NCBI GenBank assembly: GCA_007693955.1
Contig: RECR01000037.1
Span: forward strand, 1-64,000
Source of the DNA: Gloeocapsa sp. DLM2.Bin57
GTDB lineage: Bacteria > Cyanobacteriota > Cyanobacteriia > Cyanobacteriales > Gloeocapsaceae
Length of the DNA stretch: 64,000 nt
Direction: 5' to 3'
The notes under the pieces were generated by a model. That model saw only the letters and a list, made by a program, of their open reading frames with translations, was not told where the DNA came from and ran no database searches. Of the stretch, positions 1 to 64,000 are shown piece after piece. The position numbers and the translations under genes were made by a program. How positions within the stretch are numbered: the stretch's first letter is position 1; every line of letters starts with the position of its first letter.

Positions 1-2
1 GT

Positions 3-1310
3 TCTCAAAAAAGCGGTAAAATACACGTTTTCGACAGAGAAACAGGCAAAGAAATTACCTATTTTTATGCTCCAGGAATTGGAGTAGAAAATATCACGAT
101 TAAAGATGAGCAACTCTGGGTATCAGACAATCTCGAACAAACGGTTTATTGTCTCGACCGTGCCACAGGGCAAATAATTTACAGTATGTTGACCCCTTTT
201 CAATCTCCTACGGGGTTAAGTTTTTATACGGAGGAAAGTACAGAAAAAGAAACCCTCTATGTAACCTACGCTTTTAGAGAACCCTATATTCGAGATAACC
301 CTAATCGCGATCCCAGTCATGAAATGCAGTATCGGGATCAAACCTTCATACATCCTCTCTATTTCCATTACTACGAAGATAAAAAATATACCCTTTCTAA
401 CGGTTATCGAGTAGAAATGACCTATGTAGAAGAGATTTCACCCCTAGATCAAGTTAACCTACAGAATCTAGAATGGCGTATCGCTTTACCCACAGATACC
501 AATCGTCAAAAAGTCATCAAAGTCGAAGCGATCGGAATACCCTTTACCGAAGAGGTTAACTCTGAAGGACAAAAAATAGCCGTTTTTAAATTTGAGCACC
601 TCACAGGAGATACCCGCTGTATTTTCGGTTGGCGCGCGGTTATAGAATTATGGAGTCTCAAATATCAAATCACCCCTAGAGATTGCGAATCACTTCCCCC
701 ACTGTCGGAAGAATATCAACAGCGTTATCTGTTAGATGATGACGATTTAGCTATGAATACAGAAATAATCCAAAGAGCAGCCCAAGAAGCGATTAATAAA
801 GAAACTAATTTATTACGTCAAGTCTATAACATCCGTACCTACGTTTACGATCGCCTCTCCTACGGAATGAAACCCCATATTGATACTCCAGATATAGCAC
901 TGAAACGCGGAGTAGGTTCATGTGGTGAATATTTAGGGATCTTATTAGCCTTATCTCGTTTAAATGGGATTGCTTGTCGTACCGTCGGTAGATATAAATG
1001 TCCCCAAAATCCCGAACAGAAAAACATCCCTCTGATACCTGATTATAATCACGTCTGGATGGAATTTTACCTACCTGGTTTTGGTTGGTTACCCATGGAA
1101 TCTAACCCCGACGATTTATTTGATGGAGGACCATATCCTAACCGCTTTTTTATGGGTATAGCTTGGTATCATGCAGAAATGGCAAAAGGTGTACCCTTTG
1201 AAAAAGTAACCACTCAGGGAGTTCCCCTCAAGGAAATCAATATGTCTATTGGGGAATTAGCACTTAATCACGTCCAATTTGTTATTCTCGAAGAATTAAT
1301 CCCTCAATAA
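3..1310 (+). CDS. Propeller-like/transglutaminase-domain protein (5' end outside window)
   Basis: The reading frame is open from base 3, so the gene starts left of the window; an ATG at 186 is only internal. The first 60 or so visible residues contain two phrases of the kind ETGKE...DRATGQ, typical of blades of YncE/PQQ-type beta-propellers. The C-terminal part is a transglutaminase-like (papain-fold) domain. Counting from the Met at 186, it shows the nucleophile in GSCGEY (Cys246), the His in YNHVWMEF (His289) and an acidic/Asn stretch near 305-310. Such proteins act as proteases or amidases on unknown substrates. The domain call is firm, the substrate unknown. The gene converges on the esterase gene, with a hairpin between them. 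Confidence 0.8.
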   Translation, partial: SQKSGKIHVFDRETGKEITYFYAPGIGVENITIKDEQLWVSDNLEQTVYCLDRATGQIIYSMLTPFQSPTGLSFYTEESTEKETLYVTYAFREPYIRDNPNRDPSHEMQYRDQTFIHPLYFHYYEDKKYTLSNGYRVEMTYVEEISPLDQVNLQNLEWRIALPTDTNRQKVIKVEAIGIPFTEEVNSEGQKIAVFKFEHLTGDTRCIFGWRAVIELWSLKYQITPRDCESLPPLSEEYQQRYLLDDDDLAMNTEIIQRAAQEAINKETNLLRQVYNIRTYVYDRLSYGMKPHIDTPDIALKRGVGSCGEYLGILLALSRLNGIACRTVGRYKCPQNPEQKNIPLIPDYNHVWMEFYLPGFGWLPMESNPDDLFDGGPYPNRFFMGIAWYHAEMAKGVPFEKVTTQGVPLKEINMSIGELALNHVQFVILEELIPQ

Positions 1311-1318
1311 TATCTTAA

Positions 1319-1337
1319 CCGCCTTTTTAAAAGGCGG
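1319..1337. terminator. Hairpin between convergent genes
   Basis: CCGCCTTT and AAAGGCGG form a near-perfect stem of about 8 bp just after the stop at 1310, in a convergent intergenic gap. There is no long U-run after the stem on either strand, so a bidirectional terminator is plausible but not strong. The rest of the gap (1338-1515) is A+T-rich, and I see no gene in it. Confidence 0.45.
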
Positions 1338-1515
1338 AAAAAATATCAATTTTTCAATTCTGATCATTACTGTTTCGTAACAAAACTACAATTTGCCTAA
1401 ATATTTTACTTTCCTACATTATTAATTTTACTAAGATAAATTACTCTTGCTAAAAAATGTCATAGCGATCACAAAGGTTTTAAAATCTGATTAAATCTGC
1501 AAATGATTAACTTAA

Positions 1516-2151
1516 TTAACCTTTATACTGAATATGTACAATGAGCGACCAAATTTCCTCTAAAACATCCATCAAAGAGTGATCACTATCTAACTCCACT
1601 AGTTTTACTTGTTGATGAGTATCTCGATAAACTCGACTAGATTCTACAGGGATAACCGTATCTTTGATTCCATGTATAATTAGGGTTGGTATTTCTCTAT
1701 TAAGTTCTACTTCCTGATAGTTTTGTAAATCTAACATAAATTCATAACTTAAAGGAAGTGCTAGTTTTTCCCCATGGTGATAAAACTGATAATATCCCTG
1801 TTGTTGCCATTTGCTAATTTCTGTCTCTCCCAATAAAGATTGTAACTGAGATAAGAAATTAAAAGCAGGTGCGAGTAAAATCAACTTCTCAATCTGAGGG
1901 TGACTTTGGGCTAACCAAGTTGCTGTTAAACCTCCAAAACTTGAACCAATCAGAGTAACAGATTCTTGAGTTTCTGTTAAAATGGTCTCTACTTGCTGTA
2001 ACTGTCGAGTTAGGGTTAGATTACTAAAATCTCCTTGATTGAGATCTAGAATTATTAAAGGGATACCTAAGCTATCAAAGCGTTGTTGAAAATATTTAGC
2101 CTTACTTGATTTGGGGCTAGAAGCAAAACCATGTAGATAAATATAAATCAT
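1516..2151 (-). CDS. YqiA-like alpha/beta-hydrolase (esterase)
   Basis: This 211-residue protein starts with MIYIYLHGFASSP, a strand followed by the HG oxyanion motif, as in the short YqiA/UPF0227 esterases. The nucleophile elbow is GSSFGG, with an Asp in GIKDTVIP and the catalytic His in DSDHSL near the C-terminus. I chose the ATG at 2151 because the longer frame to 2268 would overlap the upstream amidase and adds an unrelated 39 residues before the first beta strand. It lies 25 bases after the amidase stop on the same strand, so the two may be co-transcribed. Substrate unknown. Confidence 0.75.
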   Translation of the reverse strand: MIYIYLHGFASSPKSSKAKYFQQRFDSLGIPLIILDLNQGDFSNLTLTRQLQQVETILTETQESVTLIGSSFGGLTATWLAQSHPQIEKLILLAPAFNFLSQLQSLLGETEISKWQQQGYYQFYHHGEKLALPLSYEFMLDLQNYQEVELNREIPTLIIHGIKDTVIPVESSRVYRDTHQQVKLVELDSDHSLMDVLEEIWSLIVHIQYKG

Positions 2152-2176
2152 TAAAATCTTATCTAAATATAGCTCA

Positions 2177-3937
2177 TTATAATTGAGTAAACCAAAGAGC
2201 GATCGCTTCACTGAGAGTATCAACCAACTGATATTGTGCTTCAGGATTAGTAATCCATTCAAACTCAACAGGATTAATCAGAAAACCCAATTCTAGTAGT
2301 ATAGTAGGTACTTGGTGAGGACGAGTCAGAGCGAGATTATTCCAATAGATACCATAATCGGGACGCTGTAATTTATTAACCAGATGATTATGGATGAATA
2401 CAGCTAAAGAATGGGCTTGAGGATGATACCAAAAGGTACTTACTCCCATGGTATTGAGAGCGTCGCCACCGTCGGGTAAAGCATTATAGTGGATAGATAG
2501 AGCTATAGTTGGGTTAATTTCTGCGATAAAATCTACTCTTTCCTGTAAAGATAATTCTCGGTCATCTTCCCTAGTTAAATAGACTGTCGCTCCTTTTTGG
2601 CGCAATTTTTGGGCTAATAGTTGGGAAATCAACAGATTAATCTCTTTTTCGGGGTAACCCGTCGGTCCTCTTGCTCCTGATTCCTTACCACCGTGTCCAG
2701 GATCTAAAACTATGGTAATATTTTGTAAGGGTAAAAGACTCTGTTGAGTTATTCTTGGGGGATGATTAATCGAGAGAATCAGGTTATTCTGTTCATAACG
2801 ATAATCATAACCCCATTGTTGGTTAGTTTTAAAACGTAGTTGATATTGTACTTGATTGGGTGTAATTTGTTGCCAATCTAGACGCTGTATCCAGGGATGA
2901 TCATCAAAACGAATAGTATCAGTTTGAGCGATAGTATTGTAAAGAGTAAGGGTTAGGGTATTATCTCCTTGTTGGATAGTCAAAGGTATCGGTATCTCTA
3001 AAGGAAAAATAATCTCTGTTTGATCTGGTGATTTACGAGTAGTAACCACTCTAATTGCTGATTGAGGAGGGATAGCTTGGGGAATTGGTTGAGTTTCTGT
3101 CTCTTTTACCCAAAAACCAGAGTCTAAACGCAACCATTCTCCCTCTTTTGCCGTTATTCTCGCCCTAGTTCCCTCGGGAAGGGGGGTTAAACGGGAATAA
3201 TCAGTACCAGGACCGGTACGAGTGACAGCGCGATCGCTTTTAATTCTGATTACTCCTAAATCTTGTGGTGATACTATAGTGATTTTACTCTTACCTGTCT
3301 CTACTAACTGACGATCGCGCCAATTGAGTTTAAAAATAGGATGACCGAGAAAACCAGTTTCAGTAAAAGTGGTACAACCTTGATAATAACCCCTAGAAGC
3401 AGGAAGGTTATATTCTGAGATGGGAGTATAGATAGCTTGATTGGGGACAAGTTCTCTTTGTTCGGTTTGGGGAAATAATGAGACGGTTTGTCCACCTATT
3501 TCTACCCTTACTTTAGCATGGTCTGGAGCGATCGCCCCAAAACAAACTAGTTCATCTCTTAAACGGGTAATATCGGTATTGGGGGTTAAAGAATCTTCTC
3601 CAAAAGCTAAATCTGTGGGAATTTCTACTTGTGTGGGGACACGTGTAATTACTCTTTCCATAGTTTGGTCTTGATAACGTAAAATAAACCTATTTTCACC
3701 AATTTGCAGGGGAAAACTCGGCGCAAAATGTCCCTGTTCACTTCTAGTGATAACTTGGTCATTAATGGTTACTTCTGCTGCTGTTGGCGCTGTACCTATA
3801 AAAAATATTTGTTCGGCTGTGGTGGTATGTCCTGTGGGAGGATAAGCTAAGTAAAAAGAGGTTTCAGCGTGAGTCATGACAGGAAAAGCAATGACGGTTA
3901 AACTAATACAGGGAAATAAACCTAAATAACGATTCAT
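2177..3937 (-). CDS. N-acetylmuramoyl-L-alanine amidase (AmiC-like) with SH3 domain
   Basis: This secreted peptidoglycan amidase cleaves the bond between N-acetylmuramic acid and L-alanine. From the ATG at 3937 the 586 residues begin with a signal peptide (MNRYLGLF...THA). There follow an Ig-like N-terminal region, an SH3b domain at about 231-279 and an Amidase_3 domain at about 408-586. Zinc-site residues are visible in DPGHGG (His415), YPEKEIN (Glu432) and SIHYNA (His483), with the catalytic Glu in LLELGF. A longer frame from TTG at 3955 would overlap the start of the divergent symporter, so I reject it. In cyanobacteria such enzymes act in cell separation; that role is inferred. Confidence 0.88.
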   Translation of the reverse strand: MNRYLGLFPCISLTVIAFPVMTHAETSFYLAYPPTGHTTTAEQIFFIGTAPTAAEVTINDQVITRSEQGHFAPSFPLQIGENRFILRYQDQTMERVITRVPTQVEIPTDLAFGEDSLTPNTDITRLRDELVCFGAIAPDHAKVRVEIGGQTVSLFPQTEQRELVPNQAIYTPISEYNLPASRGYYQGCTTFTETGFLGHPIFKLNWRDRQLVETGKSKITIVSPQDLGVIRIKSDRAVTRTGPGTDYSRLTPLPEGTRARITAKEGEWLRLDSGFWVKETETQPIPQAIPPQSAIRVVTTRKSPDQTEIIFPLEIPIPLTIQQGDNTLTLTLYNTIAQTDTIRFDDHPWIQRLDWQQITPNQVQYQLRFKTNQQWGYDYRYEQNNLILSINHPPRITQQSLLPLQNITIVLDPGHGGKESGARGPTGYPEKEINLLISQLLAQKLRQKGATVYLTREDDRELSLQERVDFIAEINPTIALSIHYNALPDGGDALNTMGVSTFWYHPQAHSLAVFIHNHLVNKLQRPDYGIYWNNLALTRPHQVPTILLELGFLINPVEFEWITNPEAQYQLVDTLSEAIALWFTQL

Positions 3938-3949
3938 AATAATATTTTC

Positions 3950-5704
3950 ATGCAATTAGTCGATTGGTTAGTAGTTTTACTCTATCTTTTGGGAACTCTC
4001 GCTTTAGGACTATACTTATCCCCGAAGGGTTCTCAAAGTTTAACAGATTTTTTTGTCTCTGGGCGATCGCTACCTTGGTGGTTAGCGGGTACAAGTATGG
4101 CTGCTACTACCTTCTCTATTGATACACCCTTGATTATTACCAGTATTGTAGCTACAAGGGGTATTGCTGGCAATTGGGTTTGGTGGAGTTTTGGGATCGC
4201 CCATATTCTGATGATTTATTTATTTGCGCGTCTTTGGCGTCGTTCTGAAGTAATCACCGATGCTGAACTCACGGAACTTCGTTATGGTGGTTATCTCGCT
4301 TCTTGGTTACGAGGAGTAAAAGCCTTTTTATTCGCTGTTCCCATTAACTGTCTCGGTATTGGTTACGCTATGTTAGCCATGGTTAAGGTTGTAGATGCTT
4401 TACAATTATGGCAAAGTTTAGGATTTAATCCAGAGGAAAATCAGAAAATTTGCAGCGTGGTAGGAGTTAGTATATTCGTACTAACATACGCGGGTTTCTC
4501 TGGTTTATGGGGTGTAGTAGCCACAGATTTTTTTCAATTCTTTTTAGGGTTAACAGGTGCAATCATCGTAGCCATAATCGCCCTGCAACATATGGGAGGA
4601 ATTCACGAGTTAATACCCCAAGTAGAAGCAGTTAGTCAGTTCAATGTTTTAACCTTTTTCCCTCTAGAAGAAACAGCGAAAATTTCCCTAACTACTTTTG
4701 GAAGTTATTTATTTTTACAATGGTGGTCATTTCGTCGTAGTGATGGGGGAGGAGAGTTTATCCAACGTCTCCTCTCGGTAAAAGATGAAACTGAAGCAGT
4801 TAAGTCAGCTTGGTTATTTAACATCTTACACTATATAGTGCGTACTTGGCCCTGGATCGTCGTAGCTTTAGTTGCTATCGTTTATTATCCAAACTTAGAA
4901 GATCCCGAATTAGCTTATCCTAAACTGATGTTAGAGTTTTTACCCCCAATATTACTAGGTTTAGTAGTAGCTTCTCTGATCGCCGCTTTTATGAGTACTG
5001 TCTCTACCTCGATTAATTGGGGTGCATCTTATTTGACTAATGACTTATATCAGCGTTTTGTTAATCCCGAAGCGACTCAACCACAATTAGTCTTGGTAGG
5101 ACGTTTGAGTTCTATTTTTGTTACAGTGATAGGGGCGATCGCCGCTTTTTACGCTGATGATATTTATACAGTCTTTGAATTAGTCATCGCTATTGGTACA
5201 GGTCCTGGGTTAATCTTAATTCTACGTTGGTTTTGGTGGCGTATCAACGCAGCTACAGAGTTAGCAGCAATGTTATCGGGTTTACTCATGGGAGTCATTA
5301 CCAGTCTTGTTCCCGCTTTTGGGGAGGTGTTTGCTGATTTTGGTCTGCGTTTATTGGTTATTTCTGTGGTTACTATCACTATCTGCTTTACGGTGATGTT
5401 ATTAACTCCCCCAGAATCAGAGAATACCCTAGATGAATTTTACCGTCGTGTGCGTCCCGATGCTAGGGGGTGGCGACGTCAACAACAACGAACCCAAGTT
5501 ATACCTCTACAAGATTTAGGTCAAGATTTACAAAAAGCGATCGCCGCTATCTTCATCCTATATGGTTTAATGTTCGCGGTAGGGGGTTTTTTACTCCTAC
5601 AACCTCTCACTGGTTGGATTGCTTTAATCTTTGCTGTAGGTGGGGGATTGTGGTTGCGCACCGCTACGCAAATCTCGAAGAGATCCCTCCAGTCTAGGAG
5701 TTGA
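3950..5704 (+). CDS. Sodium/solute symporter (SSS family)
   Basis: This is an integral membrane protein of 584 residues with about 13 hydrophobic segments. The N-terminal signature (LVVLLYLLGTLALGLYLS, then DFFVSGRSLPWW and MAATTFSIDTPL) is typical of sodium:solute symporters (SSF domain). The substrate cannot be read from sequence. The soluble loop near residues 490-530 (DEFYRRVRPDARGW) is common in this cyanobacterial subgroup. The start lies only 12 bases from the amidase start on the other strand, so the promoters for the two genes must lie inside coding sequence or overlap fully. A weak stem with a T-run follows the stop. Confidence 0.85.
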   Translation: MQLVDWLVVLLYLLGTLALGLYLSPKGSQSLTDFFVSGRSLPWWLAGTSMAATTFSIDTPLIITSIVATRGIAGNWVWWSFGIAHILMIYLFARLWRRSEVITDAELTELRYGGYLASWLRGVKAFLFAVPINCLGIGYAMLAMVKVVDALQLWQSLGFNPEENQKICSVVGVSIFVLTYAGFSGLWGVVATDFFQFFLGLTGAIIVAIIALQHMGGIHELIPQVEAVSQFNVLTFFPLEETAKISLTTFGSYLFLQWWSFRRSDGGGEFIQRLLSVKDETEAVKSAWLFNILHYIVRTWPWIVVALVAIVYYPNLEDPELAYPKLMLEFLPPILLGLVVASLIAAFMSTVSTSINWGASYLTNDLYQRFVNPEATQPQLVLVGRLSSIFVTVIGAIAAFYADDIYTVFELVIAIGTGPGLILILRWFWWRINAATELAAMLSGLLMGVITSLVPAFGEVFADFGLRLLVISVVTITICFTVMLLTPPESENTLDEFYRRVRPDARGWRRQQQRTQVIPLQDLGQDLQKAIAAIFILYGLMFAVGGFLLLQPLTGWIALIFAVGGGLWLRTATQISKRSLQSRS

Positions 5705-5737
5705 TTTAATAGCTAGTTATTAAAAGTTTTTTTATTT
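5705..5737 (+). terminator. Stem plus T-run after the symporter
   Basis: TTTAATA and TATTAAA can pair around a 6-base loop, followed by seven T in a row. The site lies between two convergent genes and runs to the last base of the hydrolase frame. The A/T-only stem makes it weak, but the position and T-run fit an intrinsic terminator. Confidence 0.5.
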
Positions 5738-6555
5738 TAAGACTGCATGATTTCATTTAAAAAATTAGCAATAGTAACATTAAAAGTATCTGGATTAACT
5801 AGAAATGCCCAATGATTTCCAGGGAATTCAACAATAGTTAAATTAGTTAGATATTGACGATAAGGTTGTAATTGCCAATTAGTCCGATTTAAACCTTTTT
5901 CTGGTTTAATAAATAGAGTTGGTATGTCTATATAATCAGTTAAACCTGAAACTTTAATTAATTCTAAAAAAATTTGATTCCGTGCGTTAATCGTAAATTT
6001 ACTACCCCAACTACCATCAGGTTTTTTTTCTATTCCTGCTTTCCAGGCTTTTTGTTGTAAACTACTCCAACCCCGATATTGTTTTAATTGACGCGCTACT
6101 GTTTCTGCTTCTTCATAACTAGAAAATGGTCCAATAGTCTTGAGAAAAGGTAAAACCTGATAAAGTAGAGGAAAACTGACACGGAAAAAACTAGGAATTT
6201 TTCCAATAAAAAAAGGATCAACCAAAATTAAACTACGAATATTTTCAGGAGATTGAGTAGCCCAAATAGTCGCTATTTTAGCACTCCAAGAATGAGCTAA
6301 AACATGAGCTGATGACCAACCTAAACTTTTCAATAATAATTGTAAATCACCTATTAAATCAAAAAAAGTATAACCATTTTCTGGTTTAAGACTATCACCA
6401 TGACCACGTAAATCTGGAGCGACAATTTGAAACCTTGGGGCAAGATATTCAGCCAAACTCTCCCAAACAAAAGCATTATCTGCTAAACCGTGGAGTAATA
6501 AGATTGGTTCTGTACCTTGACCCCATTTTTGATATGATAGTTCTATACTAGACAT
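5737..6555 (-). CDS. Alpha/beta-hydrolase
   Basis: This 272-residue alpha/beta-fold hydrolase of unknown substrate starts at ATG 6555 (MSSIELSYQKWGQG). The frame is open to 6657, but that would overlap the divergent zinc-ribbon gene. Visible elements are the oxyanion strand LLLHGLADN, the block DLRGHGDS, a nucleophile elbow AHSWS (Ser89) and a late NHW motif that supplies the catalytic His. The elbow has Ala and Ser in place of the usual Gly residues. It resembles haloperoxidase/esterase-type hydrolases; a precise function cannot be given. Confidence 0.78.
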   Translation of the reverse strand: MSSIELSYQKWGQGTEPILLLHGLADNAFVWESLAEYLAPRFQIVAPDLRGHGDSLKPENGYTFFDLIGDLQLLLKSLGWSSAHVLAHSWSAKIATIWATQSPENIRSLILVDPFFIGKIPSFFRVSFPLLYQVLPFLKTIGPFSSYEEAETVARQLKQYRGWSSLQQKAWKAGIEKKPDGSWGSKFTINARNQIFLELIKVSGLTDYIDIPTLFIKPEKGLNRTNWQLQPYRQYLTNLTIVEFPGNHWAFLVNPDTFNVTIANFLNEIMQS

Positions 6556-6592
6556 AAAATTAAGATTTTCCTGAGTACTTATTTTTATCAAA

Positions 6593-6793
6593 ATGTCAAA
6601 TTTTTCTGACCAACTTAAACCAGAAGAACGCCAAAAATGGCTTAATAAAATCGCCAAAGCTAACCAAAATAATATTTTTTGTCATTGTCGTGATTGTGAT
6701 TGGGAATGGGTTGATTCTGATTTAGGGAACAATTGTCGCTGTGGAAGCTTTAATATAGAAAGAATAGCCTGTTGGCAATTTCCTGATGATTAA
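6593..6793 (+). CDS. Small zinc-ribbon-like protein
   Basis: This 66-residue acidic protein has four closely spaced cysteines in the pattern CHCxxC...CxCG, followed by a conserved-looking tail ending in WQFPDD. The pattern suggests a zinc ribbon. I recall similar short proteins from other cyanobacteria without an assigned function. It diverges from the hydrolase gene, with 37 bases between the starts. Codon use looks like that of its neighbours, which argues for a real gene rather than a chance frame. Confidence 0.68.
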   Translation: MSNFSDQLKPEERQKWLNKIAKANQNNIFCHCRDCDWEWVDSDLGNNCRCGSFNIERIACWQFPDD

Positions 6794-6815
6794 AAATTTT
6801 TTGAGATATGTAAAA

Positions 6816-7256
6816 CTATAAAAATCTTACGCTTCTCACAGTTTGAGGAAAAACCCCCACCAATAAACCAAAAGCATCGTCAGGAATTTTTGTCATAGTT
6901 TGCTTATCAAACCAATGTTCAAACTGATTCAGAATTAATTGTGCTCTTTCTAAAGGGTTAGATTCATCAGTAATTTGTTTAATCAAGCGATTCCATTGAC
7001 GACGCATCAAATAAGCCGCTATTCTTTCCTTGGCAGTTTCAGGAAAATTAATCGTCAACTCCCCTACTGAGAGAATTTTAACTAAATCCGCATCAATAGA
7101 GCCACCAATTAACGAACCAGGACCTGCAAATTCAGCGTGATAACGTTTATAAATAATTACTCCATTTTTATGACGTGAATTAATCACCAAGACTTCTTGT
7201 TTTTGTAAGCGTTGAAGTAAATCAACATCCTGTATCTTTGTTTGTATTTCTAGCAT
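6816..7256 (-). CDS. Conserved hypothetical protein downstream of cofH
   Basis: This 146-residue soluble protein has no motif I recognise. The N-terminal half ([20 protein letters not shown], then [11 protein letters not shown]) looks like beta strands; the C-terminal half looks helical with several aromatic residues. Its start ATG at 7256 lies inside the 3' end of cofH (overlap 7222-7256), which implies translational coupling. A role tied to CofH is possible but only by position. Confidence 0.6.
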
Positions 7257-8391
7257 AAACTGGTAACTTTGGCTCTAAATACTCGTAAAGAGTGGTTCTT
7301 TGTCGATAAGGACGATCGATTGACTTAATCGCTGTTTGTAAACTTTCCACTTCTAGACAAGTACCACCCATTGCACCCGCCATCGAGGTAATATGCTCTT
7401 CCATAAGAGTACCACCTAAATCATTACAACCCCAATTAAGAGCTTTTGTTGCACCATCTAGACCTAATTTTACCCAACTAGGTTGATGATTAGGAATCCA
7501 TTTACCTAAAAAAATACGCGCTACCGCGGTTAACTTGAGAGTATCTGGTAAACTAGGCTGGGCTCTACCTACTTTCTTGCGTAAAGGCAATGGTGCTTGT
7601 TCTCCTACAAAAGGTAAAATAATAAACTCAGTGATTCTAGCAGGATAATCCCTTTCTAAAGCAATTTGCTGTAAAGCTTTTAACTTTTCTAGATGTTCTA
7701 TTTGTTGAGAAGGTGTTTCTATGTGTCCTGATAACAGGGTACTCGTAGTAGGAATACCTAAACGATGAGCAGTAGTAATGATTTCTAACCAAGTTGCAGT
7801 ATTAATTTTTTCTGGACAGATAATTTTACGTACCTCATCGTTTAAAACCTCAGCAGCTGTACCAGGTAAAGAATTGACCCCCCCATCTCGTAAACTCAAT
7901 AAGACGTATTCATAACTTAAATTATCTTCTCTAGCGATAAATTGTATCTCTTGGGGAGAGAAAGCATGAAGATGAATTCTCGGAAAAGCACTTTTGATTT
8001 GACTGATTAGATTTAAATAATAGGACAAAGAACTACCATTTAATTTAGCATGAGGGTTTAATCCCCCCTGCATACAGATTTCTGTAGCCACTCTAGCCAC
8101 AGCATCTGAGGTTTTAGCGATGATTTGCTCACTATCGAGCCAAAAAGCTCCCGATTCCCCTAAATCTCGTCTAAAAGCACAAAAACCGCAACGTTGCTCA
8201 CAGATATTAGTAAAATTTAGATTGCGATTAACTACATAAGTTACAATATCTCCGACTTGTTGTTGACGTAATTGATTAGCGACTTGAGCGATTGCTTCGG
8301 TTTCTTCGCTATACAATAGAGATAATGCTTGATCTCGGGTAATTTCTTGCTCCTGCTGAGCTTGTTGTAAAATAATATTTATGTCAGTCAT
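7222..8391 (-). CDS. cofH: F0 synthase subunit 2 CofH (radical SAM)
   Basis: CofH joins 5-amino-6-ribitylaminouracil with tyrosine by radical chemistry; CofG then closes the deazaflavin ring to give F0, an antenna cofactor for some photolyases in cyanobacteria. This copy has 389 residues, with the radical SAM cluster motif CxxxCxxC at Cys64, Cys68 and Cys71, then the glycine motif MQGGLNP. I use ATG 8391 ([10 protein letters not shown]), since the 10 residues before it in the open frame come from the intergenic region. CofG is not in this window. The first ~120 bases are duplicated at 9603-9722. Confidence 0.88.
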
Positions 8392-8597
8392 AATTTTAAA
8401 ATTTGCACCTTGATTGAACAAGAAACATTAGAATTACTAGAATGCGAAGGTCTGTGTTAAGATATCCCTAATTTTGCAGCTACTGCAACTCATAATTTAA
8501 TAATTCCTGATAATTTAGCTACTCGTAAAGAACTCCTACAATAGACTCAAGAGATCCAATGGTTACAAGAACAGGTTAACACTTCTTGGTTTTTTTA
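8267..8597. repeat. Left copy of the duplicated cofH/mutS2 start region
   Basis: This stretch covers the first ~125 bases of cofH, the short gap, and a decayed copy of the first ~190 bases of mutS2. It aligns over its whole length with 9603-9940, where the mutS2 part is intact and the cofH part is decayed. Both copies keep the same order and orientation, so one ancestral divergent junction was duplicated. It is read directly by comparing the two segments. Confidence 0.85.
8410..8597 (+). pseudogene. Broken 5' fragment of mutS2
   Basis: Starting with the same TTG and reading [11 protein letters not shown], this fragment matches the beginning of the intact mutS2 at 9741. It then acquires a TAA at 8458-8460, a deletion of some 10 bases near 8500 and a second in-frame-type stop (TAG) near 8541. 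The match ends near 8597, where nuclease-gene-type sequence begins. It cannot make a product and marks the left side of a duplication. Confidence 0.82.
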
Positions 8598-8612
8598 GCT
8601 AAATACTGTTTA

Positions 8613-8659
8613 AGGAATAATCATCATTGACACGCTTCATTTATGATCAATTTAGTAAA
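8613..8659 (+). repeat. 47-bp direct repeat, left copy
   Basis: From AGGAATAAT to TTTAGTAAA this sequence matches 9551-9597 with three mismatches in 47. It spans what looks like the last codons of a nuclease-like gene (ending ...CATTGA) and the first 11 codons of the next one, with stop and start overlapping as TTGA. Confidence 0.8.
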
Positions 8660-9247
8660 GACTATCTCGAAACCTTATTAAGCCCCTATGGTATAGTAGA
8701 GGTAGCCAAACAAATACCAGGGGAAATTAGAGAAGTTGACCTCTATTTTATTCCCCATACCCCCACCATCCCCGAAGAATTAGGTATTCTTGCTCAATTA
8801 GCTAACACACCCTCTCTGTTTGAACCCTATCGTAACCCAGTTACCCCCAAAGAAATCGAAGATTGTTTACTCAAACTCTTAGAAATTAGAGGACAATTAG
8901 TCAGAGAATCCAAAAGAAATAAAACCAACATAGTAGATTTACAACTACCCCGACTGTGGATAATTACTCCTACCGCATCACGCCAAATTATCGCACAATT
9001 TGGGACAAGATTAGCCACATCTTGGGGGGAAGGGATATACTGTTCACCAGAATTATTTAAAACAGGGATAATAGTAGTGCATCAATTACCAGTAACTAAA
9101 GAAACCCTGTGGTTAAGATTACTAGGAAGAGGAAAAGTCCAACAACAAGCTATAGATGAGTTATTAGCCTTAGCCGATGACTACCCCATTAAATCAGCTA
9201 TTCTAGAGATATTATACACACTGCAAAAGAATTTAGAAATAAATTGA
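8627..9247 (+). CDS. Rpn-like (PD-(D/E)XK) nuclease, N-terminal part of a split gene
   Basis: These 206 residues begin MTRFIYDQFSKDYLETLLSP from a TTG at 8627, a start typical of cyanobacterial members of the Rpn family (recombination-promoting nuclease/transposase-like). The block IPGEIREVDLYFIP holds the conserved acidic residue of the nuclease core. A TGA at 9245-9247 stops the frame, but the same frame continues in phase through DQNQREDRELIMRLAPLY into the next open frame. One full-length gene of about 313 codons was therefore interrupted by a single stop. Function is inferred from family resemblance; the truncated product may be inactive. Confidence 0.7.
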   Translation: MTRFIYDQFSKDYLETLLSPYGIVEVAKQIPGEIREVDLYFIPHTPTIPEELGILAQLANTPSLFEPYRNPVTPKEIEDCLLKLLEIRGQLVRESKRNKTNIVDLQLPRLWIITPTASRQIIAQFGTRLATSWGEGIYCSPELFKTGIIVVHQLPVTKETLWLRLLGRGKVQQQAIDELLALADDYPIKSAILEILYTLQKNLEIN

Positions 9248-9280
9248 GACCAAAATCAAAGAGAGGATAGAGAGTTAATT

Positions 9281-9568
9281 ATGAGATTAGCGCCATTGTA
9301 TCAGGAAGAAAAAGCTAGAGTTAGAGAAGAGGGTTATCAAATTGGTAAAGCCGAAGGTAAAGCCGAAGGTAAAGCCGAAGGTAAAACTGAAGAAGGAATT
9401 AATCTAATTCTACGTCAATTAACCCGTAAACTAGGGAATTTATCCCCAGAATTAACTAATCAAATTAGACAATTAAACCTAGAAAAACTAGAAAACCTTG
9501 GGGAAATGTTATTAGACTTCAATAATCTAGATGATTTAGAGCAATGGTTGAGGAATAATAATCATTGA
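9281..9568 (+). CDS. DUF4351-type C-terminal part of the split Rpn-like gene
   Basis: These 95 residues open MRLAPLYQEEKARVREEG, pass through a KAEGKAEG repeat and end in a DUF4351-like helical tail (INLILRQLTRKLGNLSPE...WLRNNNH). It lies in the same reading frame as 8627-9247, separated only by TGA and eleven codons, so it is best read as the 3' part of that gene. An internal ATG could still allow separate translation. Relatives with this glycine/lysine/glutamate repeat are sometimes mislabelled as flagellar assembly proteins. Confidence 0.65.
   Translation: MRLAPLYQEEKARVREEGYQIGKAEGKAEGKAEGKTEEGINLILRQLTRKLGNLSPELTNQIRQLNLEKLENLGEMLLDFNNLDDLEQWLRNNNH
9344..9391 (+). repeat. 12-bp tandem repeat inside the nuclease-like gene
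   Basis: GGTAAAGCCGAA is present three times exactly and a fourth time with two changes, coding for repeated Gly-Lys-Ala-Glu. Unit length is a multiple of three, so copy number can change without shifting the frame. Confidence 0.9.
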
Positions 9569-9597
9569 CACGCTTTATTGATGATCAATTTAGTAAA
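9551..9597 (+). repeat. 47-bp direct repeat, right copy
   Basis: This matches 8613-8659. It contains the end of the 9281-9568 frame and the first 11 codons (TRFIDDQFSK) of a further nuclease-like gene that is cut off directly afterwards, where the cofH copy begins at 9603. Confidence 0.8.
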
Positions 9598-9602
9598 AAA
9601 CC

Positions 9603-9722
9603 CGTAATTGATTAGCAACTTGAGCGATCGCTTCAGTTTCTTCGCTATATAATAGAGATACTGCTTGAGCTGGCGTAATTTCTTGCTCCTGCTCAGCTTG
9701 TTGTAAAATAAATTTCAGTCAT
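9603..9722 (-). pseudogene. Broken 5' fragment of cofH
   Basis: On the minus strand this matches the first ~125 bases of cofH (8267-8391), including the start codon context (CAT at 9720-9722). A small deletion just after the start shifts the frame. It joins nuclease-gene sequence at 9597-9603. It marks the right side of the duplicated junction and is directly followed by the intact mutS2. Confidence 0.82.
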
Positions 9723-9740
9723 AACTTAAAAATTTGCCCC

Positions 9741-12128
9741 TTGATTGAACAAGAAACCTTAGAATTACTAGAATGGCATCGTCTGTGTCAACATCTCTCT
9801 ACTTTTGCAGCTACTAAATTAGGTGCTCAAGCAGCTTTGAACTTAACAATTCCTGATCATCTAGCTACCAGTAAAGAACTCCTACAACAGACTCAAGAGA
9901 TACAATGGTTACAAGAACAGACTAACACTTCTTGGTCTTTTGAGGGTATTAAAGATATTCAACCCTACCTAGAAAGAGCTCAATTACAAGGAATCCTCCA
10001 AGGGAAAGAATTATTAGAGATAGCTACTACCCTAGCAGGTGGAAGACGGTTAAGAAAAACCATCGATGAACAATCAGAAATACCCTTATTACAAAGTATA
10101 GTAGCTAATCTGCGCAGTTATCCAGAATTAGAACAAGAAATCTATCACTGTATCTCTGATAATGGTGAAGTAGAAAATCGCGCTTCTCCTAAATTAGCGG
10201 GAATTCGTAGCCAACTCAAAGAAATTAGACAAAAAATCCAGAAAACCCTTCAAGGAATTATTCAAAGACAGTCTCACGCGCTACAGGAAACCCTGATTAC
10301 CCAAAGAAGCGATCGCTACGTCTTACCAGTTAAAACCACTCATAAAGAACAAATACCCGGAATAGTCCACGATAGCTCTAGTACAGGTGTTACCATCTAC
10401 GTTGAACCCCAAGTAATTATACCTCTAGGTAACCAACTTAAACAATTAGTACGTAGAGAACAAGCAGAAATAGAAATAATCCTTAAAGCTTTAACCGCAA
10501 AAGTAGCGATCGCCTCTGCTGATTTAGAACACCTAGTTTTTGTCGTTACTACCCTAGATTTAGCCACCGCTAGAGCTAATTATAGTTATTGGTTAAAAGC
10601 TAAACCACCCCAACTACTAGAATCTGATCAAGAAGATACTATTACCTTACGAGACTTAAAACATCCTCTCTTAGTTTGGCAAGAAAAACACGAACAGGGA
10701 GGAGCAGTTGTACCTATTACAGTACAAATTAAACCAGAAATCAGGGTAGTAGCGATTACCGGACCAAATACAGGAGGTAAAACCGTTACCCTTAAAACCA
10801 TTGGTTTAGCAGCATTAATGGCTAAAGTAGGTCTTTATATACCCGCAGCTGATCCAGTGCAAATACCCTGGTTTAAAGAAATATTAGCAGATATAGGCGA
10901 TGAACAATCCCTAGAACAGAGTTTATCCACCTTTTCTGGTCATATTAAACGCATTATCCGCATTATTAACGCTATTGGTACAGGAGATAACCTGAAATCA
11001 TCCTTAGTGTTACTAGACGAAGTAGGAGCAGGTACAGATCCTGCCGAAGGTAGCGCCTTGGCGATCGCCCTGTTGCAATATTTCGCCGACAAAACCTGGT
11101 TAACCATCGCTACTACTCACTATGGGGAATTAAAAGCCCTTAAATACCAAGATAGTCGTTTTGAAAACGCTTCAGTAGAATTTGACGAAGAAACCCTAGG
11201 TCCTACCTATCGCTTACTGTGGGGAATTCCAGGACGATCTAACGCCTTAAGTATCGCCCTTCGTCTCGGTTTAACCCAAGAAATTGTCGCTGAAGCTAAA
11301 AACAAAGTGGGAACCTATTCTCAAGAGATTAACCAAGTAATCGCAGGTTTAGAAGCCCAAAGAAAAGACCAAGAAACCAAAGCTAAAGCAGCTAGTGACT
11401 TACTCACAGAAACAGAGCGTTTTTACCACGAAATCTCCACTAAAGCTAAAGAACTCGAAATCAGAGAAAAAGAGCTGAAAATAGCCCAAAATCAAACCAT
11501 ACAAGCAGAAATTGACCAAGCTAAAAGTCAGATAGCCCAAGTAATTAGAGAATTACAACAACGGGGACAAACTGCCCAAAACGCTCAAAAAGCTAGAGAA
11601 AATCTAGAGCAAATCGCCAGCAATTATCTAAAAACACCTTCTAAACCCCAAAAAGACTATCAACCCCAACTAGGAGAAAAAATCCGCATTCCTAGTCTTG
11701 GTCAAACCGCAGAAGTACTGACTTTACCTGATAGTCAAGGACAACTAACCGTGCGCTTTGGTTTAATGAAAATGCTGATTAACCTTAGCGAGATTGAATC
11801 TCTCGACGGCAAAAAAGCCCAACCCCCTGCTAAAATACCAACAAAACCCGTGACAGTTACTACCAAACCCAGTAAAATAACCGTTAGAACAACCGCTAAT
11901 ACTCTCGATATCCGCGGTGCTAGAGTAGCAGAAGCAGAAAGAGAGTTAGAAAAAGCGATCGCTTCTATCACTGATTATCAAATCCTCTGGATTATTCACG
12001 GCAAAGGAAGTGGTAAACTCCGTCAAGGAGTCCACTCCCTTTTAAAACAACATCCTCAAGTGGAACGCTTTGAGTTAGCACCCCAAAACGAAGGAGGTGC
12101 AGGAGTAACCATGGTTTATCTGAAATGA
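9741..12128 (+). CDS. mutS2: Endonuclease MutS2
   Basis: MutS2 is a MutS-family ATPase with a C-terminal Smr nuclease domain; it suppresses recombination or, in some bacteria, acts on collided ribosomes. The 795 residues start at a TTG ([12 protein letters not shown]), consistent with family N-termini; no ATG lies nearby. Walker A is GPNTGGKT at 341-348, Walker B lies in LVLLDEVGAGTDP, a long coiled coil follows, and the Smr domain (LDIRGARVAEAE ... HGKGSGKLR) ends the protein. Length is normal. Its first ~190 bases exist as a decayed copy at 8410-8597. Confidence 0.93.
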   Translation: MIEQETLELLEWHRLCQHLSTFAATKLGAQAALNLTIPDHLATSKELLQQTQEIQWLQEQTNTSWSFEGIKDIQPYLERAQLQGILQGKELLEIATTLAGGRRLRKTIDEQSEIPLLQSIVANLRSYPELEQEIYHCISDNGEVENRASPKLAGIRSQLKEIRQKIQKTLQGIIQRQSHALQETLITQRSDRYVLPVKTTHKEQIPGIVHDSSSTGVTIYVEPQVIIPLGNQLKQLVRREQAEIEIILKALTAKVAIASADLEHLVFVVTTLDLATARANYSYWLKAKPPQLLESDQEDTITLRDLKHPLLVWQEKHEQGGAVVPITVQIKPEIRVVAITGPNTGGKTVTLKTIGLAALMAKVGLYIPAADPVQIPWFKEILADIGDEQSLEQSLSTFSGHIKRIIRIINAIGTGDNLKSSLVLLDEVGAGTDPAEGSALAIALLQYFADKTWLTIATTHYGELKALKYQDSRFENASVEFDEETLGPTYRLLWGIPGRSNALSIALRLGLTQEIVAEAKNKVGTYSQEINQVIAGLEAQRKDQETKAKAASDLLTETERFYHEISTKAKELEIREKELKIAQNQTIQAEIDQAKSQIAQVIRELQQRGQTAQNAQKARENLEQIASNYLKTPSKPQKDYQPQLGEKIRIPSLGQTAEVLTLPDSQGQLTVRFGLMKMLINLSEIESLDGKKAQPPAKIPTKPVTVTTKPSKITVRTTANTLDIRGARVAEAERELEKAIASITDYQILWIIHGKGSGKLRQGVHSLLKQHPQVERFELAPQNEGGAGVTMVYLK

Positions 12129-12164
12129 TATACTAACTTTGATTCTCAGAACAAGTACCCCAAA

Positions 12165-13214
12165 ATGCAACAAATCAACAAAACTAGCAATATAATTCCT
12201 GAAGAAATTCTCCAAGTTCCTGGATCAAAAACATTTAGTTATTCAACTTATTTAGCTGATGCTTTTGAGGCGGGCATATTGGATATATATAGACCACAAT
12301 ATCAAGTTCCTCAAGCAGAAATAAATTACGAAATAACAGAGGGAACGACCGAATCTCTTAACCATATCCAAATCAAAGATTCTCAAAAATGGCTAAATAG
12401 AAAAGCATTATTATCAAAAATAACCAAACAAATTAAACCAGCTTTAAAAATAACAGATAACCGAGTTTTTTTTGATGCTCGTTATGTTTTCACAGATAAC
12501 GTTGCTCATATGATTATTAATGTTATGCCTATAGCAGTGCATATAGCTAGAAGAACTTGTCCTAATATTAACGTTATTTTACCTGAAAATCCCAAAAAAT
12601 TTACCCTAAAAGTGTGTGAATTAATGGGCATACCTACCTTAGTTACTAACCAAGAAGTAGAAGGAAAACTAATCACATTTAAGAATTTTCAAAATAGTGT
12701 TGTACCAGATAAATTTTATCGTTCAACTTTAGAATTATACGACGAAGTCTTAGCAGAAAAAATCGATCAACTAGAATATCCAACTTACAAAAGAGTATTT
12801 ATTGGTCGTAAAGGTACGAGAAATATTACTAACGAACCAGAAGTAGAAGCATTACTCAAAGAATATGGCTTTACTAAAGTTTACTATGAAGATATCCCCA
12901 TGGAGCAACAATGGTTGATTAGTAAACAGGCTGAAGTAATCGTTGGTATTCATGGTGCAGCCTTTGGCGCATTAATGTTTAACCGCGCTAAAGTCAAAGT
13001 CATTGAAATCTTTCACCCTGGCTATGTCGTTAGAAGTATCAGAAATATAACTGCTTGTGTAGGGGGAACATGGTGCGGAATCACAGGGAAATTACCCGAT
13101 CCCTTTTCAGAAGCAGCATTAGCAGCTAACCCCCGTGAATTTGCTGAAGCAGCTATGACAGTAGATGTACAATCTGTCAAAATGGCATTAGATTATATGG
13201 CAGTAGAAAAATAA
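12165..13214 (+). CDS. Glycosyltransferase family 61 protein
   Basis: This 349-residue protein shows the GT61 (DUF563) pattern: a middle block FDARYVFTDNVAHMIINVMP, a strand RVFIGRKGTRN, and near the C-terminus VGIHGAAFGALMFN followed by VKVIEIFHPGY. GT61 enzymes transfer sugars in surface polysaccharide or glycan synthesis; donor and acceptor are unknown here. It lies 12 bases before UDP-galactopyranose mutase in the same direction. The pair may therefore supply and use galactofuranose or act on the same polysaccharide, which is inference from position. Confidence 0.78.
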   Translation: MQQINKTSNIIPEEILQVPGSKTFSYSTYLADAFEAGILDIYRPQYQVPQAEINYEITEGTTESLNHIQIKDSQKWLNRKALLSKITKQIKPALKITDNRVFFDARYVFTDNVAHMIINVMPIAVHIARRTCPNINVILPENPKKFTLKVCELMGIPTLVTNQEVEGKLITFKNFQNSVVPDKFYRSTLELYDEVLAEKIDQLEYPTYKRVFIGRKGTRNITNEPEVEALLKEYGFTKVYYEDIPMEQQWLISKQAEVIVGIHGAAFGALMFNRAKVKVIEIFHPGYVVRSIRNITACVGGTWCGITGKLPDPFSEAALAANPREFAEAAMTVDVQSVKMALDYMAVEK

Positions 13215-13226
13215 GTAAAACACATT

Positions 13227-14342
13227 ATGTATGATTATGTAATAGTAGGTAGTGGCTTTTTCGGTGCGGTTTTTGCACAACAAGCCCAAGAAAACGGCAA
13301 AAGCGTCATCGTTTTAGAAAAGCGTAACCACATTGGGGGTAACTGTTACTCCTATGATTACCAAGATACAGAAATTAACATCCACGCTTACGGTACGCAT
13401 ATTTTCCATACCAACAATAAGCCTCTGTGGGATTATATTAATCGTTTCACAGAATTTAACCGCTATCAGCATCGAGTCTTAACCACCCATAAAGATAAAG
13501 TATATTCTATGCCGATTAATTTGGGTACGGTGAATAGCTTTTATGGAGTTAACCTCAAACCCGAAGAAGTAGAAGAGTTTCTCGCGAGTAAACGAGGTAA
13601 TATCTCTAACCCCAAAAACTTAGAAGAAAAAGCCATTAGCTTAATTGGTAAAGACTTGTATGAGGCTTTTATCAAAGGCTATACCATGAAACAATGGGGC
13701 TGTGATCCTACTAAATTACCAGCTAGTATCATTACTCGTCTTCCTGTACGTAACTCTTACCATGACTCGTACTTTAACGATATCTATCAAGGAATCCCCA
13801 TAGGAGGTTATACCCCCATCTTCGAGAGAATGCTAGAAGGAATCCCCGTAGAGTTAGAAGTAGATTTCTTTGACGATATCTCTTACTGGCGATCGCAGTG
13901 TCGGGAAAAAATCATCTATACCGGACCAATCGATCGCTATTTTGACTATAAATTTGGTCGTCTCAATTGGCGTTCAGTGCGTTTTGAAATCGACAATATT
14001 CACGTGGAAGACTATCAGGGAACATCAGTCATGAATTACGCAGACACAGAAATCCCTTACACACGTATCCACGAACCCAAACACCTCCACCTCGAAAAAA
14101 CCACCCATAAACCCAATGAAACCGTAATCGTCAGAGAATATTCTCAGGTAGATAACGACGCGCCCTATTATCCCGTAAACTTTGAAGAGGATAAAAGCAA
14201 ACTCAAACAATATCAAGAGTTGCAAGCTGACGAAAAAGACGTGATTTTTGGTGGACGTCTAGCACAATATAAGTACTATGATATGCACCAAGTCATTGCT
14301 AGCGCTTTAGCTACCGCTAAACAAGAATTAGGCGTTAGCTAG
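13227..14342 (+). CDS. glf: UDP-galactopyranose mutase
   Basis: Glf is a flavoenzyme that interconverts UDP-galactopyranose and UDP-galactofuranose, precursor of galactofuranose in surface glycans. The 371 residues begin with the FAD-binding fold (YVIVGSGFFGAVFA, then VLEKRNHIGGN). Family blocks YGTHIFHT, KQWGCDPTKLPASI, and RIHEPKHLH are all present. Length is normal. A GC-containing hairpin follows the stop. It forms a likely transcription unit with the GT61 gene before it. Confidence 0.93.
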   Translation: MYDYVIVGSGFFGAVFAQQAQENGKSVIVLEKRNHIGGNCYSYDYQDTEINIHAYGTHIFHTNNKPLWDYINRFTEFNRYQHRVLTTHKDKVYSMPINLGTVNSFYGVNLKPEEVEEFLASKRGNISNPKNLEEKAISLIGKDLYEAFIKGYTMKQWGCDPTKLPASIITRLPVRNSYHDSYFNDIYQGIPIGGYTPIFERMLEGIPVELEVDFFDDISYWRSQCREKIIYTGPIDRYFDYKFGRLNWRSVRFEIDNIHVEDYQGTSVMNYADTEIPYTRIHEPKHLHLEKTTHKPNETVIVREYSQVDNDAPYYPVNFEEDKSKLKQYQELQADEKDVIFGGRLAQYKYYDMHQVIASALATAKQELGVS

Positions 14343-14351
14343 TTAGTTATA

Positions 14352-14373
14352 CCAGTCCCCTAACCGGGATTGG
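14352..14373 (+). terminator. Hairpin after glf
   Basis: CCAGTCCC pairs with GGGATTGG (one G-T pair) around a six-base loop, ten bases after the glf stop. Only a short T-run (CTTT) follows, so termination may be partial. Confidence 0.45.
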
Positions 14374-14411
14374 GCTTTAGAATATAATTAGCCCTATTAA
14401 TAATAATTACT

Positions 14412-14960
14412 ATGCGAAGAACTCCCCCTAGATATACTGAACCTCGTCCCAGTGGCAATCGTAATCCTGCCACAGGATCTGCTTTTAAATTAAGTATTAC
14501 AACTATCGCCCTACTTGGGGTAATCTTTCTCATGGGTATAGGAGTAGGTATTGGTTTTACCTCTACCGCTACTTTTAGTCCCGAAAACGTCGCCTCTAGA
14601 GAAGTAATCGATCGCAGCGCCCCTAACGCTGAAATTTGCGCCCAATTTGGCGCTAGTGCTGTAGTTACAGATATGCGCGTCTTCCTAACTCTTAACCCTT
14701 TTAACGTTTACGTTACTCAACCATCCATGAGTCCAGGTTGTGTCTTACGTCGCAATAACTGGGCAGTACTTGAACAACAAAAACTCGTTAGTCAAGAGCA
14801 AGTGCGCAACTGTAAAAATCGTATGAACACATTTGGCTTTACAGGTACTTTAGAAGGAACACCTGCTATTAGCTGTATCTATCAAAATGAATCCGCAGGT
14901 AATCTCTTCCTCAATCGACCAGGGGCTGTGGGTACAGCTAAAGAAATGGATAAGTTTTAG
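14412..14960 (+). CDS. DUF3172 protein
   Basis: This 182-residue protein has a basic, proline-rich cytoplasmic start (MRRTPPRYTEPRPSG) and one transmembrane segment at about residues 28-50. It continues with a conserved outer domain with cysteines in AEICAQFGAS, SPGCVLRRNNW, RNCKNRM and SCIYQN. This arrangement matches the DUF3172 family, which I know from cyanobacteria and plastids without an assigned function. Even-numbered cysteines suggest disulfides if the domain is periplasmic or lumenal; that is inference. Confidence 0.78.
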   Translation: MRRTPPRYTEPRPSGNRNPATGSAFKLSITTIALLGVIFLMGIGVGIGFTSTATFSPENVASREVIDRSAPNAEICAQFGASAVVTDMRVFLTLNPFNVYVTQPSMSPGCVLRRNNWAVLEQQKLVSQEQVRNCKNRMNTFGFTGTLEGTPAISCIYQNESAGNLFLNRPGAVGTAKEMDKF

Positions 14961-15209
14961 CTACCATTTCAGTTTAGTACCATCTAGACCCTGTTCTCTT
15001 TTGATCAGGGCTTCTTTTTCAAACCAAGCGATAATTTGGGTGTGAGTTAAATCGGCGATCGCTACGTCCAAATCAGTGGCGATCAACTTTAATAATCTCA
15101 AAGAAGAAACCGTCAAACGAGTTAAAAACTTCTCCTCTGAAGACAATAACGCCATATCCACAGCGGCTGATTCTTCTGGGGTTAAAAAACTTTGCTCTTG
15201 ATTATTCAT
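14961..15209 (-). CDS. Conserved small protein coupled to sufR
   Basis: This 82-residue, mostly helical protein (MNNQEQSFLTPEESAAVD...) has no motif that I recognise. It overlaps the sufR stop by four bases (ATGA-type), so it is probably translated with sufR. Its stop abuts the DUF3172 stop on the other strand. No cysteines are present, so it is unlikely to bind a cluster itself. Confidence 0.6.
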   Translation of the reverse strand: MNNQEQSFLTPEESAAVDMALLSSEEKFLTRLTVSSLRLLKLIATDLDVAIADLTHTQIIAWFEKEALIKREQGLDGTKLKW

Positions 15210-15838
15210 TGCAACTCAATACGATAACCACAACGATGCTCACCATTATTAATCCAGTGAGTTCTCTCTATTGTACAATCAGGAAGAATCGCCGCAAACA
15301 TTTCTAACTCATGTCCACAGACACTAGGATAAGATTCAGCTACTTCAGAAATAGCGCAATTATGCTCCGATAACAGATAAGTATTCTCTTGCAATTGATA
15401 CAATTCAGCCATATAACCCTCAGCTTGCCGTAATGCCAATAATTTTTTGACCCTCTCCTCTAAAGTTCCCTCACCAATCCTACTTTGATATTCAGCAGCT
15501 TTACGTTGCCATTGTTTACGCAAAACATGATTAACCTGTTCTTGACCTACTGTTTCTACGAGAGTATCCAAAAAAGCAACCGCAAACTCTCCATAACCAT
15601 TAGGAAAGCGATCGCGCCCTTGACGACTTAACTGATAGATGTACTGAGGACGTCCCATTTTTAGATGAGATTTTTGATATTCCAACAAACCCTCTAATTC
15701 CAAGTCTTTGAGATGACGTCGGATAGCTTGAGGACTAATATCTAGATTTTTTGCTAACTCCTTAGCAGTCGCCTGACCCTGACGTAAGAGATAATCTAAA
15801 ATATCCTGTTTAGAAGAGGACGATTCTTTAATCTGCAT
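15206..15838 (-). CDS. sufR: SufR, iron-sulfur biogenesis repressor
   Basis: SufR is a DeoR/ArsR-type repressor that binds a [4Fe-4S] cluster and represses sufBCDS when clusters are sufficient. The 210 residues show an N-terminal winged helix-turn-helix (about 11-55, AKELAKNLDISPQAIRRHL). The cluster-region cysteines Cys161, Cys174, Cys188 and Cys203 are in the expected spacing (HNC..., SVCGHE, PDCTI, HRCGY). It diverges from sufB across a 134-base gap holding two SufR-type operators. Confidence 0.93.
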   Translation of the reverse strand: MQIKESSSSKQDILDYLLRQGQATAKELAKNLDISPQAIRRHLKDLELEGLLEYQKSHLKMGRPQYIYQLSRQGRDRFPNGYGEFAVAFLDTLVETVGQEQVNHVLRKQWQRKAAEYQSRIGEGTLEERVKKLLALRQAEGYMAELYQLQENTYLLSEHNCAISEVAESYPSVCGHELEMFAAILPDCTIERTHWINNGEHRCGYRIELQ

Positions 15839-15853
15839 TTTGGTTACTCTACT

Positions 15854-15883
15854 TTGACAACTTCCATGTTGTTAATTTATTAT
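15854..15883 (+). promoter_or_regulatory. Likely sufB promoter
   Basis: TTGACA at 15854-15859 and TATTAT at 15878-15883 are 18 bases apart, facing sufB. The upstream SufR operator overlaps the -35 box, so bound SufR would block polymerase. On the other strand a TATAAT lies at 15879-15884 and may serve sufR. Confidence 0.55.
15858..15871. promoter_or_regulatory. SufR operator 1
   Basis: CAAC-TTCCAT-GTTG fits the CAAC-N6-GTTG SufR site described in Synechocystis. It overlaps the predicted sufB -35 box. Confidence 0.75.
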
Positions 15884-15897
15884 AAGATAGAATAAAA

Positions 15898-15911
15898 CAA
15901 CATAACTGTTG
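15898..15911. promoter_or_regulatory. SufR operator 2
   Basis: CAAC-ATAACT-GTTG is a second exact CAAC-N6-GTTG site, 40 bases (about four helical turns) after the first, consistent with binding to the same DNA face. It lies just downstream of the predicted sufB -10. Confidence 0.75.
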
Positions 15912-15972
15912 TTAAACTAAAAAAGAACCGCGCCCTGCCATCTTAAACACAAATTAGGAAGAACACATTACT

Positions 15973-17415
15973 ATGAGCGCTACATCCGTTAAAAATCTAG
16001 TCAACCAACCCTATAAATACGGATTCATCACCGATATTGAATCCGAAACTATCCCCCGTGGACTTAGTGAAGACGTTGTTCGTTTAATTTCTGCTAAAAA
16101 AAATGAACCAGAATTCTTGCTCGAATTTCGCCTCAAAGCCTATCGTCAATGGTTAAAAATGAGCGAACCAACCTGGGCTCACGTTGAATACCCACCTATA
16201 GACTATCAAAACATTATCTACTATAGCGCTCCTAAACAGAGCAAAGTTAAAGTAAATAGTCTCGACGAAGTTGACCCCGCTTTAATTGAAACTTTTGAGA
16301 AATTAGGCATACCTCTATCAGAACAAAAACGACTAGCTAACGTCGCCGTAGATGCCATCTTTGACAGCGTCTCCATCGCTACTACCTTCCGTGAAAAACT
16401 CGCCGAACAAGGTGTAATTTTCTGCTCCATCTCTGAAGCAGTTAAAGAATACCCCGAACTAATTAAACGTTATCTAGGTAGTGTAGTACCAGTAGCAGAT
16501 AACTACTACGCAGCCCTTAACTCTGCGGTTTTTAGTGATGGTTCTTTCGTTTATATCCCCGAAGGTGTAACCTGTCCCATGGAACTATCTACTTACTTCC
16601 GTATCAATAACGGTGAAACAGGACAATTTGAACGTACCCTCATTGTCGCTGAGTCAGGCTCATCCGTTAGCTATCTCGAAGGTTGTACCGCACCTATGTA
16701 CGATAGTAACCAACTTCATGCAGCCGTAGTAGAATTAGTCGCCCTCGATAACGCTGAAATCAAATACTCTACCGTGCAAAACTGGTACGCAGGAGACGAA
16801 AACGGTAAAGGTGGTATCTACAACTTCGTTACTAAACGCGGTTTATGTAAAGGTGTTAACTCTAAAATCTCCTGGACACAAGTAGAAACAGGTTCAGCTA
16901 TTACCTGGAAATACCCTAGTTGTGTACTAGTTGGCGATAACTCCGTTGGGGAATTTTATTCCATCGCTTTAACCAATAACAAACAACAAGCAGATACAGG
17001 TACAAAAATGGTGCATATCGGCAAAAATACCCGCAGTACCATCATTTCTAAAGGAATATCCGCAGGAAAATCCCAAAACAGCTACCGTGGTTTAGTCAAA
17101 ATAGGACCAAAAGCTACAGGCGCAAGAAACTACTCTCAATGTGATTCAATGTTAATTGGGGATAACGCCCAAGCCAACACCTTTCCTTATATCCAAGTAG
17201 ATCAACCCACAGCAAGAGTCGAACACGAAGCCTCAACCTCCAAAATCGGCGAAGATCAACTATTTTACTTCACTCAACGAGGAATATCTGAAGAAGACGC
17301 CATTTCTATGTTAGTTGGTGGTTTCTGTCAAGACGTACTCAATAAACTTCCCATGGAATTCGCAGCAGAAGCTGATAAACTCTTAAGTCTCAAACTAGAA
17401 GGAACAGTAGGTTAA
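15973..17415 (+). CDS. sufB: Fe-S cluster scaffold SufB
   Basis: SufB is the scaffold of the SUF machine that builds iron-sulfur clusters for photosystem I and other enzymes, working as SufBC2D in the cytoplasm. The 480-residue length is typical. Diagnostic blocks are [19 protein letters not shown], the beta-helix core ([18 protein letters not shown]), SYRGLVKI and the end [12 protein letters not shown]. Transcription is expected under SufR control from the divergent gap. sufC follows after nine bases. Confidence 0.96.
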
Positions 17416-17424
17416 ATATTAACT

Positions 17425-18207
17425 ATGCCAGAAAATAACGTTATCTTATCAGTTCGTAATCTCACCGCTAGTATCGATGGAATACCTATCCTCAAAGGAG
17501 TCAATCTCGAAGTCAAAGCAGGGGAAATCCATGCTATTATGGGACGTAATGGCTCTGGTAAAAGTACCTTTTCTAAAGTTTTAGCAGGACACCCTAGTTA
17601 TGAAGTCACAGAGGGAGAGGTTATTTACCGTGGACAAAATTTACTAGAATTTGAACCAGAACAAAGAGCCAGAATGGGGGTATTTCTCGCTTTTCAATAC
17701 CCTATTGAAATACCTGGTGTGAGTAATTTAGAATTCTTGCGCGTCGCTTATAACGCTAAACTCAAACAAGAGGGTAAAGACGAGATTGATACTTTTGATT
17801 TTGAAGATTTAATCGAAAGTAAACTAGATATAGTTAAGATGGATTCTCGCTTTTTAGATCGTAGCGTTAACCAGGGTTTCTCTGGTGGTGAGAAAAAACG
17901 TAACGAAATCCTGCAAATGGCTTTATTAGAACCTAAATTAGCTATCCTTGATGAAACTGACTCGGGTTTAGATATCGATGCTCTTAAAATCGTCGCTAAT
18001 GGGGTAAATCAGTTAGCTAAACCAGATAATGCTTTTATTCTGATTACTCACTATCAACGCTTACTAGATTATATTGAGCCTGATTTTGTTCACGTTATGC
18101 ACAATGGACAAATTATTACTAGTGGTGGTAAAGAATTAGCCCTAGAATTAGAATCTCGTGGTTATGACTTTCTCGATGAAAAAGTTATCTCAGAGGTGGG
18201 TGTTTGA
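17425..18207 (+). CDS. sufC: SUF ATPase SufC
   Basis: SufC is the ABC-type ATPase that drives the SufBCD complex. The 260 residues contain Walker [10 protein letters not shown] (40-48), the signature [10 protein letters not shown], Walker [13 protein letters not shown] and the switch His in ITHYQRL. Its stop overlaps the start of sufD by four bases (TGATGAG context), indicating translational coupling. Confidence 0.96.
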
Positions 18208-19523
18208 TGAGTGTTTTGTTAGAAGCTAAAACTGATAGTTATCTCCAAGGGTTAGTTAATCAGTTTCCCGCAAATTCCCCTATACCTGAGTTGAGTCAAC
18301 AAGCTATTACTGATTTAGCTACTCTCACTCTACCTGATAAAAACGATGAAGATTGGCGTTTTACTGAGTTATCACCCCTAACCAGTCTGACTCTGAGTTT
18401 AGCTAACCAAGCTACATTAACTCACGATGCTTTAGAACAATTTGCACTCCCTGAAACAGAAGAGACTAGAATCGTTTTTGTTAATGGTGTCTATTCCTCT
18501 TCTCTTTCTAATCTCTCAGGTTTACCCCAAGGTGTCTATGTAGGTAATTTTCTGGGGGCTGATTTAGCACAAAAAGAAGAAATTGTCAAGTACCTTAAAG
18601 AAGGGGAGAGTAAAGACGTCTTTAGTTTGCTTAATACAGCAGGTTTAGGGGATATCGGGATTATCAGGGTAAGTAAAAATGTAGTTGTATCCCCACCTAT
18701 ACAGATTTTATACATCACTGTACCTACAGCTACAGCAACCTTAACTCAACCCCGTAACCTGATCATAGTTGAGCAGGGAGGACAAGTGGAATTGTGCGAA
18801 CATTACGGAGCGATCGCCACAGATTGTTCAGATCTTCCCCAAAATCAGAGTTACTTTAATAACGTAGTTACCCAGATTTTTCTAGGAGAAAACGCCCATC
18901 TTAAACACTATAGAATCCAAAGAGAGTCGGGAGACGGTATCCAAATCAGTAATACTACCGTTGTTCAAGGAGCTAATAGTAATTATACTCTCTGTGAAAT
19001 TAGCTTAGGAGCAAAATTATCCCGTCATAACCTCGGAATCTACCAAAAGGGAGAACAAACCACTACTAATCTCTACGGATTGGGGTTAGTAGCGCAACAA
19101 CAGGTTACAGATATTCATAGTAACGTTGCTCTAGCTTATCCTCACGGTACAGTTAATCAAACACATAAATGTATTATAGATGACCAAGGACAAGCAGTGT
19201 TTAACGGTAAAATTATCGTACCCCAAAAAGCACAAATCACCAACGCCGCTCAAATTAACCGTAATTTACTCCTATCTCCCCAAGGAAGAGTAAATACCAA
19301 ACCTGAACTACAAATCACCGCAGATAATGTTAAATGTACTCACGGTGCAACGGTTAGTCAGTTAGAAACAGACGAGGTATTTTACCTACGTAGTAGAGGG
19401 TTGAGTGAATTAGACGCGCGTCATCTTCTCCTTGAAGCTTTCGCAGAGGAAATTTTACAACAGTTATCTATTACTTCCCTGAGACACAGACTTACTCAGT
19501 GTGTAGCTTGCAGAAATTATTAA
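18204..19523 (+). CDS. sufD: SUF assembly protein SufD
   Basis: SufD pairs with SufB and is needed for iron entry into the scaffold. The 439 residues include the [11 protein letters not shown] motif near residue 50, a beta-helix core, and the conserved C-terminal run [22 protein letters not shown] followed by an acidic helix. Length fits the family. The coding region sits between sufC and sufS with almost no spacing. Confidence 0.94.
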
Positions 19524-19529
19524 GCAACG

Positions 19530-20777
19530 ATGACTTATACAGAAACCAAAACCTTAGCAGATACGGTGCGCAGTGATTTTCCCATTCTGCACCAAACCAT
19601 TAATGGTAAACCCTTGATTTATCTCGATAATGCGGCAACTTCTCAAAAACCACTACAGGTGTTAGAAGCTTGGCGTCATTATTATGAACATGATAACGCT
19701 AATGTCCACCGCGGTGCTCATACTCTCAGTATCCGCGCTACAGAAGCTTATGAATTAGCTAGAGAAAAAATCGCTCAATTTATTAAGGCTAAATCCTCTC
19801 GGGAAATAGTCTTTACTCGTAATGCAACCGAAGCAATTAACCTGGTAGCTTATAGCTGGGGATTAGAGAATCTGCAACCAGGAGATGAGATTATTCTCTC
19901 GGTGATGGAACACCATAGTAACGTTGTTCCTTGGCAAATTATCGCTCAAAAAACAGGCGCTCTCTTAAAGTTTGTTCCTCTTACTAGTGAGGAAACTTTA
20001 GACATGGAAGGGTTTCGCCATCTGATTAATAGTAAAACTAAGCTAGTAGCAATCGTTCACGTTTCTAATACCCTCGGTTGTATCAATCCTGTTGAGGAAA
20101 TCACTAGCCTAGCTCATGATTACGGTGCTAAAGTACTCATAGACGCTTGTCAAAGTGTACCTCACCTACCTATCGATGTTGGGGCGATCGCTTGTGACTG
20201 GTTAGTGGCTAGTGGTCATAAAATGTGTGCTCCTACAGGTATTGGTTTCTTATATGGTCAAGAAGCTATACTGCAAGAAATGCAACCCTTTCTTGGAGGA
20301 GGGGAAATGATCGCTGATGTTTTTCTAGAATATTCTACCTATGGAGAATTACCCCATAAGTTTGAAGCAGGTACACCCGCTATTGGGGAAGCGATCGCTC
20401 TTGGTGCTGCTGTTGATTACTTAAGCAACATAGGAATGAAGCGTATTGGTGAGTATGAAGCAGAATTGACTCTTTATCTCTATGAAAAACTCCAAACTAT
20501 CCCTAATCTGCATATTTATGGGCCATCTGGTCAACAGAGAGCAGCTTTAGTCTCCTTTAATGTCAAAGGTATTCACGGTAGCGACTTATCAACTCTGTTG
20601 GATAACGAAGGTGTAGCGATTCGCTCAGGTCATCATTGTACCCAACCCCTACACCGCTTACTACAAGCATCTGGAAGCGCTCGCGCTAGTTTATCTTTTT
20701 ACAATACCCGTAGCGAAATAGACCAATTTGTGCAAATATTAGCAGAGACAATCGATTTTTTTGCAGCAATGGTGTGA
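19530..20777 (+). CDS. sufS: Cysteine desulfurase SufS
   Basis: SufS takes sulfur from cysteine as an enzyme persulfide and passes it to the SUF scaffold. It is a PLP enzyme of 415 residues. The PLP lysine is Lys231 in [11 protein letters not shown] and the catalytic cysteine is Cys370 in RSGHHCTQP, the group II (SufS) arrangement. The cofactor-binding block DNAATSQKP is at the N-terminus. A class IV PLP enzyme is coupled directly to its end. No SufE or SufU is seen in this window. Confidence 0.95.
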
Positions 20778-21571
20778 ATCTACCCTTTTGGTATTGTGGT
20801 AAACTGTTACCATCAGAAACTTGTGTAATTCCTATTAATGACCCAGGTTTGCTCTATGGCGCTACTGTATTTACTACCCTACGTGTCTATGAGCAATCTC
20901 TGGAACACCCCTTAACTCATTGGCAAGCTCACTGCGATCGCCTAAAATACTCCTTAATAACCCTAGGTTGGTCTCTCCCTGATTGGGACAAACTAACTCA
21001 AGGAGCGATTATACTAGCTAAAGATTATCCCGTTTTACGTATAACTATTTTCCCCGACGGTAGAGAGTTAATTATTCCTCGTTATTTACCAGAAAATCTA
21101 GCTCAAAATCAACAACAAGGTATTCAGGGTAAAGTAGTTCAAGGTGATATCTATACTCGTTATCTCCCCGAACATAAAACAGGTAATTATCTCGGTCCTT
21201 GGTTAGCCAAAAAGCAAGCATCGGAAGCTATTTTAACCGATGCTCAGGGTAATTGGTTAGAAACCAGTACAGGTAATCTCTGGGGTTATAAACAGGGTTG
21301 TTGGTATATTCCTATTCTAACAGGGAATTTATCAGGAATCGTGCAAAAACAGTTAATTCATTGGTTAGGCGAACAATCTTTACCTATAGTTTCTAGAGAG
21401 TGGACATTTTCCTGGGTTACTACCCTCGAAGCGATCGCAATTACTAATAGTGTGGTAGAAGTTATCCCTTTTCACTCCATCGAGACTCCTACCGCTACCA
21501 TCTCCTTAAACCCTAACTTCAAAGCTTTAACCCAACTAAAAAGTTATTTCTCCTATCACCACAATATTTAA
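20774..21571 (+). CDS. Class IV PLP enzyme (aminodeoxychorismate lyase/aminotransferase type)
   Basis: The 265 residues match fold-type IV PLP enzymes, with [16 protein letters not shown] at the start, the PLP lysine Lys135 in HKTGNYLG, and ETSTGNLW in the second half. Members are 4-amino-4-deoxychorismate lyase (PabC), branched-chain aminotransferase and D-amino acid aminotransferase; the sequence alone does not settle which. It starts at a GTG that overlaps the sufS stop (GTGA), so it is translated with the suf operon. The family usually helps make folate when PabC-like. Confidence 0.8.
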
Positions 21572-21597
21572 TTGCTGTTGCTGAGTCCCTTTACTCC

Positions 21598-21603
21598 TAT
21601 AAT
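21598..21603 (+). promoter_or_regulatory. -10-like box before atpC
   Basis: A perfect TATAAT lies 38 bases before the atpC start; no good -35 hexamer is found at the usual distance. It suggests that atpC has its own promoter, which it would need because atpB is not upstream. Confidence 0.4.
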
Positions 21604-21641
21604 AATTGAGTTAGTTACCCTTAGAGAGCAAATAATTAGCG

Positions 21642-22058
21642 ATGTCATTAAACTTAAGAGTAATTACCCCAGATAAAATCGTCTGGGATGATGACGTACA
21701 AGAAATAGTTTTACCTAGTACTAGTGGACAATTAGGAGTACTTCCCGGTCACGCACCCCTCACTACCGCTTTAAGTTCAGGTGTAATGCGTATTCGTCTA
21801 GAGAAAGACTGGAAAAATATCGCTCTGATGGGCGGTTTTGCCCTCGTTGAGGATAATGAGGTTAAAGTCTTAGTCAATGGCGCTGAAATGGGAGAATCCA
21901 TCGACCTAGAAACTGCTCGCGCTCAATTTGAGCAAGCCCAAAAAGAGTATAATGAGTCTGTGAAAACTGGTACTCGTCAACAACAAATTCAAAATACCCA
22001 AGCTCTGAAAAAAGCCAGGGCACGTTTTCAAGCAGCAGGTGGTTTGGTTAAAGACTAG
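21642..22058 (+). CDS. atpC: ATP synthase epsilon subunit
   Basis: The epsilon subunit sits on the F1 stalk and regulates ATP hydrolysis. The 138 residues show the N-terminal beta-sandwich ([27 protein letters not shown]) and the C-terminal helices rich in Ala, Gln and Lys. Length matches cyanobacterial epsilon. In cyanobacteria this gene usually follows atpB directly; here it stands alone after a PLP-enzyme gene, with a clear terminator behind it. Confidence 0.94.
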
Positions 22059-22065
22059 AGTTAAC

Positions 22066-22100
22066 CCAAAAAAGGGGGATTATTATTGATCCTCCCTTTT
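22066..22100 (+). terminator. Intrinsic terminator after atpC
   Basis: A-rich stem AAAAAGGGGGAT pairs with ATCCTCCCTTTT around a short loop, ending in a T-run, eight bases after the atpC stop. The symmetry (A-run left, T-run right) suits a terminator for both converging genes. Confidence 0.75.
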
Positions 22101-22107
22101 CAGATAT

Positions 22108-22407
22108 TTAATTACTACCGCTAAATACTACTTCGGGGAATTGTTCTTGAGCTTGAGCCATAGTAGTTTTTTGACCGTTTTCTTGCCAAAAATTGATTAC
22201 TTCTGTGACTTTATTGAGAACTTCGATTTTTTCGGTTTCAGCGATCCAGGTTTTTGATTCTAATTCGTCTTTTAGTTGTTGCCAAGCATCATTACGGGGC
22301 CAGAAAAAATAAGCAGTTAGAGGGCTATAAGCTTTACCCACTACCTGATCCACTGCTATAGCTACGTCTTTATCTAACCACAGAACTTTTAAAATAAATC
22401 GAGACAA
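22108..22407 (-). CDS. Ribosomal protein PSRP-3/Ycf65
   Basis: The core [30 protein letters not shown] and FPEVVFSGS identify the cyanobacterial/plastid-specific ribosomal protein PSRP-3 (Ycf65), a component of the 30S subunit. I place the start at a TTG (22405-22407, MSRFILKV) because family proteins begin just before LKVLWLD and a GAGG ribosome site lies five bases upstream. The ATG at 22440 would add eleven residues ([11 protein letters not shown]) not expected in the family. Resulting length is 99 residues. Confidence 0.85.
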
Positions 22408-22454
22408 TGATACCTCTGCTAAAAAAATAGTACAACACATTATTATAACAGATC

Positions 22455-23225
22455 CTAACGGTAATAAAAATCAAAATCTTGTAAAGCTAGTAACCGAGTT
22501 TTATTGAGTCTATAGTGATATAGTAATCTACGTCGAAACTGTTGCCATTGAGTTTTAGGATTTCCCGAAGCGTCTAAGTGTTGTTTGGCTTGGTTTAGTT
22601 GTTCCCAAGTAGCTGTTCTACTTATAGTAAAACCAGTTTTTAAGGCAGCTAAACCAATAATATTACCACTCCCTGCATAAATACCTCTTAACTCTAAATA
22701 AGTACCAATTCTTCCCCACCAGTCTAAAAATTCCTGTTCTTGACCTTGATGACGTGAGATAATGATTAAGGCTTCTCCTACAAAAACACTATCTGCTAAC
22801 TCAAGATTTAATTTAGTAGCGATTTTAGCTAATCTGTCCAACCTTTCTGGGGTATATTTCTGGACATGGGGTATCAAGGGTTCATTAAAAGCACCAATGA
22901 TACCCGGAGTACTATCTATAGCTTGGGGAAGTTCAGCGATAATTCTGGTATCCGCGTCAATAAAAATAGCGGTGTCAAACCGAGACAAAGCCTCCAGAAA
23001 CACAAATCGTTTATCATGGTAACAGTGCAAAATCCCCGTTTGTTGTAAGCAAAAAGGGATAATATTCCCACAATCTGCAAAATTAGAGGGTAAATCAGTA
23101 CCAACAACCAGTTTAATTCCAGGAGCATAACGCTGTAAATCCTCAGCTAATCTCTTAGTCATTAAACGGTAAGAAGTACCTAAAGCTAGGGTACAAAAAC
23201 AAAAATTTGTGTGTAACTGGTTCAT
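22455..23225 (-). CDS. GT-A-fold glycosyltransferase-like protein
   Basis: This protein has about 256 residues from ATG 23225 ([16 protein letters not shown]). It resembles GT-A glycosyltransferases that pass over DxD: a nucleotide-binding start, a substrate loop ([22 protein letters not shown]) with the metal-binding DAD, and [13 protein letters not shown] later. The upstream ATG at 23258 overlaps the start of the divergent HAD gene and is less likely. Donor and acceptor are unknown. Confidence 0.65.
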
Positions 23226-23256
23226 GCTAAATTGAAAAAAATTATGATTAAGTGTC

Positions 23257-24006
23257 ATGAAACCAATTATAGTATTTGATATAGATGGTGTCATTCGCGA
23301 TGTGAGTGGCTCTTATCGACGGGCTTTAGCAGATACGGTAGAAAAGTTTACCCAAGGTAATTATCGCCCCGCTATGGAGGATATTGATACACTCAAAAGT
23401 GAGGGAATCTGGAATAACGACTGGGAAGCTTCTTGGGAGTTATGTCTTCGCTATTGGCAATCTCAAGGTATCACCCCTAATCTAGATTATAATGAGTTAG
23501 TCGCTTTTTTCCAATCTCGTTATCGAGGCACTAATCCCGTTGATTGGGATGGTTATATCACTACTGAGCCTCTCTTAGCAACTAAAGCTTATTTTGAGGA
23601 ACTTACCAATCAAGAGATTCTCTGGGGGTTTTTTAGTGGTGCGACAAGGGGTTCAGCAGAATACGTTCTACATCAACGTCTTGGTTTAAATAACCCCGTC
23701 TTAGTGGCTATGGAAGACGCACCAGGGAAACCAGATCCAACGGGTTTATTGAGAGTGGTTGCAGAATTAGCCACAGAATTGACTCCCGTTATTTACGTCG
23801 GGGATACGGTAGCTGATATGTACACCGTCACCGCAGCCAAAAAGCAAGAAAATGAGCGACAATGGATAGGGGTAGGGATTATCCCTCCTCATCTACATTC
23901 TCATCCCGAACAACACCAAGTACAATTGCAAGGGGCAGGGGGAACTATTGTACTTGATTCGGTAGAAAAGTTAACCATTGAGGTAATTAAGGATTTACTA
24001 CAATGA
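23257..24006 (+). CDS. HAD-superfamily phosphatase (TIGR01548 type)
   Basis: The 249 residues open with the HAD nucleophile motif VFDIDGVIRD (Asp8, Asp10). They continue with FFSGATRGSAEYV as motif II and end with VAMEDAPGKPDPTGL and VYVGDTVADM, motifs III and IV. The order and spacing match the TIGR01548 subgroup known from cyanobacteria, whose substrate is not established. Its stop overlaps the start of the PspA-like gene (ATGA). Confidence 0.8.
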   Translation: MKPIIVFDIDGVIRDVSGSYRRALADTVEKFTQGNYRPAMEDIDTLKSEGIWNNDWEASWELCLRYWQSQGITPNLDYNELVAFFQSRYRGTNPVDWDGYITTEPLLATKAYFEELTNQEILWGFFSGATRGSAEYVLHQRLGLNNPVLVAMEDAPGKPDPTGLLRVVAELATELTPVIYVGDTVADMYTVTAAKKQENERQWIGVGIIPPHLHSHPEQHQVQLQGAGGTIVLDSVEKLTIEVIKDLLQ

Positions 24007-24617
24007 GTCTGTTCGATCGCCTTGTTAACGTAGTGCGTAGCAACTTAAATAATATGCTACAAGAAGCAGAAGACCCAGAGAGAATAATTGAAGCTACTAT
24101 CGAAGAATTAGAACAACAAGTAATCTCTCAACGTCAGTCGATAGCAGGGGCGATCGCTCTGGAAAAACGTACAGAACGTCAAAGTAAGCAATATAAAGCA
24201 CAAGCACAAGAATGGTATCGTCGCGCTCAATTAGCTTTAGTACAAAAAGAAGAACAACTAGCTAAGGATTGTTTACAAAGACGTCAAGCTTATCTCCAAC
24301 AAGCGGAAGTATTAGATAAACAGATTACCTCTCAATTGACTATCATTACCCAACTCAAAGAGCAATTGCGCTTACTCGAAACCAAAGTTACCGAGATCAA
24401 GCTCAAAAAAGACTTATATCTAGCTAAATATCGCTCAGCTAACACATCTCAAACCTTAGCACAACTCGATAATAGTGAAGTTCTCGACAAGATTGAGCAG
24501 AAAATCTTTGAACTCGAAGCGCAAACAGAATTAAATCGAGATCCTCTAGAAGCTAAATTCCAAGATTTAGAAACCGAAGAAATTAAACGCTTAAAAGCTG
24601 AATTAGAAAATCTGTAA
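24003..24617 (+). CDS. PspA/IM30-family protein
   Basis: The 204 residues are nearly all helical, with the family start MSLFDRLVNVVRSNLNNMLQEAEDPERII and long coiled coils. ESCRT-III-like PspA/Vipp1 proteins bind and remodel membranes; this one lacks the extra C-terminal helix of Vipp1, so it is PspA-like or a further paralogue rather than the thylakoid Vipp1. Start overlaps the HAD stop, so both are probably made together. Confidence 0.85.
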   Translation: MSLFDRLVNVVRSNLNNMLQEAEDPERIIEATIEELEQQVISQRQSIAGAIALEKRTERQSKQYKAQAQEWYRRAQLALVQKEEQLAKDCLQRRQAYLQQAEVLDKQITSQLTIITQLKEQLRLLETKVTEIKLKKDLYLAKYRSANTSQTLAQLDNSEVLDKIEQKIFELEAQTELNRDPLEAKFQDLETEEIKRLKAELENL

Positions 24618-24694
24618 GCGGTTGTCATTAATACAATAGTCTTGCCAAATCTTGTTATATATTAAAGGCGGATGAGTTAAGTATTTTTGAATTT

Positions 24695-26125
24695 ATGAAA
24701 CCTATTACTAAACGTACTAAGATAGTAGCTACTATAGGTCCTGCTAGTAGTTCTCGGGAAGTACTAAAACAAATGATCGAAGAGGGAATGAATGTAGCTA
24801 GATTGAATTTTTCTCATGGGGATTACGAAAATCATGAGAAAATGGTCAAGCTATTGCGATCGGTAGAAGAGGAATTAGATACCCCAATTACTCTACTCCA
24901 GGATTTACAAGGTCCTAAAATTCGTATTGGTCAATTAAGTCAAGGAGAAGTTCTCCTCACAGAAGGAGATCTAGTCTCTCTAATACCTGTTGCCCAATTC
25001 CAGGACCAACCCAATACCCTAGGGATTGATTACCCTGATTTAGCAGTAGAAGCTAAACCAGGAGCACAAATTCTGTTAGATGATGGTTTACTAGAATTAG
25101 TTATCAAAGATGTTCACGAAAACAAGGTTATTTGTGAAGTAGTAGAAGGGGGAATACTCAAAAGTCGTAAAGGGGTTAATCTTCCTAGTCTGAATTTAAA
25201 AAATCTCCCCTCTCTGACAGAAAAAGATAAGCGAGATTTAGACTTCGGTTTAACTCAAGGGATAGATTGGGTATCTCTGAGTTTTGTTCGTAGTGGTGAG
25301 GATATTCGTGCTCTCAAAGCTTTATTAGCAGAAAAAGGTTACCCTGATGTACCCGTAATGGCTAAAATTGAAAAACCCCAAGCGATCGATAACCTCCCTG
25401 ATATCATTAGTTGTTGTGATGGGCTGATGGTAGCTAGAGGGGATCTCGGGGTAGAAATGAAGCCAGAAAAAGTACCCTTGTTACAAAAGCGCATTATTCA
25501 AATGTGCAACCAAAAGGGGATACCTGTGATTACAGCCACCCAAATGCTCGATAGCATGATTCGTAACCCTCGTCCTACTCGCGCTGAAGCTAGTGACGTG
25601 GCTAATGCTATACTAGATGGTACAGACGCGGTTATGCTCTCGGGAGAGTCCGCCGTAGGTAAATATCCTGTGCGATCAGTAAAAATGTTGGCTAAAATCG
25701 CTACTGATATTGAGCAAGAGGCTAAATTTATTAATTATATTCCCGAAGATAATGATCAAACTCACGCTTTGAGTGAATCTCTTAACGCTATTGACCGAAT
25801 TTTACCCTTAAGATACATTGTAACTTTTACAGCTACGGGATATAGCGCTCTAATTGCTTCGGGAGAACGTCCGAAAGCTCCTGTAGTAGCTTTTACTCAT
25901 AATGTTAAGGTTTATCATCGTTTAAATCTGATTTGGGGTGTAATGCCGATTTTGATTGAAGGTCAAGTGCAATTCTTTGAAGAGTTAATCGAACAAGCAG
26001 AATCAGGATTATTAGAGAGAAATCTCGCTCAACCTGGGGATATGATCTTAATTATGGGGGGTATTCCTGCTCAAACTGCCAAGGGAACTAATTTTCTCAA
26101 GCTGCATAAAATTAAAGAAGGGTAA
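24695..26125 (+). CDS. pyk: Pyruvate kinase
   Basis: Pyruvate kinase makes pyruvate and ATP from phosphoenolpyruvate, the last glycolytic step. The 476 residues begin [12 protein letters not shown], contain [11 protein letters not shown], the active-site lysine motif [12 protein letters not shown], and [11 protein letters not shown] followed by TATQMLDSM. This is the short form without the PEP-utiliser domain found at the end of the longer cyanobacterial isozyme (about 590 residues). Confidence 0.95.
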
Positions 26126-26181
26126 AGCTCCCCCGATTCATGGTTAAATTGGGTTAGAGCAGTACGGCTTTTCCAATCATC

Positions 26182-27294
26182 ATGAATCAAATTAAACCAA
26201 TTAAAGTAGCAGTAGTAGGTACAGGTTTCGGTGAGAAAGTCCATATACCTGGATTTAAAGAACACCCTGAAACAGAAGTAGTCGCTGTTTATCATCGTGA
26301 TCCCTCTAAAGTAGAAGGGATCGCTTCTACTCATAATATTCCTTATGCTTTTACTAATCTCGATGATTTACTCTCTCTAGAATCTCTCGACGCTGTCAGT
26401 ATCGCTACTCCTCCTTTTTTACATTATGAAATGGGGAAACAAGTGCTCATGGCTAAAAAACACCTGTTGTTAGAAAAGCCCATGACCATAACTACCCCAG
26501 AAATAGAAGAGTTATACGCTTTAGCCCAACAAAATAATCTCATTGCTATTCCTGACTTTGAATTCCGCTTTATTCCTGCTTGGCAATTATTAGCTGAATA
26601 CTTACAAAAAGGATATGTAGGTAAAAAATATTTGATTAAAATAGATTGGTTAGTAGCTAGTCGCGCTAACCCCGAACGTCCTTGGAATTGGTACTCTCGC
26701 ACTGATCTCGGTGGTGGGGTTTTAGGGGCGATCGGTTCTCATTGTTTTGACTATATTAACTGGTTGTTTGGTCCTGTTAAACGTCTCTGTGGTTTTCTCA
26801 ATTGCGCTATACCCTGGAGACCTGATCCCGTTAGTAACTACGCTTTAAAAGCAGTAGATTCTGATGATACTACCCTGATTATGTTAGAGTTAGCCGATGG
26901 GACTCCCTGTCAAGTCTCTCTGTCTTCAGTAACTAATAACGGGAGAGGACATTGGTTAGAAATCTACGGTGATCAGGGAACTTTAGTCTTAGGAAGTAGT
27001 AACCTTAAAGACTATGTACATGGTTTTCGTCTTTCAGCTGCACCACCAGATAAACCACTGACTGAGGTAGAGATACCTAAACGTCTTGCTTTTCCCCAAG
27101 TTTACAGTGATGGACGTCTCGCACCTTTTATTAGGGTAGTAGATACGTGGGTACAAGGGATTAAACAAGGTCAACCTACAACCCCTTCTTTGGAAGATGG
27201 AATATACTCTCAGTTGTTAGTCAATTTAACTCAAGAATCTCACCGTCAAAAATGCTGGGTTAATGTTCCCCTTGTTCATCAAATCAAGAACTAA
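26182..27294 (+). CDS. Gfo/Idh/MocA-family oxidoreductase
   Basis: The 370 residues start with a Rossmann nucleotide site (VAVVGTGFGEKVHIPGF) and contain the family's LLLEKPMT motif (catalytic Lys) and ALGSHCFDYINWLFG-like second-domain block (GAIGSHCFD). Substrates in this family are mostly sugars or inositols with NAD(P); no specific one can be assigned. It lies between pyk and psbA with no operon partner. Confidence 0.85.
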   Translation: MNQIKPIKVAVVGTGFGEKVHIPGFKEHPETEVVAVYHRDPSKVEGIASTHNIPYAFTNLDDLLSLESLDAVSIATPPFLHYEMGKQVLMAKKHLLLEKPMTITTPEIEELYALAQQNNLIAIPDFEFRFIPAWQLLAEYLQKGYVGKKYLIKIDWLVASRANPERPWNWYSRTDLGGGVLGAIGSHCFDYINWLFGPVKRLCGFLNCAIPWRPDPVSNYALKAVDSDDTTLIMLELADGTPCQVSLSSVTNNGRGHWLEIYGDQGTLVLGSSNLKDYVHGFRLSAAPPDKPLTEVEIPKRLAFPQVYSDGRLAPFIRVVDTWVQGIKQGQPTTPSLEDGIYSQLLVNLTQESHRQKCWVNVPLVHQIKN

Positions 27295-27333
27295 GAAAGT
27301 ACCATCAGAAAGTTATTTCAGCCATTAGGTATC

Positions 27334-27406
27334 ATATAGCGCTACTTTTCTAGGGAATAGGGGAGACTCCTGAGACGGGAGAAGGGAGCTTCTGAGTATG
27401 CTATAT
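27334..27406. repeat. Short inverted-repeat element upstream of psbA
   Basis: ATATAGC at 27334 and its complement GCTATAT at 27400 bound 73 bases that include two small hairpins (CTCC...GGGAG and AGAAG...CTTCT). It occupies part of the 310-base gap between the oxidoreductase and psbA. Whether this is a decayed mobile element or a regulatory structure cannot be told from one copy. Confidence 0.35.
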
Positions 27407-27522
27407 AGGAATAATAGCACTTAGCACCTAACAGCGAACTCTTTGTAGAGAATAGTTAGGCTAGTAACTTGTTTTTCGACAATGCTTACTACAATATCCT
27501 TAAAAAAAATTTTCATTTTCTC

Positions 27523-27551
27523 TTGACAATTATATTCTTATATAGTTAAAT
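27523..27551 (+). promoter_or_regulatory. Likely psbA promoter
   Basis: TTGACA at 27523-27528 and TTAAAT at 27546-27551 are 17 bases apart, leaving a leader of about 45 bases before the ATG at 27605. The -10 is weak; TATAGT overlaps at a shorter spacing. The leader contains GGAATGAAAG just before the start. Confidence 0.5.
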
Positions 27552-27604
27552 AACTAATAAGGTTAAATTGCCTTGAACAAATCTTAACCTAGGAATGAAA
27601 GACC

Positions 27605-28687
27605 ATGACTATATCTTTACAACAAAACCAAAGTAGCAATATTTGGGAACAATTTTGCCAATGGATTACTAACACCGAAAACCGCTTATACATAGGTTGG
27701 TTTGGGGTATTAATGATTCCTACCCTATTAACAGCAACGATTTGCTTTATCATTGCCTTTATTGCAGCGCCTCCTGTGGATATTGATGGAGTTCGTGAAC
27801 CGATCGCGGGTTCTTTACTCTATGGAAACAATATCATTACAGCAGCGGTTGTACCTAGTTCCAACGCTATTGGGTTACACTTTTACCCTATTTGGGAAGC
27901 AGCTAACATCGATGAATGGTTATACAACGGCGGACCCTATCAATTAATTATTTTCCATTTTCTGATTGGTATTTTCTCTTATATGGGTCGTCAATGGGAA
28001 TTATCTTACCGTTTAGGGATGCGTCCTTGGATTTGTATCGCTTATAGCGCTCCTGTATCAGCAGCAACAGCTGTACTCTTAATTTACTCCATTGGACAAG
28101 GTTCATTTTCTGATGGTTTACCCTTAGGAATCAGTGGTACTTTTAACTTTATGTTAGTACTACAAGCAGAGCATAACGTTTTAATGCACCCCTTCCATAT
28201 GTTAGGTGTAGCGGGGGTATTTGGTGGGGCTTTATTTAGTGCGATGCACGGATCATTAGTCACCTCATCTTTAATCAGAGAAACAACCGAAAACGAATCT
28301 CAAAACTCTGGTTACAAATTCGGTCAAGAAGAAGAAACCTACAATATAGTAGCAGCTCACGGTTATTTTGGTCGTCTAATCTTCCAATACGCTTCTTTTA
28401 ACAACAGTCGTAGCTTACACTTCTTCTTAGGAGCATGGCCCGTCATTGGTATCTGGTTCGCCTCTTTAGCTGTATGTTGCTTTGCTTTTAACCTAAATGG
28501 TTTCAACTTTAACCAATCTATCTTAGATGCACAAGGTCGTGTAGTTATGAGTTGGGCTGATGTGATCAACCGTGCAGGTTTAGGGATTGAAGCTATGCAC
28601 GAACGCAACGTTCACAACTTCCCCTTAGACTTAGCATCAGGTGAAATGCAACCTATTGCTTTAACTGCTCCTACTATCCACAGTTAA
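27605..28687 (+). CDS. psbA: Photosystem II D1 protein, D1' (low-oxygen) variant
   Basis: D1 carries the charge-separating cofactors and most ligands of the manganese cluster. All key residues are present in the 360 residues: Tyr161, Asp170, Glu189, His190, His198, His215, Ser264, His272, His332, Glu333, His337, Asp342 and Ala344, with a 16-residue C-terminal extension. Ala80, Leu158 and Ala286 replace Gly80, Phe158 and Thr286. This triplet defines the D1' form made under microaerobic conditions in other cyanobacteria. Ser162 replaces Pro beside Tyr161, and Gln130 is the D1:1-like state. A terminator follows. Confidence 0.95.
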
Positions 28688-28727
28688 TCAATGAGATTGC
28701 ACGAATAAAGTTAACTTAATCAATCAT

Positions 28728-28765
28728 AAGAGGTAATCGACTTAGATTCCCTCTTTATTTATTTT
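28728..28765 (+). terminator. Terminator after psbA
   Basis: AAGAGG pairs with CCTCTT across a 16-base loop, followed by a T-rich tail (TTATTTATTTT). Position 40 bases after the psbA stop supports an intrinsic terminator. Confidence 0.6.
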
Positions 28766-28796
28766 ATGCAGGAAAAATCCTCTCTGTTCCTAAATT

Positions 28797-29645
28797 TCAA
28801 TTCTTACTAACCTTGAGAAATAATTTTAAAGGTTTGAGATTAGCCAAAAAAGCATATATCTGGTATAAAAACTCAAAGAAAGAATTGAGACGACGGGGTG
28901 GAGGAAGATTGCTATATTCTTCATAAGCTAAGTTGATCATCGTAGCGAATTGATTAGCGTAGGGGCTAGAATTAATGTCAGGATGCCAATACCGAATTAA
29001 TCCTTTATAAGCAGTTTCTACCTCGTCAGCTTCAGCAGTTGCAGTAATATTTAAGATTTGCCACCAAGATAACTGTTTTTGCTGATGTAAAGTCAGAATT
29101 TCGTTAACAGTTTGCCAAGAAATATTAAAACAAACTTGATAGACTTTTTCCAGGGTAGCTTTACCTAAGATTTTACAACTAGTTTGATGCCAATCTTTGA
29201 ATAGATAATAGTTGTGAGTTTGTTGCCAAAAATCACCCTCAGTAAAGGGTTGTAGAGGTTGAGAAGGTAATAACATTAAAATAGAGTTAACCTCTGATGT
29301 AGGGGGTTTGAGAGTTAATAAAGCTGATAATTCTGCGCAAACTTGATTAGACTCAGGAAAATTAAGCCATTCCCAATAGTTAACTCCAGGTTTACCTAAA
29401 TTCTCCCGATAAAAATTTAACCAAGTCTTAGTAACTATACAAGCGATTGGGGTCGCTAAATGGTATGCTTGTCCTTGGAGTGCTGGAGATGGTGCATCCT
29501 CCCAAAAACAAGCTAGGGGTGAAAATTGACCTTTAAGAAGATAATCTGAATTAGGTGGATATTCAACCTTTAAACCATAGAAAAACCAACAAGTAAAGCT
29601 GAAAAAGATTATAAAAAGACATAAACCTGTAAATATTACTCCCAT
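28797..29645 (-). CDS. Membrane-anchored J-domain protein
   Basis: The 282 residues from ATG 29645 begin with one transmembrane helix (MGVIFTGLCLFIIFFSFT). A middle region without recognised motif is followed by a J-domain-like block where HPD (221-223, in RYWHPDIN) is intact. HPD is the part of J-domains that stimulates Hsp70 ATPase, so a membrane-tethered co-chaperone role is likely. Its start overlaps the end of the large membrane-protein gene by ten bases, a strong sign of coupled translation. Confidence 0.72.
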   Translation of the reverse strand: MGVIFTGLCLFIIFFSFTCWFFYGLKVEYPPNSDYLLKGQFSPLACFWEDAPSPALQGQAYHLATPIACIVTKTWLNFYRENLGKPGVNYWEWLNFPESNQVCAELSALLTLKPPTSEVNSILMLLPSQPLQPFTEGDFWQQTHNYYLFKDWHQTSCKILGKATLEKVYQVCFNISWQTVNEILTLHQQKQLSWWQILNITATAEADEVETAYKGLIRYWHPDINSSPYANQFATMINLAYEEYSNLPPPRRLNSFFEFLYQIYAFLANLKPLKLFLKVSKN

Positions 29646-32600
29646 TGTTCCAACTGAATTAACCACTGTTGCCATATTACACTCATTTGTCCCCTACTGC
29701 GTTCAAAATTTGCAGCAATAGTAATTAAACCAATTCCCACAACTAAACCGACAATCCATTTCAGAAATGAATAGGTAAAGCTAAGAATGATTAACTGATA
29801 GAAGATAGTCACAGTAAAAGTTAAAGTACCTATGAATAAAAAAGCACGTATTTTTAAAGCTAAACCTAATAACATAGCTAATAATCCTAAACCTGCAGGA
29901 ATAATACCCGTTTCCTGGTGTAAGACAATGGCTACTATAGCAATGATACCACTACCAAGGAGACGTAATTGATGACGTTGTTTTTTTTGTGAGGGTAGTT
30001 GTAAATAAGGATCAACAGCCGCGATATAATTAATTCCTAAACCAATAATAGTTACATACCAAAGTAAATCTACATCGTTTTGGGTTAATAACCAACGGGC
30101 GATCGCCCAAAGGAGAAAACCTAAGCTAAAATAACTGTAACGGATATTCTGTTGTTCTCTAGCCAAAATTAGATAAAAGATGGCTACAATAATTAAATCT
30201 AGGTAACTAGGATTACTTAAAGAAGCAGTCAGGGCAGGAGCCAATGTAACACCATTTTTACATGTTATATCGTTCCAGCCCCAACGACTCCAAGGTATTC
30301 GATAACTGAGTAAAGCGACAAGACAGACTAGTATGAGTAGAAAAGAATCTAAAATACTAGAGAATTGCCAACTCAGACGCAAATAAATTATACCACTGAC
30401 TATTTGAGTTATACCTATATATACCCAAAAATTCTGTAAACGTCCTTGTATTAAAGCATAACCACCTAAGAGTAAGGATAACAACAGAATCAGTAAATTA
30501 AACTCAGTATATGTCTGTCTCTGTAAAAAGATAATTATCTGTATTCCTGTTGCTATTCCCCAGTGAATATCAGCAAGAGTGATTATATCCCGACTAGAGA
30601 GATTAAACAGGGATTCTCGCCATAACCAACCACCAAGACGATAAGCTATAGCTATTAAACCCGTGACTATAGCAATAAAAGTGAGTTGTTGTAGAAATGC
30701 TTCTCTAGAGATAGGGAGTAGTTGATAGAATAAGCTTTCATAAATTCCCAGGGAAATACCTAACACAGAAATATAAGTAAAGGGTTTCCATTCCCGACGC
30801 AGTGTAGTTACTCCAACCCCAATACCCGCTATTCCTAGGGTTAGCAACCCTGTATAAGGTGTAAAATACCCTAGACGCAAGACTAAGGCAATGCTAGCGT
30901 AAAAAAGCGGGATTAGGGCTAATTTGGGGGTTTGATTACCTAACCATTGACGTAAAGTTAAGCTGAGTAACCCTAATATCACGTTAGCTGTAGCTAGTGT
31001 GAGGTTGTTTCCCCCCAAGAGTAGATTTGTTTCAATTAAACCTAATTCTAATAACCACCCAATCCCCAAAATCAGGTTAGAATAGTTTTCCTTTCGATAC
31101 CAGATTGTTAATGAGATGATTAATATTGCTATCGCTGTTAGAGATTGCCAATTAGCGGAATATAGACTAAAACTAATTAAGATAACGCGGAAACTAAGTA
31201 AGGTTAAGAGAGTAAAACCTAAACCTTTAGCCCAAAATAGCGCACTTTGAGCATAAATTGGGTATTTTGTCCTTAAATACTCGACTACTAACCATAATAA
31301 CCCAGAGGCGATCGCAGCTGGTAACCACCAACTAGAGATATTTAAGATAACCCCAACTATACTGCCTATTAATCCTAGAATAAATCCATAGTGCAGAATA
31401 GCGGTATTTTGTCTCGGGAGATATTTATAGTTAACTATCATCAAAGCTGTAGCGACAGTAAAACCAATGATTCTCGTATTAGCAAACCAGATACACAGCA
31501 ATTGTGCTATTAATAAAGCCAGAGAACTAATTCTAGCCATATTTTCTCTTTTTGCTTGAGGATAACGGGATATTATCCCTGTGATAGTTAGAGGAGTCAC
31601 TAACCACAATGCAGCTATATTGGGGGTTTCTACTCTAGCTAGAATAATAAAATAGCTACACCCTGCTAGAATTAAGCCCATAAACCAACAACTGTCTCTA
31701 CATAGGGTTACTTGAGCAAAAATAGCACTAGTTACCCATTCTATGATCATTATCCCTAAAAAGATACTTACCCATTGACTGTGAGTTAAGTAAGGTAATT
31801 GCCAATCAATAATAGCTAGAATACTGAATAATCCCGCTAAATGAGCAAAATTAACGCGGAAAAAACTAGTAGGAGTACGACGATAAGCTAGATAAGTTAG
31901 AATAATTGTATTTAAAATTAGGTTGTATAATTGGGTTAAAGGATTTAAACAAGCAATAAAAAAGACGATTAAACCTAAAATAAGGCATAATCTCTCCCCA
32001 AATAAGGCTACTTTAGCTTGATTCTTTCTATATATCCAGTCTAGAAAAACTAAAAAAACAGCTAGATAAATTAAGATACTTACACTATAAATGGTGACAT
32101 AATAACCATTAGGTTGAGTTAGGGAATACCATAACCTTGAAACTAAGTTTTTTATCTCTACTGGCATAAATTTATCAACCAGAAAAAATAACTGTAAACT
32201 TAATAAGAAAATAGCTAATAAATAACCTCTTTGCCAATATCTCTTTAAATAAATAAAATTGCGTTGAATACCTAAAATAAGGATGATAAAAGCTTGCCAA
32301 GGTAACTCTTGTCTTAGAGTAACAATTAAACCTATTAACAATAAACTAAAGCCAATAATAGGTGACCATTTTTTGAGGAGACGTTGTAAACGACGTTTGG
32401 ATATTAACCACCCCATCAACCCAAAAATTACCCCTAATTCTGATAGGGGAAGTTGCACAATAAAAACTCCTCTGATTAAAATTAAGACAAAAGCATAGAC
32501 AATAAAATTAACCCCTATTTGACGTCTTGGGGTGAGAAATTGTAAAACAATAAAAGTGATTATTCCTCCTACGTAAATAGCAATTAAAGGAAAACGTTGC

Positions 32601-33283
32601 CAATCCCAACCCAAATGCAAGAAACAAAGAGTAAGATAATTAAGGGAACTAGAAAGACTTTGTTGTTGTCGATTTTGCCATAAATAAATACCCGTTAAGG
32701 TTAAACTGGCGATCGCCATAACGATAATACCCTGGGTATCTAACCACAAATTAAAGGTATCCATCCCCCAAAAGTTAACAGGAATCAATAAGATAGCGAT
32801 TGTTTGCAAGGTTAGAGCGGTTAATGGTATACTAGATAAACGTCTTAACCAAGTCCCCGTAATCCAAAAGCCTAGACTGTATAAAAATAAGATAATATAC
32901 TGTATTGTGTCTGAGAATTCTTGCCAACCACTAGCAGCTAAAACCGCTGAAGAAATTATGACTAAAAATATCCCTAATAATAATAACCAACGTACAGTAA
33001 ATTCGTCTTTTAAACTTTGGATTACTCTTACCCAAATTGGTTGTTGTCTAGGAGATATTGCTGGAGAAGTTATTACTAATTCTGGTTGGGTTTGGGTTGG
33101 TTGAATGACTGGAATATTTCTAACAGGAAGAGAACAAGTTAAACAATTTTGACATAATTCTCTAACATATTCTTCGCTAATTAGCCCTAATTGCAACCAA
33201 TTATCTAAACCCTGAAGTAACTCGGGTTGATCATTTTTTAGGTGCAATTCTAAATATAAACGTATGTAACTGTTTGGTGGCAT
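29636..33283 (-). CDS. Very large polytopic membrane protein
   Basis: This 1215-residue protein has a soluble N-terminus of about 85 residues (LELHLKNDQPELLQGLDNWLQLGLIS, a segment reminiscent of DUF2157 starts, then a short CxxC-like pair). After that come roughly thirty hydrophobic helices with very short loops and a positively charged tail. I know of no function for such cyanobacterial giants. Overlap with the downstream J-domain gene suggests that both act together in the same membrane. The N-terminal family resemblance is weak. Confidence 0.6.
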   Translation of the reverse strand: MPPNSYIRLYLELHLKNDQPELLQGLDNWLQLGLISEEYVRELCQNCLTCSLPVRNIPVIQPTQTQPELVITSPAISPRQQPIWVRVIQSLKDEFTVRWLLLLGIFLVIISSAVLAASGWQEFSDTIQYIILFLYSLGFWITGTWLRRLSSIPLTALTLQTIAILLIPVNFWGMDTFNLWLDTQGIIVMAIASLTLTGIYLWQNRQQQSLSSSLNYLTLCFLHLGWDWQRFPLIAIYVGGIITFIVLQFLTPRRQIGVNFIVYAFVLILIRGVFIVQLPLSELGVIFGLMGWLISKRRLQRLLKKWSPIIGFSLLLIGLIVTLRQELPWQAFIILILGIQRNFIYLKRYWQRGYLLAIFLLSLQLFFLVDKFMPVEIKNLVSRLWYSLTQPNGYYVTIYSVSILIYLAVFLVFLDWIYRKNQAKVALFGERLCLILGLIVFFIACLNPLTQLYNLILNTIILTYLAYRRTPTSFFRVNFAHLAGLFSILAIIDWQLPYLTHSQWVSIFLGIMIIEWVTSAIFAQVTLCRDSCWFMGLILAGCSYFIILARVETPNIAALWLVTPLTITGIISRYPQAKRENMARISSLALLIAQLLCIWFANTRIIGFTVATALMIVNYKYLPRQNTAILHYGFILGLIGSIVGVILNISSWWLPAAIASGLLWLVVEYLRTKYPIYAQSALFWAKGLGFTLLTLLSFRVILISFSLYSANWQSLTAIAILIISLTIWYRKENYSNLILGIGWLLELGLIETNLLLGGNNLTLATANVILGLLSLTLRQWLGNQTPKLALIPLFYASIALVLRLGYFTPYTGLLTLGIAGIGVGVTTLRREWKPFTYISVLGISLGIYESLFYQLLPISREAFLQQLTFIAIVTGLIAIAYRLGGWLWRESLFNLSSRDIITLADIHWGIATGIQIIIFLQRQTYTEFNLLILLLSLLLGGYALIQGRLQNFWVYIGITQIVSGIIYLRLSWQFSSILDSFLLILVCLVALLSYRIPWSRWGWNDITCKNGVTLAPALTASLSNPSYLDLIIVAIFYLILAREQQNIRYSYFSLGFLLWAIARWLLTQNDVDLLWYVTIIGLGINYIAAVDPYLQLPSQKKQRHQLRLLGSGIIAIVAIVLHQETGIIPAGLGLLAMLLGLALKIRAFLFIGTLTFTVTIFYQLIILSFTYSFLKWIVGLVVGIGLITIAANFERSRGQMSVIWQQWLIQLEQWE

Positions 33284-33340
33284 AGTTTGGTTACTATTGT
33301 TTACTATTTATTATCTCAAACCTGAGCAAATTAGGTGAAG

Positions 33341-33356
33341 ATACTAGATATAGCGT
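33341..33356. promoter_or_regulatory. Possible NrdR box
   Basis: The 16 bases read ATACTAGATATAGCGT and match the NrdR-box consensus (acaCwAtATaTwGtgt) at about 13 of 16 positions by hand count, upstream of nrdA. The usual second box 31 bases away is not evident, so this is tentative. Confidence 0.35.
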
Positions 33357-33375
33357 TACATACCTAAAAAACAGG

Positions 33376-33403
33376 TTGTCAAACACTAGGGAAATGGTAT
33401 AAT
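33376..33403 (+). promoter_or_regulatory. Likely nrdA promoter
   Basis: TTGTCA at 33376-33381 and a perfect TATAAT at 33398-33403 are 16 bases apart, 33 bases before the nrdA ATG. The possible NrdR box lies just upstream. Confidence 0.65.
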
Positions 33404-33435
33404 AGAATGTGTACTAATAACTATGAAAAGTTTTA

Positions 33436-35721
33436 ATGGCACAACCGACGCTGACAGTTGCTGAAAAAGCAGTAAGCAATCATCAATCTGAGACAAATAC
33501 CAGCAAAATTAAGGTTATCAAACGTAGTGGGAGAAAAGATAACTTAGACGTTAGTAAAATACGTAAAGTGGTAAACTGGGCTTGTCAAGGAATGACGTTA
33601 AATTCTATTACCCTAGAAGCAGGGTTAACTACTCGCCTCAGAGACGGTGTAACCACCAGAGAAATTCAAGAAAACCTGATTCGTTGCGCTTTAGAAATGT
33701 GTAGTCCAAGTGAACCAGATTGGCGCTACGTAGCAGGAAGATTGCATATTTGGAGTCTTTGGAAAGATACTATCGCTAAACGTGGTTATCTCTACGAAAA
33801 TTACCACAAAACAGTACAAGCAAAGGTTGAGAGTGGTGAGTATGACGCCAAAATTCTACAATATAGCGAAGCTGAATTAATCACAGCAGGAAGCTGGTTA
33901 AAATCAGACTGGGATTTAGATTACGACTATGCAGGAGCAGTACTATTAAGCAGTCGTTATCTATTAGAAGATGAGTTACCCCAAGAAGCTTTCTTAACTG
34001 CATCTCTATTAATAGCTTTAGTAGAAAGTCCCCAGAATAGATTAACATGGGCGAAAAAATTCTACGAGGCGATCGCGCAACGAAAAATATCCCTAGCTAC
34101 CCCTATTTTAGCAAATCTCAGAACCAGAACAGGTTCATTAACTAGCTGTTTTATTACAGCGATGGATGACAACCTAGAAAGTATCTTTACAGAAGTAACC
34201 AACACCGCGCGTATCTCCAAAAGTGGTGGAGGAGTCGGGATGAATTGTTCTCGCATTCGCGCTACAGGAAGTTGGGTAATGGGCAAAAAAAACGCTTCAG
34301 GGGGTGTAATTCCTTGGATTAAAATACTCAACGACACGGCGATCGCCGTTAACCAAGGAGGAAGACGCGCAGGGGCCGTTACTGCTAGTATTGACATTTG
34401 GCATCTTGACGTAACCGAATTTCTAGAGATGCAAACCGAAAACGGTGATCAACGTCGCAAAGCTTATGACGTCTTCCCTCAACTAGTCATCACAGATGAG
34501 TTTATGCGTCGTGTGGTGAATAATCAAGATTGGACATTAATTGATCCTTATCAGATTAGACAAGAATTTGGCATCGAATTAGCGGAATTATGGGGAGACG
34601 AGTTTGACTACTGGTATCAACAGATAGAAAAGCATCTAGATACTAAAGTTACTCTCTACAAACGAATTAACGCCAAAGAGTTATTTAAGTTAATCATGAG
34701 AGTTCAAGTAGAAACAGGGTTACCCTATTTAGCTTTTAAAGATACCATCAACCGCGCTAATCCTAACCAACACGATGGTTATATACCTGGGGTTAATCTC
34801 TGTACAGAATCATTCTCTAATGTTAAACCAGGAGATAAAGCCCACTGTTGTAACTTAATTAGTCTTAATCTAGCTAACCTAGAAATTAGCGAAATTCCTT
34901 ATCTGTGTGAATTGGGAGTAAGAATCCTAGATAACACCATTGAAATTACCGAGCCACCTTTTAGCGCAGCCAAAAACCATAATCAACATTATCGTACCAT
35001 TGGTATTGGTTGTATGGGTTTAGCCGATTGGTTAGCTAAGCAAAAACTCTCCTATACTAATCTAGAGGTAATTAACGACTTATTTGAAGAGATAGGCTAT
35101 TGGTGTACCAACTCCTCCATGGAATTAGCTAAAGAAAGAGGCCCTTATCCCGCTTTTCCGGGAAGTCAATGGAGTCAGGGTAACCTCATCGGCAATAAAC
35201 CCCCACAATGGTATCAAGAAAATGCCAAACACCCTCAACGTTGGTTACAATTATCAGTAGATATCCAAACCTACGGTATCCGCAACTCTCATATCACAGC
35301 GATCGCCCCTAATACCTCATCTTCTCTAGTTCAGGGTTGTACAGCTAGTGTTTTACCCGCTTATAGTCGCTTCTTCTATGATAAATGGGCTAAGGGTACG
35401 GTACCCATCGCACCACCCTATATCAACGACTATTACTGGTATTACCAAGAAAATAAAACCCTTAACCAGCAAGTAGTAGTTAAGGCGATCGCTGCTATCC
35501 AACAATGGATTGACACGGGTATCTCTATGGAGTTAATCTTTAACCTCAATCAAGGGGTTTATGATCCCAATCAACCCGACAAAGCGATTAAAGCCAAGGA
35601 TATCTTTGATACCCTGATTATGGCTTGGAATAAAGGCTGTAAAGCGATTTACTATATACGTACAGTCCAAAAAGACGACTATAAAGAATCTGAACAGCAA
35701 TGTACTAGTTGCGCTAATTAA
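33436..35721 (+). CDS. nrdA: Ribonucleoside-diphosphate reductase, large subunit (class I)
   Basis: NrdA reduces ribonucleotides to deoxyribonucleotides for DNA synthesis. The 761 residues begin with an ATP-cone regulatory domain (IKVIKRSGRKDNLDVSKI). Redox cysteine Cys238 (SLTSCF), the radical cysteine Cys456 (NLCTES) and Cys472 (HCCNLISLNL) are in place. The C-terminal shuttle pair is Cys756/Cys759 (CTSC). It needs the small subunit NrdB, which is not in this window. It is flanked by its own promoter and a hairpin terminator. Confidence 0.94.
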   Translation: MAQPTLTVAEKAVSNHQSETNTSKIKVIKRSGRKDNLDVSKIRKVVNWACQGMTLNSITLEAGLTTRLRDGVTTREIQENLIRCALEMCSPSEPDWRYVAGRLHIWSLWKDTIAKRGYLYENYHKTVQAKVESGEYDAKILQYSEAELITAGSWLKSDWDLDYDYAGAVLLSSRYLLEDELPQEAFLTASLLIALVESPQNRLTWAKKFYEAIAQRKISLATPILANLRTRTGSLTSCFITAMDDNLESIFTEVTNTARISKSGGGVGMNCSRIRATGSWVMGKKNASGGVIPWIKILNDTAIAVNQGGRRAGAVTASIDIWHLDVTEFLEMQTENGDQRRKAYDVFPQLVITDEFMRRVVNNQDWTLIDPYQIRQEFGIELAELWGDEFDYWYQQIEKHLDTKVTLYKRINAKELFKLIMRVQVETGLPYLAFKDTINRANPNQHDGYIPGVNLCTESFSNVKPGDKAHCCNLISLNLANLEISEIPYLCELGVRILDNTIEITEPPFSAAKNHNQHYRTIGIGCMGLADWLAKQKLSYTNLEVINDLFEEIGYWCTNSSMELAKERGPYPAFPGSQWSQGNLIGNKPPQWYQENAKHPQRWLQLSVDIQTYGIRNSHITAIAPNTSSSLVQGCTASVLPAYSRFFYDKWAKGTVPIAPPYINDYYWYYQENKTLNQQVVVKAIAAIQQWIDTGISMELIFNLNQGVYDPNQPDKAIKAKDIFDTLIMAWNKGCKAIYYIRTVQKDDYKESEQQCTSCAN

Positions 35722-35726
35722 TTATA

Positions 35727-35745
35727 GGGGCGCTATAAGCGCCCC
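35727..35745. terminator. GC-rich hairpin between convergent genes
   Basis: GGGGCGCT and AGCGCCCC form a perfect 8-bp stem around ATA, between the stops of nrdA and the MoaD-like gene. No long U-run follows, but the stem is strong and centrally placed, so it probably ends transcription from both sides. Confidence 0.6.
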
Positions 35746-35755
35746 ATCAGGTTTA

Positions 35756-36031
35756 TCAACCACCTGCAACAGCAGGAACTATACTAACTTCATCCCCAGA
35801 TTGTAAAGGAGTATCTACACCTTGCAGAAAACGGATATCTTCACTATTGACGTAGAAGTTCAAAAAGCGTCGAGGTTGAGCGTTTTCATCACAGAGACGA
35901 CCTTTAATACCAGGGAAGGTAATATCTAAGGCGTCGATTAATTCAGCAAAGCTGTTAGCGCTACATTCAACTACAGCTTGGTCATTGGTGAATTTTTGTA
36001 GAGGGGTGGGAATAAGTACTTTGATTGTCAT
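35756..36031 (-). CDS. MoaD/ThiS-family sulfur-carrier protein
   Basis: The 91 residues form a ubiquitin-like fold ([15 protein letters not shown]...) ending in the diglycine tail AVAGG, required for adenylation and thiocarboxylation. The family donates sulfur for molybdopterin, thiazole or, with CysO, cysteine synthesis. It lies seven bases after threonine synthase in the same direction, an arrangement seen in other cyanobacteria as far as I recall. Which pathway it serves is unknown. Confidence 0.8.
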
Positions 36032-36038
36032 TTTTGCG

Positions 36039-37337
36039 TTACACTAAAACTTGTTGCCATTCTAAACGTTCGAGGGTGCGAGAGCGCTCTAAAGCTCTTT
36101 CAAAGCTATCTAAACGAGCTTCGATGGTGAAGGGTTCGCCAATATATCCTTGTACTGCTTCTTGGGTTTTTAAGCCATTACCAGTGATATAGACTACGGT
36201 TTTCTCTTCAGGGTCAATTTTACCAGCTTCTACCAATTTTTTAAGTACAGCGACGGTTGTTCCTCCCGCGGTTTCGGTGAAGATACCTTCTGTTTCGGCT
36301 AGGAGTTTGATACCTTCGATAATTTCGGTATCGTTAACTGATTCGATATTACCACCTGTTTTGCGAGCTACATCGAGAGCGTAAATACCGTCAGCGGGAT
36401 TACCAATAGCGATGGATTTAGCGATGGTGTTGGGTTTAACTGGTGCGATAAAGTCTCTACCTTCTCTAAAAGCGGTAGCGATGGGGGAGCAACCCTCTGC
36501 TTGAGCACCGCTGAAACGTACTTGTTTATCTGCGACTAAACCTACTTTGATGAATTCTTGGAATCCTTTATAGATTTTGGTGTAGAGTGAACCTGAAGCT
36601 AAAGGAGCGACAACGTGATCTGGTAGTTCCCAACCCAATTGCTCTGCTACTTCAAAGCCTAGAGTTTTTGAACCTTCAGAATAGTAAGGACGTAGATTAA
36701 TATTGACAAAACCCCAACCATAAGTATTACCTACTTCTGAGCAGAGACGATTAACTTGGTCATAGTTACCTTTAACCGCCATTACTACAGGGTTATAAAT
36801 TAAAGTACCGAGGATTTTTCCTGCTTCTAAATCTGCGGGAATAAATACACAACAATCTAAACCTGCACTAGCGGCGATCGCTGCTGTAGAGTTAGCTAAA
36901 TTTCCTGTACTTGCACAAGATACAGTTGTAAAGCCTAGCTCCCTCGCGCGGGTTAAAGCTACTGATACTACCCTATCTTTGAAGCTAAGGGTAGGCATAT
37001 TTACGGCATCATTTTTAATATAGAGATTTTTGAGACCAAGACGACGAGCTAAACGGTGGGATTTAACTAAAGGTGTCATCCCTGTACCCACATCAATAAC
37101 GTCTTTACCTTCTACTGGTAGGAAAGCGCGGTAACGCCAAATCGAATTTGGTCCAGATGCTATACTTTCGCGACTGACTTGACTTTTAATCGCGTCATAA
37201 TCGTAAGCAACTTCTAAAGGTGCAAAGGTTTCCTCACAGATATTGAGCGCTTTAAGTGGGTATTCTTTAGATCCTTCTTTAGATACCAGTTTAGTAAATG
37301 TAGGCTTGTGTTCAGTTATGGTTGTGGTTTGAGTCAT
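36039..37337 (-). CDS. thrC: Threonine synthase
   Basis: ThrC converts O-phosphohomoserine to threonine with PLP. The 432 residues show the PLP lysine in [11 protein letters not shown], the block [13 protein letters not shown], and [13 protein letters not shown]. The N-terminal extension (to about residue 75) is typical of this class. It has its own upstream promoter. The next gene carries a MoaD/ThiS-like carrier, and the PLP beta-elimination/replacement fold is shared with cysteine synthases. Confidence 0.93.
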
Positions 37338-37384
37338 CGTCTTTTAATCTCTTTACATTGTTATCGTCTTTTCGCTTACGTTGA

Positions 37385-37414
37385 ATCTTATCACCCCCTG
37401 CAAATGCCTGTCAA
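37385..37414 (-). promoter_or_regulatory. Likely thrC promoter
   Basis: On the minus strand TTGACA (37409-37414) and TAAGAT (37385-37390) are separated by 18 bases, about 48 bases before the thrC start. Confidence 0.6.
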
Positions 37415-37419
37415 CTAAT

Positions 37420-37438
37420 CCCGACTATTTTAGTCGGG
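37420..37438. terminator. Hairpin upstream of the thrC promoter
   Basis: CCCGACTA and TAGTCGGG form a perfect 8-bp stem with a TTT loop. It would stop transcription from the toxin-antitoxin unit before the thrC promoter, though no strong U-run follows on the minus strand. Confidence 0.5.
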
Positions 37439-37531
37439 TATTTAATTAAATCAAACTAGTTAAGGTGAGTTCGTTAAAAAGTCTATTATTCTTCACTATC
37501 TCGAATTAAAGCCTCAAAAGAATCAGGAAAA

Positions 37532-37930
37532 TCACCCCGCATTACCATTTTGGTGAATACCTACCTTATAACAGTCATTTTTGTCTCCTTCTTTGCGCGG
37601 ATATCCTAACCAGAGAATAAAAATTGCTTTTTGTTCTTCGGTTTCTAAAACCCGAAAAAATAACCGATAGCGCTCTGGTAATCCCATTTTTTTGACTCTT
37701 CCATATTTCTTCAAAGCACCAGTTAAAGAGAAATAACTTGCTCTAGGATTTAGGGGGATTTTTTCTTTGATAGCGATCATAATCCCTGCATATAGTTTTA
37801 CTGTAGGATGGGTACGGTATATTTCTGGTGGTAAGGTTTGTTTTAGTTGGCGAACCTGGGCTTGTAAATCGCGACGCTGTTGACCAAAAACCCTTTTGAC
37901 AAAGTAAATTCGCCAACCATTAATTATCAA
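37532..37930 (-). CDS. YhaV-family toxin with frameshifted C-terminus
   Basis: The 132 residues match type II YhaV RNase toxins in the region from THPTVKLYAGIMIAI to YRLFFRV and FILWLGYPRKEGDKNDCYKV. The family normally continues with a VFxxMV-like tail. Here the tail is in another frame: removing one copy of a duplicated GGTA (around 37561-37568) restores VFTKMVMRGDFPDSFEALI and a stop at 37486-37488. The last ~24 residues are therefore replaced by eight random ones (GIHQNGNAG). The toxin is probably inactive or altered. It overlaps the partner gene upstream by eleven bases. Confidence 0.78.
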   Translation of the reverse strand: MIINGWRIYFVKRVFGQQRRDLQAQVRQLKQTLPPEIYRTHPTVKLYAGIMIAIKEKIPLNPRASYFSLTGALKKYGRVKKMGLPERYRLFFRVLETEEQKAIFILWLGYPRKEGDKNDCYKVGIHQNGNAG

Positions 37931-38240
37931 TTTCTACCCCTGCGATTAACTCTTCGTCTTCCTTTACCATGGCTTCGGTATAGGCTTCCAGCTCAGTTTC
38001 TGGAGCTAATAAAGCTTGTTTAGTCACAAAATCTAGAAATAAACTCAACATCAGTTCATCTTCTGATGCTTCTACAGACTCAGGGTTTAAGCGCACTAAC
38101 AAGGTATCAGGTGCAATGACTTCAACAGCGCCAGTTGCTTGTTGAAATTGGGGGTTATCCTTGAAAAAATTACTACTAAGACGAAAACCTGAGTCATTGC
38201 CTATTTTTACCCAAGTTAAATTGTATTGTTTCTTACCCAT
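37920..38240 (-). CDS. Antitoxin partner of the YhaV-like toxin
   Basis: The 106 residues begin MGKKQYNLTWVKIGNDSGFRL, with a short beta-rich start resembling AbrB/PrlF-type DNA-binding folds, and end with a strongly acidic tail (AMVKEDEELIAGVEIDN). It precedes and overlaps the toxin gene, as expected for an antitoxin that binds and represses the pair. The assignment rests on position and general shape rather than a clear motif. Confidence 0.6.
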   Translation of the reverse strand: MGKKQYNLTWVKIGNDSGFRLSSNFFKDNPQFQQATGAVEVIAPDTLLVRLNPESVEASEDELMLSLFLDFVTKQALLAPETELEAYTEAMVKEDEELIAGVEIDN

Positions 38241-38345
38241 AACTTAATCAAGGTGTACTTTGATTCTATGTTATGACAAAATTAAATTAACAATCAGCAG
38301 AGGCTCAAGTGTTAAACTTAACATAAGTTAACAAAAGCATCAGCA

Positions 38346-39221
38346 ATGGACAACACAGAAAAAACTTGGACTTGGGAAGGATTCCCTATTACCTATCAAA
38401 GCTGCGGTGAAGAAGGACCGGCGGTAGTTTTAATCCATGGCTTTGGTGCATCTTGGGGACATTGGCGTAAAAATCTACCTATACTTGGACAAACTAACCG
38501 TTGTTACGCACTAGATTTAATCGGTTTTGGTAACTCAGCTAAACCCCAACCAGGGATAAAAATCAACTATACTTTTGAAACTTGGGCTAAATTAGTTACA
38601 GACTTTTGTGAGCAGGTAATCGGAACACCTGCTTTTTTAGTAGGTAATTCTATTGGTTCGATTGTAGCGATGGAAAGCGCGATCGCTTCTCCTGATTTAG
38701 TTTTAGGGGTAGCCGCTTTAAATTGCTCTTTACGCTTACTCCACGAACGTAAACGGGATCAAATCCCCTGGTATCGTAGTTATGGAGCAAGTTTTGTCCA
38801 ACAATTACTCGGTAACCCCAGCATCGGTAAGTTATTCTTTCAACAGATTGCGCGACCAAAAACAGTGCGCAATATCCTTTTACAAGCTTATCAACGTCAA
38901 GAAGCGGTAACAGATGAATTAGTAGATATTATCCTTAAACCAGCCCAAGATCCTGGCGCTGCTGCGGTATTTTGTGCTTTTACCCGTTATTCAAGCGGAC
39001 CATTACCAGAAGACTTATTACCCAATTTACCCTGTAAAGCTATCTTATTATGGGGAACGAAAGACCCCTGGGAACCTTTAGAATTAGGACGTCAACTCGC
39101 TAATTTTGACACAGTAGAGCAATTTATCGAGTTAGAAGGTTTAGGACATTGTCCCCAAGATGAAGCACCAGAAATAGTTAACCCCATCTTACAAGAATGG
39201 TTAAACGAGAATAGGGAATAG
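38346..39221 (+). CDS. Alpha/beta-hydrolase (pheophytinase-like group)
   Basis: The 291 residues contain the oxyanion motif VLIHGFGASWGHWR, the block ALDLIGFGNSAKP, a nucleophile elbow VGNSIGS (Ser102), and the catalytic His in GLGHCPQDEAPE. The elbow and lid are most like cyanobacterial and plant hydrolases related to pheophytinase, but substrate cannot be inferred. It faces a repeat-rich gap and a second hydrolase. Confidence 0.8.
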   Translation: MDNTEKTWTWEGFPITYQSCGEEGPAVVLIHGFGASWGHWRKNLPILGQTNRCYALDLIGFGNSAKPQPGIKINYTFETWAKLVTDFCEQVIGTPAFLVGNSIGSIVAMESAIASPDLVLGVAALNCSLRLLHERKRDQIPWYRSYGASFVQQLLGNPSIGKLFFQQIARPKTVRNILLQAYQRQEAVTDELVDIILKPAQDPGAAAVFCAFTRYSSGPLPEDLLPNLPCKAILLWGTKDPWEPLELGRQLANFDTVEQFIELEGLGHCPQDEAPEIVNPILQEWLNENRE

Positions 39222-39272
39222 GGAAGAGAGAGGGAGTGTGGGGAGATGGGGAGATAGGGAATGCGCGAAAAA

Positions 39273-39303
39273 ATTCTTAATTCTTAATTCTTAATTCTTA
39301 ATT
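39273..39303 (+). repeat. ATTCTTA heptad repeat
   Basis: Four exact tandem copies of ATTCTTA and a partial fifth. Seven-base tandem repeats in gaps are known in cyanobacteria as STRR elements. The upstream sequence from 39209 also carries GGGAATA/GGGAGAT-like near repeats. Confidence 0.85.
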
Positions 39304-39320
39304 TGGAATAACACCGTTCC

Positions 39321-39337
39321 ACCTAACACCTAACACC
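39321..39337 (+). repeat. ACCTAAC heptad repeat
   Basis: Two exact copies of ACCTAAC plus ACC. The phrase CACCTAACA recurs in the psbA upstream gap (near 27425) and, with changes, near 50598. Confidence 0.7.
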
Positions 39338-39381
39338 GAATATAGAGATATAATAAGCACTAACAGAATTCTAGGACAACT

Positions 39382-40272
39382 ATGATCGAACCAATTGGCG
39401 TAGAACAAAATTCTGTAGTAACTAGTCTAGGTACTATGGTTTATTATAGTACAAAAGGGCAACCTTGGCAAGATTGGCAATCAGAAACAAATAAGAAACT
39501 AGTCTTTCTCCATGGTTTTGGGGGTGGATCTTCGGCTTACGAATGGTCAAAGGTTTACCCCGCTTTTGCTAGTGATTATCAGGTGATCGCCCCAGATTTA
39601 ATCGGTTGGGGAAGATCAGAACACCCCGAAAAAGATTATTATCCTGAAGATTATATCAAGAGTATCACAGAATTTTTAGAACAAACCTGTAGTGAACCTA
39701 CCCCTGTAATCGCGTCATCCTTAACAGCAGCATTAACCGTTAGAGTAGCGATCGCTCGTCCGGAATTATTTAAATGCTTAATCTTAACCACACCCGCAGG
39801 TTTATCAGACTTTGGGGAAAACTATAGTCGTAGTTTTTTTGCTCAACTAGTTAGTACTCCAGTTCTCGATAAATTCATTTATAACCTAGGAGTAGCCAGT
39901 TATAACGGTATCCAAAATTTCCTGCAAACCCGACAATTTGCGCGACCTGAGCGCATTTATCCGGAAATAGTGCAAGCTTATTTAGCCTCAGCTACTCAGC
40001 CTAACGCAGAATACGCCGCTCTTTCTTTTGTGCGAGGGGACATCTGTTTTGATTTAGCTCAATATATCACCCAATTAACCACCCCCACCGCTATTATTTG
40101 GGGTCAAAAATCCCAATTTACCGGACCAGATATAGGGAGACGTCTAGCAGCACTTAACCCCGCAGCGATTAAATATTTTCAAGAATTAGAAGATGTGGGA
40201 TTGACTCCTCAGTTAGAATCACCCGCAGTGGTGATTGGTTTGATTCGAGCTTACTTGCAAAAATTATCATAA
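39382..40272 (+). CDS. Alpha/beta-hydrolase-fold protein lacking the catalytic His
   Basis: The 296 residues have the usual fold: oxyanion strand VFLHGFGGGS, APDLIGWGRSEHP, and an elbow ASSLTAA (Ser113). Where the catalytic His should be, the motif reads DVGLTPQLESP with Leu274 instead of His. This may be a non-hydrolytic protein or one using another His. I recall similar proteins in other cyanobacteria with the same change. A TATAAT lies at 39349-39354, just before the start. Confidence 0.78.
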   Translation: MIEPIGVEQNSVVTSLGTMVYYSTKGQPWQDWQSETNKKLVFLHGFGGGSSAYEWSKVYPAFASDYQVIAPDLIGWGRSEHPEKDYYPEDYIKSITEFLEQTCSEPTPVIASSLTAALTVRVAIARPELFKCLILTTPAGLSDFGENYSRSFFAQLVSTPVLDKFIYNLGVASYNGIQNFLQTRQFARPERIYPEIVQAYLASATQPNAEYAALSFVRGDICFDLAQYITQLTTPTAIIWGQKSQFTGPDIGRRLAALNPAAIKYFQELEDVGLTPQLESPAVVIGLIRAYLQKLS

Positions 40273-40283
40273 TTGTTTTGAAT

Positions 40284-42335
40284 ATGTCCAACAAATTAGC
40301 CCAAGTTAAAAGTTTATATCTGCGCAAACACGCCGAAAACCCCATTAGTTGGTGGTATTGGTGTGAAGAAGCTCTCAATCTCGCTAAAGAACAAGATAAA
40401 CCCATTTTTCTCTCCATAGGTTATTCTAGCTGTCACTGGTGTACCGTCATGGAAGGTGAAGCTTTCTCCAATCAGGCGATCGCCGATTATCTCAATACTA
40501 ACTTTCTCCCCATCAAAGTAGATAGAGAAGAAAGACCAGATATAGATAGCATCTATATGCAAGCATTACAAATGATTACAGGGCAAGGCGGTTGGCCCCT
40601 TAATATTTTCCTCACTCCTGATGATTTAATTCCCTTCTATGGTGGCACTTATTTCCCCATAGAGCCACGTTATGGACGTCCAGGTTTTTTAGACGTCTTA
40701 TCCTCCTTACGTCGGTTCTACGACCAAGAAAAAGAGAAACTTCAAGGAATCAAAGCACAAATCAAAGGAGGTTTAGAACAAGCTAATCTGATTACTACAG
40801 GTAATGCCACCGATATAATTACTAAAGAATTACTAGCTAAAGGCATAGAAACTAATATAGGGGTTATTTCTGCCAATACCCTAGGTAACCCTAGCTTTCC
40901 CATGATTCCCTACGCAGATTTAGCACTCAGAGGAAGTAACCTACAGTTCAACTCTCGTTACAAACGAGACGAAATAGCCATTCAAAGGGGTAAAGACTTG
41001 GCTTTAGGGGGTATCTTTGACCACGTAGCAGGAGGATTTCACCGTTATACCGTAGATGCTACCTGGACTGTCCCCCACTTTGAAAAAATGCTCTATGATA
41101 ACGGCTTAATTGTGGAATATCTCGCCAACCTCTGGAGTGCGGGTGCTACTGAGCCATCTTTCCCAAGAGCGATCGCCCTGACTGTAGAATGGTTAAAACG
41201 AGAAATGACTGCACCAGAAGGTTATTTTTATGCAGCTCAAGACGCCGATAGTTTCCTCAATCCCCAAGCAACAGAGCCAGAAGAAGGAGCATTTTACGTT
41301 TGGAGCTATGAAGAGTTACAGAACTTACTCAGTACTTATGAACTCAACCATCTAGCTGCAGAATTTACTGTTACTCCCGAGGGTAACTTTGAAGGAGCAA
41401 ATGTACTGCAAAGAAGACAAAATCATCAACTATCATCCCATATAGAAGATATTCTCGCTAAACTATTTGTAGCTCGTTATGGACGTAGTAAGGAAGAATT
41501 AACCTCATTCCCTCCAGCGCGTAATAACCAAGAAGCCAAATTCCTTAGTTGGGAAGGACGCATACCCGCGGTTACTGACACTAAAATGATCGTAGCCTGG
41601 AATAGTTTAATGATTTCTGGTTTAGCTAGAGCTTCTGCTGTTTTTGCTGAACCTAGTTATGGGGAATTAGCTATAGATGCTACCGAATTTATCCTCAATA
41701 ATCAATGGGTTGAGGGACGTTTTTACAGGTTAAACTATGATGGTGAAGCATCGGTACTAGCTCAATCAGAAGACTATACCTTCTTTATTAAAGCATTGCT
41801 AGATTTACACGCAGCTAACCCCAAACAAACCCAATGGTTAACCACAGCTTTAAATGTACAACAAGAATTAGATAACCTCTTCTGGTGCACAGAGGGAGGA
41901 GGTTATTATAATAATGGCTCTGATGATAGTGATACCCTACCCTTACGTGAACGTAGTTACAACGATAACGCTACTCCCTCGGCTAATGGTGTCGCTGTAG
42001 CTAACCTAGTGCGTCTGAGTCTATTAACCGATGAACTAGAATATCTCGATAAAGCACAAGCCATTATAAGCACTTTTGGCAATATCTTACAGAAATATCC
42101 TCAAACTTGTCCTAGTTTAGTGACTGGTTTATACTGGTATTTACAGCCAATCAGCGTCAGAACTACAGCTAGTAATTTAGAAGAGTTAATCCCCCAATAT
42201 TTTCCAACTAGCACCTTTTTACTCAAATCTGATTTACCAGAAGATGCTGTGGGTATAGTCTGTCAAGGGTTAGCTTGTCAAAAACCAGCTACTACTCTAG
42301 AAGAGTTATTAGCTCAAATTAAAGCCAACACCTAA
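40284..42335 (+). CDS. YyaL/DUF255 thioredoxin-fold and six-hairpin protein
   Basis: The 684 residues begin with a thioredoxin-like domain (Cys50-His-Trp-Cys53 in SSCHWCTVM, then DREERPDID). Long alpha-hairpin glucosidase-like repeats with YDNG, AQDADS and RSYNDNATPSANG follow, as in YyaL/SPATA20 proteins. The family has no firm reaction. The frame continues to a TTG at 40278, but ATG 40284 gives the expected start MSNKLAQVKS. It follows the hydrolase gene with a small gap and may share its transcript. Confidence 0.85.
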   Translation: MSNKLAQVKSLYLRKHAENPISWWYWCEEALNLAKEQDKPIFLSIGYSSCHWCTVMEGEAFSNQAIADYLNTNFLPIKVDREERPDIDSIYMQALQMITGQGGWPLNIFLTPDDLIPFYGGTYFPIEPRYGRPGFLDVLSSLRRFYDQEKEKLQGIKAQIKGGLEQANLITTGNATDIITKELLAKGIETNIGVISANTLGNPSFPMIPYADLALRGSNLQFNSRYKRDEIAIQRGKDLALGGIFDHVAGGFHRYTVDATWTVPHFEKMLYDNGLIVEYLANLWSAGATEPSFPRAIALTVEWLKREMTAPEGYFYAAQDADSFLNPQATEPEEGAFYVWSYEELQNLLSTYELNHLAAEFTVTPEGNFEGANVLQRRQNHQLSSHIEDILAKLFVARYGRSKEELTSFPPARNNQEAKFLSWEGRIPAVTDTKMIVAWNSLMISGLARASAVFAEPSYGELAIDATEFILNNQWVEGRFYRLNYDGEASVLAQSEDYTFFIKALLDLHAANPKQTQWLTTALNVQQELDNLFWCTEGGGYYNNGSDDSDTLPLRERSYNDNATPSANGVAVANLVRLSLLTDELEYLDKAQAIISTFGNILQKYPQTCPSLVTGLYWYLQPISVRTTASNLEELIPQYFPTSTFLLKSDLPEDAVGIVCQGLACQKPATTLEELLAQIKANT

Positions 42336-42378
42336 ACATTTAGCGGCTCTCGGTGTACTTGTGGTGATAAGCTTTCAC

Positions 42379-42399
42379 AAGAGGCAAGAGGCAAGAGGC
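42379..42399 (+). repeat. AAGAGGC heptad repeat
   Basis: Three exact tandem copies of AAGAGGC in the gap between two convergent genes; another short tandem seven-base repeat of STRR type. Confidence 0.75.
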
Positions 42400-42429
42400 T
42401 AATTAACTCCTCCCTAGAAACCTCGAACT

Positions 42430-44247
42430 CTAAACATTTAACTCCTGTAAACGGTAGAGATTAGCGTATAATCCGTCATGAGCTAAAAGTTGTTCATGAT
42501 TACCAGATTCGATAATCTCTCCTTTTTTGAGGACTAAAATTTTATCCACGTTACGCACAGTAGAAAGTCGGTGGGCGATAATAATCGCTGTACGTCTAAT
42601 TAATAACTTATCTAAAGCCGATTGTACTTGTCTTTCTGTAACTACGTCTAAACTAGAGGTAGCCTCATCTAAGACTAAGACTCTCGGGTTACGAATCGCT
42701 ACCCTAGCAAAAGCAAGGAGTTGTTTTTGTCCTCCCGAAAGGTTAGTTCCCCTTTCCCTTAATTCGGTATGATAACCTTGGGGTAGTTGTTCGATAAAGG
42801 GTTCAATATTGGTTAATTTAGCCGCGGTAACGATTTCTTCTGGGGTAAAATCCTCACCAAGAGCAATATTTTCTTGAACATCACCCGCGAAGATAAAACT
42901 CTCTTGCAGAATTACTCCTATATAACGTCTTAATTCTGCTTGGGGAAGTTCACGAATATCAATACCATCTAAATAGATATTACCCCGAGTAGGTTCATAA
43001 AGACGACAGAGTAACCGAATAATCGAACTTTTCCCCGCACCAGTAGGACCTACTAAAGCTACTTTTTCCCCTGACTTAATGGTAAAATTAAGGTCTTTGA
43101 GAACGTATTCTGAAGGTTTATAACCAAACCAAACATGGTCAAAGCGAATCTCTCCTAAGTTAGTAGAATCATGCTCTATTGGTGGTAAATTCTTGAGATG
43201 ATGACTAGCTAAGTCTTGAATTTCGATCTCTTCATCCATTAATTCGGTAATTCTTTCGATCGCTGTAAATCCCGCTTGGAACATGGTAAACTTATCAGCG
43301 AACTGTCTTAAAGGTTCAAAAAAGCGCTGAGATAAGAGCATAAAAGCTGATAACATCCCTAAATCGAGATTATTTTTAAAGACTAACCAACCTCCTGCAC
43401 CTAAAACCCCTCCAATCGCTATTAATGAGATCCATTCTAAAGTTGCTGAGACTGCCGAATCACTAACAATAGTTTTATCTATTTCCTGACGATAGCGATC
43501 GTTGATTCTAGCAAACATCTTACTATTATATTCTTCTCGTCCGAATAACTGTACTATACTAATCCCCAGCACGTTTTCTTGTAGCATAGAGTTTAGTTTA
43601 GATAGTTCTTCCCGAGAGCGATAATTAGCTTGACGATAACGTTTTTGAAAGTAGAGCATAAGTCCTATTACAGGTATTAACATTAACACTAGGACGATCG
43701 CCAAACGCCATTCTATACTAAAGATAGTGACAATAATCACCAACATATAGATGGTGTCGCTAAAAATGCCAATCGCACCACTAGCGAAAACATTACCTAA
43801 AGCTTCTACATCACTAGTTAACCGAGTTACTAATCTTCCTACTGGTGTACCATCAAAAAACCTAGTTGCTAGGGAAGTAACATGAATAAATAAATCTTGA
43901 CGTACTCCTGCGGTTATTTCTTGTCCAATTTTTTGCACCAGATACCCCTGAAAAGATAATAAACTCAAACGAATTCCCAGGGTACATAACAACAACATAA
44001 TCAGCAGACTTACCCCATCAGTTAGGTTTTTCCCATCTAATATCCTCCAGGTATCCTCACCCTGTAACAGAGAAATTGCTTGACCGACTATTAAGGGTTG
44101 CATCACACCCGCTATAGCGATGGGAATCAACAAAATAATTGTCAAGATGAAGATACCTTGATGAGGACGTAGATAGGGTACTAATTTTAAAAGTAATCCC
44201 CAATCATTGGGTAAAAGAGACGGCTTTTGATTGGATAAGACAGCCAT
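42430..44247 (-). CDS. ABC exporter, fused permease-ATPase
   Basis: The 605 residues hold six transmembrane helices followed by an ATP-binding domain. Walker A is GPTGAGKSS, the signature LSGGQKQLLAFARV, Walker B VLVLDEATSSLD and the switch His in IIAHRLSTVRN. This is the MsbA/BmrA-type half-transporter that works as a homodimer or heterodimer and exports lipids, drugs or peptides; substrate unknown. It is divergent to nothing on its left and follows hisG on the same strand. Confidence 0.9.
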   Translation of the reverse strand: MAVLSNQKPSLLPNDWGLLLKLVPYLRPHQGIFILTIILLIPIAIAGVMQPLIVGQAISLLQGEDTWRILDGKNLTDGVSLLIMLLLCTLGIRLSLLSFQGYLVQKIGQEITAGVRQDLFIHVTSLATRFFDGTPVGRLVTRLTSDVEALGNVFASGAIGIFSDTIYMLVIIVTIFSIEWRLAIVLVLMLIPVIGLMLYFQKRYRQANYRSREELSKLNSMLQENVLGISIVQLFGREEYNSKMFARINDRYRQEIDKTIVSDSAVSATLEWISLIAIGGVLGAGGWLVFKNNLDLGMLSAFMLLSQRFFEPLRQFADKFTMFQAGFTAIERITELMDEEIEIQDLASHHLKNLPPIEHDSTNLGEIRFDHVWFGYKPSEYVLKDLNFTIKSGEKVALVGPTGAGKSSIIRLLCRLYEPTRGNIYLDGIDIRELPQAELRRYIGVILQESFIFAGDVQENIALGEDFTPEEIVTAAKLTNIEPFIEQLPQGYHTELRERGTNLSGGQKQLLAFARVAIRNPRVLVLDEATSSLDVVTERQVQSALDKLLIRRTAIIIAHRLSTVRNVDKILVLKKGEIIESGNHEQLLAHDGLYANLYRLQELNV

Positions 44248-44273
44248 AGAATAGACTTAGTTACTAGTTAATA

Positions 44274-44912
44274 TTAATTAATCTTAACATAACTTAACTT
44301 CTCTACCCAAGTAGTTAAATTATCCTGATTAATACGGTAACTCAGAGGATGAGCGATAAGTCTAGCGGTACTTTCATAGAGAATATCGATTTCTACTAGT
44401 CCATTTTCCTTAAGAGTGCGTCCGGTAGAAACTAAATCAACGATCGCCTCTGACATACCCGTAATTGGTCCTAATTCCACCGAACCCGATAAAGGAACAA
44501 TTTCTACAGGTAAATCGATTTGATGAAAAAAATCCTTAGCTGAGTTAACGTATTTAGAAGCGACTCTCCCATGGGGAGGTAATTCTACAGCGCGACGATA
44601 AGTACTAGTACTAGGGACAGCTACAGACATTCTACAGTAACCAAAACCCAAATCCAGTAATTTAGCAACTTGAGGTTTTTTCTCTCTGAGGACATCATCA
44701 CCAACTATACCCAATTGCGCTTGACCATATTCTACATAAACAGGTACATCTTGAGCACGTACTAACAGAGCGATCGCGCATCCGGTGGGATCAGTAATTT
44801 GTAATTGACGGTTATTACTATCTAAAAAAGCACTAAAATCCAGTCCAACAGACTGAAAAAGTTTAATACTATCAGACAAGAGCGCACCTTTAGGTAAAGC
44901 TACAGTAAGCAT
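44274..44912 (-). CDS. hisG: ATP phosphoribosyltransferase, short form
   Basis: HisG begins histidine synthesis. The 212 residues from ATG 44912 ([15 protein letters not shown]) match the short HisG that requires the regulatory partner HisZ. PRPP/ATP blocks include [18 protein letters not shown] and [17 protein letters not shown]. Earlier frame starts overlap the divergent response-regulator gene. HisZ is not in this window. Confidence 0.92.
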
Positions 44913-44952
44913 AAAATAAACTTTTAAAACGTATCTAAATATCATAAGACCT

Positions 44953-45642
44953 ATGCGCATTCTTCTAGTAGATGACGAACCAGAATTAACCACCCCCCTA
45001 AGTCAAGTCTTAAGTAAAGAAGGATATCAAGTCGAAATAGCCGATAATGGACAAAAAGGTTTAGAATTAGCCCAAACTCAACAATATGACCTCTTGATTC
45101 TCGATTGGATGTTACCCTACCATTCAGGGATTGAAATTACCCAAGCGATTAGAAAACAACAACAGATCACCCCAGTATTGTTGCTTACCGCTAAAGATAC
45201 CCTAGGCGATCGCGTCACAGGATTAGACGCAGGAGCAGATGATTACTTACTCAAACCCTTTGAATTACCCGAATTATTGGCTAGAGTCAGAGCATTACTC
45301 AGAAGAGGACAATTTGAAGCTACACCCCCAATTACTAGATTAAAATACCAAGATTTAGAACTAGATACTGATAATCAATTAGCTTACCGTGGTAAAAGAA
45401 TGATTAAACTCTCGGAAAAAGAAATCAAACTACTCATCTATTTTCTCAATCATCCCGAGCAATTATTAACCCATGAACAAATTTATCAGTACTTGTGGTC
45501 AAGTGAAGAAAAACCTAACAGTAATGTTTTAGCTGCTTTAATTCGTTTATTACGTCGTAAAATAGAAACCAGAGGCGAAACTCAACTAATCCATACCGTC
45601 TATGGTAGAGGTTATCGCTTTGGTAAAGAAAATACTAATTAA
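44953..45642 (+). CDS. OmpR/PhoB-family response regulator
   Basis: The 229 residues show a receiver domain (phosphoacceptor Asp51 in LILDWMLP, Lys in LLKPF) and a winged-helix output domain ending VYGRGYRFG. It resembles RppA/NrsR-type regulators of cyanobacteria. No histidine kinase gene lies beside it in the window; the next gene is a TerB-type protein, six bases away, which may be in the same transcript. The 40-base gap to hisG leaves space for divergent promoters. Confidence 0.86.
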
Positions 45643-45648
45643 AAAAAT

Positions 45649-46290
45649 ATGGTTCAATCAGTTAACGACAATCAGATTATCGCTTGGTTAAGAGGATTAC
45701 TCACAATTGCTTGGGCTGATGGTGTATATACAACAGAAGAACAAGAAGTGATAGCTAAAATTACCGAAGAATTAGCCCTATCGGAAGCCCAAATAGTAGA
45801 ATTTAAATCAATCACCCCAACTGAATTAGCTAACGCACTCGGAGAAGATAAAAAAACCAAAGAAAACTTTCTCAGAACAGCAGTTTTAGTAGCTTTAGCT
45901 GATGGAGTCTATTCTATACCAGAAGCAAAAGTCTTACAAGAATTTAGCGAAGCTTTAGGGTTAAGCGTAGAAGCGTTACTATCTCTAGACATAACTATTC
46001 ATGACGCAGACACCCCCCAAGAATTACCCCACCCTGATTTATTAAAACCAGTGAAACACTGGTTAGATGGTTTAGAAATAGAAGATCCTCGTTTAGCAAA
46101 ATTTCTCTGTAAAATGATTCCCCCCCAATGTCCCTTTGAAAGAGATATTGTGCTATTTAAGCGTAAAATTGTCCATATACCTCCTTTGTGTAAACTCAAT
46201 CCTCTTTATGAGCAGTTAGTGGGTTTGAGATTTAGATCTCTGTCTTATCTAGCGGATGACTGTAAAGAAGATATCAGCGAATATATCTAA
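45649..46290 (+). CDS. TerB-like plus Mo-dependent nitrogenase C-terminal-like protein
   Basis: The N-terminal ~115 residues carry two copies of a TerB-type helical motif (LLTIAWADGVYTTEEQEVI and LVALADGVYSIPEAKVL). The C-terminal ~85 residues (HWLDGLEIEDPRLAKFLCKMIPPQCPFERDI, ending PLYEQLVGLRFRSL) match the Mo-nitro_C domain. That name is historical; the function is unknown, and nothing else here points to nitrogen fixation. Two TerD-family genes lie 12 kb away. Confidence 0.75.
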   Translation: MVQSVNDNQIIAWLRGLLTIAWADGVYTTEEQEVIAKITEELALSEAQIVEFKSITPTELANALGEDKKTKENFLRTAVLVALADGVYSIPEAKVLQEFSEALGLSVEALLSLDITIHDADTPQELPHPDLLKPVKHWLDGLEIEDPRLAKFLCKMIPPQCPFERDIVLFKRKIVHIPPLCKLNPLYEQLVGLRFRSLSYLADDCKEDISEYI

Positions 46291-46298
46291 AATAAACC

Positions 46299-46820
46299 AT
46301 GAAACGTGTTTTTCTGCTTGTCCTAATTCTCTTATTGAGTTTAACTCCACCAGCTTTAGCATTAGGTGGAAAACAACCCGAATTAAATCAACCTGCACCC
46401 CTATTTACCCTTCCTACGAATACAGGAGATGGAGAAATTTCTCTTTCTGATTATCGTGGTAAATGGGTAGTCTTATATTTTTATCCTCAAGACTTTACCT
46501 CTGGTTGTACCCTCGAAGCGCGTCGCTTTCAACAAGATTTACCCCAATATCAACAACGTAACGTAGAAATTCTAGGAGTCAGCGCTGATGATGTAGATTC
46601 TCACGCTCAATTCTGCGACTCCGAAGGTTTAAAATTCCCCCTTTTAGCTGATACCACGGGAGAGGTGAGCAAAACATATGGCTCATGGTTAGGGATTATG
46701 TCACTACGCCATACTTTTTTAATCGATACCGAAGGTATAATCAGAGAGATTTTCCTAGGAGTAAATCCCGCGATTCACTCTCAAGAAGTCTTAGCACGTC
46801 TCGATCAACTGATACAGTAG
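46299..46820 (+). CDS. Exported peroxiredoxin, PrxQ/BCP-like
   Basis: The 173 residues start with a signal peptide (MKRVFLLVLILLLSLTPPALA) and then a peroxiredoxin domain. The peroxidatic cysteine is Cys70 in FTSGCTLEAR. The usual resolving cysteine four residues later is Arg75; Cys106 (HAQFCDS) could take that role, or the enzyme may be of the one-Cys type. An extracytoplasmic place (periplasm or thylakoid lumen) is inferred from the signal. It reduces hydroperoxides. Confidence 0.85.
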   Translation: MKRVFLLVLILLLSLTPPALALGGKQPELNQPAPLFTLPTNTGDGEISLSDYRGKWVVLYFYPQDFTSGCTLEARRFQQDLPQYQQRNVEILGVSADDVDSHAQFCDSEGLKFPLLADTTGEVSKTYGSWLGIMSLRHTFLIDTEGIIREIFLGVNPAIHSQEVLARLDQLIQ

Positions 46821-46848
46821 ATAATTATTACTACTCTTGACTTAAGCA

Positions 46849-47538
46849 ATGAATTTCAATCTCAACGATAAAACCATAGTAAAAGAATACTTCAATACAG
46901 CAGGATTTGACCGCTGGAAACGCATTTATGGCGATGGGGAAGTTAATAAAGTCCAAAAAAATATTAGAGTAGGACATCAACAAACCATCGATACTGTTTT
47001 AAAATGGCTAAAAGCCGATGGAGACTTAACAGGTTTAAGCTTTTGTGACGCGGGTTGTGGTGTAGGTAGCTTAAGTATCCCTCTGGCTCAAATGGGTGCG
47101 CAAGTCTTCGCTAGTGATATCTCTGAAAACATGATCACCGAAGCACAAACCAACGCTGAAAGGTTATTAGAGGATACTAGTAATTTATCTTTTAGCGTTA
47201 GTGATTTGGAGAATCTCACAGGTAAATATCACACCGTTATCTGTTTAGATGTGTTGATTCATTACCCGGATTGGGATATGGAACAAATGGTACTACATTT
47301 AGCATCTCTAGCAGAATCTCGTGTGATTGTGAGTTTTGCTCCGAAAACCTTTGTTTTGAGTATGTTAAAGAAAATTGGTGAGTTTTTCCCCGGACCTAGT
47401 AAAACTACCCGCGCTTATCAACACAAAGAAGCTGATATGATTAAAATACTCTCAAATAACGGGTTTACCATTAAAAGAACAGGAATGACTAGTACCAAGT
47501 TCTATTATTCTCGTATCCTAGAAGCAGTGAGAACTTAA
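46849..47538 (+). CDS. chlM: Mg-protoporphyrin IX methyltransferase
   Basis: ChlM methylates Mg-protoporphyrin IX with SAM, the step after Mg-chelatase in chlorophyll synthesis. The 229 residues carry the family start VKEYFNTAGFDRWKRIYGDG, the SAM motif CDAGCGVGSLSIPLA, and VICLDVLIHYP. Length is normal. It is followed after three bases by panB in the same direction. Confidence 0.93.
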   Translation: MNFNLNDKTIVKEYFNTAGFDRWKRIYGDGEVNKVQKNIRVGHQQTIDTVLKWLKADGDLTGLSFCDAGCGVGSLSIPLAQMGAQVFASDISENMITEAQTNAERLLEDTSNLSFSVSDLENLTGKYHTVICLDVLIHYPDWDMEQMVLHLASLAESRVIVSFAPKTFVLSMLKKIGEFFPGPSKTTRAYQHKEADMIKILSNNGFTIKRTGMTSTKFYYSRILEAVRT

Positions 47539-47541
47539 ATT

Positions 47542-48315
47542 ATGGTAGTCACAACCCGACAGCTAATTAAATGGAAACAACAAAAACGCCCCATTGTCGC
47601 TTTGACTGCTTGGGATTATGCGATCGCTCAATTACTCGATGAAGCGGGTGTAGATGTGGTTTTAGTGGGAGATTCCCTCGCCATGGTAGCTTTGGGCTAT
47701 GCTAATACTCTACCTCTGACTCTCGAAGAAATGATCCACCACGCTAGCGCTGTATCTCGTGGGGTGAAAAATGCTCTCGTGGTTTGTGACTTACCTTTTT
47801 TAAGCTATCAAGAAAGTATTACACAAGCTGTACACTCCGCGGGTCGTCTCCTTAAAGAAGCGGGAGTCGCTGCGGTAAAATTAGAGGGAGGATACCCGGC
47901 GATCGCCTCTACCGTCACCCACTTAACTACTATAGGTATTCCTGTGATGGGACACGTGGGTTTAACTCCCCAATCTGTACATCAATTGGGTTATCTTCAA
48001 CAGGGAAAAACCCCTCAAGAACAAGATAAAATCTTACAAGAAGCTATTAATCTCGCTGAAGCGGGAGCTTTTGCTCTTGTCTTAGAACATATTCCCGCTA
48101 CCCTAGCCGCTAAAATTACCGAAAGCGTCTCTATCCCTACTATTGGTATCGGCGCGGGTAATTATTGTGATGGACAAGTTTTAGTTACCGCTGATTTATT
48201 AGGACTTTCTGAGAAAATCCCCCCTTTTGCTCAACCAGTGGTTAATTTACGTCAAGTAGTCACCGAAGGGGTACAATATTTTATTAATCAAGTAGAAAAG
48301 GATCATTTTACCTAA
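47542..48315 (+). CDS. panB: 3-methyl-2-oxobutanoate hydroxymethyltransferase
   Basis: PanB makes ketopantoate from alpha-ketoisovalerate for pantothenate and coenzyme A. The 257 residues show [18 protein letters not shown], the metal-site [30 protein letters not shown]-like ([15 protein letters not shown]) and [15 protein letters not shown]. Length is typical. It is probably co-transcribed with chlM, although the pathways are unrelated. Confidence 0.94.
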
Positions 48316-48316
48316 G

Positions 48317-48598
48317 CTACTCCCTAACCTCGATAAGTTTCCCTGTAGCGTACTTATGAAGAATACTGGAAATTAAAGTTAGGGAAGGTATTCCCTCCTC
48401 TTTTGCTTTTGCTTGGATTCCTTCCCAATCGGGTGAAGAGATTCTCAGTGTTATTAGCTTATCTTCTTGACTCAGAGCATTTTTAGCATAAAGCTGTATC
48501 TCTTCTAAGCGTTTTTTATTTGCTACTGCTACCCATTCTTCTCTTTCAAAGGAATCTAATATCTCTTGCTCGTATTTATCTAATTCATTCTCATTCAT
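48317..48598 (-). CDS. BrnA/CopG-like antitoxin
   Basis: The 93 residues begin with an acidic helix (MNENELDKYEQEILDSFEREEW) and end in a ribbon-helix-helix-like segment (LITLRISSPDWEGIQAKAKEEGIP). It follows the BrnT-like toxin gene by two bases, the order known from brnTA pairs, where the second gene is the DNA-binding antitoxin. The assignment is by position and fold resemblance. Confidence 0.7.
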   Translation of the reverse strand: MNENELDKYEQEILDSFEREEWVAVANKKRLEEIQLYAKNALSQEDKLITLRISSPDWEGIQAKAKEEGIPSLTLISSILHKYATGKLIEVRE

Positions 48599-48600
48599 AA

Positions 48601-48879
48601 CTAGTCTTCATTCAAGATATATTTTTTTGTAGCTTTTCGAGATGGAATAATTGTTTTCAAAAAAATCTCAAGTTCAGTTTCTACATAGGGTACTAAATAA
48701 GCATAATTTTCTATTTTTACGACTAAAATCCGCTGATTAGCATATCTTACTTTATCGGGATGTTCATAGTCATCTAACAAATGACCCTCTTTAATAGCAT
48801 CCAAGATTACTTCAAAGGTAATCCCCCTCTCAGATTGTAGTTTTTGATTTTTGGTGAGATTCCATCTGATTGTTTTCAT
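48601..48879 (-). CDS. BrnT-like toxin
   Basis: The 92 residues from ATG 48879 (MKTIRWNLTKNQKLQSERGITFE) share the BrnT pattern of W-N-x-x-K-N...R-G-(I/V)-x-F-E, and end with FLKTIIPSRKATKKY. BrnT is a ribosome-independent RNase. A GTG five codons upstream could also start the frame. It is paired with the gene directly after it. Confidence 0.7.
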   Translation of the reverse strand: MKTIRWNLTKNQKLQSERGITFEVILDAIKEGHLLDDYEHPDKVRYANQRILVVKIENYAYLVPYVETELEIFLKTIIPSRKATKKYILNED

Positions 48880-48900
48880 GCTAACCGAACTCACCTTTAC

Positions 48901-49599
48901 CTAGGGTTTACGGCGAAATAATCCCAATATAGGTGCAAGAATTATACCAACAATAAACCCTCCAGCGTGAGCCCAGTAAGCTATTCCACCTCCTTCCATA
49001 CCAATATTCATATTAGCGTCTAGAGAAAGTATCCCGTTAAAAGCTTGTTGTAAAAACCAAAATCCTAAAAAAGCATAAGCAGGTATTCTTAAAGGTATGA
49101 AAATAAACCCTAGGGGTAAAATCAGTAAAATTTCTGCTGTGGGAAACCTGAGAATATACGCTCCCATTACCCCCGCGATCGCTCCACTAGCACCTATACT
49201 AGGAATAGTCGAACTTGAAGCAAAAAACCATTGAGCTAAAGCAGCTAAAGCACCACAAGTCAGATAAAATAATAAAAACTTGATATGTCCTAATTCTTCT
49301 TCGATATTATTACCAAAGATCCATAGATAGAGCATATTAAACCCAACGTGTAAAAATCCACCATGGAGAAACTGACAAGTAATCAAGGTTGCTAACTCTG
49401 GGATACTGTCATAGGTTAACTCTCCCTCAAAAGTAGCGGTTAATTGTCTGGGAATAACTGCATAATTTTGAAATAATTCTTGTAATTGGTATTCTGATAG
49501 ACTTAATTGATAGATAAAAACGCTAATATTAATAATAATCAGAGCATAAGTGATATAGGGAGTAATTTTAATAGGGTTTTCATCCTTAATAGGGACCAT
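48901..49599 (-). CDS. Rhomboid-family intramembrane protease
   Basis: This serine protease cleaves within membranes. The 232 residues contain the motifs FLHGGFLHVGFNM (His79, His84, Asn88), GASGAIAGV with the catalytic Ser138, and WAHAGGFIVG with the catalytic His211, in six transmembrane helices. Substrate unknown. Confidence 0.9.
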   Translation of the reverse strand: MVPIKDENPIKITPYITYALIIINISVFIYQLSLSEYQLQELFQNYAVIPRQLTATFEGELTYDSIPELATLITCQFLHGGFLHVGFNMLYLWIFGNNIEEELGHIKFLLFYLTCGALAALAQWFFASSSTIPSIGASGAIAGVMGAYILRFPTAEILLILPLGFIFIPLRIPAYAFLGFWFLQQAFNGILSLDANMNIGMEGGGIAYWAHAGGFIVGIILAPILGLFRRKP

Positions 49600-49708
49600 A
49601 ACTTTCTCTTCTCGATTATTTATCCCTTATCTTAACATTCTCCCTTCTACCCCAAAAAGTTAAGCTATATTACAAAAATAAGTTTATCTTGAGAACATGA
49701 GCTAGAAT

Positions 49709-49727
49709 AATATTCTCTAAGAATATT
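49709..49727. repeat. 8-bp inverted repeat in the 49600-49956 gap
   Basis: AATATTCT and AGAATATT are separated by three bases. The 357-base gap also has a TATAAT at 49772, a nine-codon open frame at 49798-49827 and another A/T-rich inverted repeat near 49845. Nothing in it looks like a full gene. Confidence 0.4.
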
Positions 49728-49956
49728 TAAATTGGGGATCGCTTAAGATACTCATTTTTAGCAAATTAGAGTATAATAAAAAACTCTTCTGCCCACTATG
49801 ACCAATAAACCAGCAGAAACAGACTAAAACCCGTTATAGTTCTCAATAACTTTAATAATATTAAGTTGATTTTCTCAGTAATTTTAAACCCAATACTAAG
49901 GTTAGGGAGGTAATAACAGGTGATGCACTAAACACATAAACCCAGGAGGTATAACT

Positions 49957-50154
49957 ATGGCAATGTCACCCTTTACATACTCGCGTTTCTTGGAGTTCTT
50001 AAGTCAAGAACTATGCCTGTCTCATAACTCTATTTCCATGGCTGAACGTTCTGTAGAACAAAACTCAGGTTTTTTGCCTATGGTACTTTGGCAATACGGA
50101 TTGGTTACATTACAGGAGTTAGACAAGATTTATGAATGGCTCGAAACAGTTTAA
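49957..50154 (+). CDS. DUF2949 protein
   Basis: The 65 residues have the DUF2949 pattern: FTYSRFLEFLSQEL, LPMVLWQYGLVTLQELDKIYEWLE. The family is known from cyanobacteria, with no function assigned. A full AGGAGGT ribosome-binding site stands eight bases before the ATG, suggesting strong expression. Confidence 0.82.
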   Translation: MAMSPFTYSRFLEFLSQELCLSHNSISMAERSVEQNSGFLPMVLWQYGLVTLQELDKIYEWLETV

Positions 50155-50220
50155 TAATTCTTATCAGAGAGAACACCTATTATTATACACCAATCAAGAC
50201 ATAAAAGCCAAGTTTTTACC

Positions 50221-50575
50221 CTAGACAGAGACAAAACGTACCTTTAAACCGTCTTTTAGTTGAGGGGTAGGAATACCAATCATGGTCAAATCCTGATTAG
50301 GTAATAATTCCCATTGGTAATTAGCTACTAACATAGCTGCAAACACGCGCATCTCTAAACGCGCGAATTCTTTACCGAGACATTCTCGTAATCCTCCCCC
50401 AAAGGGAATATAGCCAAAGTTAGCCTGTTTGTCTGCTTCTTGATTAGGAGCAAAGCGATCGAGATCAAAACGCTGATAATCTGGATACAATTGAGGATCT
50501 CGGTGAGTTTCATTAATTAGTCATAATCTCAGGATGTTTAGCTGTTAAGAAGCAAAAAGACACCAAAGTAGTATT
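50221..50575 (-). pseudogene. Cytochrome P450 remnant
   Basis: The first part (50518-50575) reads NTTLVSFCFLTAKHPEIM, a piece of the oxygen-activating I-helix that carries the (E/D)TT motif. After a frame change it goes on as NETHRDPQLYPDYQRF and then the haem-binding loop FGGGLRECLGKEFARLEM and the C-terminus. About 120 residues between the two are missing, as is everything before the I-helix. This is a decayed gene; the haem loop itself is intact. An 89-residue open frame (50221-50490) is its last part. Confidence 0.8.
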
Positions 50576-50615
50576 ATATATACAAAAAATATCTCCTCGC
50601 ACCTAAAACCTAAAA

Positions 50616-51752
50616 CTATTCAGTCTGAGATATTGGTGAGTTGTTCAATTGAGTTAACCTAGATTCAGCCATGGAAAAATCAGGTTTGATTTCTAGGGCT
50701 TTTTGGTAACTAGCGATCGCCTCGGGTAACTTTTGTAAATGTTCTAGAGCACAGGCGCGATTGTACCACCCTTGATAGTAATCAGGTTTCACGGTAACTA
50801 ACTTATTCCAAGCGTTAAGGGCGTCTTCCCATCGTTCTAGACGATATAAGATATTACCAATTGAATTCAAAGCCATATAGTCATCGGGTTTAATCTCGAT
50901 AATCTTCTCAAAACAGTTTAAGGCTTCCTGATGTCTGCCTAGATTACTCAAAGCTCCACCCCGATTATACCAAGCATCTAGAGAATAAGGATTAATTTTA
51001 AGCGCTTGATCCCAAGAGGAGATAGCCCCTTCTAAATCACCCTGGTTAAATTGTTCGAGTGCTTTTTTTAACCAAACATTTTCTGTAGGAGATTGTTTAG
51101 CTTGACTATATTTATTTTGTAACTGAACCATTTGATTAACCATAGCTGCAACTATTTGTTCTGGAGTACCTCCTTCTAAATCTAGTTGTTTAGCTAAAGC
51201 TTCAGCTAAGGGTTGATCTTGATATAAACGAGCTAATAATTGATCCGGTGTAAGAGGTTTAAATTCTTCGGGTTGTTGTGGTGGGGTAGGAGTCTCTACC
51301 TCTGTAGTCGGCTTTTCTGGGACACTAGTAGCTGCTGTATATTCCCAGATTTGTCTTTTTTTCTGTTTATTGAGTATTTGTTGTCCAAGTTCGTAAGACT
51401 CTTGACCAAAACGACGTAATGAAGGTAAAAACTCAGTTAATTGACCAAAACGAATCATTCTAATCCCTAATTCCTGATTAGGTGCACTACCCGCTAAAAC
51501 TTTCCCTCCAAATCCTTCTAACCAATTAATCCAATCGTATTGAGTAGCGCGATCTTCTAATTGCTCAAAAAATTTGAGTACACGTTTTTGATCCCAACCG
51601 CGGATTACTCCCTCTAACAATTGTGTAAATAAAAATTCATAATCTGTATCGCTTAACGGTTGTAGAGAATCCCTGTTTTTAGTTTTTTGCTTATTAACGC
51701 CAAATAATCCCTGAAAAAACCGCTTAAGCCATTGCCAGATTTGCCGGAGCAT
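50616..51752 (-). CDS. TPR-repeat protein
   Basis: The 378 residues from ATG 51752 (MLRQIWQWLKRFFQGLFG) start with a basic amphipathic helix that could sit on a membrane. A helical domain, then a proline/threonine-rich linker (TEVETPTPPQQPEEF), and four TPR repeats at about 225-370 follow (for example ALKINPYSLDAWYNRGGAL). TPRs bind partner proteins. The gene diverges from dnaX with 93 bases between the starts. Confidence 0.8.
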   Translation of the reverse strand: MLRQIWQWLKRFFQGLFGVNKQKTKNRDSLQPLSDTDYEFLFTQLLEGVIRGWDQKRVLKFFEQLEDRATQYDWINWLEGFGGKVLAGSAPNQELGIRMIRFGQLTEFLPSLRRFGQESYELGQQILNKQKKRQIWEYTAATSVPEKPTTEVETPTPPQQPEEFKPLTPDQLLARLYQDQPLAEALAKQLDLEGGTPEQIVAAMVNQMVQLQNKYSQAKQSPTENVWLKKALEQFNQGDLEGAISSWDQALKINPYSLDAWYNRGGALSNLGRHQEALNCFEKIIEIKPDDYMALNSIGNILYRLERWEDALNAWNKLVTVKPDYYQGWYNRACALEHLQKLPEAIASYQKALEIKPDFSMAESRLTQLNNSPISQTE

Positions 51753-51845
51753 GGTCAAATTTCCTTAGTAAACTTCAAATTATTAATTTTCGATGGCAAG
51801 ATGGAGTTATGCCCAATATTGCCTCTATTCTAACCTTTAAATGTA

Positions 51846-53909
51846 ATGTCCTATTCTCCCCTTCATCATAAATATCGTCCTCGCACTTTTGCTGAATTAG
51901 TGGGTCAAGAGGCGATCGCCGCTACCCTAACTAACGGGATTACCCTAGGAAAAATAGCCCCTGCTTATTTATTTACAGGTCCTAGGGGAACAGGAAAAAC
52001 CTCAAGTGCGAGAATTTTAGCAAAATCTCTCAACTGTTTAAATAGTCCTCAACCTACTCCTGATCCCTGTGGAGAATGTGAAGCTTGTCTGGCGATCGCC
52101 CGTGGCTCGGCTTTAGACGTCATCGAAATTGACGCAGCTTCTAACACAGGAGTTGATAACATTCGGGAAATTATCGAGCGTTCCCAATTCGCACCTGTAC
52201 AATGTCGTTATAAAGTCTATGTGATTGATGAATGTCACATGTTGAGTACAGCAGCCTTTAACGCTTTACTCAAAACCCTAGAAGAACCACCCCCACAGAT
52301 AATCTTTATTTTAGCCACTACTGACCCCCAGAGGGTTTTACCGACAATTATTTCGCGTTGTCAACGCTTTGATTATCGACGTATCCCCCTAGAAGCGATG
52401 ATTAAACATCTAGAATACATCGCTACCGAAGAACAAATTAAGATTAATCTAGCGGGAATTACCCTGATTGCGCAACTAGCTAATGGTGGACTTAGAGACG
52501 CACAAAGTTTATTAGATCAACTTAGCTTATTAGATGGTGAAATTACCCCAGAGCGAATCTCGGATTTAGTGGGTGCTACCTCAGAACAGGATTTAATCGC
52601 ATTATTACAGGCAATTTCTGAGGCTGAACCTGTCAAAATTATCGAAAAATGTCGTAATATTCTCAATAGAGGACGAGAACCCCTAATTATTCTGCAAAAT
52701 TTGGCTAGTTTTTATCTTAATCTTTTGATTGCTAAAACTTCTCCTCAAAATCAAGCCTTAGTTACGGTTACCTCCCAAACTTGGCAAGAGTTATGTCAAC
52801 TAGCCCAAAATTGGACGGTAGCTGACATACTTAGAGGTGAACAACATCTCAAACAAAGTGAGATACAACTTAAGAATACCACTCAACCCCATCTTTGGTT
52901 AGAAATAACTTTGCTAGGATTAATACCCCAAACTCAACCAGAAGTTGTTCACACTTCACCAGCGCTTAACTCTCCTCCCCCAGCCCCAAAAAGTAATCAA
53001 ATTGACTCTATCTATACCGATGGTTCTTGTTTAGGTAATCCAGGACCTGGAGGTTGGGCTTATGTGGTTTATGCAGGTGATAAAATTATCAAAGAAGGTG
53101 GGGGTCATGAATCACAAACTACTAATCAACGCATGGAATTAGCAGCAGCCCTCGGCGCTTTAGAGTATCTAGAAAAAAAGAACCACACCGCTGAGGTTAC
53201 CCTCTATACCGATAGTCAATATGTTATCAAAGGTCTTACCCAATGGTTAAAAGGTTGGAAAAAAAACGGTTGGATAACTAGTAGTAAAAATCCCGTAGTT
53301 AATCAGGATTTATGGAAACCCCTAGACTTACTTAATAGCAAATTAAAGATCAATTGGCAACACGTACGAGGACATCAAGGAAACGAAGGAAATGAGCGCG
53401 CAGATGCTTTAGCAAGGAGTTATGCTAGTCAAAAAAAGTCCCAAGAGGAAGAAATACCTAACTCAGTAGTAGAGTATCAATCTCCTCAAGAAATTTGGCA
53501 ACAAGTCATTACTCTTGTTCAACCTGTAACTACTCGCGCTTTATTCCAACAACAAGCTAAATTAATCGAATTTGATGGGGCGATCGCTCGTGTAGGGATT
53601 AGCACAGAAAAGTTACTTAAATTACATCAGGGAAAAATAGCTAACCTTGAAGCTGCTTTTTTTACTCTCTTTCAACGTAAAGTTAAAGTCATCATGGAGG
53701 TTATCTCCACCCCATCAGAAAAAAAAAATAATCCTCTTCCCTCTTTACCCCCACCCACAGTCATTGAAACCCCAAAAATAGAACCACCCACTGTGACTGA
53801 ATCTCTGACTGAATCTGTGATTGATAATTCAACTCCTACTGAGAAACAATTAGAAAAAGCCGTAGAAAACATCCTTAAACAGTTTCAAGGAGAGATTATC
53901 CCAGATTAG
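51846..53909 (+). CDS. dnaX: DNA polymerase III gamma/tau fused internally to RNase HI
   Basis: Residues 1-365 are the clamp-loader core, with Walker A GPRGTGKT (45-52), zinc cysteines Cys64, 75, 78 and 81, Walker B VIDECH (127-131) and the sensor motif ISRC. A Pro-rich linker (about 371-385) leads into a complete RNase HI domain (386-527, bases 53001-53426). All catalytic residues are there: Asp392 (YTDGSC), Glu431 (RMEL), Asp456 (YTDSQ), His510 (RGHQG) and Asp520 (ERAD); the Trp-rich basic handle is too. After a second linker comes the cyanobacterial tau-type tail (548-620) and a conserved end (KQFQGEIIP). No intein is present. The unbroken frame argues for a real fusion. Confidence 0.92.
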   Translation: MSYSPLHHKYRPRTFAELVGQEAIAATLTNGITLGKIAPAYLFTGPRGTGKTSSARILAKSLNCLNSPQPTPDPCGECEACLAIARGSALDVIEIDAASNTGVDNIREIIERSQFAPVQCRYKVYVIDECHMLSTAAFNALLKTLEEPPPQIIFILATTDPQRVLPTIISRCQRFDYRRIPLEAMIKHLEYIATEEQIKINLAGITLIAQLANGGLRDAQSLLDQLSLLDGEITPERISDLVGATSEQDLIALLQAISEAEPVKIIEKCRNILNRGREPLIILQNLASFYLNLLIAKTSPQNQALVTVTSQTWQELCQLAQNWTVADILRGEQHLKQSEIQLKNTTQPHLWLEITLLGLIPQTQPEVVHTSPALNSPPPAPKSNQIDSIYTDGSCLGNPGPGGWAYVVYAGDKIIKEGGGHESQTTNQRMELAAALGALEYLEKKNHTAEVTLYTDSQYVIKGLTQWLKGWKKNGWITSSKNPVVNQDLWKPLDLLNSKLKINWQHVRGHQGNEGNERADALARSYASQKKSQEEEIPNSVVEYQSPQEIWQQVITLVQPVTTRALFQQQAKLIEFDGAIARVGISTEKLLKLHQGKIANLEAAFFTLFQRKVKVIMEVISTPSEKKNNPLPSLPPPTVIETPKIEPPTVTESLTESVIDNSTPTEKQLEKAVENILKQFQGEIIPD

Positions 53910-54789
53910 CGATACCAACCAGCGCAATAAGTACACCTAGAATAGCCCGAAAACTGATTTTTTCCCCCCTGATTTTGGCTATAGGTAGAATAAATAAAGG
54001 ACTAGTGGCTAAGAGAGTGGTTGCTATTCCCGTAGGAGTATATTTTAAAGCGGTTTGTTGTAACCAAATTCCTAGATAAGTACTCGCAAAAGCGGTAGCT
54101 ACTAAAATTAAAAATGTTTTTCCTTGATTGGTAGTTGTTTCTGGTTTGATATTAACCCTTGGTGGAGAGAATAACAGTAATAAGGGAACAATGATTATAG
54201 TTCCACCAATTAGTCTGATTAAAGTACTGTTTAAGGGTGCAATTCCTGACTCTACTAATGCGTAACGAGAAATTACCGCAGCGGTTGCTTGAGAAATAGC
54301 AGCTAAAATACCCCACATAATACCTAGTTTTGGTTTTTGCAGGGGATTATAGCTATCTTGGGTTTTTTCACTAATTACCCAGCATACTCCTAATACGGTT
54401 AAGATAATACCAGACCAAGCGCGTATAGTCAGCGTTTCCCCTAAATATAGCCAGGCTAAACCTCCTGCTAATGGTGGTGAGAGAGTCTCTAATAGTAGGG
54501 TTTTGCGAGGTCCATTGTGTTTCAGTGCTAAAAAATAGGCTGTATCTCCTAATCCGATTCCAATAACACCAGAAATAATTAACCAACCCAGGGTTGAAAA
54601 TTCTACAGCCAATTCTAGATTATTGGTGATTACTAGAGTAATTAAAATGAGGGCGATCGCGATTAACCCTTTATAGAGATTAAGTTTTAACGGGGGTATT
54701 TTTAACCCTAACAAGCTATAAACAGTGGAGGATGCAGCCCAAAGAAAAGCAGCGCTTAAAGCTGCTATAACACCTATATAAGTAATCAT
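53896..54789 (-). CDS. EamA/DMT-family transporter
   Basis: The 297 residues from ATG 54789 form ten transmembrane helices in two EamA halves (MITYIGVIAALSAAFLWAASS; later KPKLGIMWGILAAISQATAA). The family exports or imports small metabolites; substrate unknown. Its 3' end overlaps the 3' end of dnaX on the other strand by 14 bases. Confidence 0.87.
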   Translation of the reverse strand: MITYIGVIAALSAAFLWAASSTVYSLLGLKIPPLKLNLYKGLIAIALILITLVITNNLELAVEFSTLGWLIISGVIGIGLGDTAYFLALKHNGPRKTLLLETLSPPLAGGLAWLYLGETLTIRAWSGIILTVLGVCWVISEKTQDSYNPLQKPKLGIMWGILAAISQATAAVISRYALVESGIAPLNSTLIRLIGGTIIIVPLLLLFSPPRVNIKPETTTNQGKTFLILVATAFASTYLGIWLQQTALKYTPTGIATTLLATSPLFILPIAKIRGEKISFRAILGVLIALVGIANLG

Positions 54790-54897
54790 AGTATATTGCA
54801 CAACCTAAATATATTATTAATTAATTCTAATTATTCTAATTATCAATGATATATTAATCATATTGCAGATAGAAAACTAAACTTGGAGGATAACTTG

Positions 54898-55602
54898 ATG
54901 TCCAATGCAACCAACGAAATGCTTGCAACACCTCCCCAAGAAACAGTAGATCCTTTTGCTATTAAAGATTGTGCTCTAATTGCGATCGCTACAGGTAAAA
55001 AGGCTATTAACCTTAAAGAATTTCGTGATACTCTAGAAACAATTAATCTAGATAGTATTTATCATCATTTTTGGGGGAGTTTATTAGAACCTCGTTTTGA
55101 GGAAACGGAATATAATAATGATTTCGCTTCTTGGGCGCGACGAGGTTTACATGATGATAAACTAGCAGAACGTTTAGCTATGCTTGACCCTAGTTTTTAT
55201 CCCAATCTCGAAGCTTTACGTCAAGAATTATTAGAAGTGATCGAAGAAAGATTAGACGAGAATGAATATCTAACTTGGATGTTAGCAACCGAGTCTTTTG
55301 AATTTATTCGCTCGCAAATTGTGGTTTTTGATACGGGTATGCGCATTGACCATCCAGCTAAGTTAGGAGAATTAATTCCTTCTTTATCAACTAATAGCAT
55401 TTTTTATCACTTCATAGACGCGCGCAGACGTTTACCTGAACAAAAAAACGATTTTAGTTATTGGTTAGTTAGTTTTAATGGTTTGTACGAGGAATTATTA
55501 AACCAATTAGAAGGTATTGATCCTTATTTTAGTTCCTTAACCGAATTGCGTCAGCAAATAACGGTAATTTTTCAAAAATGTTGTCCTGGAGTAAATGTAT
55601 GA
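54898..55602 (+). CDS. DUF5752 protein
   Basis: This protein has 234 residues from ATG 54898, chosen because GGAGGA lies seven bases before it; an earlier TTG at 54883 is not needed. Two related halves are visible, each with a phrase IYHHFWGSL / IFYHFIDARR and a nearby SWARRGLHD / SYWLVSFN. This fits DUF5752, whose function is unknown. Its stop overlaps the start of the glycosyltransferase (ATGA), so they are made together. Confidence 0.7.
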   Translation: MSNATNEMLATPPQETVDPFAIKDCALIAIATGKKAINLKEFRDTLETINLDSIYHHFWGSLLEPRFEETEYNNDFASWARRGLHDDKLAERLAMLDPSFYPNLEALRQELLEVIEERLDENEYLTWMLATESFEFIRSQIVVFDTGMRIDHPAKLGELIPSLSTNSIFYHFIDARRRLPEQKNDFSYWLVSFNGLYEELLNQLEGIDPYFSSLTELRQQITVIFQKCCPGVNV

Positions 55603-56846
55603 ATATATTGGAAACCTATGCTCAACTAGCAGGAGAAGAAGTTGTTACCCAATTACAACAATTAGCTAAACCTTTACAAGGAAAAGAGATAGTCCACGTT
55701 AATTCTACCGCGGTAGGAGGAGGTGTCGCTGAAATTCTGACCAAACTAGTTCCCTTAATGCGTGAGTTAAATCTTAATGTCTCTTGGGATGTAATCAAGG
55801 GTGATGATGGATTTTTCCAGTGCACTAAGAGTATGCACAATGCTTTACAAGGTGACGAAGTACCGATTAGTCAGTCTTTATTAAAACACTATGAGGAAGT
55901 AAATGCTAGTAATGCAGAACAATTGCGTTCTAAACTAGAAGGGGCTGATTTTGTTTTTATTCATGACCCCCAACCGGCACCTTTACTCAAATATTGTCCT
56001 CAACGCAAGGGTAAATGGATTTGGCGTTGTCATATTGATGCTAGTCATCCCTATCGCCCTGTATGGAAGTTTCTCCGCCCTTTTTTAACCGATTATGACG
56101 CGAGTATTTTTTCTCTGGCTGCTTTTGCTAGATCTTTACCCCATCCAGAATATATTATCCCTCCCAGCATAGACCCTTTAAGTGAGAAAAATATTGATTT
56201 AGCTCCCGCGGAAATTGAGGAAGTTTGCGATCGCTTTTCTTTAGATAGAAAAAGACCTTTGATTGTCCAAGTATCTCGTTTCGATCGCTTTAAAGATCCT
56301 GTGGGGGTTATTTGTGCTTATCGTCTAACGACTAAATACGTTCCTTCTTTACAATTAGTTTTGGTTGGTGGCACTGCGACAGATGACCCTGAGGGTAAAA
56401 TCGTTATTGAAGAGGTAAAAATGGCAGCTCAAGACGATCCTGATATTAAGATACTCTTACTCCCTCCTGATGCGCATAAAACCATTAACGCATTACAAAG
56501 AGCCGCAGATATTATCTTGCAAAAATCCACTAAAGAAGGTTTTGGCTTAACAGTAACCGAAGGAATGTGGAAGGGTAAACCAGTGATAGGTGGTAATACA
56601 GGTGGGATTAGGTTGCAGGTTATTGACTATCATACGGGTTTTTTAGTTAATACCCCTGAAGGTGCTGCATTACGTATGCGCTATCTCTTGCCACAACCCG
56701 ATAAAATTGAGGAAATGGGTAAAAAAGCTAAAGCATTTGTGCGGGATAATTTCTTAATGACTAGACAGTTAAGAGAATATTTGACTTTGATGGTAGCGCT
56801 ACTTCATGGTGATACCAATAGAATTGAGTTAGAATCCACCCTTTAA
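55599..56846 (+). CDS. GT4 glycosyltransferase, TreT-like (trehalose-synthase type)
   Basis: The 415 residues start MNILETYAQLAGEEVVTQL. Family blocks are VHVNSTAVGGGVAEILT, WRCHIDASHPYRPVW, VSRFDRFKDPVGV, and the retaining GT4 motif KEGFGLTVTEGMWKGKPV. It most resembles TreT, which makes trehalose from a nucleotide-glucose and glucose. The exact product cannot be read from sequence. In-frame start precedes nothing else downstream but argF on the other strand. It is coupled to the DUF5752 gene. Confidence 0.78.
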   Translation: MNILETYAQLAGEEVVTQLQQLAKPLQGKEIVHVNSTAVGGGVAEILTKLVPLMRELNLNVSWDVIKGDDGFFQCTKSMHNALQGDEVPISQSLLKHYEEVNASNAEQLRSKLEGADFVFIHDPQPAPLLKYCPQRKGKWIWRCHIDASHPYRPVWKFLRPFLTDYDASIFSLAAFARSLPHPEYIIPPSIDPLSEKNIDLAPAEIEEVCDRFSLDRKRPLIVQVSRFDRFKDPVGVICAYRLTTKYVPSLQLVLVGGTATDDPEGKIVIEEVKMAAQDDPDIKILLLPPDAHKTINALQRAADIILQKSTKEGFGLTVTEGMWKGKPVIGGNTGGIRLQVIDYHTGFLVNTPEGAALRMRYLLPQPDKIEEMGKKAKAFVRDNFLMTRQLREYLTLMVALLHGDTNRIELESTL

Positions 56847-56864
56847 CAAGAGTGGAAAATACCC

Positions 56865-57794
56865 TCAATCAATACCCAACAAGCTTAAGAGTAGGGCTTT
56901 TTGAGCGTGCATACGGTTTTCTGCTTGTTGCCAAACTCGGGATTGTTGACCTTCTAATACCCCTGTGGTAATTTCTTCTTCACGATGGGCGGGGAGACAA
57001 TGTAGTACTATCGCTTCTGAGTCTGCTTGACTTAAAAGGGTTTCGTTGACCTGGTAAGGACTAAAAATAGGTATTCTCGCTTGAGCGTCTGCTTCTTGTC
57101 CCATACTCGCCCACACATCAGTATAGATTACGTGAGCACCTTTCACTGCTATCTCGGGATCTTCGGTGATGGTAATTTCTGTCCCACTTTGTTTGAGATT
57201 TTCTGCTTGTGCGACTAGATTAGGATCGGGTAAATGGGTTTTAGGGGTAGCTAGACGTACATTCAGACCAACGATCGCTCCTGCTAATAATAAGGAGTGG
57301 GCAACGTTGTTACCATCACCAAAATAACTCAGGGTTAAACCCTTATAACTGCCAAAACATTCTTGTATAGTTAATAAATCAGCGAGTATTTGACAGGGAT
57401 GTTCTAAATCACTGAGAGCATTAATTATAGGAATATTGGCATAATTAGCGAAGGTTTCCAAGTCTTCTTGGTTAAAGGTACGAACTGCGAGTATATCGAG
57501 ATAGCGATCTAAGACTCTAGCGGTATCTGCTATGGGTTCTCCTCTACCTACTTGAGTTACACTAGGGTTAAGGTCAATTACTTGTCCACCAAGTTGATAC
57601 ATAGCTACGCTAAAGGAAACGCGGGTACGGGTAGAAGCTTTATAGAAGAGTAACCCTAGAACTTTTTGACATTGTGGTTTGATGCTTCCGTCTTTGAGTT
57701 GGGTAGCTAGGGTTAGTAGTTGTTCTATTTCTTGATTAGTTAAATCAGCGATACTCAGTAAGTCTCTACCCCGAAAGTTATCTATTGTTTCCAT
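56865..57794 (-). CDS. argF: Ornithine carbamoyltransferase
   Basis: ArgF makes citrulline from ornithine and carbamoyl phosphate in arginine synthesis. The 309 residues contain the carbamoyl-phosphate motif ASTRTRVSF, LEHPCQILADLLT, YFGDGNNVAHS and the end motif HCLPAHREEEI. Length and motifs are normal. It stands alone, facing the TreT-like gene. Confidence 0.95.
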   Translation of the reverse strand: METIDNFRGRDLLSIADLTNQEIEQLLTLATQLKDGSIKPQCQKVLGLLFYKASTRTRVSFSVAMYQLGGQVIDLNPSVTQVGRGEPIADTARVLDRYLDILAVRTFNQEDLETFANYANIPIINALSDLEHPCQILADLLTIQECFGSYKGLTLSYFGDGNNVAHSLLLAGAIVGLNVRLATPKTHLPDPNLVAQAENLKQSGTEITITEDPEIAVKGAHVIYTDVWASMGQEADAQARIPIFSPYQVNETLLSQADSEAIVLHCLPAHREEEITTGVLEGQQSRVWQQAENRMHAQKALLLSLLGID

Positions 57795-57841
57795 ATTTTT
57801 ATCTCGATTAGGCTAAATAATGCTTAATTTTAGCATCTAGA

Positions 57842-59035
57842 TTACTTTCTACCTGGTGTCCATTTTAAACCCCAATTAAAGGCTCGATCCATTTCAGGAT
57901 GACCTGAAAAATATTGCACGACTTTCTGAACACTAAAAGTGTTACCCACGTTTTCTAATAAGGCGATCGCGCACATACTGATATTATTACGATGTTCGTC
58001 AAGATTAACGATAATCTCGGGATTACCTGGTTGTTTGAGAGTAAAAACTCCATCGGCTTGAGACCAATTAGCGATACCTTCATAGATGAAAGCATAAATC
58101 AAGATACGTTTAATTTGGGCTATTTTTTCCCCATTAATCCGTAGGTTTTCTCCTTCTGACCATGAGCCTGTGCGATCGTCTCCACAATGTAAAATATAGG
58201 GAGGTTGATCAAAGTCTCCAAAACAATTACCTAAAGCTTGAATTGCTCCTTTTTCCCCTGTAGTTAGTTCGTACAAGCAACCTAAATCCAGGTCAATTCC
58301 TGTTTCATTGTTACCTGTACTAAACATTTTGCTCAGCAAACCTCCTTGCGGTTGTGAGGTAACTTTGGTTTGATGCCAATTAAGGTTAATTAACAATTCT
58401 CCCAAACTACCGCCTACTTTAGGTTTAAGTTGGACTGAGTCTCCTTTTTTGTTGAGGACTATTTTGGAAGAGAGTTTGAGGGTATTTGCACCGGGTATTT
58501 GATTCTGAAAACTATTTAAATCTAAGACCTGGTTTTCATTAATTAGTTTTGCACCCATAAAACCTGTATTATCAATCTTAGCGATTATAGCTACTGTACC
58601 TGGGGTAGTTGAGTCTAGGGGGACTGCTACTGATTCACCGCGATCGTCCACTAGTAAGACATGGGCATCGTATTCAGCGAAGGAATGGGGACGATTGGCG
58701 ACCGCGTCGGTAAAATTGACGGCACAGATATATACTTGAGCCATGTCATCTAGTTTACTGATGCGGATAATTTCTTGGTTTTCTCCCGCTTGTGCACCTA
58801 CTCCTGAGTCTTCGCTAAGTTGGATATAGGGGAAACTATTCAGACTCCCCATATTTCCTCCTGCGTAGTTACTAGAAAAAACTGCACCTTGTTTACCGTC
58901 TTTGGTTTGGTAAAAAGCCATTAAGTCTAAATCTATTGCAGCTGTCCATTTTAGAGAGACTACTAGTTGTTTGACGGATAAGTAGGCTTCTTCTCCCTTT
59001 TTTTTAAGGGTTACTTTTGCTTTAAGTTCTGCCAT
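57842..59035 (-). CDS. Tandem TerD-domain protein
   Basis: The 397 residues are two TerD-like domains (about 1-180 and 190-397). The first contains WTAAIDLDLMAFYQTKDG, the second GIDLDLGCLYELTTGEKG; the DLDL pattern is the calcium-binding part in known TerD proteins. TerD proteins accompany tellurite resistance and stress functions. The single-domain TerD gene lies directly upstream, eight bases away, and is its close relative. No TerC or TerA gene is seen nearby. Confidence 0.87.
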   Translation of the reverse strand: MAELKAKVTLKKKGEEAYLSVKQLVVSLKWTAAIDLDLMAFYQTKDGKQGAVFSSNYAGGNMGSLNSFPYIQLSEDSGVGAQAGENQEIIRISKLDDMAQVYICAVNFTDAVANRPHSFAEYDAHVLLVDDRGESVAVPLDSTTPGTVAIIAKIDNTGFMGAKLINENQVLDLNSFQNQIPGANTLKLSSKIVLNKKGDSVQLKPKVGGSLGELLINLNWHQTKVTSQPQGGLLSKMFSTGNNETGIDLDLGCLYELTTGEKGAIQALGNCFGDFDQPPYILHCGDDRTGSWSEGENLRINGEKIAQIKRILIYAFIYEGIANWSQADGVFTLKQPGNPEIIVNLDEHRNNISMCAIALLENVGNTFSVQKVVQYFSGHPEMDRAFNWGLKWTPGRK

Positions 59036-59043
59036 AATAATTT

Positions 59044-59610
59044 TTAACCTACAATTACGTGTGAACCTGGTATAGTCGCGGCAAAAGTATCTAGACTAAT
59101 TATTCTGTTTTCGTTGCTTAATTTTGCCCCAATGGGACTGGTATTGTCTATTTTAGCGATTACTGCTACGTGACCTGGTTCGTCTGAATTGAGGGGAATC
59201 GCTATACTATCGCCTTTTTCATCAATAACGATTACTCCTCCGTCGTATTGACTAAAGGATGACTCTTTTTTTTCTATAGCGTCGGTATAGTTAATGGTGC
59301 AAATATAAACAGTGGCGAGATCATCAAGACGACTAATTCTGATTACTTCTTCGTTATCTCCTCCTTGGGCCCCTACTCCTTCGTCTCCACTAAGCTGCAT
59401 ATAGGGAAATTCGTTTAAGTTACCTAAAGTGCCCCCAGGGTAATTGTCAGAAATTACTCCACCTGTGCGACCATCTTTAGCTTCATAAAAAGCCATTAAG
59501 TCTAAATCTACACTAGCTGTCCAGGTTAATTTAACTAGTAATTGTTTAATGGAGATAAAGGCTTGTTCCCCTTTTTGGTCTAGAGTAATTTTAGCTTTTA
59601 GTTCTACCAT
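59044..59610 (-). CDS. TerD-family protein
   Basis: The 188 residues form one TerD domain with SVDLDLMAFYEAKDG and the acidic stretch LSGDEGVGAQGGDNEEVIRISRLDD. It is much like the N-terminal domain of the next gene (SEDSGVGAQAGENQEIIRISKLDD), so the pair arose by duplication. Both probably form one transcription unit. Calcium binding is inferred from the family. Confidence 0.88.
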   Translation of the reverse strand: MVELKAKITLDQKGEQAFISIKQLLVKLTWTASVDLDLMAFYEAKDGRTGGVISDNYPGGTLGNLNEFPYMQLSGDEGVGAQGGDNEEVIRISRLDDLATVYICTINYTDAIEKKESSFSQYDGGVIVIDEKGDSIAIPLNSDEPGHVAVIAKIDNTSPIGAKLSNENRIISLDTFAATIPGSHVIVG

Positions 59611-59706
59611 TTTTAGATCCTTATCTAATAATTCTGTTATTCTTAGTTTAGCTCATTTTTTGCTTTCATATTTTTATGTAAACAAAAGTAAAAAAAATAT
59701 TAATTT

Positions 59707-60252
59707 TTAAGAGCTAATCATTCTCGTTACTTTAATCTCAAGATTGGGGAAAGCGATCGGGGAAATTGTTCCTTCAGTAACCCTATACTGGTTTTTATAA
59801 TCATCTTCTGAAGGTTCTCTAAACACAATGACTATTTTTGTAATTAAATTAATTAGCCAATATTCCTTAATACCTGCATTAGCATAGATTTTTTTCTTTC
59901 TCCCTAAATCTTGTTCAAGAGTAGTATTAGCTATTTCTATTAACCAGTAAATATCCTCGGGGTAGGGATGTCGAGTCAAATAATTGCTATTAGGAAGACG
60001 AACTATACTTAGGTCAGGTTCAGGTTCAGAGTAATTAAGTGTAATTGTCTGAGCTTCAAAAACTTTGGCTTGACCCCGTAATAATTCTCGCAAATATTCC
60101 GCTATTTGATCGTTAATAAACCGATGTAATGGGCTTTCAGGACTCATTTCCCTTATTTCCCCTTCTAGTAATTCTACTCGCCGATTGTTGAAAATTCCAC
60201 TGTCTATCATCAGGTGATAATCTTGAATCGACCATTTACTTAGATCTTGCAT
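59707..60252 (-). CDS. Uma2-family (DUF820) nuclease-fold protein
   Basis: The 181 residues from ATG 60252 (MQDLSKWSIQDYHLMIDSG) match the Uma2/DUF820 family, a PD-(D/E)XK nuclease-like fold very common in cyanobacteria. The motifs are RRVELLEGEIREMSPES, SEPEPDLSIV (the Asp), YWLIEIANTTLEQD (the Glu) and KKKIYANAGIKEYW. Biological role unknown. Confidence 0.85.
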   Translation of the reverse strand: MQDLSKWSIQDYHLMIDSGIFNNRRVELLEGEIREMSPESPLHRFINDQIAEYLRELLRGQAKVFEAQTITLNYSEPEPDLSIVRLPNSNYLTRHPYPEDIYWLIEIANTTLEQDLGRKKKIYANAGIKEYWLINLITKIVIVFREPSEDDYKNQYRVTEGTISPIAFPNLEIKVTRMISS

Positions 60253-60346
60253 CTTTATCACAAGTTACTGGTTAAGGTAGGGTGTGGGGGATTTTTTCAG
60301 TATTTATACTTCTATAGCGATCGCCCTGAGCAACCGCTATTAAATA

Positions 60347-60724
60347 CTATTTAAGTATTTCACTTGGTTCTTGATCACCGAAACGAATAATGTCATCATC
60401 ACCAAGATATTCACCATTTTGTACCTCAATCATCACCACGGGAATTACTCCAGGATTTTCCACCCGATGGGGTGTATTCATGGGAACATAGGTAGATTGT
60501 TTTTGCATTAATAAGGTTTCTTGCTGGTTACAAATAACTTTAGCTGTACCCGCTACAACAATCCAATGTTCACTACGATGATAGTGCATTTGAGTACTAA
60601 TGTGGTGACCAGGGTTAATAACAATACGATTAATCCGATAATTTGGTCCTTCTTCTAACAGAGTGACTGTTCCCCAAGGAGGAGTTCTCGTCGGGTTTTC
60701 TGGGGTTTCGGTTAACTCACTCAT
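60347..60724 (-). CDS. Cupin, mannose-6-phosphate isomerase type II-like
   Basis: The 125 residues form one cupin barrel: PWGTVTLLEEGPNYRINRIVI, then HYHRSEHWIVVAGTAKV with metal ligands, and MNTPHRVENPG. It resembles the C-terminal isomerase domain of GDP-mannose pyrophosphorylase/phosphomannose isomerase proteins, but here alone without the pyrophosphorylase. It may act in mannose metabolism or be a general sugar isomerase; the sequence does not decide. Confidence 0.82.
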   Translation of the reverse strand: MSELTETPENPTRTPPWGTVTLLEEGPNYRINRIVINPGHHISTQMHYHRSEHWIVVAGTAKVICNQQETLLMQKQSTYVPMNTPHRVENPGVIPVVMIEVQNGEYLGDDDIIRFGDQEPSEILK

Positions 60725-60759
60725 AGAGATTCTCTCAACTAGATTTAATTCAATTCTAA

Positions 60760-61140
60760 CTAAAGTTTTTCATGATTATAAGTATAAAATTGTTGCAAAA
60801 ATCCTACTGTTTGAAAACGATAGCTAGGTAAAGGATCAAAAAGCGAGATATTAGTTTCATAGATACTAAAGAGGAAAAAATTACTTCTTTCGGTTTTAGT
60901 AGCGATAAATTCGTCTAGTTGAGGACGAGCTATATCTACTAAAGATTTGCATTGTGTTACTAAAAAGTCTCCCCCTTGACCATTGGCTTTTTGACAAAAA
61001 TCTTGTTTCAGATAAGTACTTAAGCTAGTAGCTGCATAATCTTCATAGTTTTTTTGTCCAGGATTGGTCACTAGTAACAATCCCCCTAAGATTCCTAGAG
61101 TAATCACACCACCTTTAAAAATTAATTGTGAACCTTGCAT
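60760..61140 (-). CDS. DUF4359 protein
   Basis: The 126 residues have an N-terminal membrane segment (FKGGVITLGILGGLLLV) and a conserved body with NPGQKNYEDYAA, two cysteines (DFCQK and TQCKS) and FSIYETNIS. This fits DUF4359, without known function. The body is probably outside the cytoplasm, and the cysteines could form a disulfide. Confidence 0.78.
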   Translation of the reverse strand: MQGSQLIFKGGVITLGILGGLLLVTNPGQKNYEDYAATSLSTYLKQDFCQKANGQGGDFLVTQCKSLVDIARPQLDEFIATKTERSNFFLFSIYETNISLFDPLPSYRFQTVGFLQQFYTYNHEKL

Positions 61141-61175
61141 AATTTTATATTCTGTGCTAATCTAGTTTAATGAAT

Positions 61176-61249
61176 GGCGAGCGTAGCCAAGTGGTTAAGG
61201 CAGTGGATTGTGGTTCCACCATTCGTGGGTTCGATTCCCATCGTTCGCC
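61176..61249 (+). tRNA. tRNA-His (anticodon GTG)
   Basis: The sequence folds into a full cloverleaf: an acceptor stem GCGAGCG/CGTTCGC, TA at 8-9, D stem GCC/GGC, anticodon stem GTGGA/TCCAC with loop TTGTGGT (anticodon at 61210-61212), and T arm GTGGG-TTCGATT-CCCAT. The extra G at 61176 is the histidine-specific G-1, pairing with C73. CCA is not encoded. Confidence 0.95.
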
Positions 61250-61291
61250 CTAAAACCCATATAGATACATTGTAACTTAGATAAACTATCC

Positions 61292-61741
61292 TTAGCGAAC
61301 TAACTCAAGACTGTTGATTTCTCTAATATCAAAGTCAATCTCACAATCATGAGGATCACTAGTAAAATCACAAGTATAAAAAGCTAAACATTTCTGTTGT
61401 TGATTGATTAATCTGAGATTATATTGATATTCTCTAGCGATCGCCCCCATATGATTGACTAAACGATAACGATTGATATAGTCTAAAAGCGTCCAGAGTT
61501 GACGGTTAATAATTAAATCGATCGAGTTATTCTCGGTATTAATTACCCAACCTTGGATTAGTTGACCATTAAAGGGATCAAATTGTTCCCTACCCCACCA
61601 TAGCTTAGCAAAACTATACTCTGTTTCTGTAACTGTGGTAAGAGAAGGTAGAGTACAGATATTTTCTGTAGTTTCTGCTATCACAACTTGATTCGGAAAA
61701 CTAACTATGATAGTGAGTATGAATAATAGTTTTTTGACCAT
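61292..61741 (-). CDS. Exported hypothetical protein
   Basis: The 149 residues from ATG 61741 start with a signal peptide (MVKKLLFILTIIVSFPNQVVIA). The mature part has cysteines in NICTLPS, KCLAFYTC and HDCEIDF, possibly two disulfides, and a central LWTLLDYINRYRLVNHMG. The frame is open further upstream, but that would overlap the aldo/keto reductase. I do not recognise a family. Confidence 0.65.
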   Translation of the reverse strand: MVKKLLFILTIIVSFPNQVVIAETTENICTLPSLTTVTETEYSFAKLWWGREQFDPFNGQLIQGWVINTENNSIDLIINRQLWTLLDYINRYRLVNHMGAIAREYQYNLRLINQQQKCLAFYTCDFTSDPHDCEIDFDIREINSLELVR

Positions 61742-61748
61742 ACTTAAT

Positions 61749-62870
61749 TCAATCTTCCCAGAGACGACGACGATTAGGACCATTTAAACGGTTGTGAGTA
61801 TCTAATAACAGTTTAGGAATATCGAGTTTTTCTGGACAACGAGGGAGACAATCTCCACAACTTGTACAACGATTCCCTTTTTGACCTGGAAACCAGTGAC
61901 CTGCGTTTTCTAACATAGCATAACGATATTGACCGTAGTCTGTCATGTCATAACCAATAGCCAGATTGCGTAACCGCAGAATTTCTGGGATATTAATTGT
62001 TTCTGGACAAGGGAGACATTGATAACATTGAGAACAATAATCTGTAGCTAATTCTTGTCTTAAATGAGTGTCTAGCTTTGCTAATATCTCTTTTTCCCCA
62101 GGAGTAAGAGGATAATCCTGATTAGCGACAGTTAAGGGATTATCTAACTCACTAGGGTTAGCAGGTCCTACACTTAAAGTAGTAATAGCAGGATTACTGA
62201 GTAAGAAGCGATAACTTAATTCTAGGGGGGTAAATGGTTTACAGAGATTAACGAGAGTTGAAGAGGGTTGATAGAGACGTCCTCCTTTATCCCCTGGTGA
62301 AATAATAAATATTCCTAAGTCTTTACTTTTAGCTAGTTCGATGATTGCTTGATTACGTTGCCAAAAATAATAGTAATGTAAATTAACGAATGCAAACAGA
62401 TTGGTATTGATGGTAGCGGTGATTAACTCTACACTTCCATGGGTAGAAAAACCCAAATGTCTAATTTTACCTGCGGCGATCGCCTGTTGAATCGGTTTTA
62501 AACAACCATCCCTAGAAGTTATTAATTCTAGATGTTCTTGAGTATTGACTCCATGAATTGCTAGACAATCTATATAGTCTAACTGCAATCGCTGTAATGA
62601 CTCTGCGATCGCTGTTGCCATTTCTGGGGCAGGAATCGGAGGTATTTTAGTAGTAATGTATATTTTATCTCTAGGTAAAGTTTTCAGAGTTTTACCTAAA
62701 TACTCCTCACTTTTACCATAACCTCTAGCGGTTTCAATGTGGTTAATTCCCTTAGCAATTGCTGCGTTAACGGTTTGTTGGAATTGAGTTTCTGAAGCTA
62801 AACAACGCATTGTTCCCAGGGAAAACACCGATAAAACCAGATTGGTACGTCCAAAACGTCTATATTTCAT
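61749..62870 (-). CDS. Aldo/keto reductase with C-terminal 4Fe-4S motifs
   Basis: The 373 residues begin as an aldo/keto reductase barrel (MKYRRFGRTNLVLSVFSLGTMR, HIETARGYGKSEEYLG with the catalytic Tyr, DYIDCLAIHG). They end with two cysteine clusters, CSQCYQCLPCP and CTSCGDCLPRCP, that would bind two [4Fe-4S] clusters. Such proteins may pass electrons between ferredoxin-like centres and NADPH-dependent reduction. Substrate unknown. Confidence 0.87.
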   Translation of the reverse strand: MKYRRFGRTNLVLSVFSLGTMRCLASETQFQQTVNAAIAKGINHIETARGYGKSEEYLGKTLKTLPRDKIYITTKIPPIPAPEMATAIAESLQRLQLDYIDCLAIHGVNTQEHLELITSRDGCLKPIQQAIAAGKIRHLGFSTHGSVELITATINTNLFAFVNLHYYYFWQRNQAIIELAKSKDLGIFIISPGDKGGRLYQPSSTLVNLCKPFTPLELSYRFLLSNPAITTLSVGPANPSELDNPLTVANQDYPLTPGEKEILAKLDTHLRQELATDYCSQCYQCLPCPETINIPEILRLRNLAIGYDMTDYGQYRYAMLENAGHWFPGQKGNRCTSCGDCLPRCPEKLDIPKLLLDTHNRLNGPNRRRLWED

Positions 62871-62874
62871 TTAA

Positions 62875-63381
62875 CTAGCTATCGTTATTTGGTTCAACCC
62901 CCCTATTTTTAATTAAATCTTCGGGACTCAAATTAGAGAGAAACTCTTTAAATGCTTTTCTCTCTTCCTCATCTGCATCTCTATCTACTGGTATAGACGC
63001 ATCAGCGACAACCTCTTCCATTACCCAAATTGGACTATCTGTACGTAAAGCTATGGCGATCGCATCACTGGGACGACAATCGATTTCTTTTTTAACCTCT
63101 CCTTGTTGGAGACAGAGAACCGCGTAAAACGTATTATCTTGTAAAGAATGAATAATAATTTTAGAGAGTTCTAGAGACCAAGCTTCAAAGATATTATTCA
63201 TTAAATCATGAGTCAAGGGACGTGGTGGTTTTTGTCCCTCTAAAGCAGCGATAATCGCCTTAGCTTGTTCTTGTCCTATATATATAGGTAAAGCGCGACG
63301 ATCTAAGCTATCTTTTAATAGTACAATGGGACTACGGGTAACAGCATCTAAGGCAATTCCAGCAACTTTCATCTCAATCAT
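62875..63381 (-). CDS. Bifunctional nuclease-family (DUF151) protein
   Basis: The 168 residues match the BFN/DUF151 family (MIEMKVAGIALDAVTRSPIVLL, YIGQEQAKAIIAALEG, EIDCRPSDAIAIALR) with an acidic tail. The plant relative has both RNase and DNase activity; in bacteria the role is open. It starts five bases upstream of the aldo/keto reductase on the same strand. Its start is 105 bases from ribE on the other strand. Confidence 0.87.
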   Translation of the reverse strand: MIEMKVAGIALDAVTRSPIVLLKDSLDRRALPIYIGQEQAKAIIAALEGQKPPRPLTHDLMNNIFEAWSLELSKIIIHSLQDNTFYAVLCLQQGEVKKEIDCRPSDAIAIALRTDSPIWVMEEVVADASIPVDRDADEEERKAFKEFLSNLSPEDLIKNRGVEPNNDS

Positions 63382-63486
63382 AGTTTACTTTCCCACATTT
63401 ACTAACCTTAGCTGTAGCAAGCAATAGTTTCTTGATTACCTTTAAACTAGTATATTCTAACTATTATATTCTCTCAAAAAATAGCC

Positions 63487-64000
63487 GTGTTTACAGGATT
63501 AGTGGAAAGTTTAGGTCAAATCGTGTTTTTAGACTCGGATCATCTACAAATAACCATAGATAATCATCAAGGAAACATAATCTCTGACCTAGTTTTAGGG
63601 GATAGTGTCGCCGTAGATGGTATTTGTTTAACAGCAGAAAAAATCCTTAGTAATGGTTTTATTGCTAGCGTCTCACCAGAAACTACTAAACGCAGTATTT
63701 TAGGATATAGAGAAAATAGCGCTAAATATAGTAATTTAGAAACTTCTTTACGTGTAGGTGGTAAACTCGGGGGACATTTTGTTACAGGTCATGTGGATGG
63801 TGTAGGTTGTTTAGCAGAGGTTACCAACACATCTAACGCTTGGGAAATGACCTTTACCTCAACCGAGAGTTTACGGGATATGTGGTTAAGTGCGATCGCT
63901 CCTTATTTAGTCAGTAAAGGCAGTATAGCGGTCAATGGTATCAGTTTGACTATAGCCGATTGTGATGCTGATGGCAATTGGTTTACTGTAGCGGTGATTC
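63487..64000 (+). CDS. ribE: Riboflavin synthase (3' end outside window)
   Basis: A GTG start at 63487 gives MFTGLVESLGQIVFLDSD, the standard N-terminus of the riboflavin synthase alpha chain. Conserved motifs are VDGICLTAEK, SPETTKRSIL and LGGHFVTGHVDGVG, the active-site region in the first lumazine-binding repeat. The second repeat begins near 63890 (GSIAVNGISLTIAD). The frame is open to the edge, so about one fifth is missing. It makes riboflavin from two 6,7-dimethyl-8-ribityllumazine molecules. Confidence 0.94.
   Translation, partial: MFTGLVESLGQIVFLDSDHLQITIDNHQGNIISDLVLGDSVAVDGICLTAEKILSNGFIASVSPETTKRSILGYRENSAKYSNLETSLRVGGKLGGHFVTGHVDGVGCLAEVTNTSNAWEMTFTSTESLRDMWLSAIAPYLVSKGSIAVNGISLTIADCDADGNWFTVAVI

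Follow-up and report, generated by a model that had tools for sequence, protein, structure and literature searches.

The dnaX gene of Gloeocapsa sp. DLM2.Bin57 raises the question of whether a clamp-loader subunit can carry its own RNase HI and, if so, where that domain came from and what it would do at the replication fork. Each replisome contains two or three copies of tau, which connects the clamp loader, the polymerase and the helicase. A reading of the window (the whole 64-kb stretch of DNA analyzed here) had predicted that this gene encodes DnaX with a complete RNase HI domain in its linker region, and we analyzed the architecture, conservation, distribution and ancestry of this gene.

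Architecture of the DnaX-RNase HI chimera

The gene runs uninterrupted from ATG to stop codon in a single frame, and its 687-aa product is ordered as DnaX domains I-III, RNase HI, cyanobacterial tau C-terminal domain and Pro-rich tail (Table 1). Pfam located DNA_pol3_delta2 at residues 21-178, DNAX_ATPase_lid at 187-225 and DNA_pol3_gamma3 at 234-361, and the Walker A motif GPRGTGKT occupies residues 45-52; the N-terminal AAA+ domain with Walker A, the lid and domain III of a DnaX protein were found using Pfam and NCBIfam. The NCBIfam model of cyanobacterial DnaX (PRK14948) matched the chimera with 788.6 bits, against a cut-off of 593, in an alignment that bridges the insertion. Residues 1-358 match E. 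coli tau/gamma structures, and the E. coli RNase HI structure matches a separate segment. The lineage-typical tau tail is also present: PF23007 was detected at residues 547-618 (35 bits, cut-off 27), this domain being recognisable as well in the fusion-free DnaX of several relatives, and the C-terminal helix motif, compared by eye, resembles that of other cyanobacterial DnaX. The chimera thus shares the AAA+ core, domain III, PF23007 and the C-terminal helix with cyanobacterial DnaX (NF011510/PRK14948), but in ordinary members a Pro-rich linker alone takes the place of the 141 residues of RNase HI found in the chimera. No other full-length DnaX was detected in the source genome.

Pfam RNase_H (PF00075) matched residues 389-526 with 156.9 bits (cut-off 25.8, E=4.7e-46), covering positions 6-139 of the 141 in the profile. 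In the alignment to E. coli RNase HI, D10, E48, D70, H124 and D134 correspond to D392, E431, D456, H510 and D520, whereas W81, W85 and W90 of the Trp handle correspond to W467, W471 and W476, with KGWKKNGW conserved. The catalytic residues are exactly those named in the original prediction, which had described this set and the Trp-rich handle as intact. The catalytic residues are invariant across the three fused species described below. In the AlphaFold model, pLDDT was 88-98 over nearly the whole length of the RNase HI domain and below 50 in both linkers, and a Foldseek comparison of the modelled domain with E. coli RNase HI gave a match with a TMt of about 0.87. Elsewhere the full-length model (pTM 0.33) was poor, its alignment having no more than ten usable sequences. 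Judged by its residues and fold, the RNase HI domain of the chimera is probably catalytically active. The prediction of a true in-frame fusion, with flexible linkers on both sides of the RNase HI, is in agreement with the single frame, with the two domains identified by Pfam and NCBIfam, and with linkers that are both fast-evolving and modelled at low confidence.

Table 1. Features of the chimeric locus and of related loci. Coordinates are those of the window unless another locus is named.
Feature	Coordinates	Strand	Evidence or remark
dnaX-rnhA chimeric gene	51846..53909	+	687 aa; ORF, translation, Pfam, NCBIfam; conserved in G001 and G002
DnaX domains I-III (residues 1-365), clamp-loader ATPase core	51846..52940	+	Pfam; E. 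coli tau/gamma structures
Linker 1 (residues 366-386), Pro/Ser-rich	52941..53003	+	Fast-evolving; low model confidence
RNase HI domain (residues 387-527)	53004..53426	+	PF00075, catalytic set, model and Foldseek, dN/dS
Linker 2 (residues 528-546)	53427..53483	+	Length and sequence variable; pLDDT < 50
Cyanobacterial tau C-terminal domain (PF23007, STICHEL DnaA_N-like, residues 547-618)	53484..53699	+	Pfam
A10 run, candidate slippage site	53719..53728	+	Just past tau C-terminal domain; -1-frame stop after 3 codons
Tau C-terminal helix (residues 666-679)	53841..53882	+	Helix in predicted model
TPR-protein gene	50616..51758	-	Head-to-head with dnaX; relatives have rnhA, or the remnant of its C-terminal domain, immediately past this gene
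Truncated cytochrome P450 C-terminal fragment (heme-binding end)	50221-50490	-	PF00067; beyond the TPR gene, at the place of rnhA in relatives
Probable BrnT-like toxin and CopG-like antitoxin pair	48317-48894	-	Both below Pfam cut-offs
Decayed RNase HI domain in DnaX	L140/L183, G031 contig C247, about 5267-5608		Pfam, alignment
Stand-alone RnhA C-terminal domain ORF	L184, 1003-1302	-	
Stand-alone RnhA C-terminal domain ORF	L185, 2644-3027		
Stand-alone RnhA C-terminal domain ORF	L186, 1168-1467		

Conservation and distribution of the fusion

The fusion was present in all three genomes of the genus (the source, G001 and G002). The insertion is therefore conserved in close relatives, with the same architecture in G001 and G002, whose proteins have 688 and 692 aa; the G002 protein is identical to that encoded on contig CALGKL010000175.1. 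The three genomes are drafts, two of them about 99% complete and the third (G002) a 77%-complete MAG. The chimera gave the only PF00075 match in each genome, G002 being read at its 77% completeness; a separate rnhA, the absence of which the original prediction had proposed to check, was not found in the fusion genomes, and RNase HII is separately encoded in them. Divergence of the DnaX core across the genus reaches 22%. The RNase HI domain had a dN/dS ratio (NG86) of 0.13-0.20 and the AAA+ core one of 0.07-0.12, whereas linker 1 gave 0.35-1.3, with an interspecies identity of 24-40%. The low ratio of the RNase HI domain relative to linker 1 indicates that it is maintained by purifying selection between two nearly free linkers.

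The cyanobacteria-wide search for the insertion that had been proposed with the original prediction was carried out using a query comprising linker, RNase H domain and tail against two sets, 391 genomes from the order and 390 from the class, which together comprise about 719 distinct genomes in more than 260 genera. Matches extending past the RNase H domain came only from members of the fused genus, the fusions giving E values of 1e-115 or better and the free enzymes 2e-60 or worse. No other intact DnaX-RNase HI fusion was seen among these approximately 719 cyanobacterial genomes, indicating that the intact fusion is nearly restricted to one genus. This query could miss a fusion in which the RNase H has strongly decayed, G031 being one such case. 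Among phages and plasmids no record covered at least 80% of the same query, and among viral contigs no relative of it was found; a viral, phage or plasmid carrier was rejected, since these searches gave nothing comparable. No DnaX-RNase H chimera was described in the open-access papers searched, as the original prediction had supposed. Both domains are familiar; their combined architecture is, as far as could be checked, new. Bacteria have further fusions of RNase HI, for example the actinobacterial RNase HI-acid phosphatase, in which it is also one domain of a larger protein, but there the partner is not a replisome subunit.

G031 is a MAG from a different family, 61% complete. In it, an RNase H domain occupies the same DnaX linker (49 bits, above the Pfam cut-off) and has lost catalytic residues (D10 to A, D70 to N and D134 to N), indicating that the tether is not always kept. 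When the G031 sequence was searched through the order, no further fusion appeared among the matches listed. The RNase H tree groups G031 with the Gloeocapsa-type fusions with a support of 40/0, and the DnaX tree places both inside one 12-member clade in which their relation was not resolved; the two trees neither show nor reject a common origin.

Interruptions of dnaX near residue 132, probably inteins, were observed in many relatives, namely G018, G026, G029, G009, G010, G005, G003, G037, G022, G007 and G014, and were absent from the fused genus. An intein resembles the RNase HI of the chimera in being an extra domain within the dnaX reading frame. On the other hand, removal of an intein would leave a plain DnaX, whereas the RNase HI is permanent, lies in the linker and has no splicing features.

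Origin of the inserted domain

The three fused domains are monophyletic in the RNase H tree (100/99). They are nested in a cyanobacterial RnhA clade (100/100, 100/97) that includes the long-form enzymes (PF00075 plus a C-terminal domain), and the short E. coli-like RNase HI of other families in the order forms a separate clade (100/100). Horizontal transfer of the domain was rejected on the basis of this nesting. The fused catalytic domain is 57-61% identical to its free relatives. Most RnhA of this cyanobacterial type have a conserved C-terminal domain without a Pfam name; in the relatives the enzyme is free, whereas in the fused genus the catalytic domain is joined to DnaX and the C-terminal domain is a separate ORF of 99-127 aa at another place.

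Gene order was compared around dnaX. The rnhA gene is directly head-to-head with dnaX in G012, G016 and G019, and in G025 and G030 a TPR gene sits between the two. The fused genus keeps the head-to-head TPR-dnaX pair, and a separate rnhA was not found there. The tree and the gene order show that the source of the insert was a vertically inherited cyanobacterial rnhA, ancestrally beside dnaX. The ancestor would have had an rnhA encoding the catalytic and the conserved C-terminal domains head-to-head with dnaX or near it; the catalytic domain would then have moved into the dnaX linker, with later loss of the original copy, and the C-terminal domain would have been left behind as a small separate gene.

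In six other genomes (G008, G017, G018, G020, G021 and G028) the ancestral locus keeps the RnhA C-terminal domain alone, indicating that rnhA has broken up more than once in this order, the catalytic domain being kept, replaced, absent or moved into dnaX. The C-terminal domain persists after catalytic loss as an ORF of about 100 aa, often still beside TPR-dnaX; further stand-alone copies were observed at L196, L197, L201, L203, L210 and L211. Its motif is SSSELADLMD.NASAVTSRG...RNW.VSRVRREGNQILW, with no confident Pfam match. Retention of this domain without the catalytic one suggests that it may have a function of its own. In several near-complete cyanobacterial genomes (G008, G020, G042, G094 and others) all PF00075 matches were weak. 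A canonical RNase HI may be absent from them, which would contradict the statement in a review that every sequenced cyanobacterium encodes RNase HI (PMC10989914).

Proposed role and alternative explanations

We consider it likely that the protein is a tau subunit with a probably active RNase HI, the only copy in the cell, derived from the relocated rnhA domain and cutting hybrids at the fork. The RNase HI sits in a flexible segment between the ATPase core and the polymerase/helicase-facing tail, and this place, with domain III on one side and the tail on the other, would let it move while disturbing neither partner. If the chimera assembles into the clamp loader, each replisome would carry tethered RNase HI copies cutting the RNA of RNA-DNA hybrids at the fork, the targets being R-loops ahead of the fork and possibly lagging-strand primers, and these copies would take over from an enzyme that in other bacteria is diffusible or recruited by SSB.

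In Escherichia coli the C-terminal tail of SSB concentrates RNase HI at the replisome (Petzold 2015; Wolak 2020; as reviewed in PMC11253446). Loss of the RNase HI-SSB contact causes replication stress that depends on transcription: growth slows and the DNA damage response is induced in rep cells. Primer removal is considered to be a lesser task of the enzyme (PMC11253446). The original prediction had proposed a coupling of clamp loading to Okazaki-fragment maturation or to the clearing of transcription hybrids; because of the E. coli precedent, R-loops are the more likely preferred substrate of the chimera, rather than primers. The E. coli arrangement places RNase HI at the fork against R-loops, as the chimera would, although in E. 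coli the placement is non-covalent, via SSB, whereas the chimera is covalently joined to the clamp loader and its placement at the fork would follow from that link.

An A10 run lies just past the tau C-terminal domain, the only run of A or T of at least nine in the window. It occurs at the corresponding place in all three fused genes, and A9-A10 runs occur in the corresponding dnaX region of G008, G015, G020, G025 and G035, which belong to several families (loci L142, L141, L145, L147 and L157); stops generally follow soon after in both other frames. The run is similar to that of Thermus dnaX, where slippage makes gamma (PMC5009743), and is a candidate conserved site of transcriptional or ribosomal slippage for a gamma-like DnaX. 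If it is used, the short form would keep the RNase HI and lose the tail only. A fuller proposal, in which every tau carries RNase HI, both R-loop and primer removal are fork-borne and slippage yields a tail-less, gamma-like second subunit bearing RNase H, is tentative and, in our estimate, rather doubtful.

The main rival to tethering is that the relocation was neutral, the RNase HI being active but gaining nothing from DnaX: it would have entered a tolerant linker and, once the original copy was lost, been kept only as the sole copy. The near confinement of the fusion to one genus, the structurally harmless insertion in a linker and the repeated loss or replacement of RNase HI in the order all fit this explanation; however, species of the genus that differ by 22% in the DnaX core have all retained the fusion, and other lineages that lost the catalytic domain gained a free enzyme instead. 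Neither point is decisive; we regard neutrality as unlikely. The domain could also have ceased to be an enzyme and serve only to bind hybrids or as a spacer, as the G031 version without D10, D70 and D134 might suggest. This is highly improbable: the three fused species, in which it is the sole RNase HI, retain every catalytic residue and show strong constraint on the domain.

Only slightly less improbable is the release of a free RNase HI by proteolysis or internal initiation, with nothing tethered in practice. The linkers are exposed on both sides, but the window's gene has no in-frame ATG, GTG or TTG between codons 356 and 407, a stretch that spans the start of the domain at 387, indicating that the RNase HI is made as part of DnaX; the in-frame codons listed for G001 and G002 (TTG, and GTG 372 in G002) are not shared among the species. 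An assembly chimera or frame error, against which the original prediction had advised a check, has a negligible probability: the three assemblies are all drafts, but they are separate and have the same junctions and domain order although their DnaX cores diverge by 10-22% at the protein level, and this explanation was rejected.

The need for RNase HI at the fork, for R-loops or primers, is usually probed by weakening its contact with SSB. If the fusion is as read here, RNA removal would be physically tied to DNA replication in this genus. Its only RNase HI is apparently fused to the clamp loader, and in close relatives the enzyme is free, replaced or lost, or the fused domain has decayed, so that nature supplies both the comparison and a finished construct with which to test the effect of tethering.
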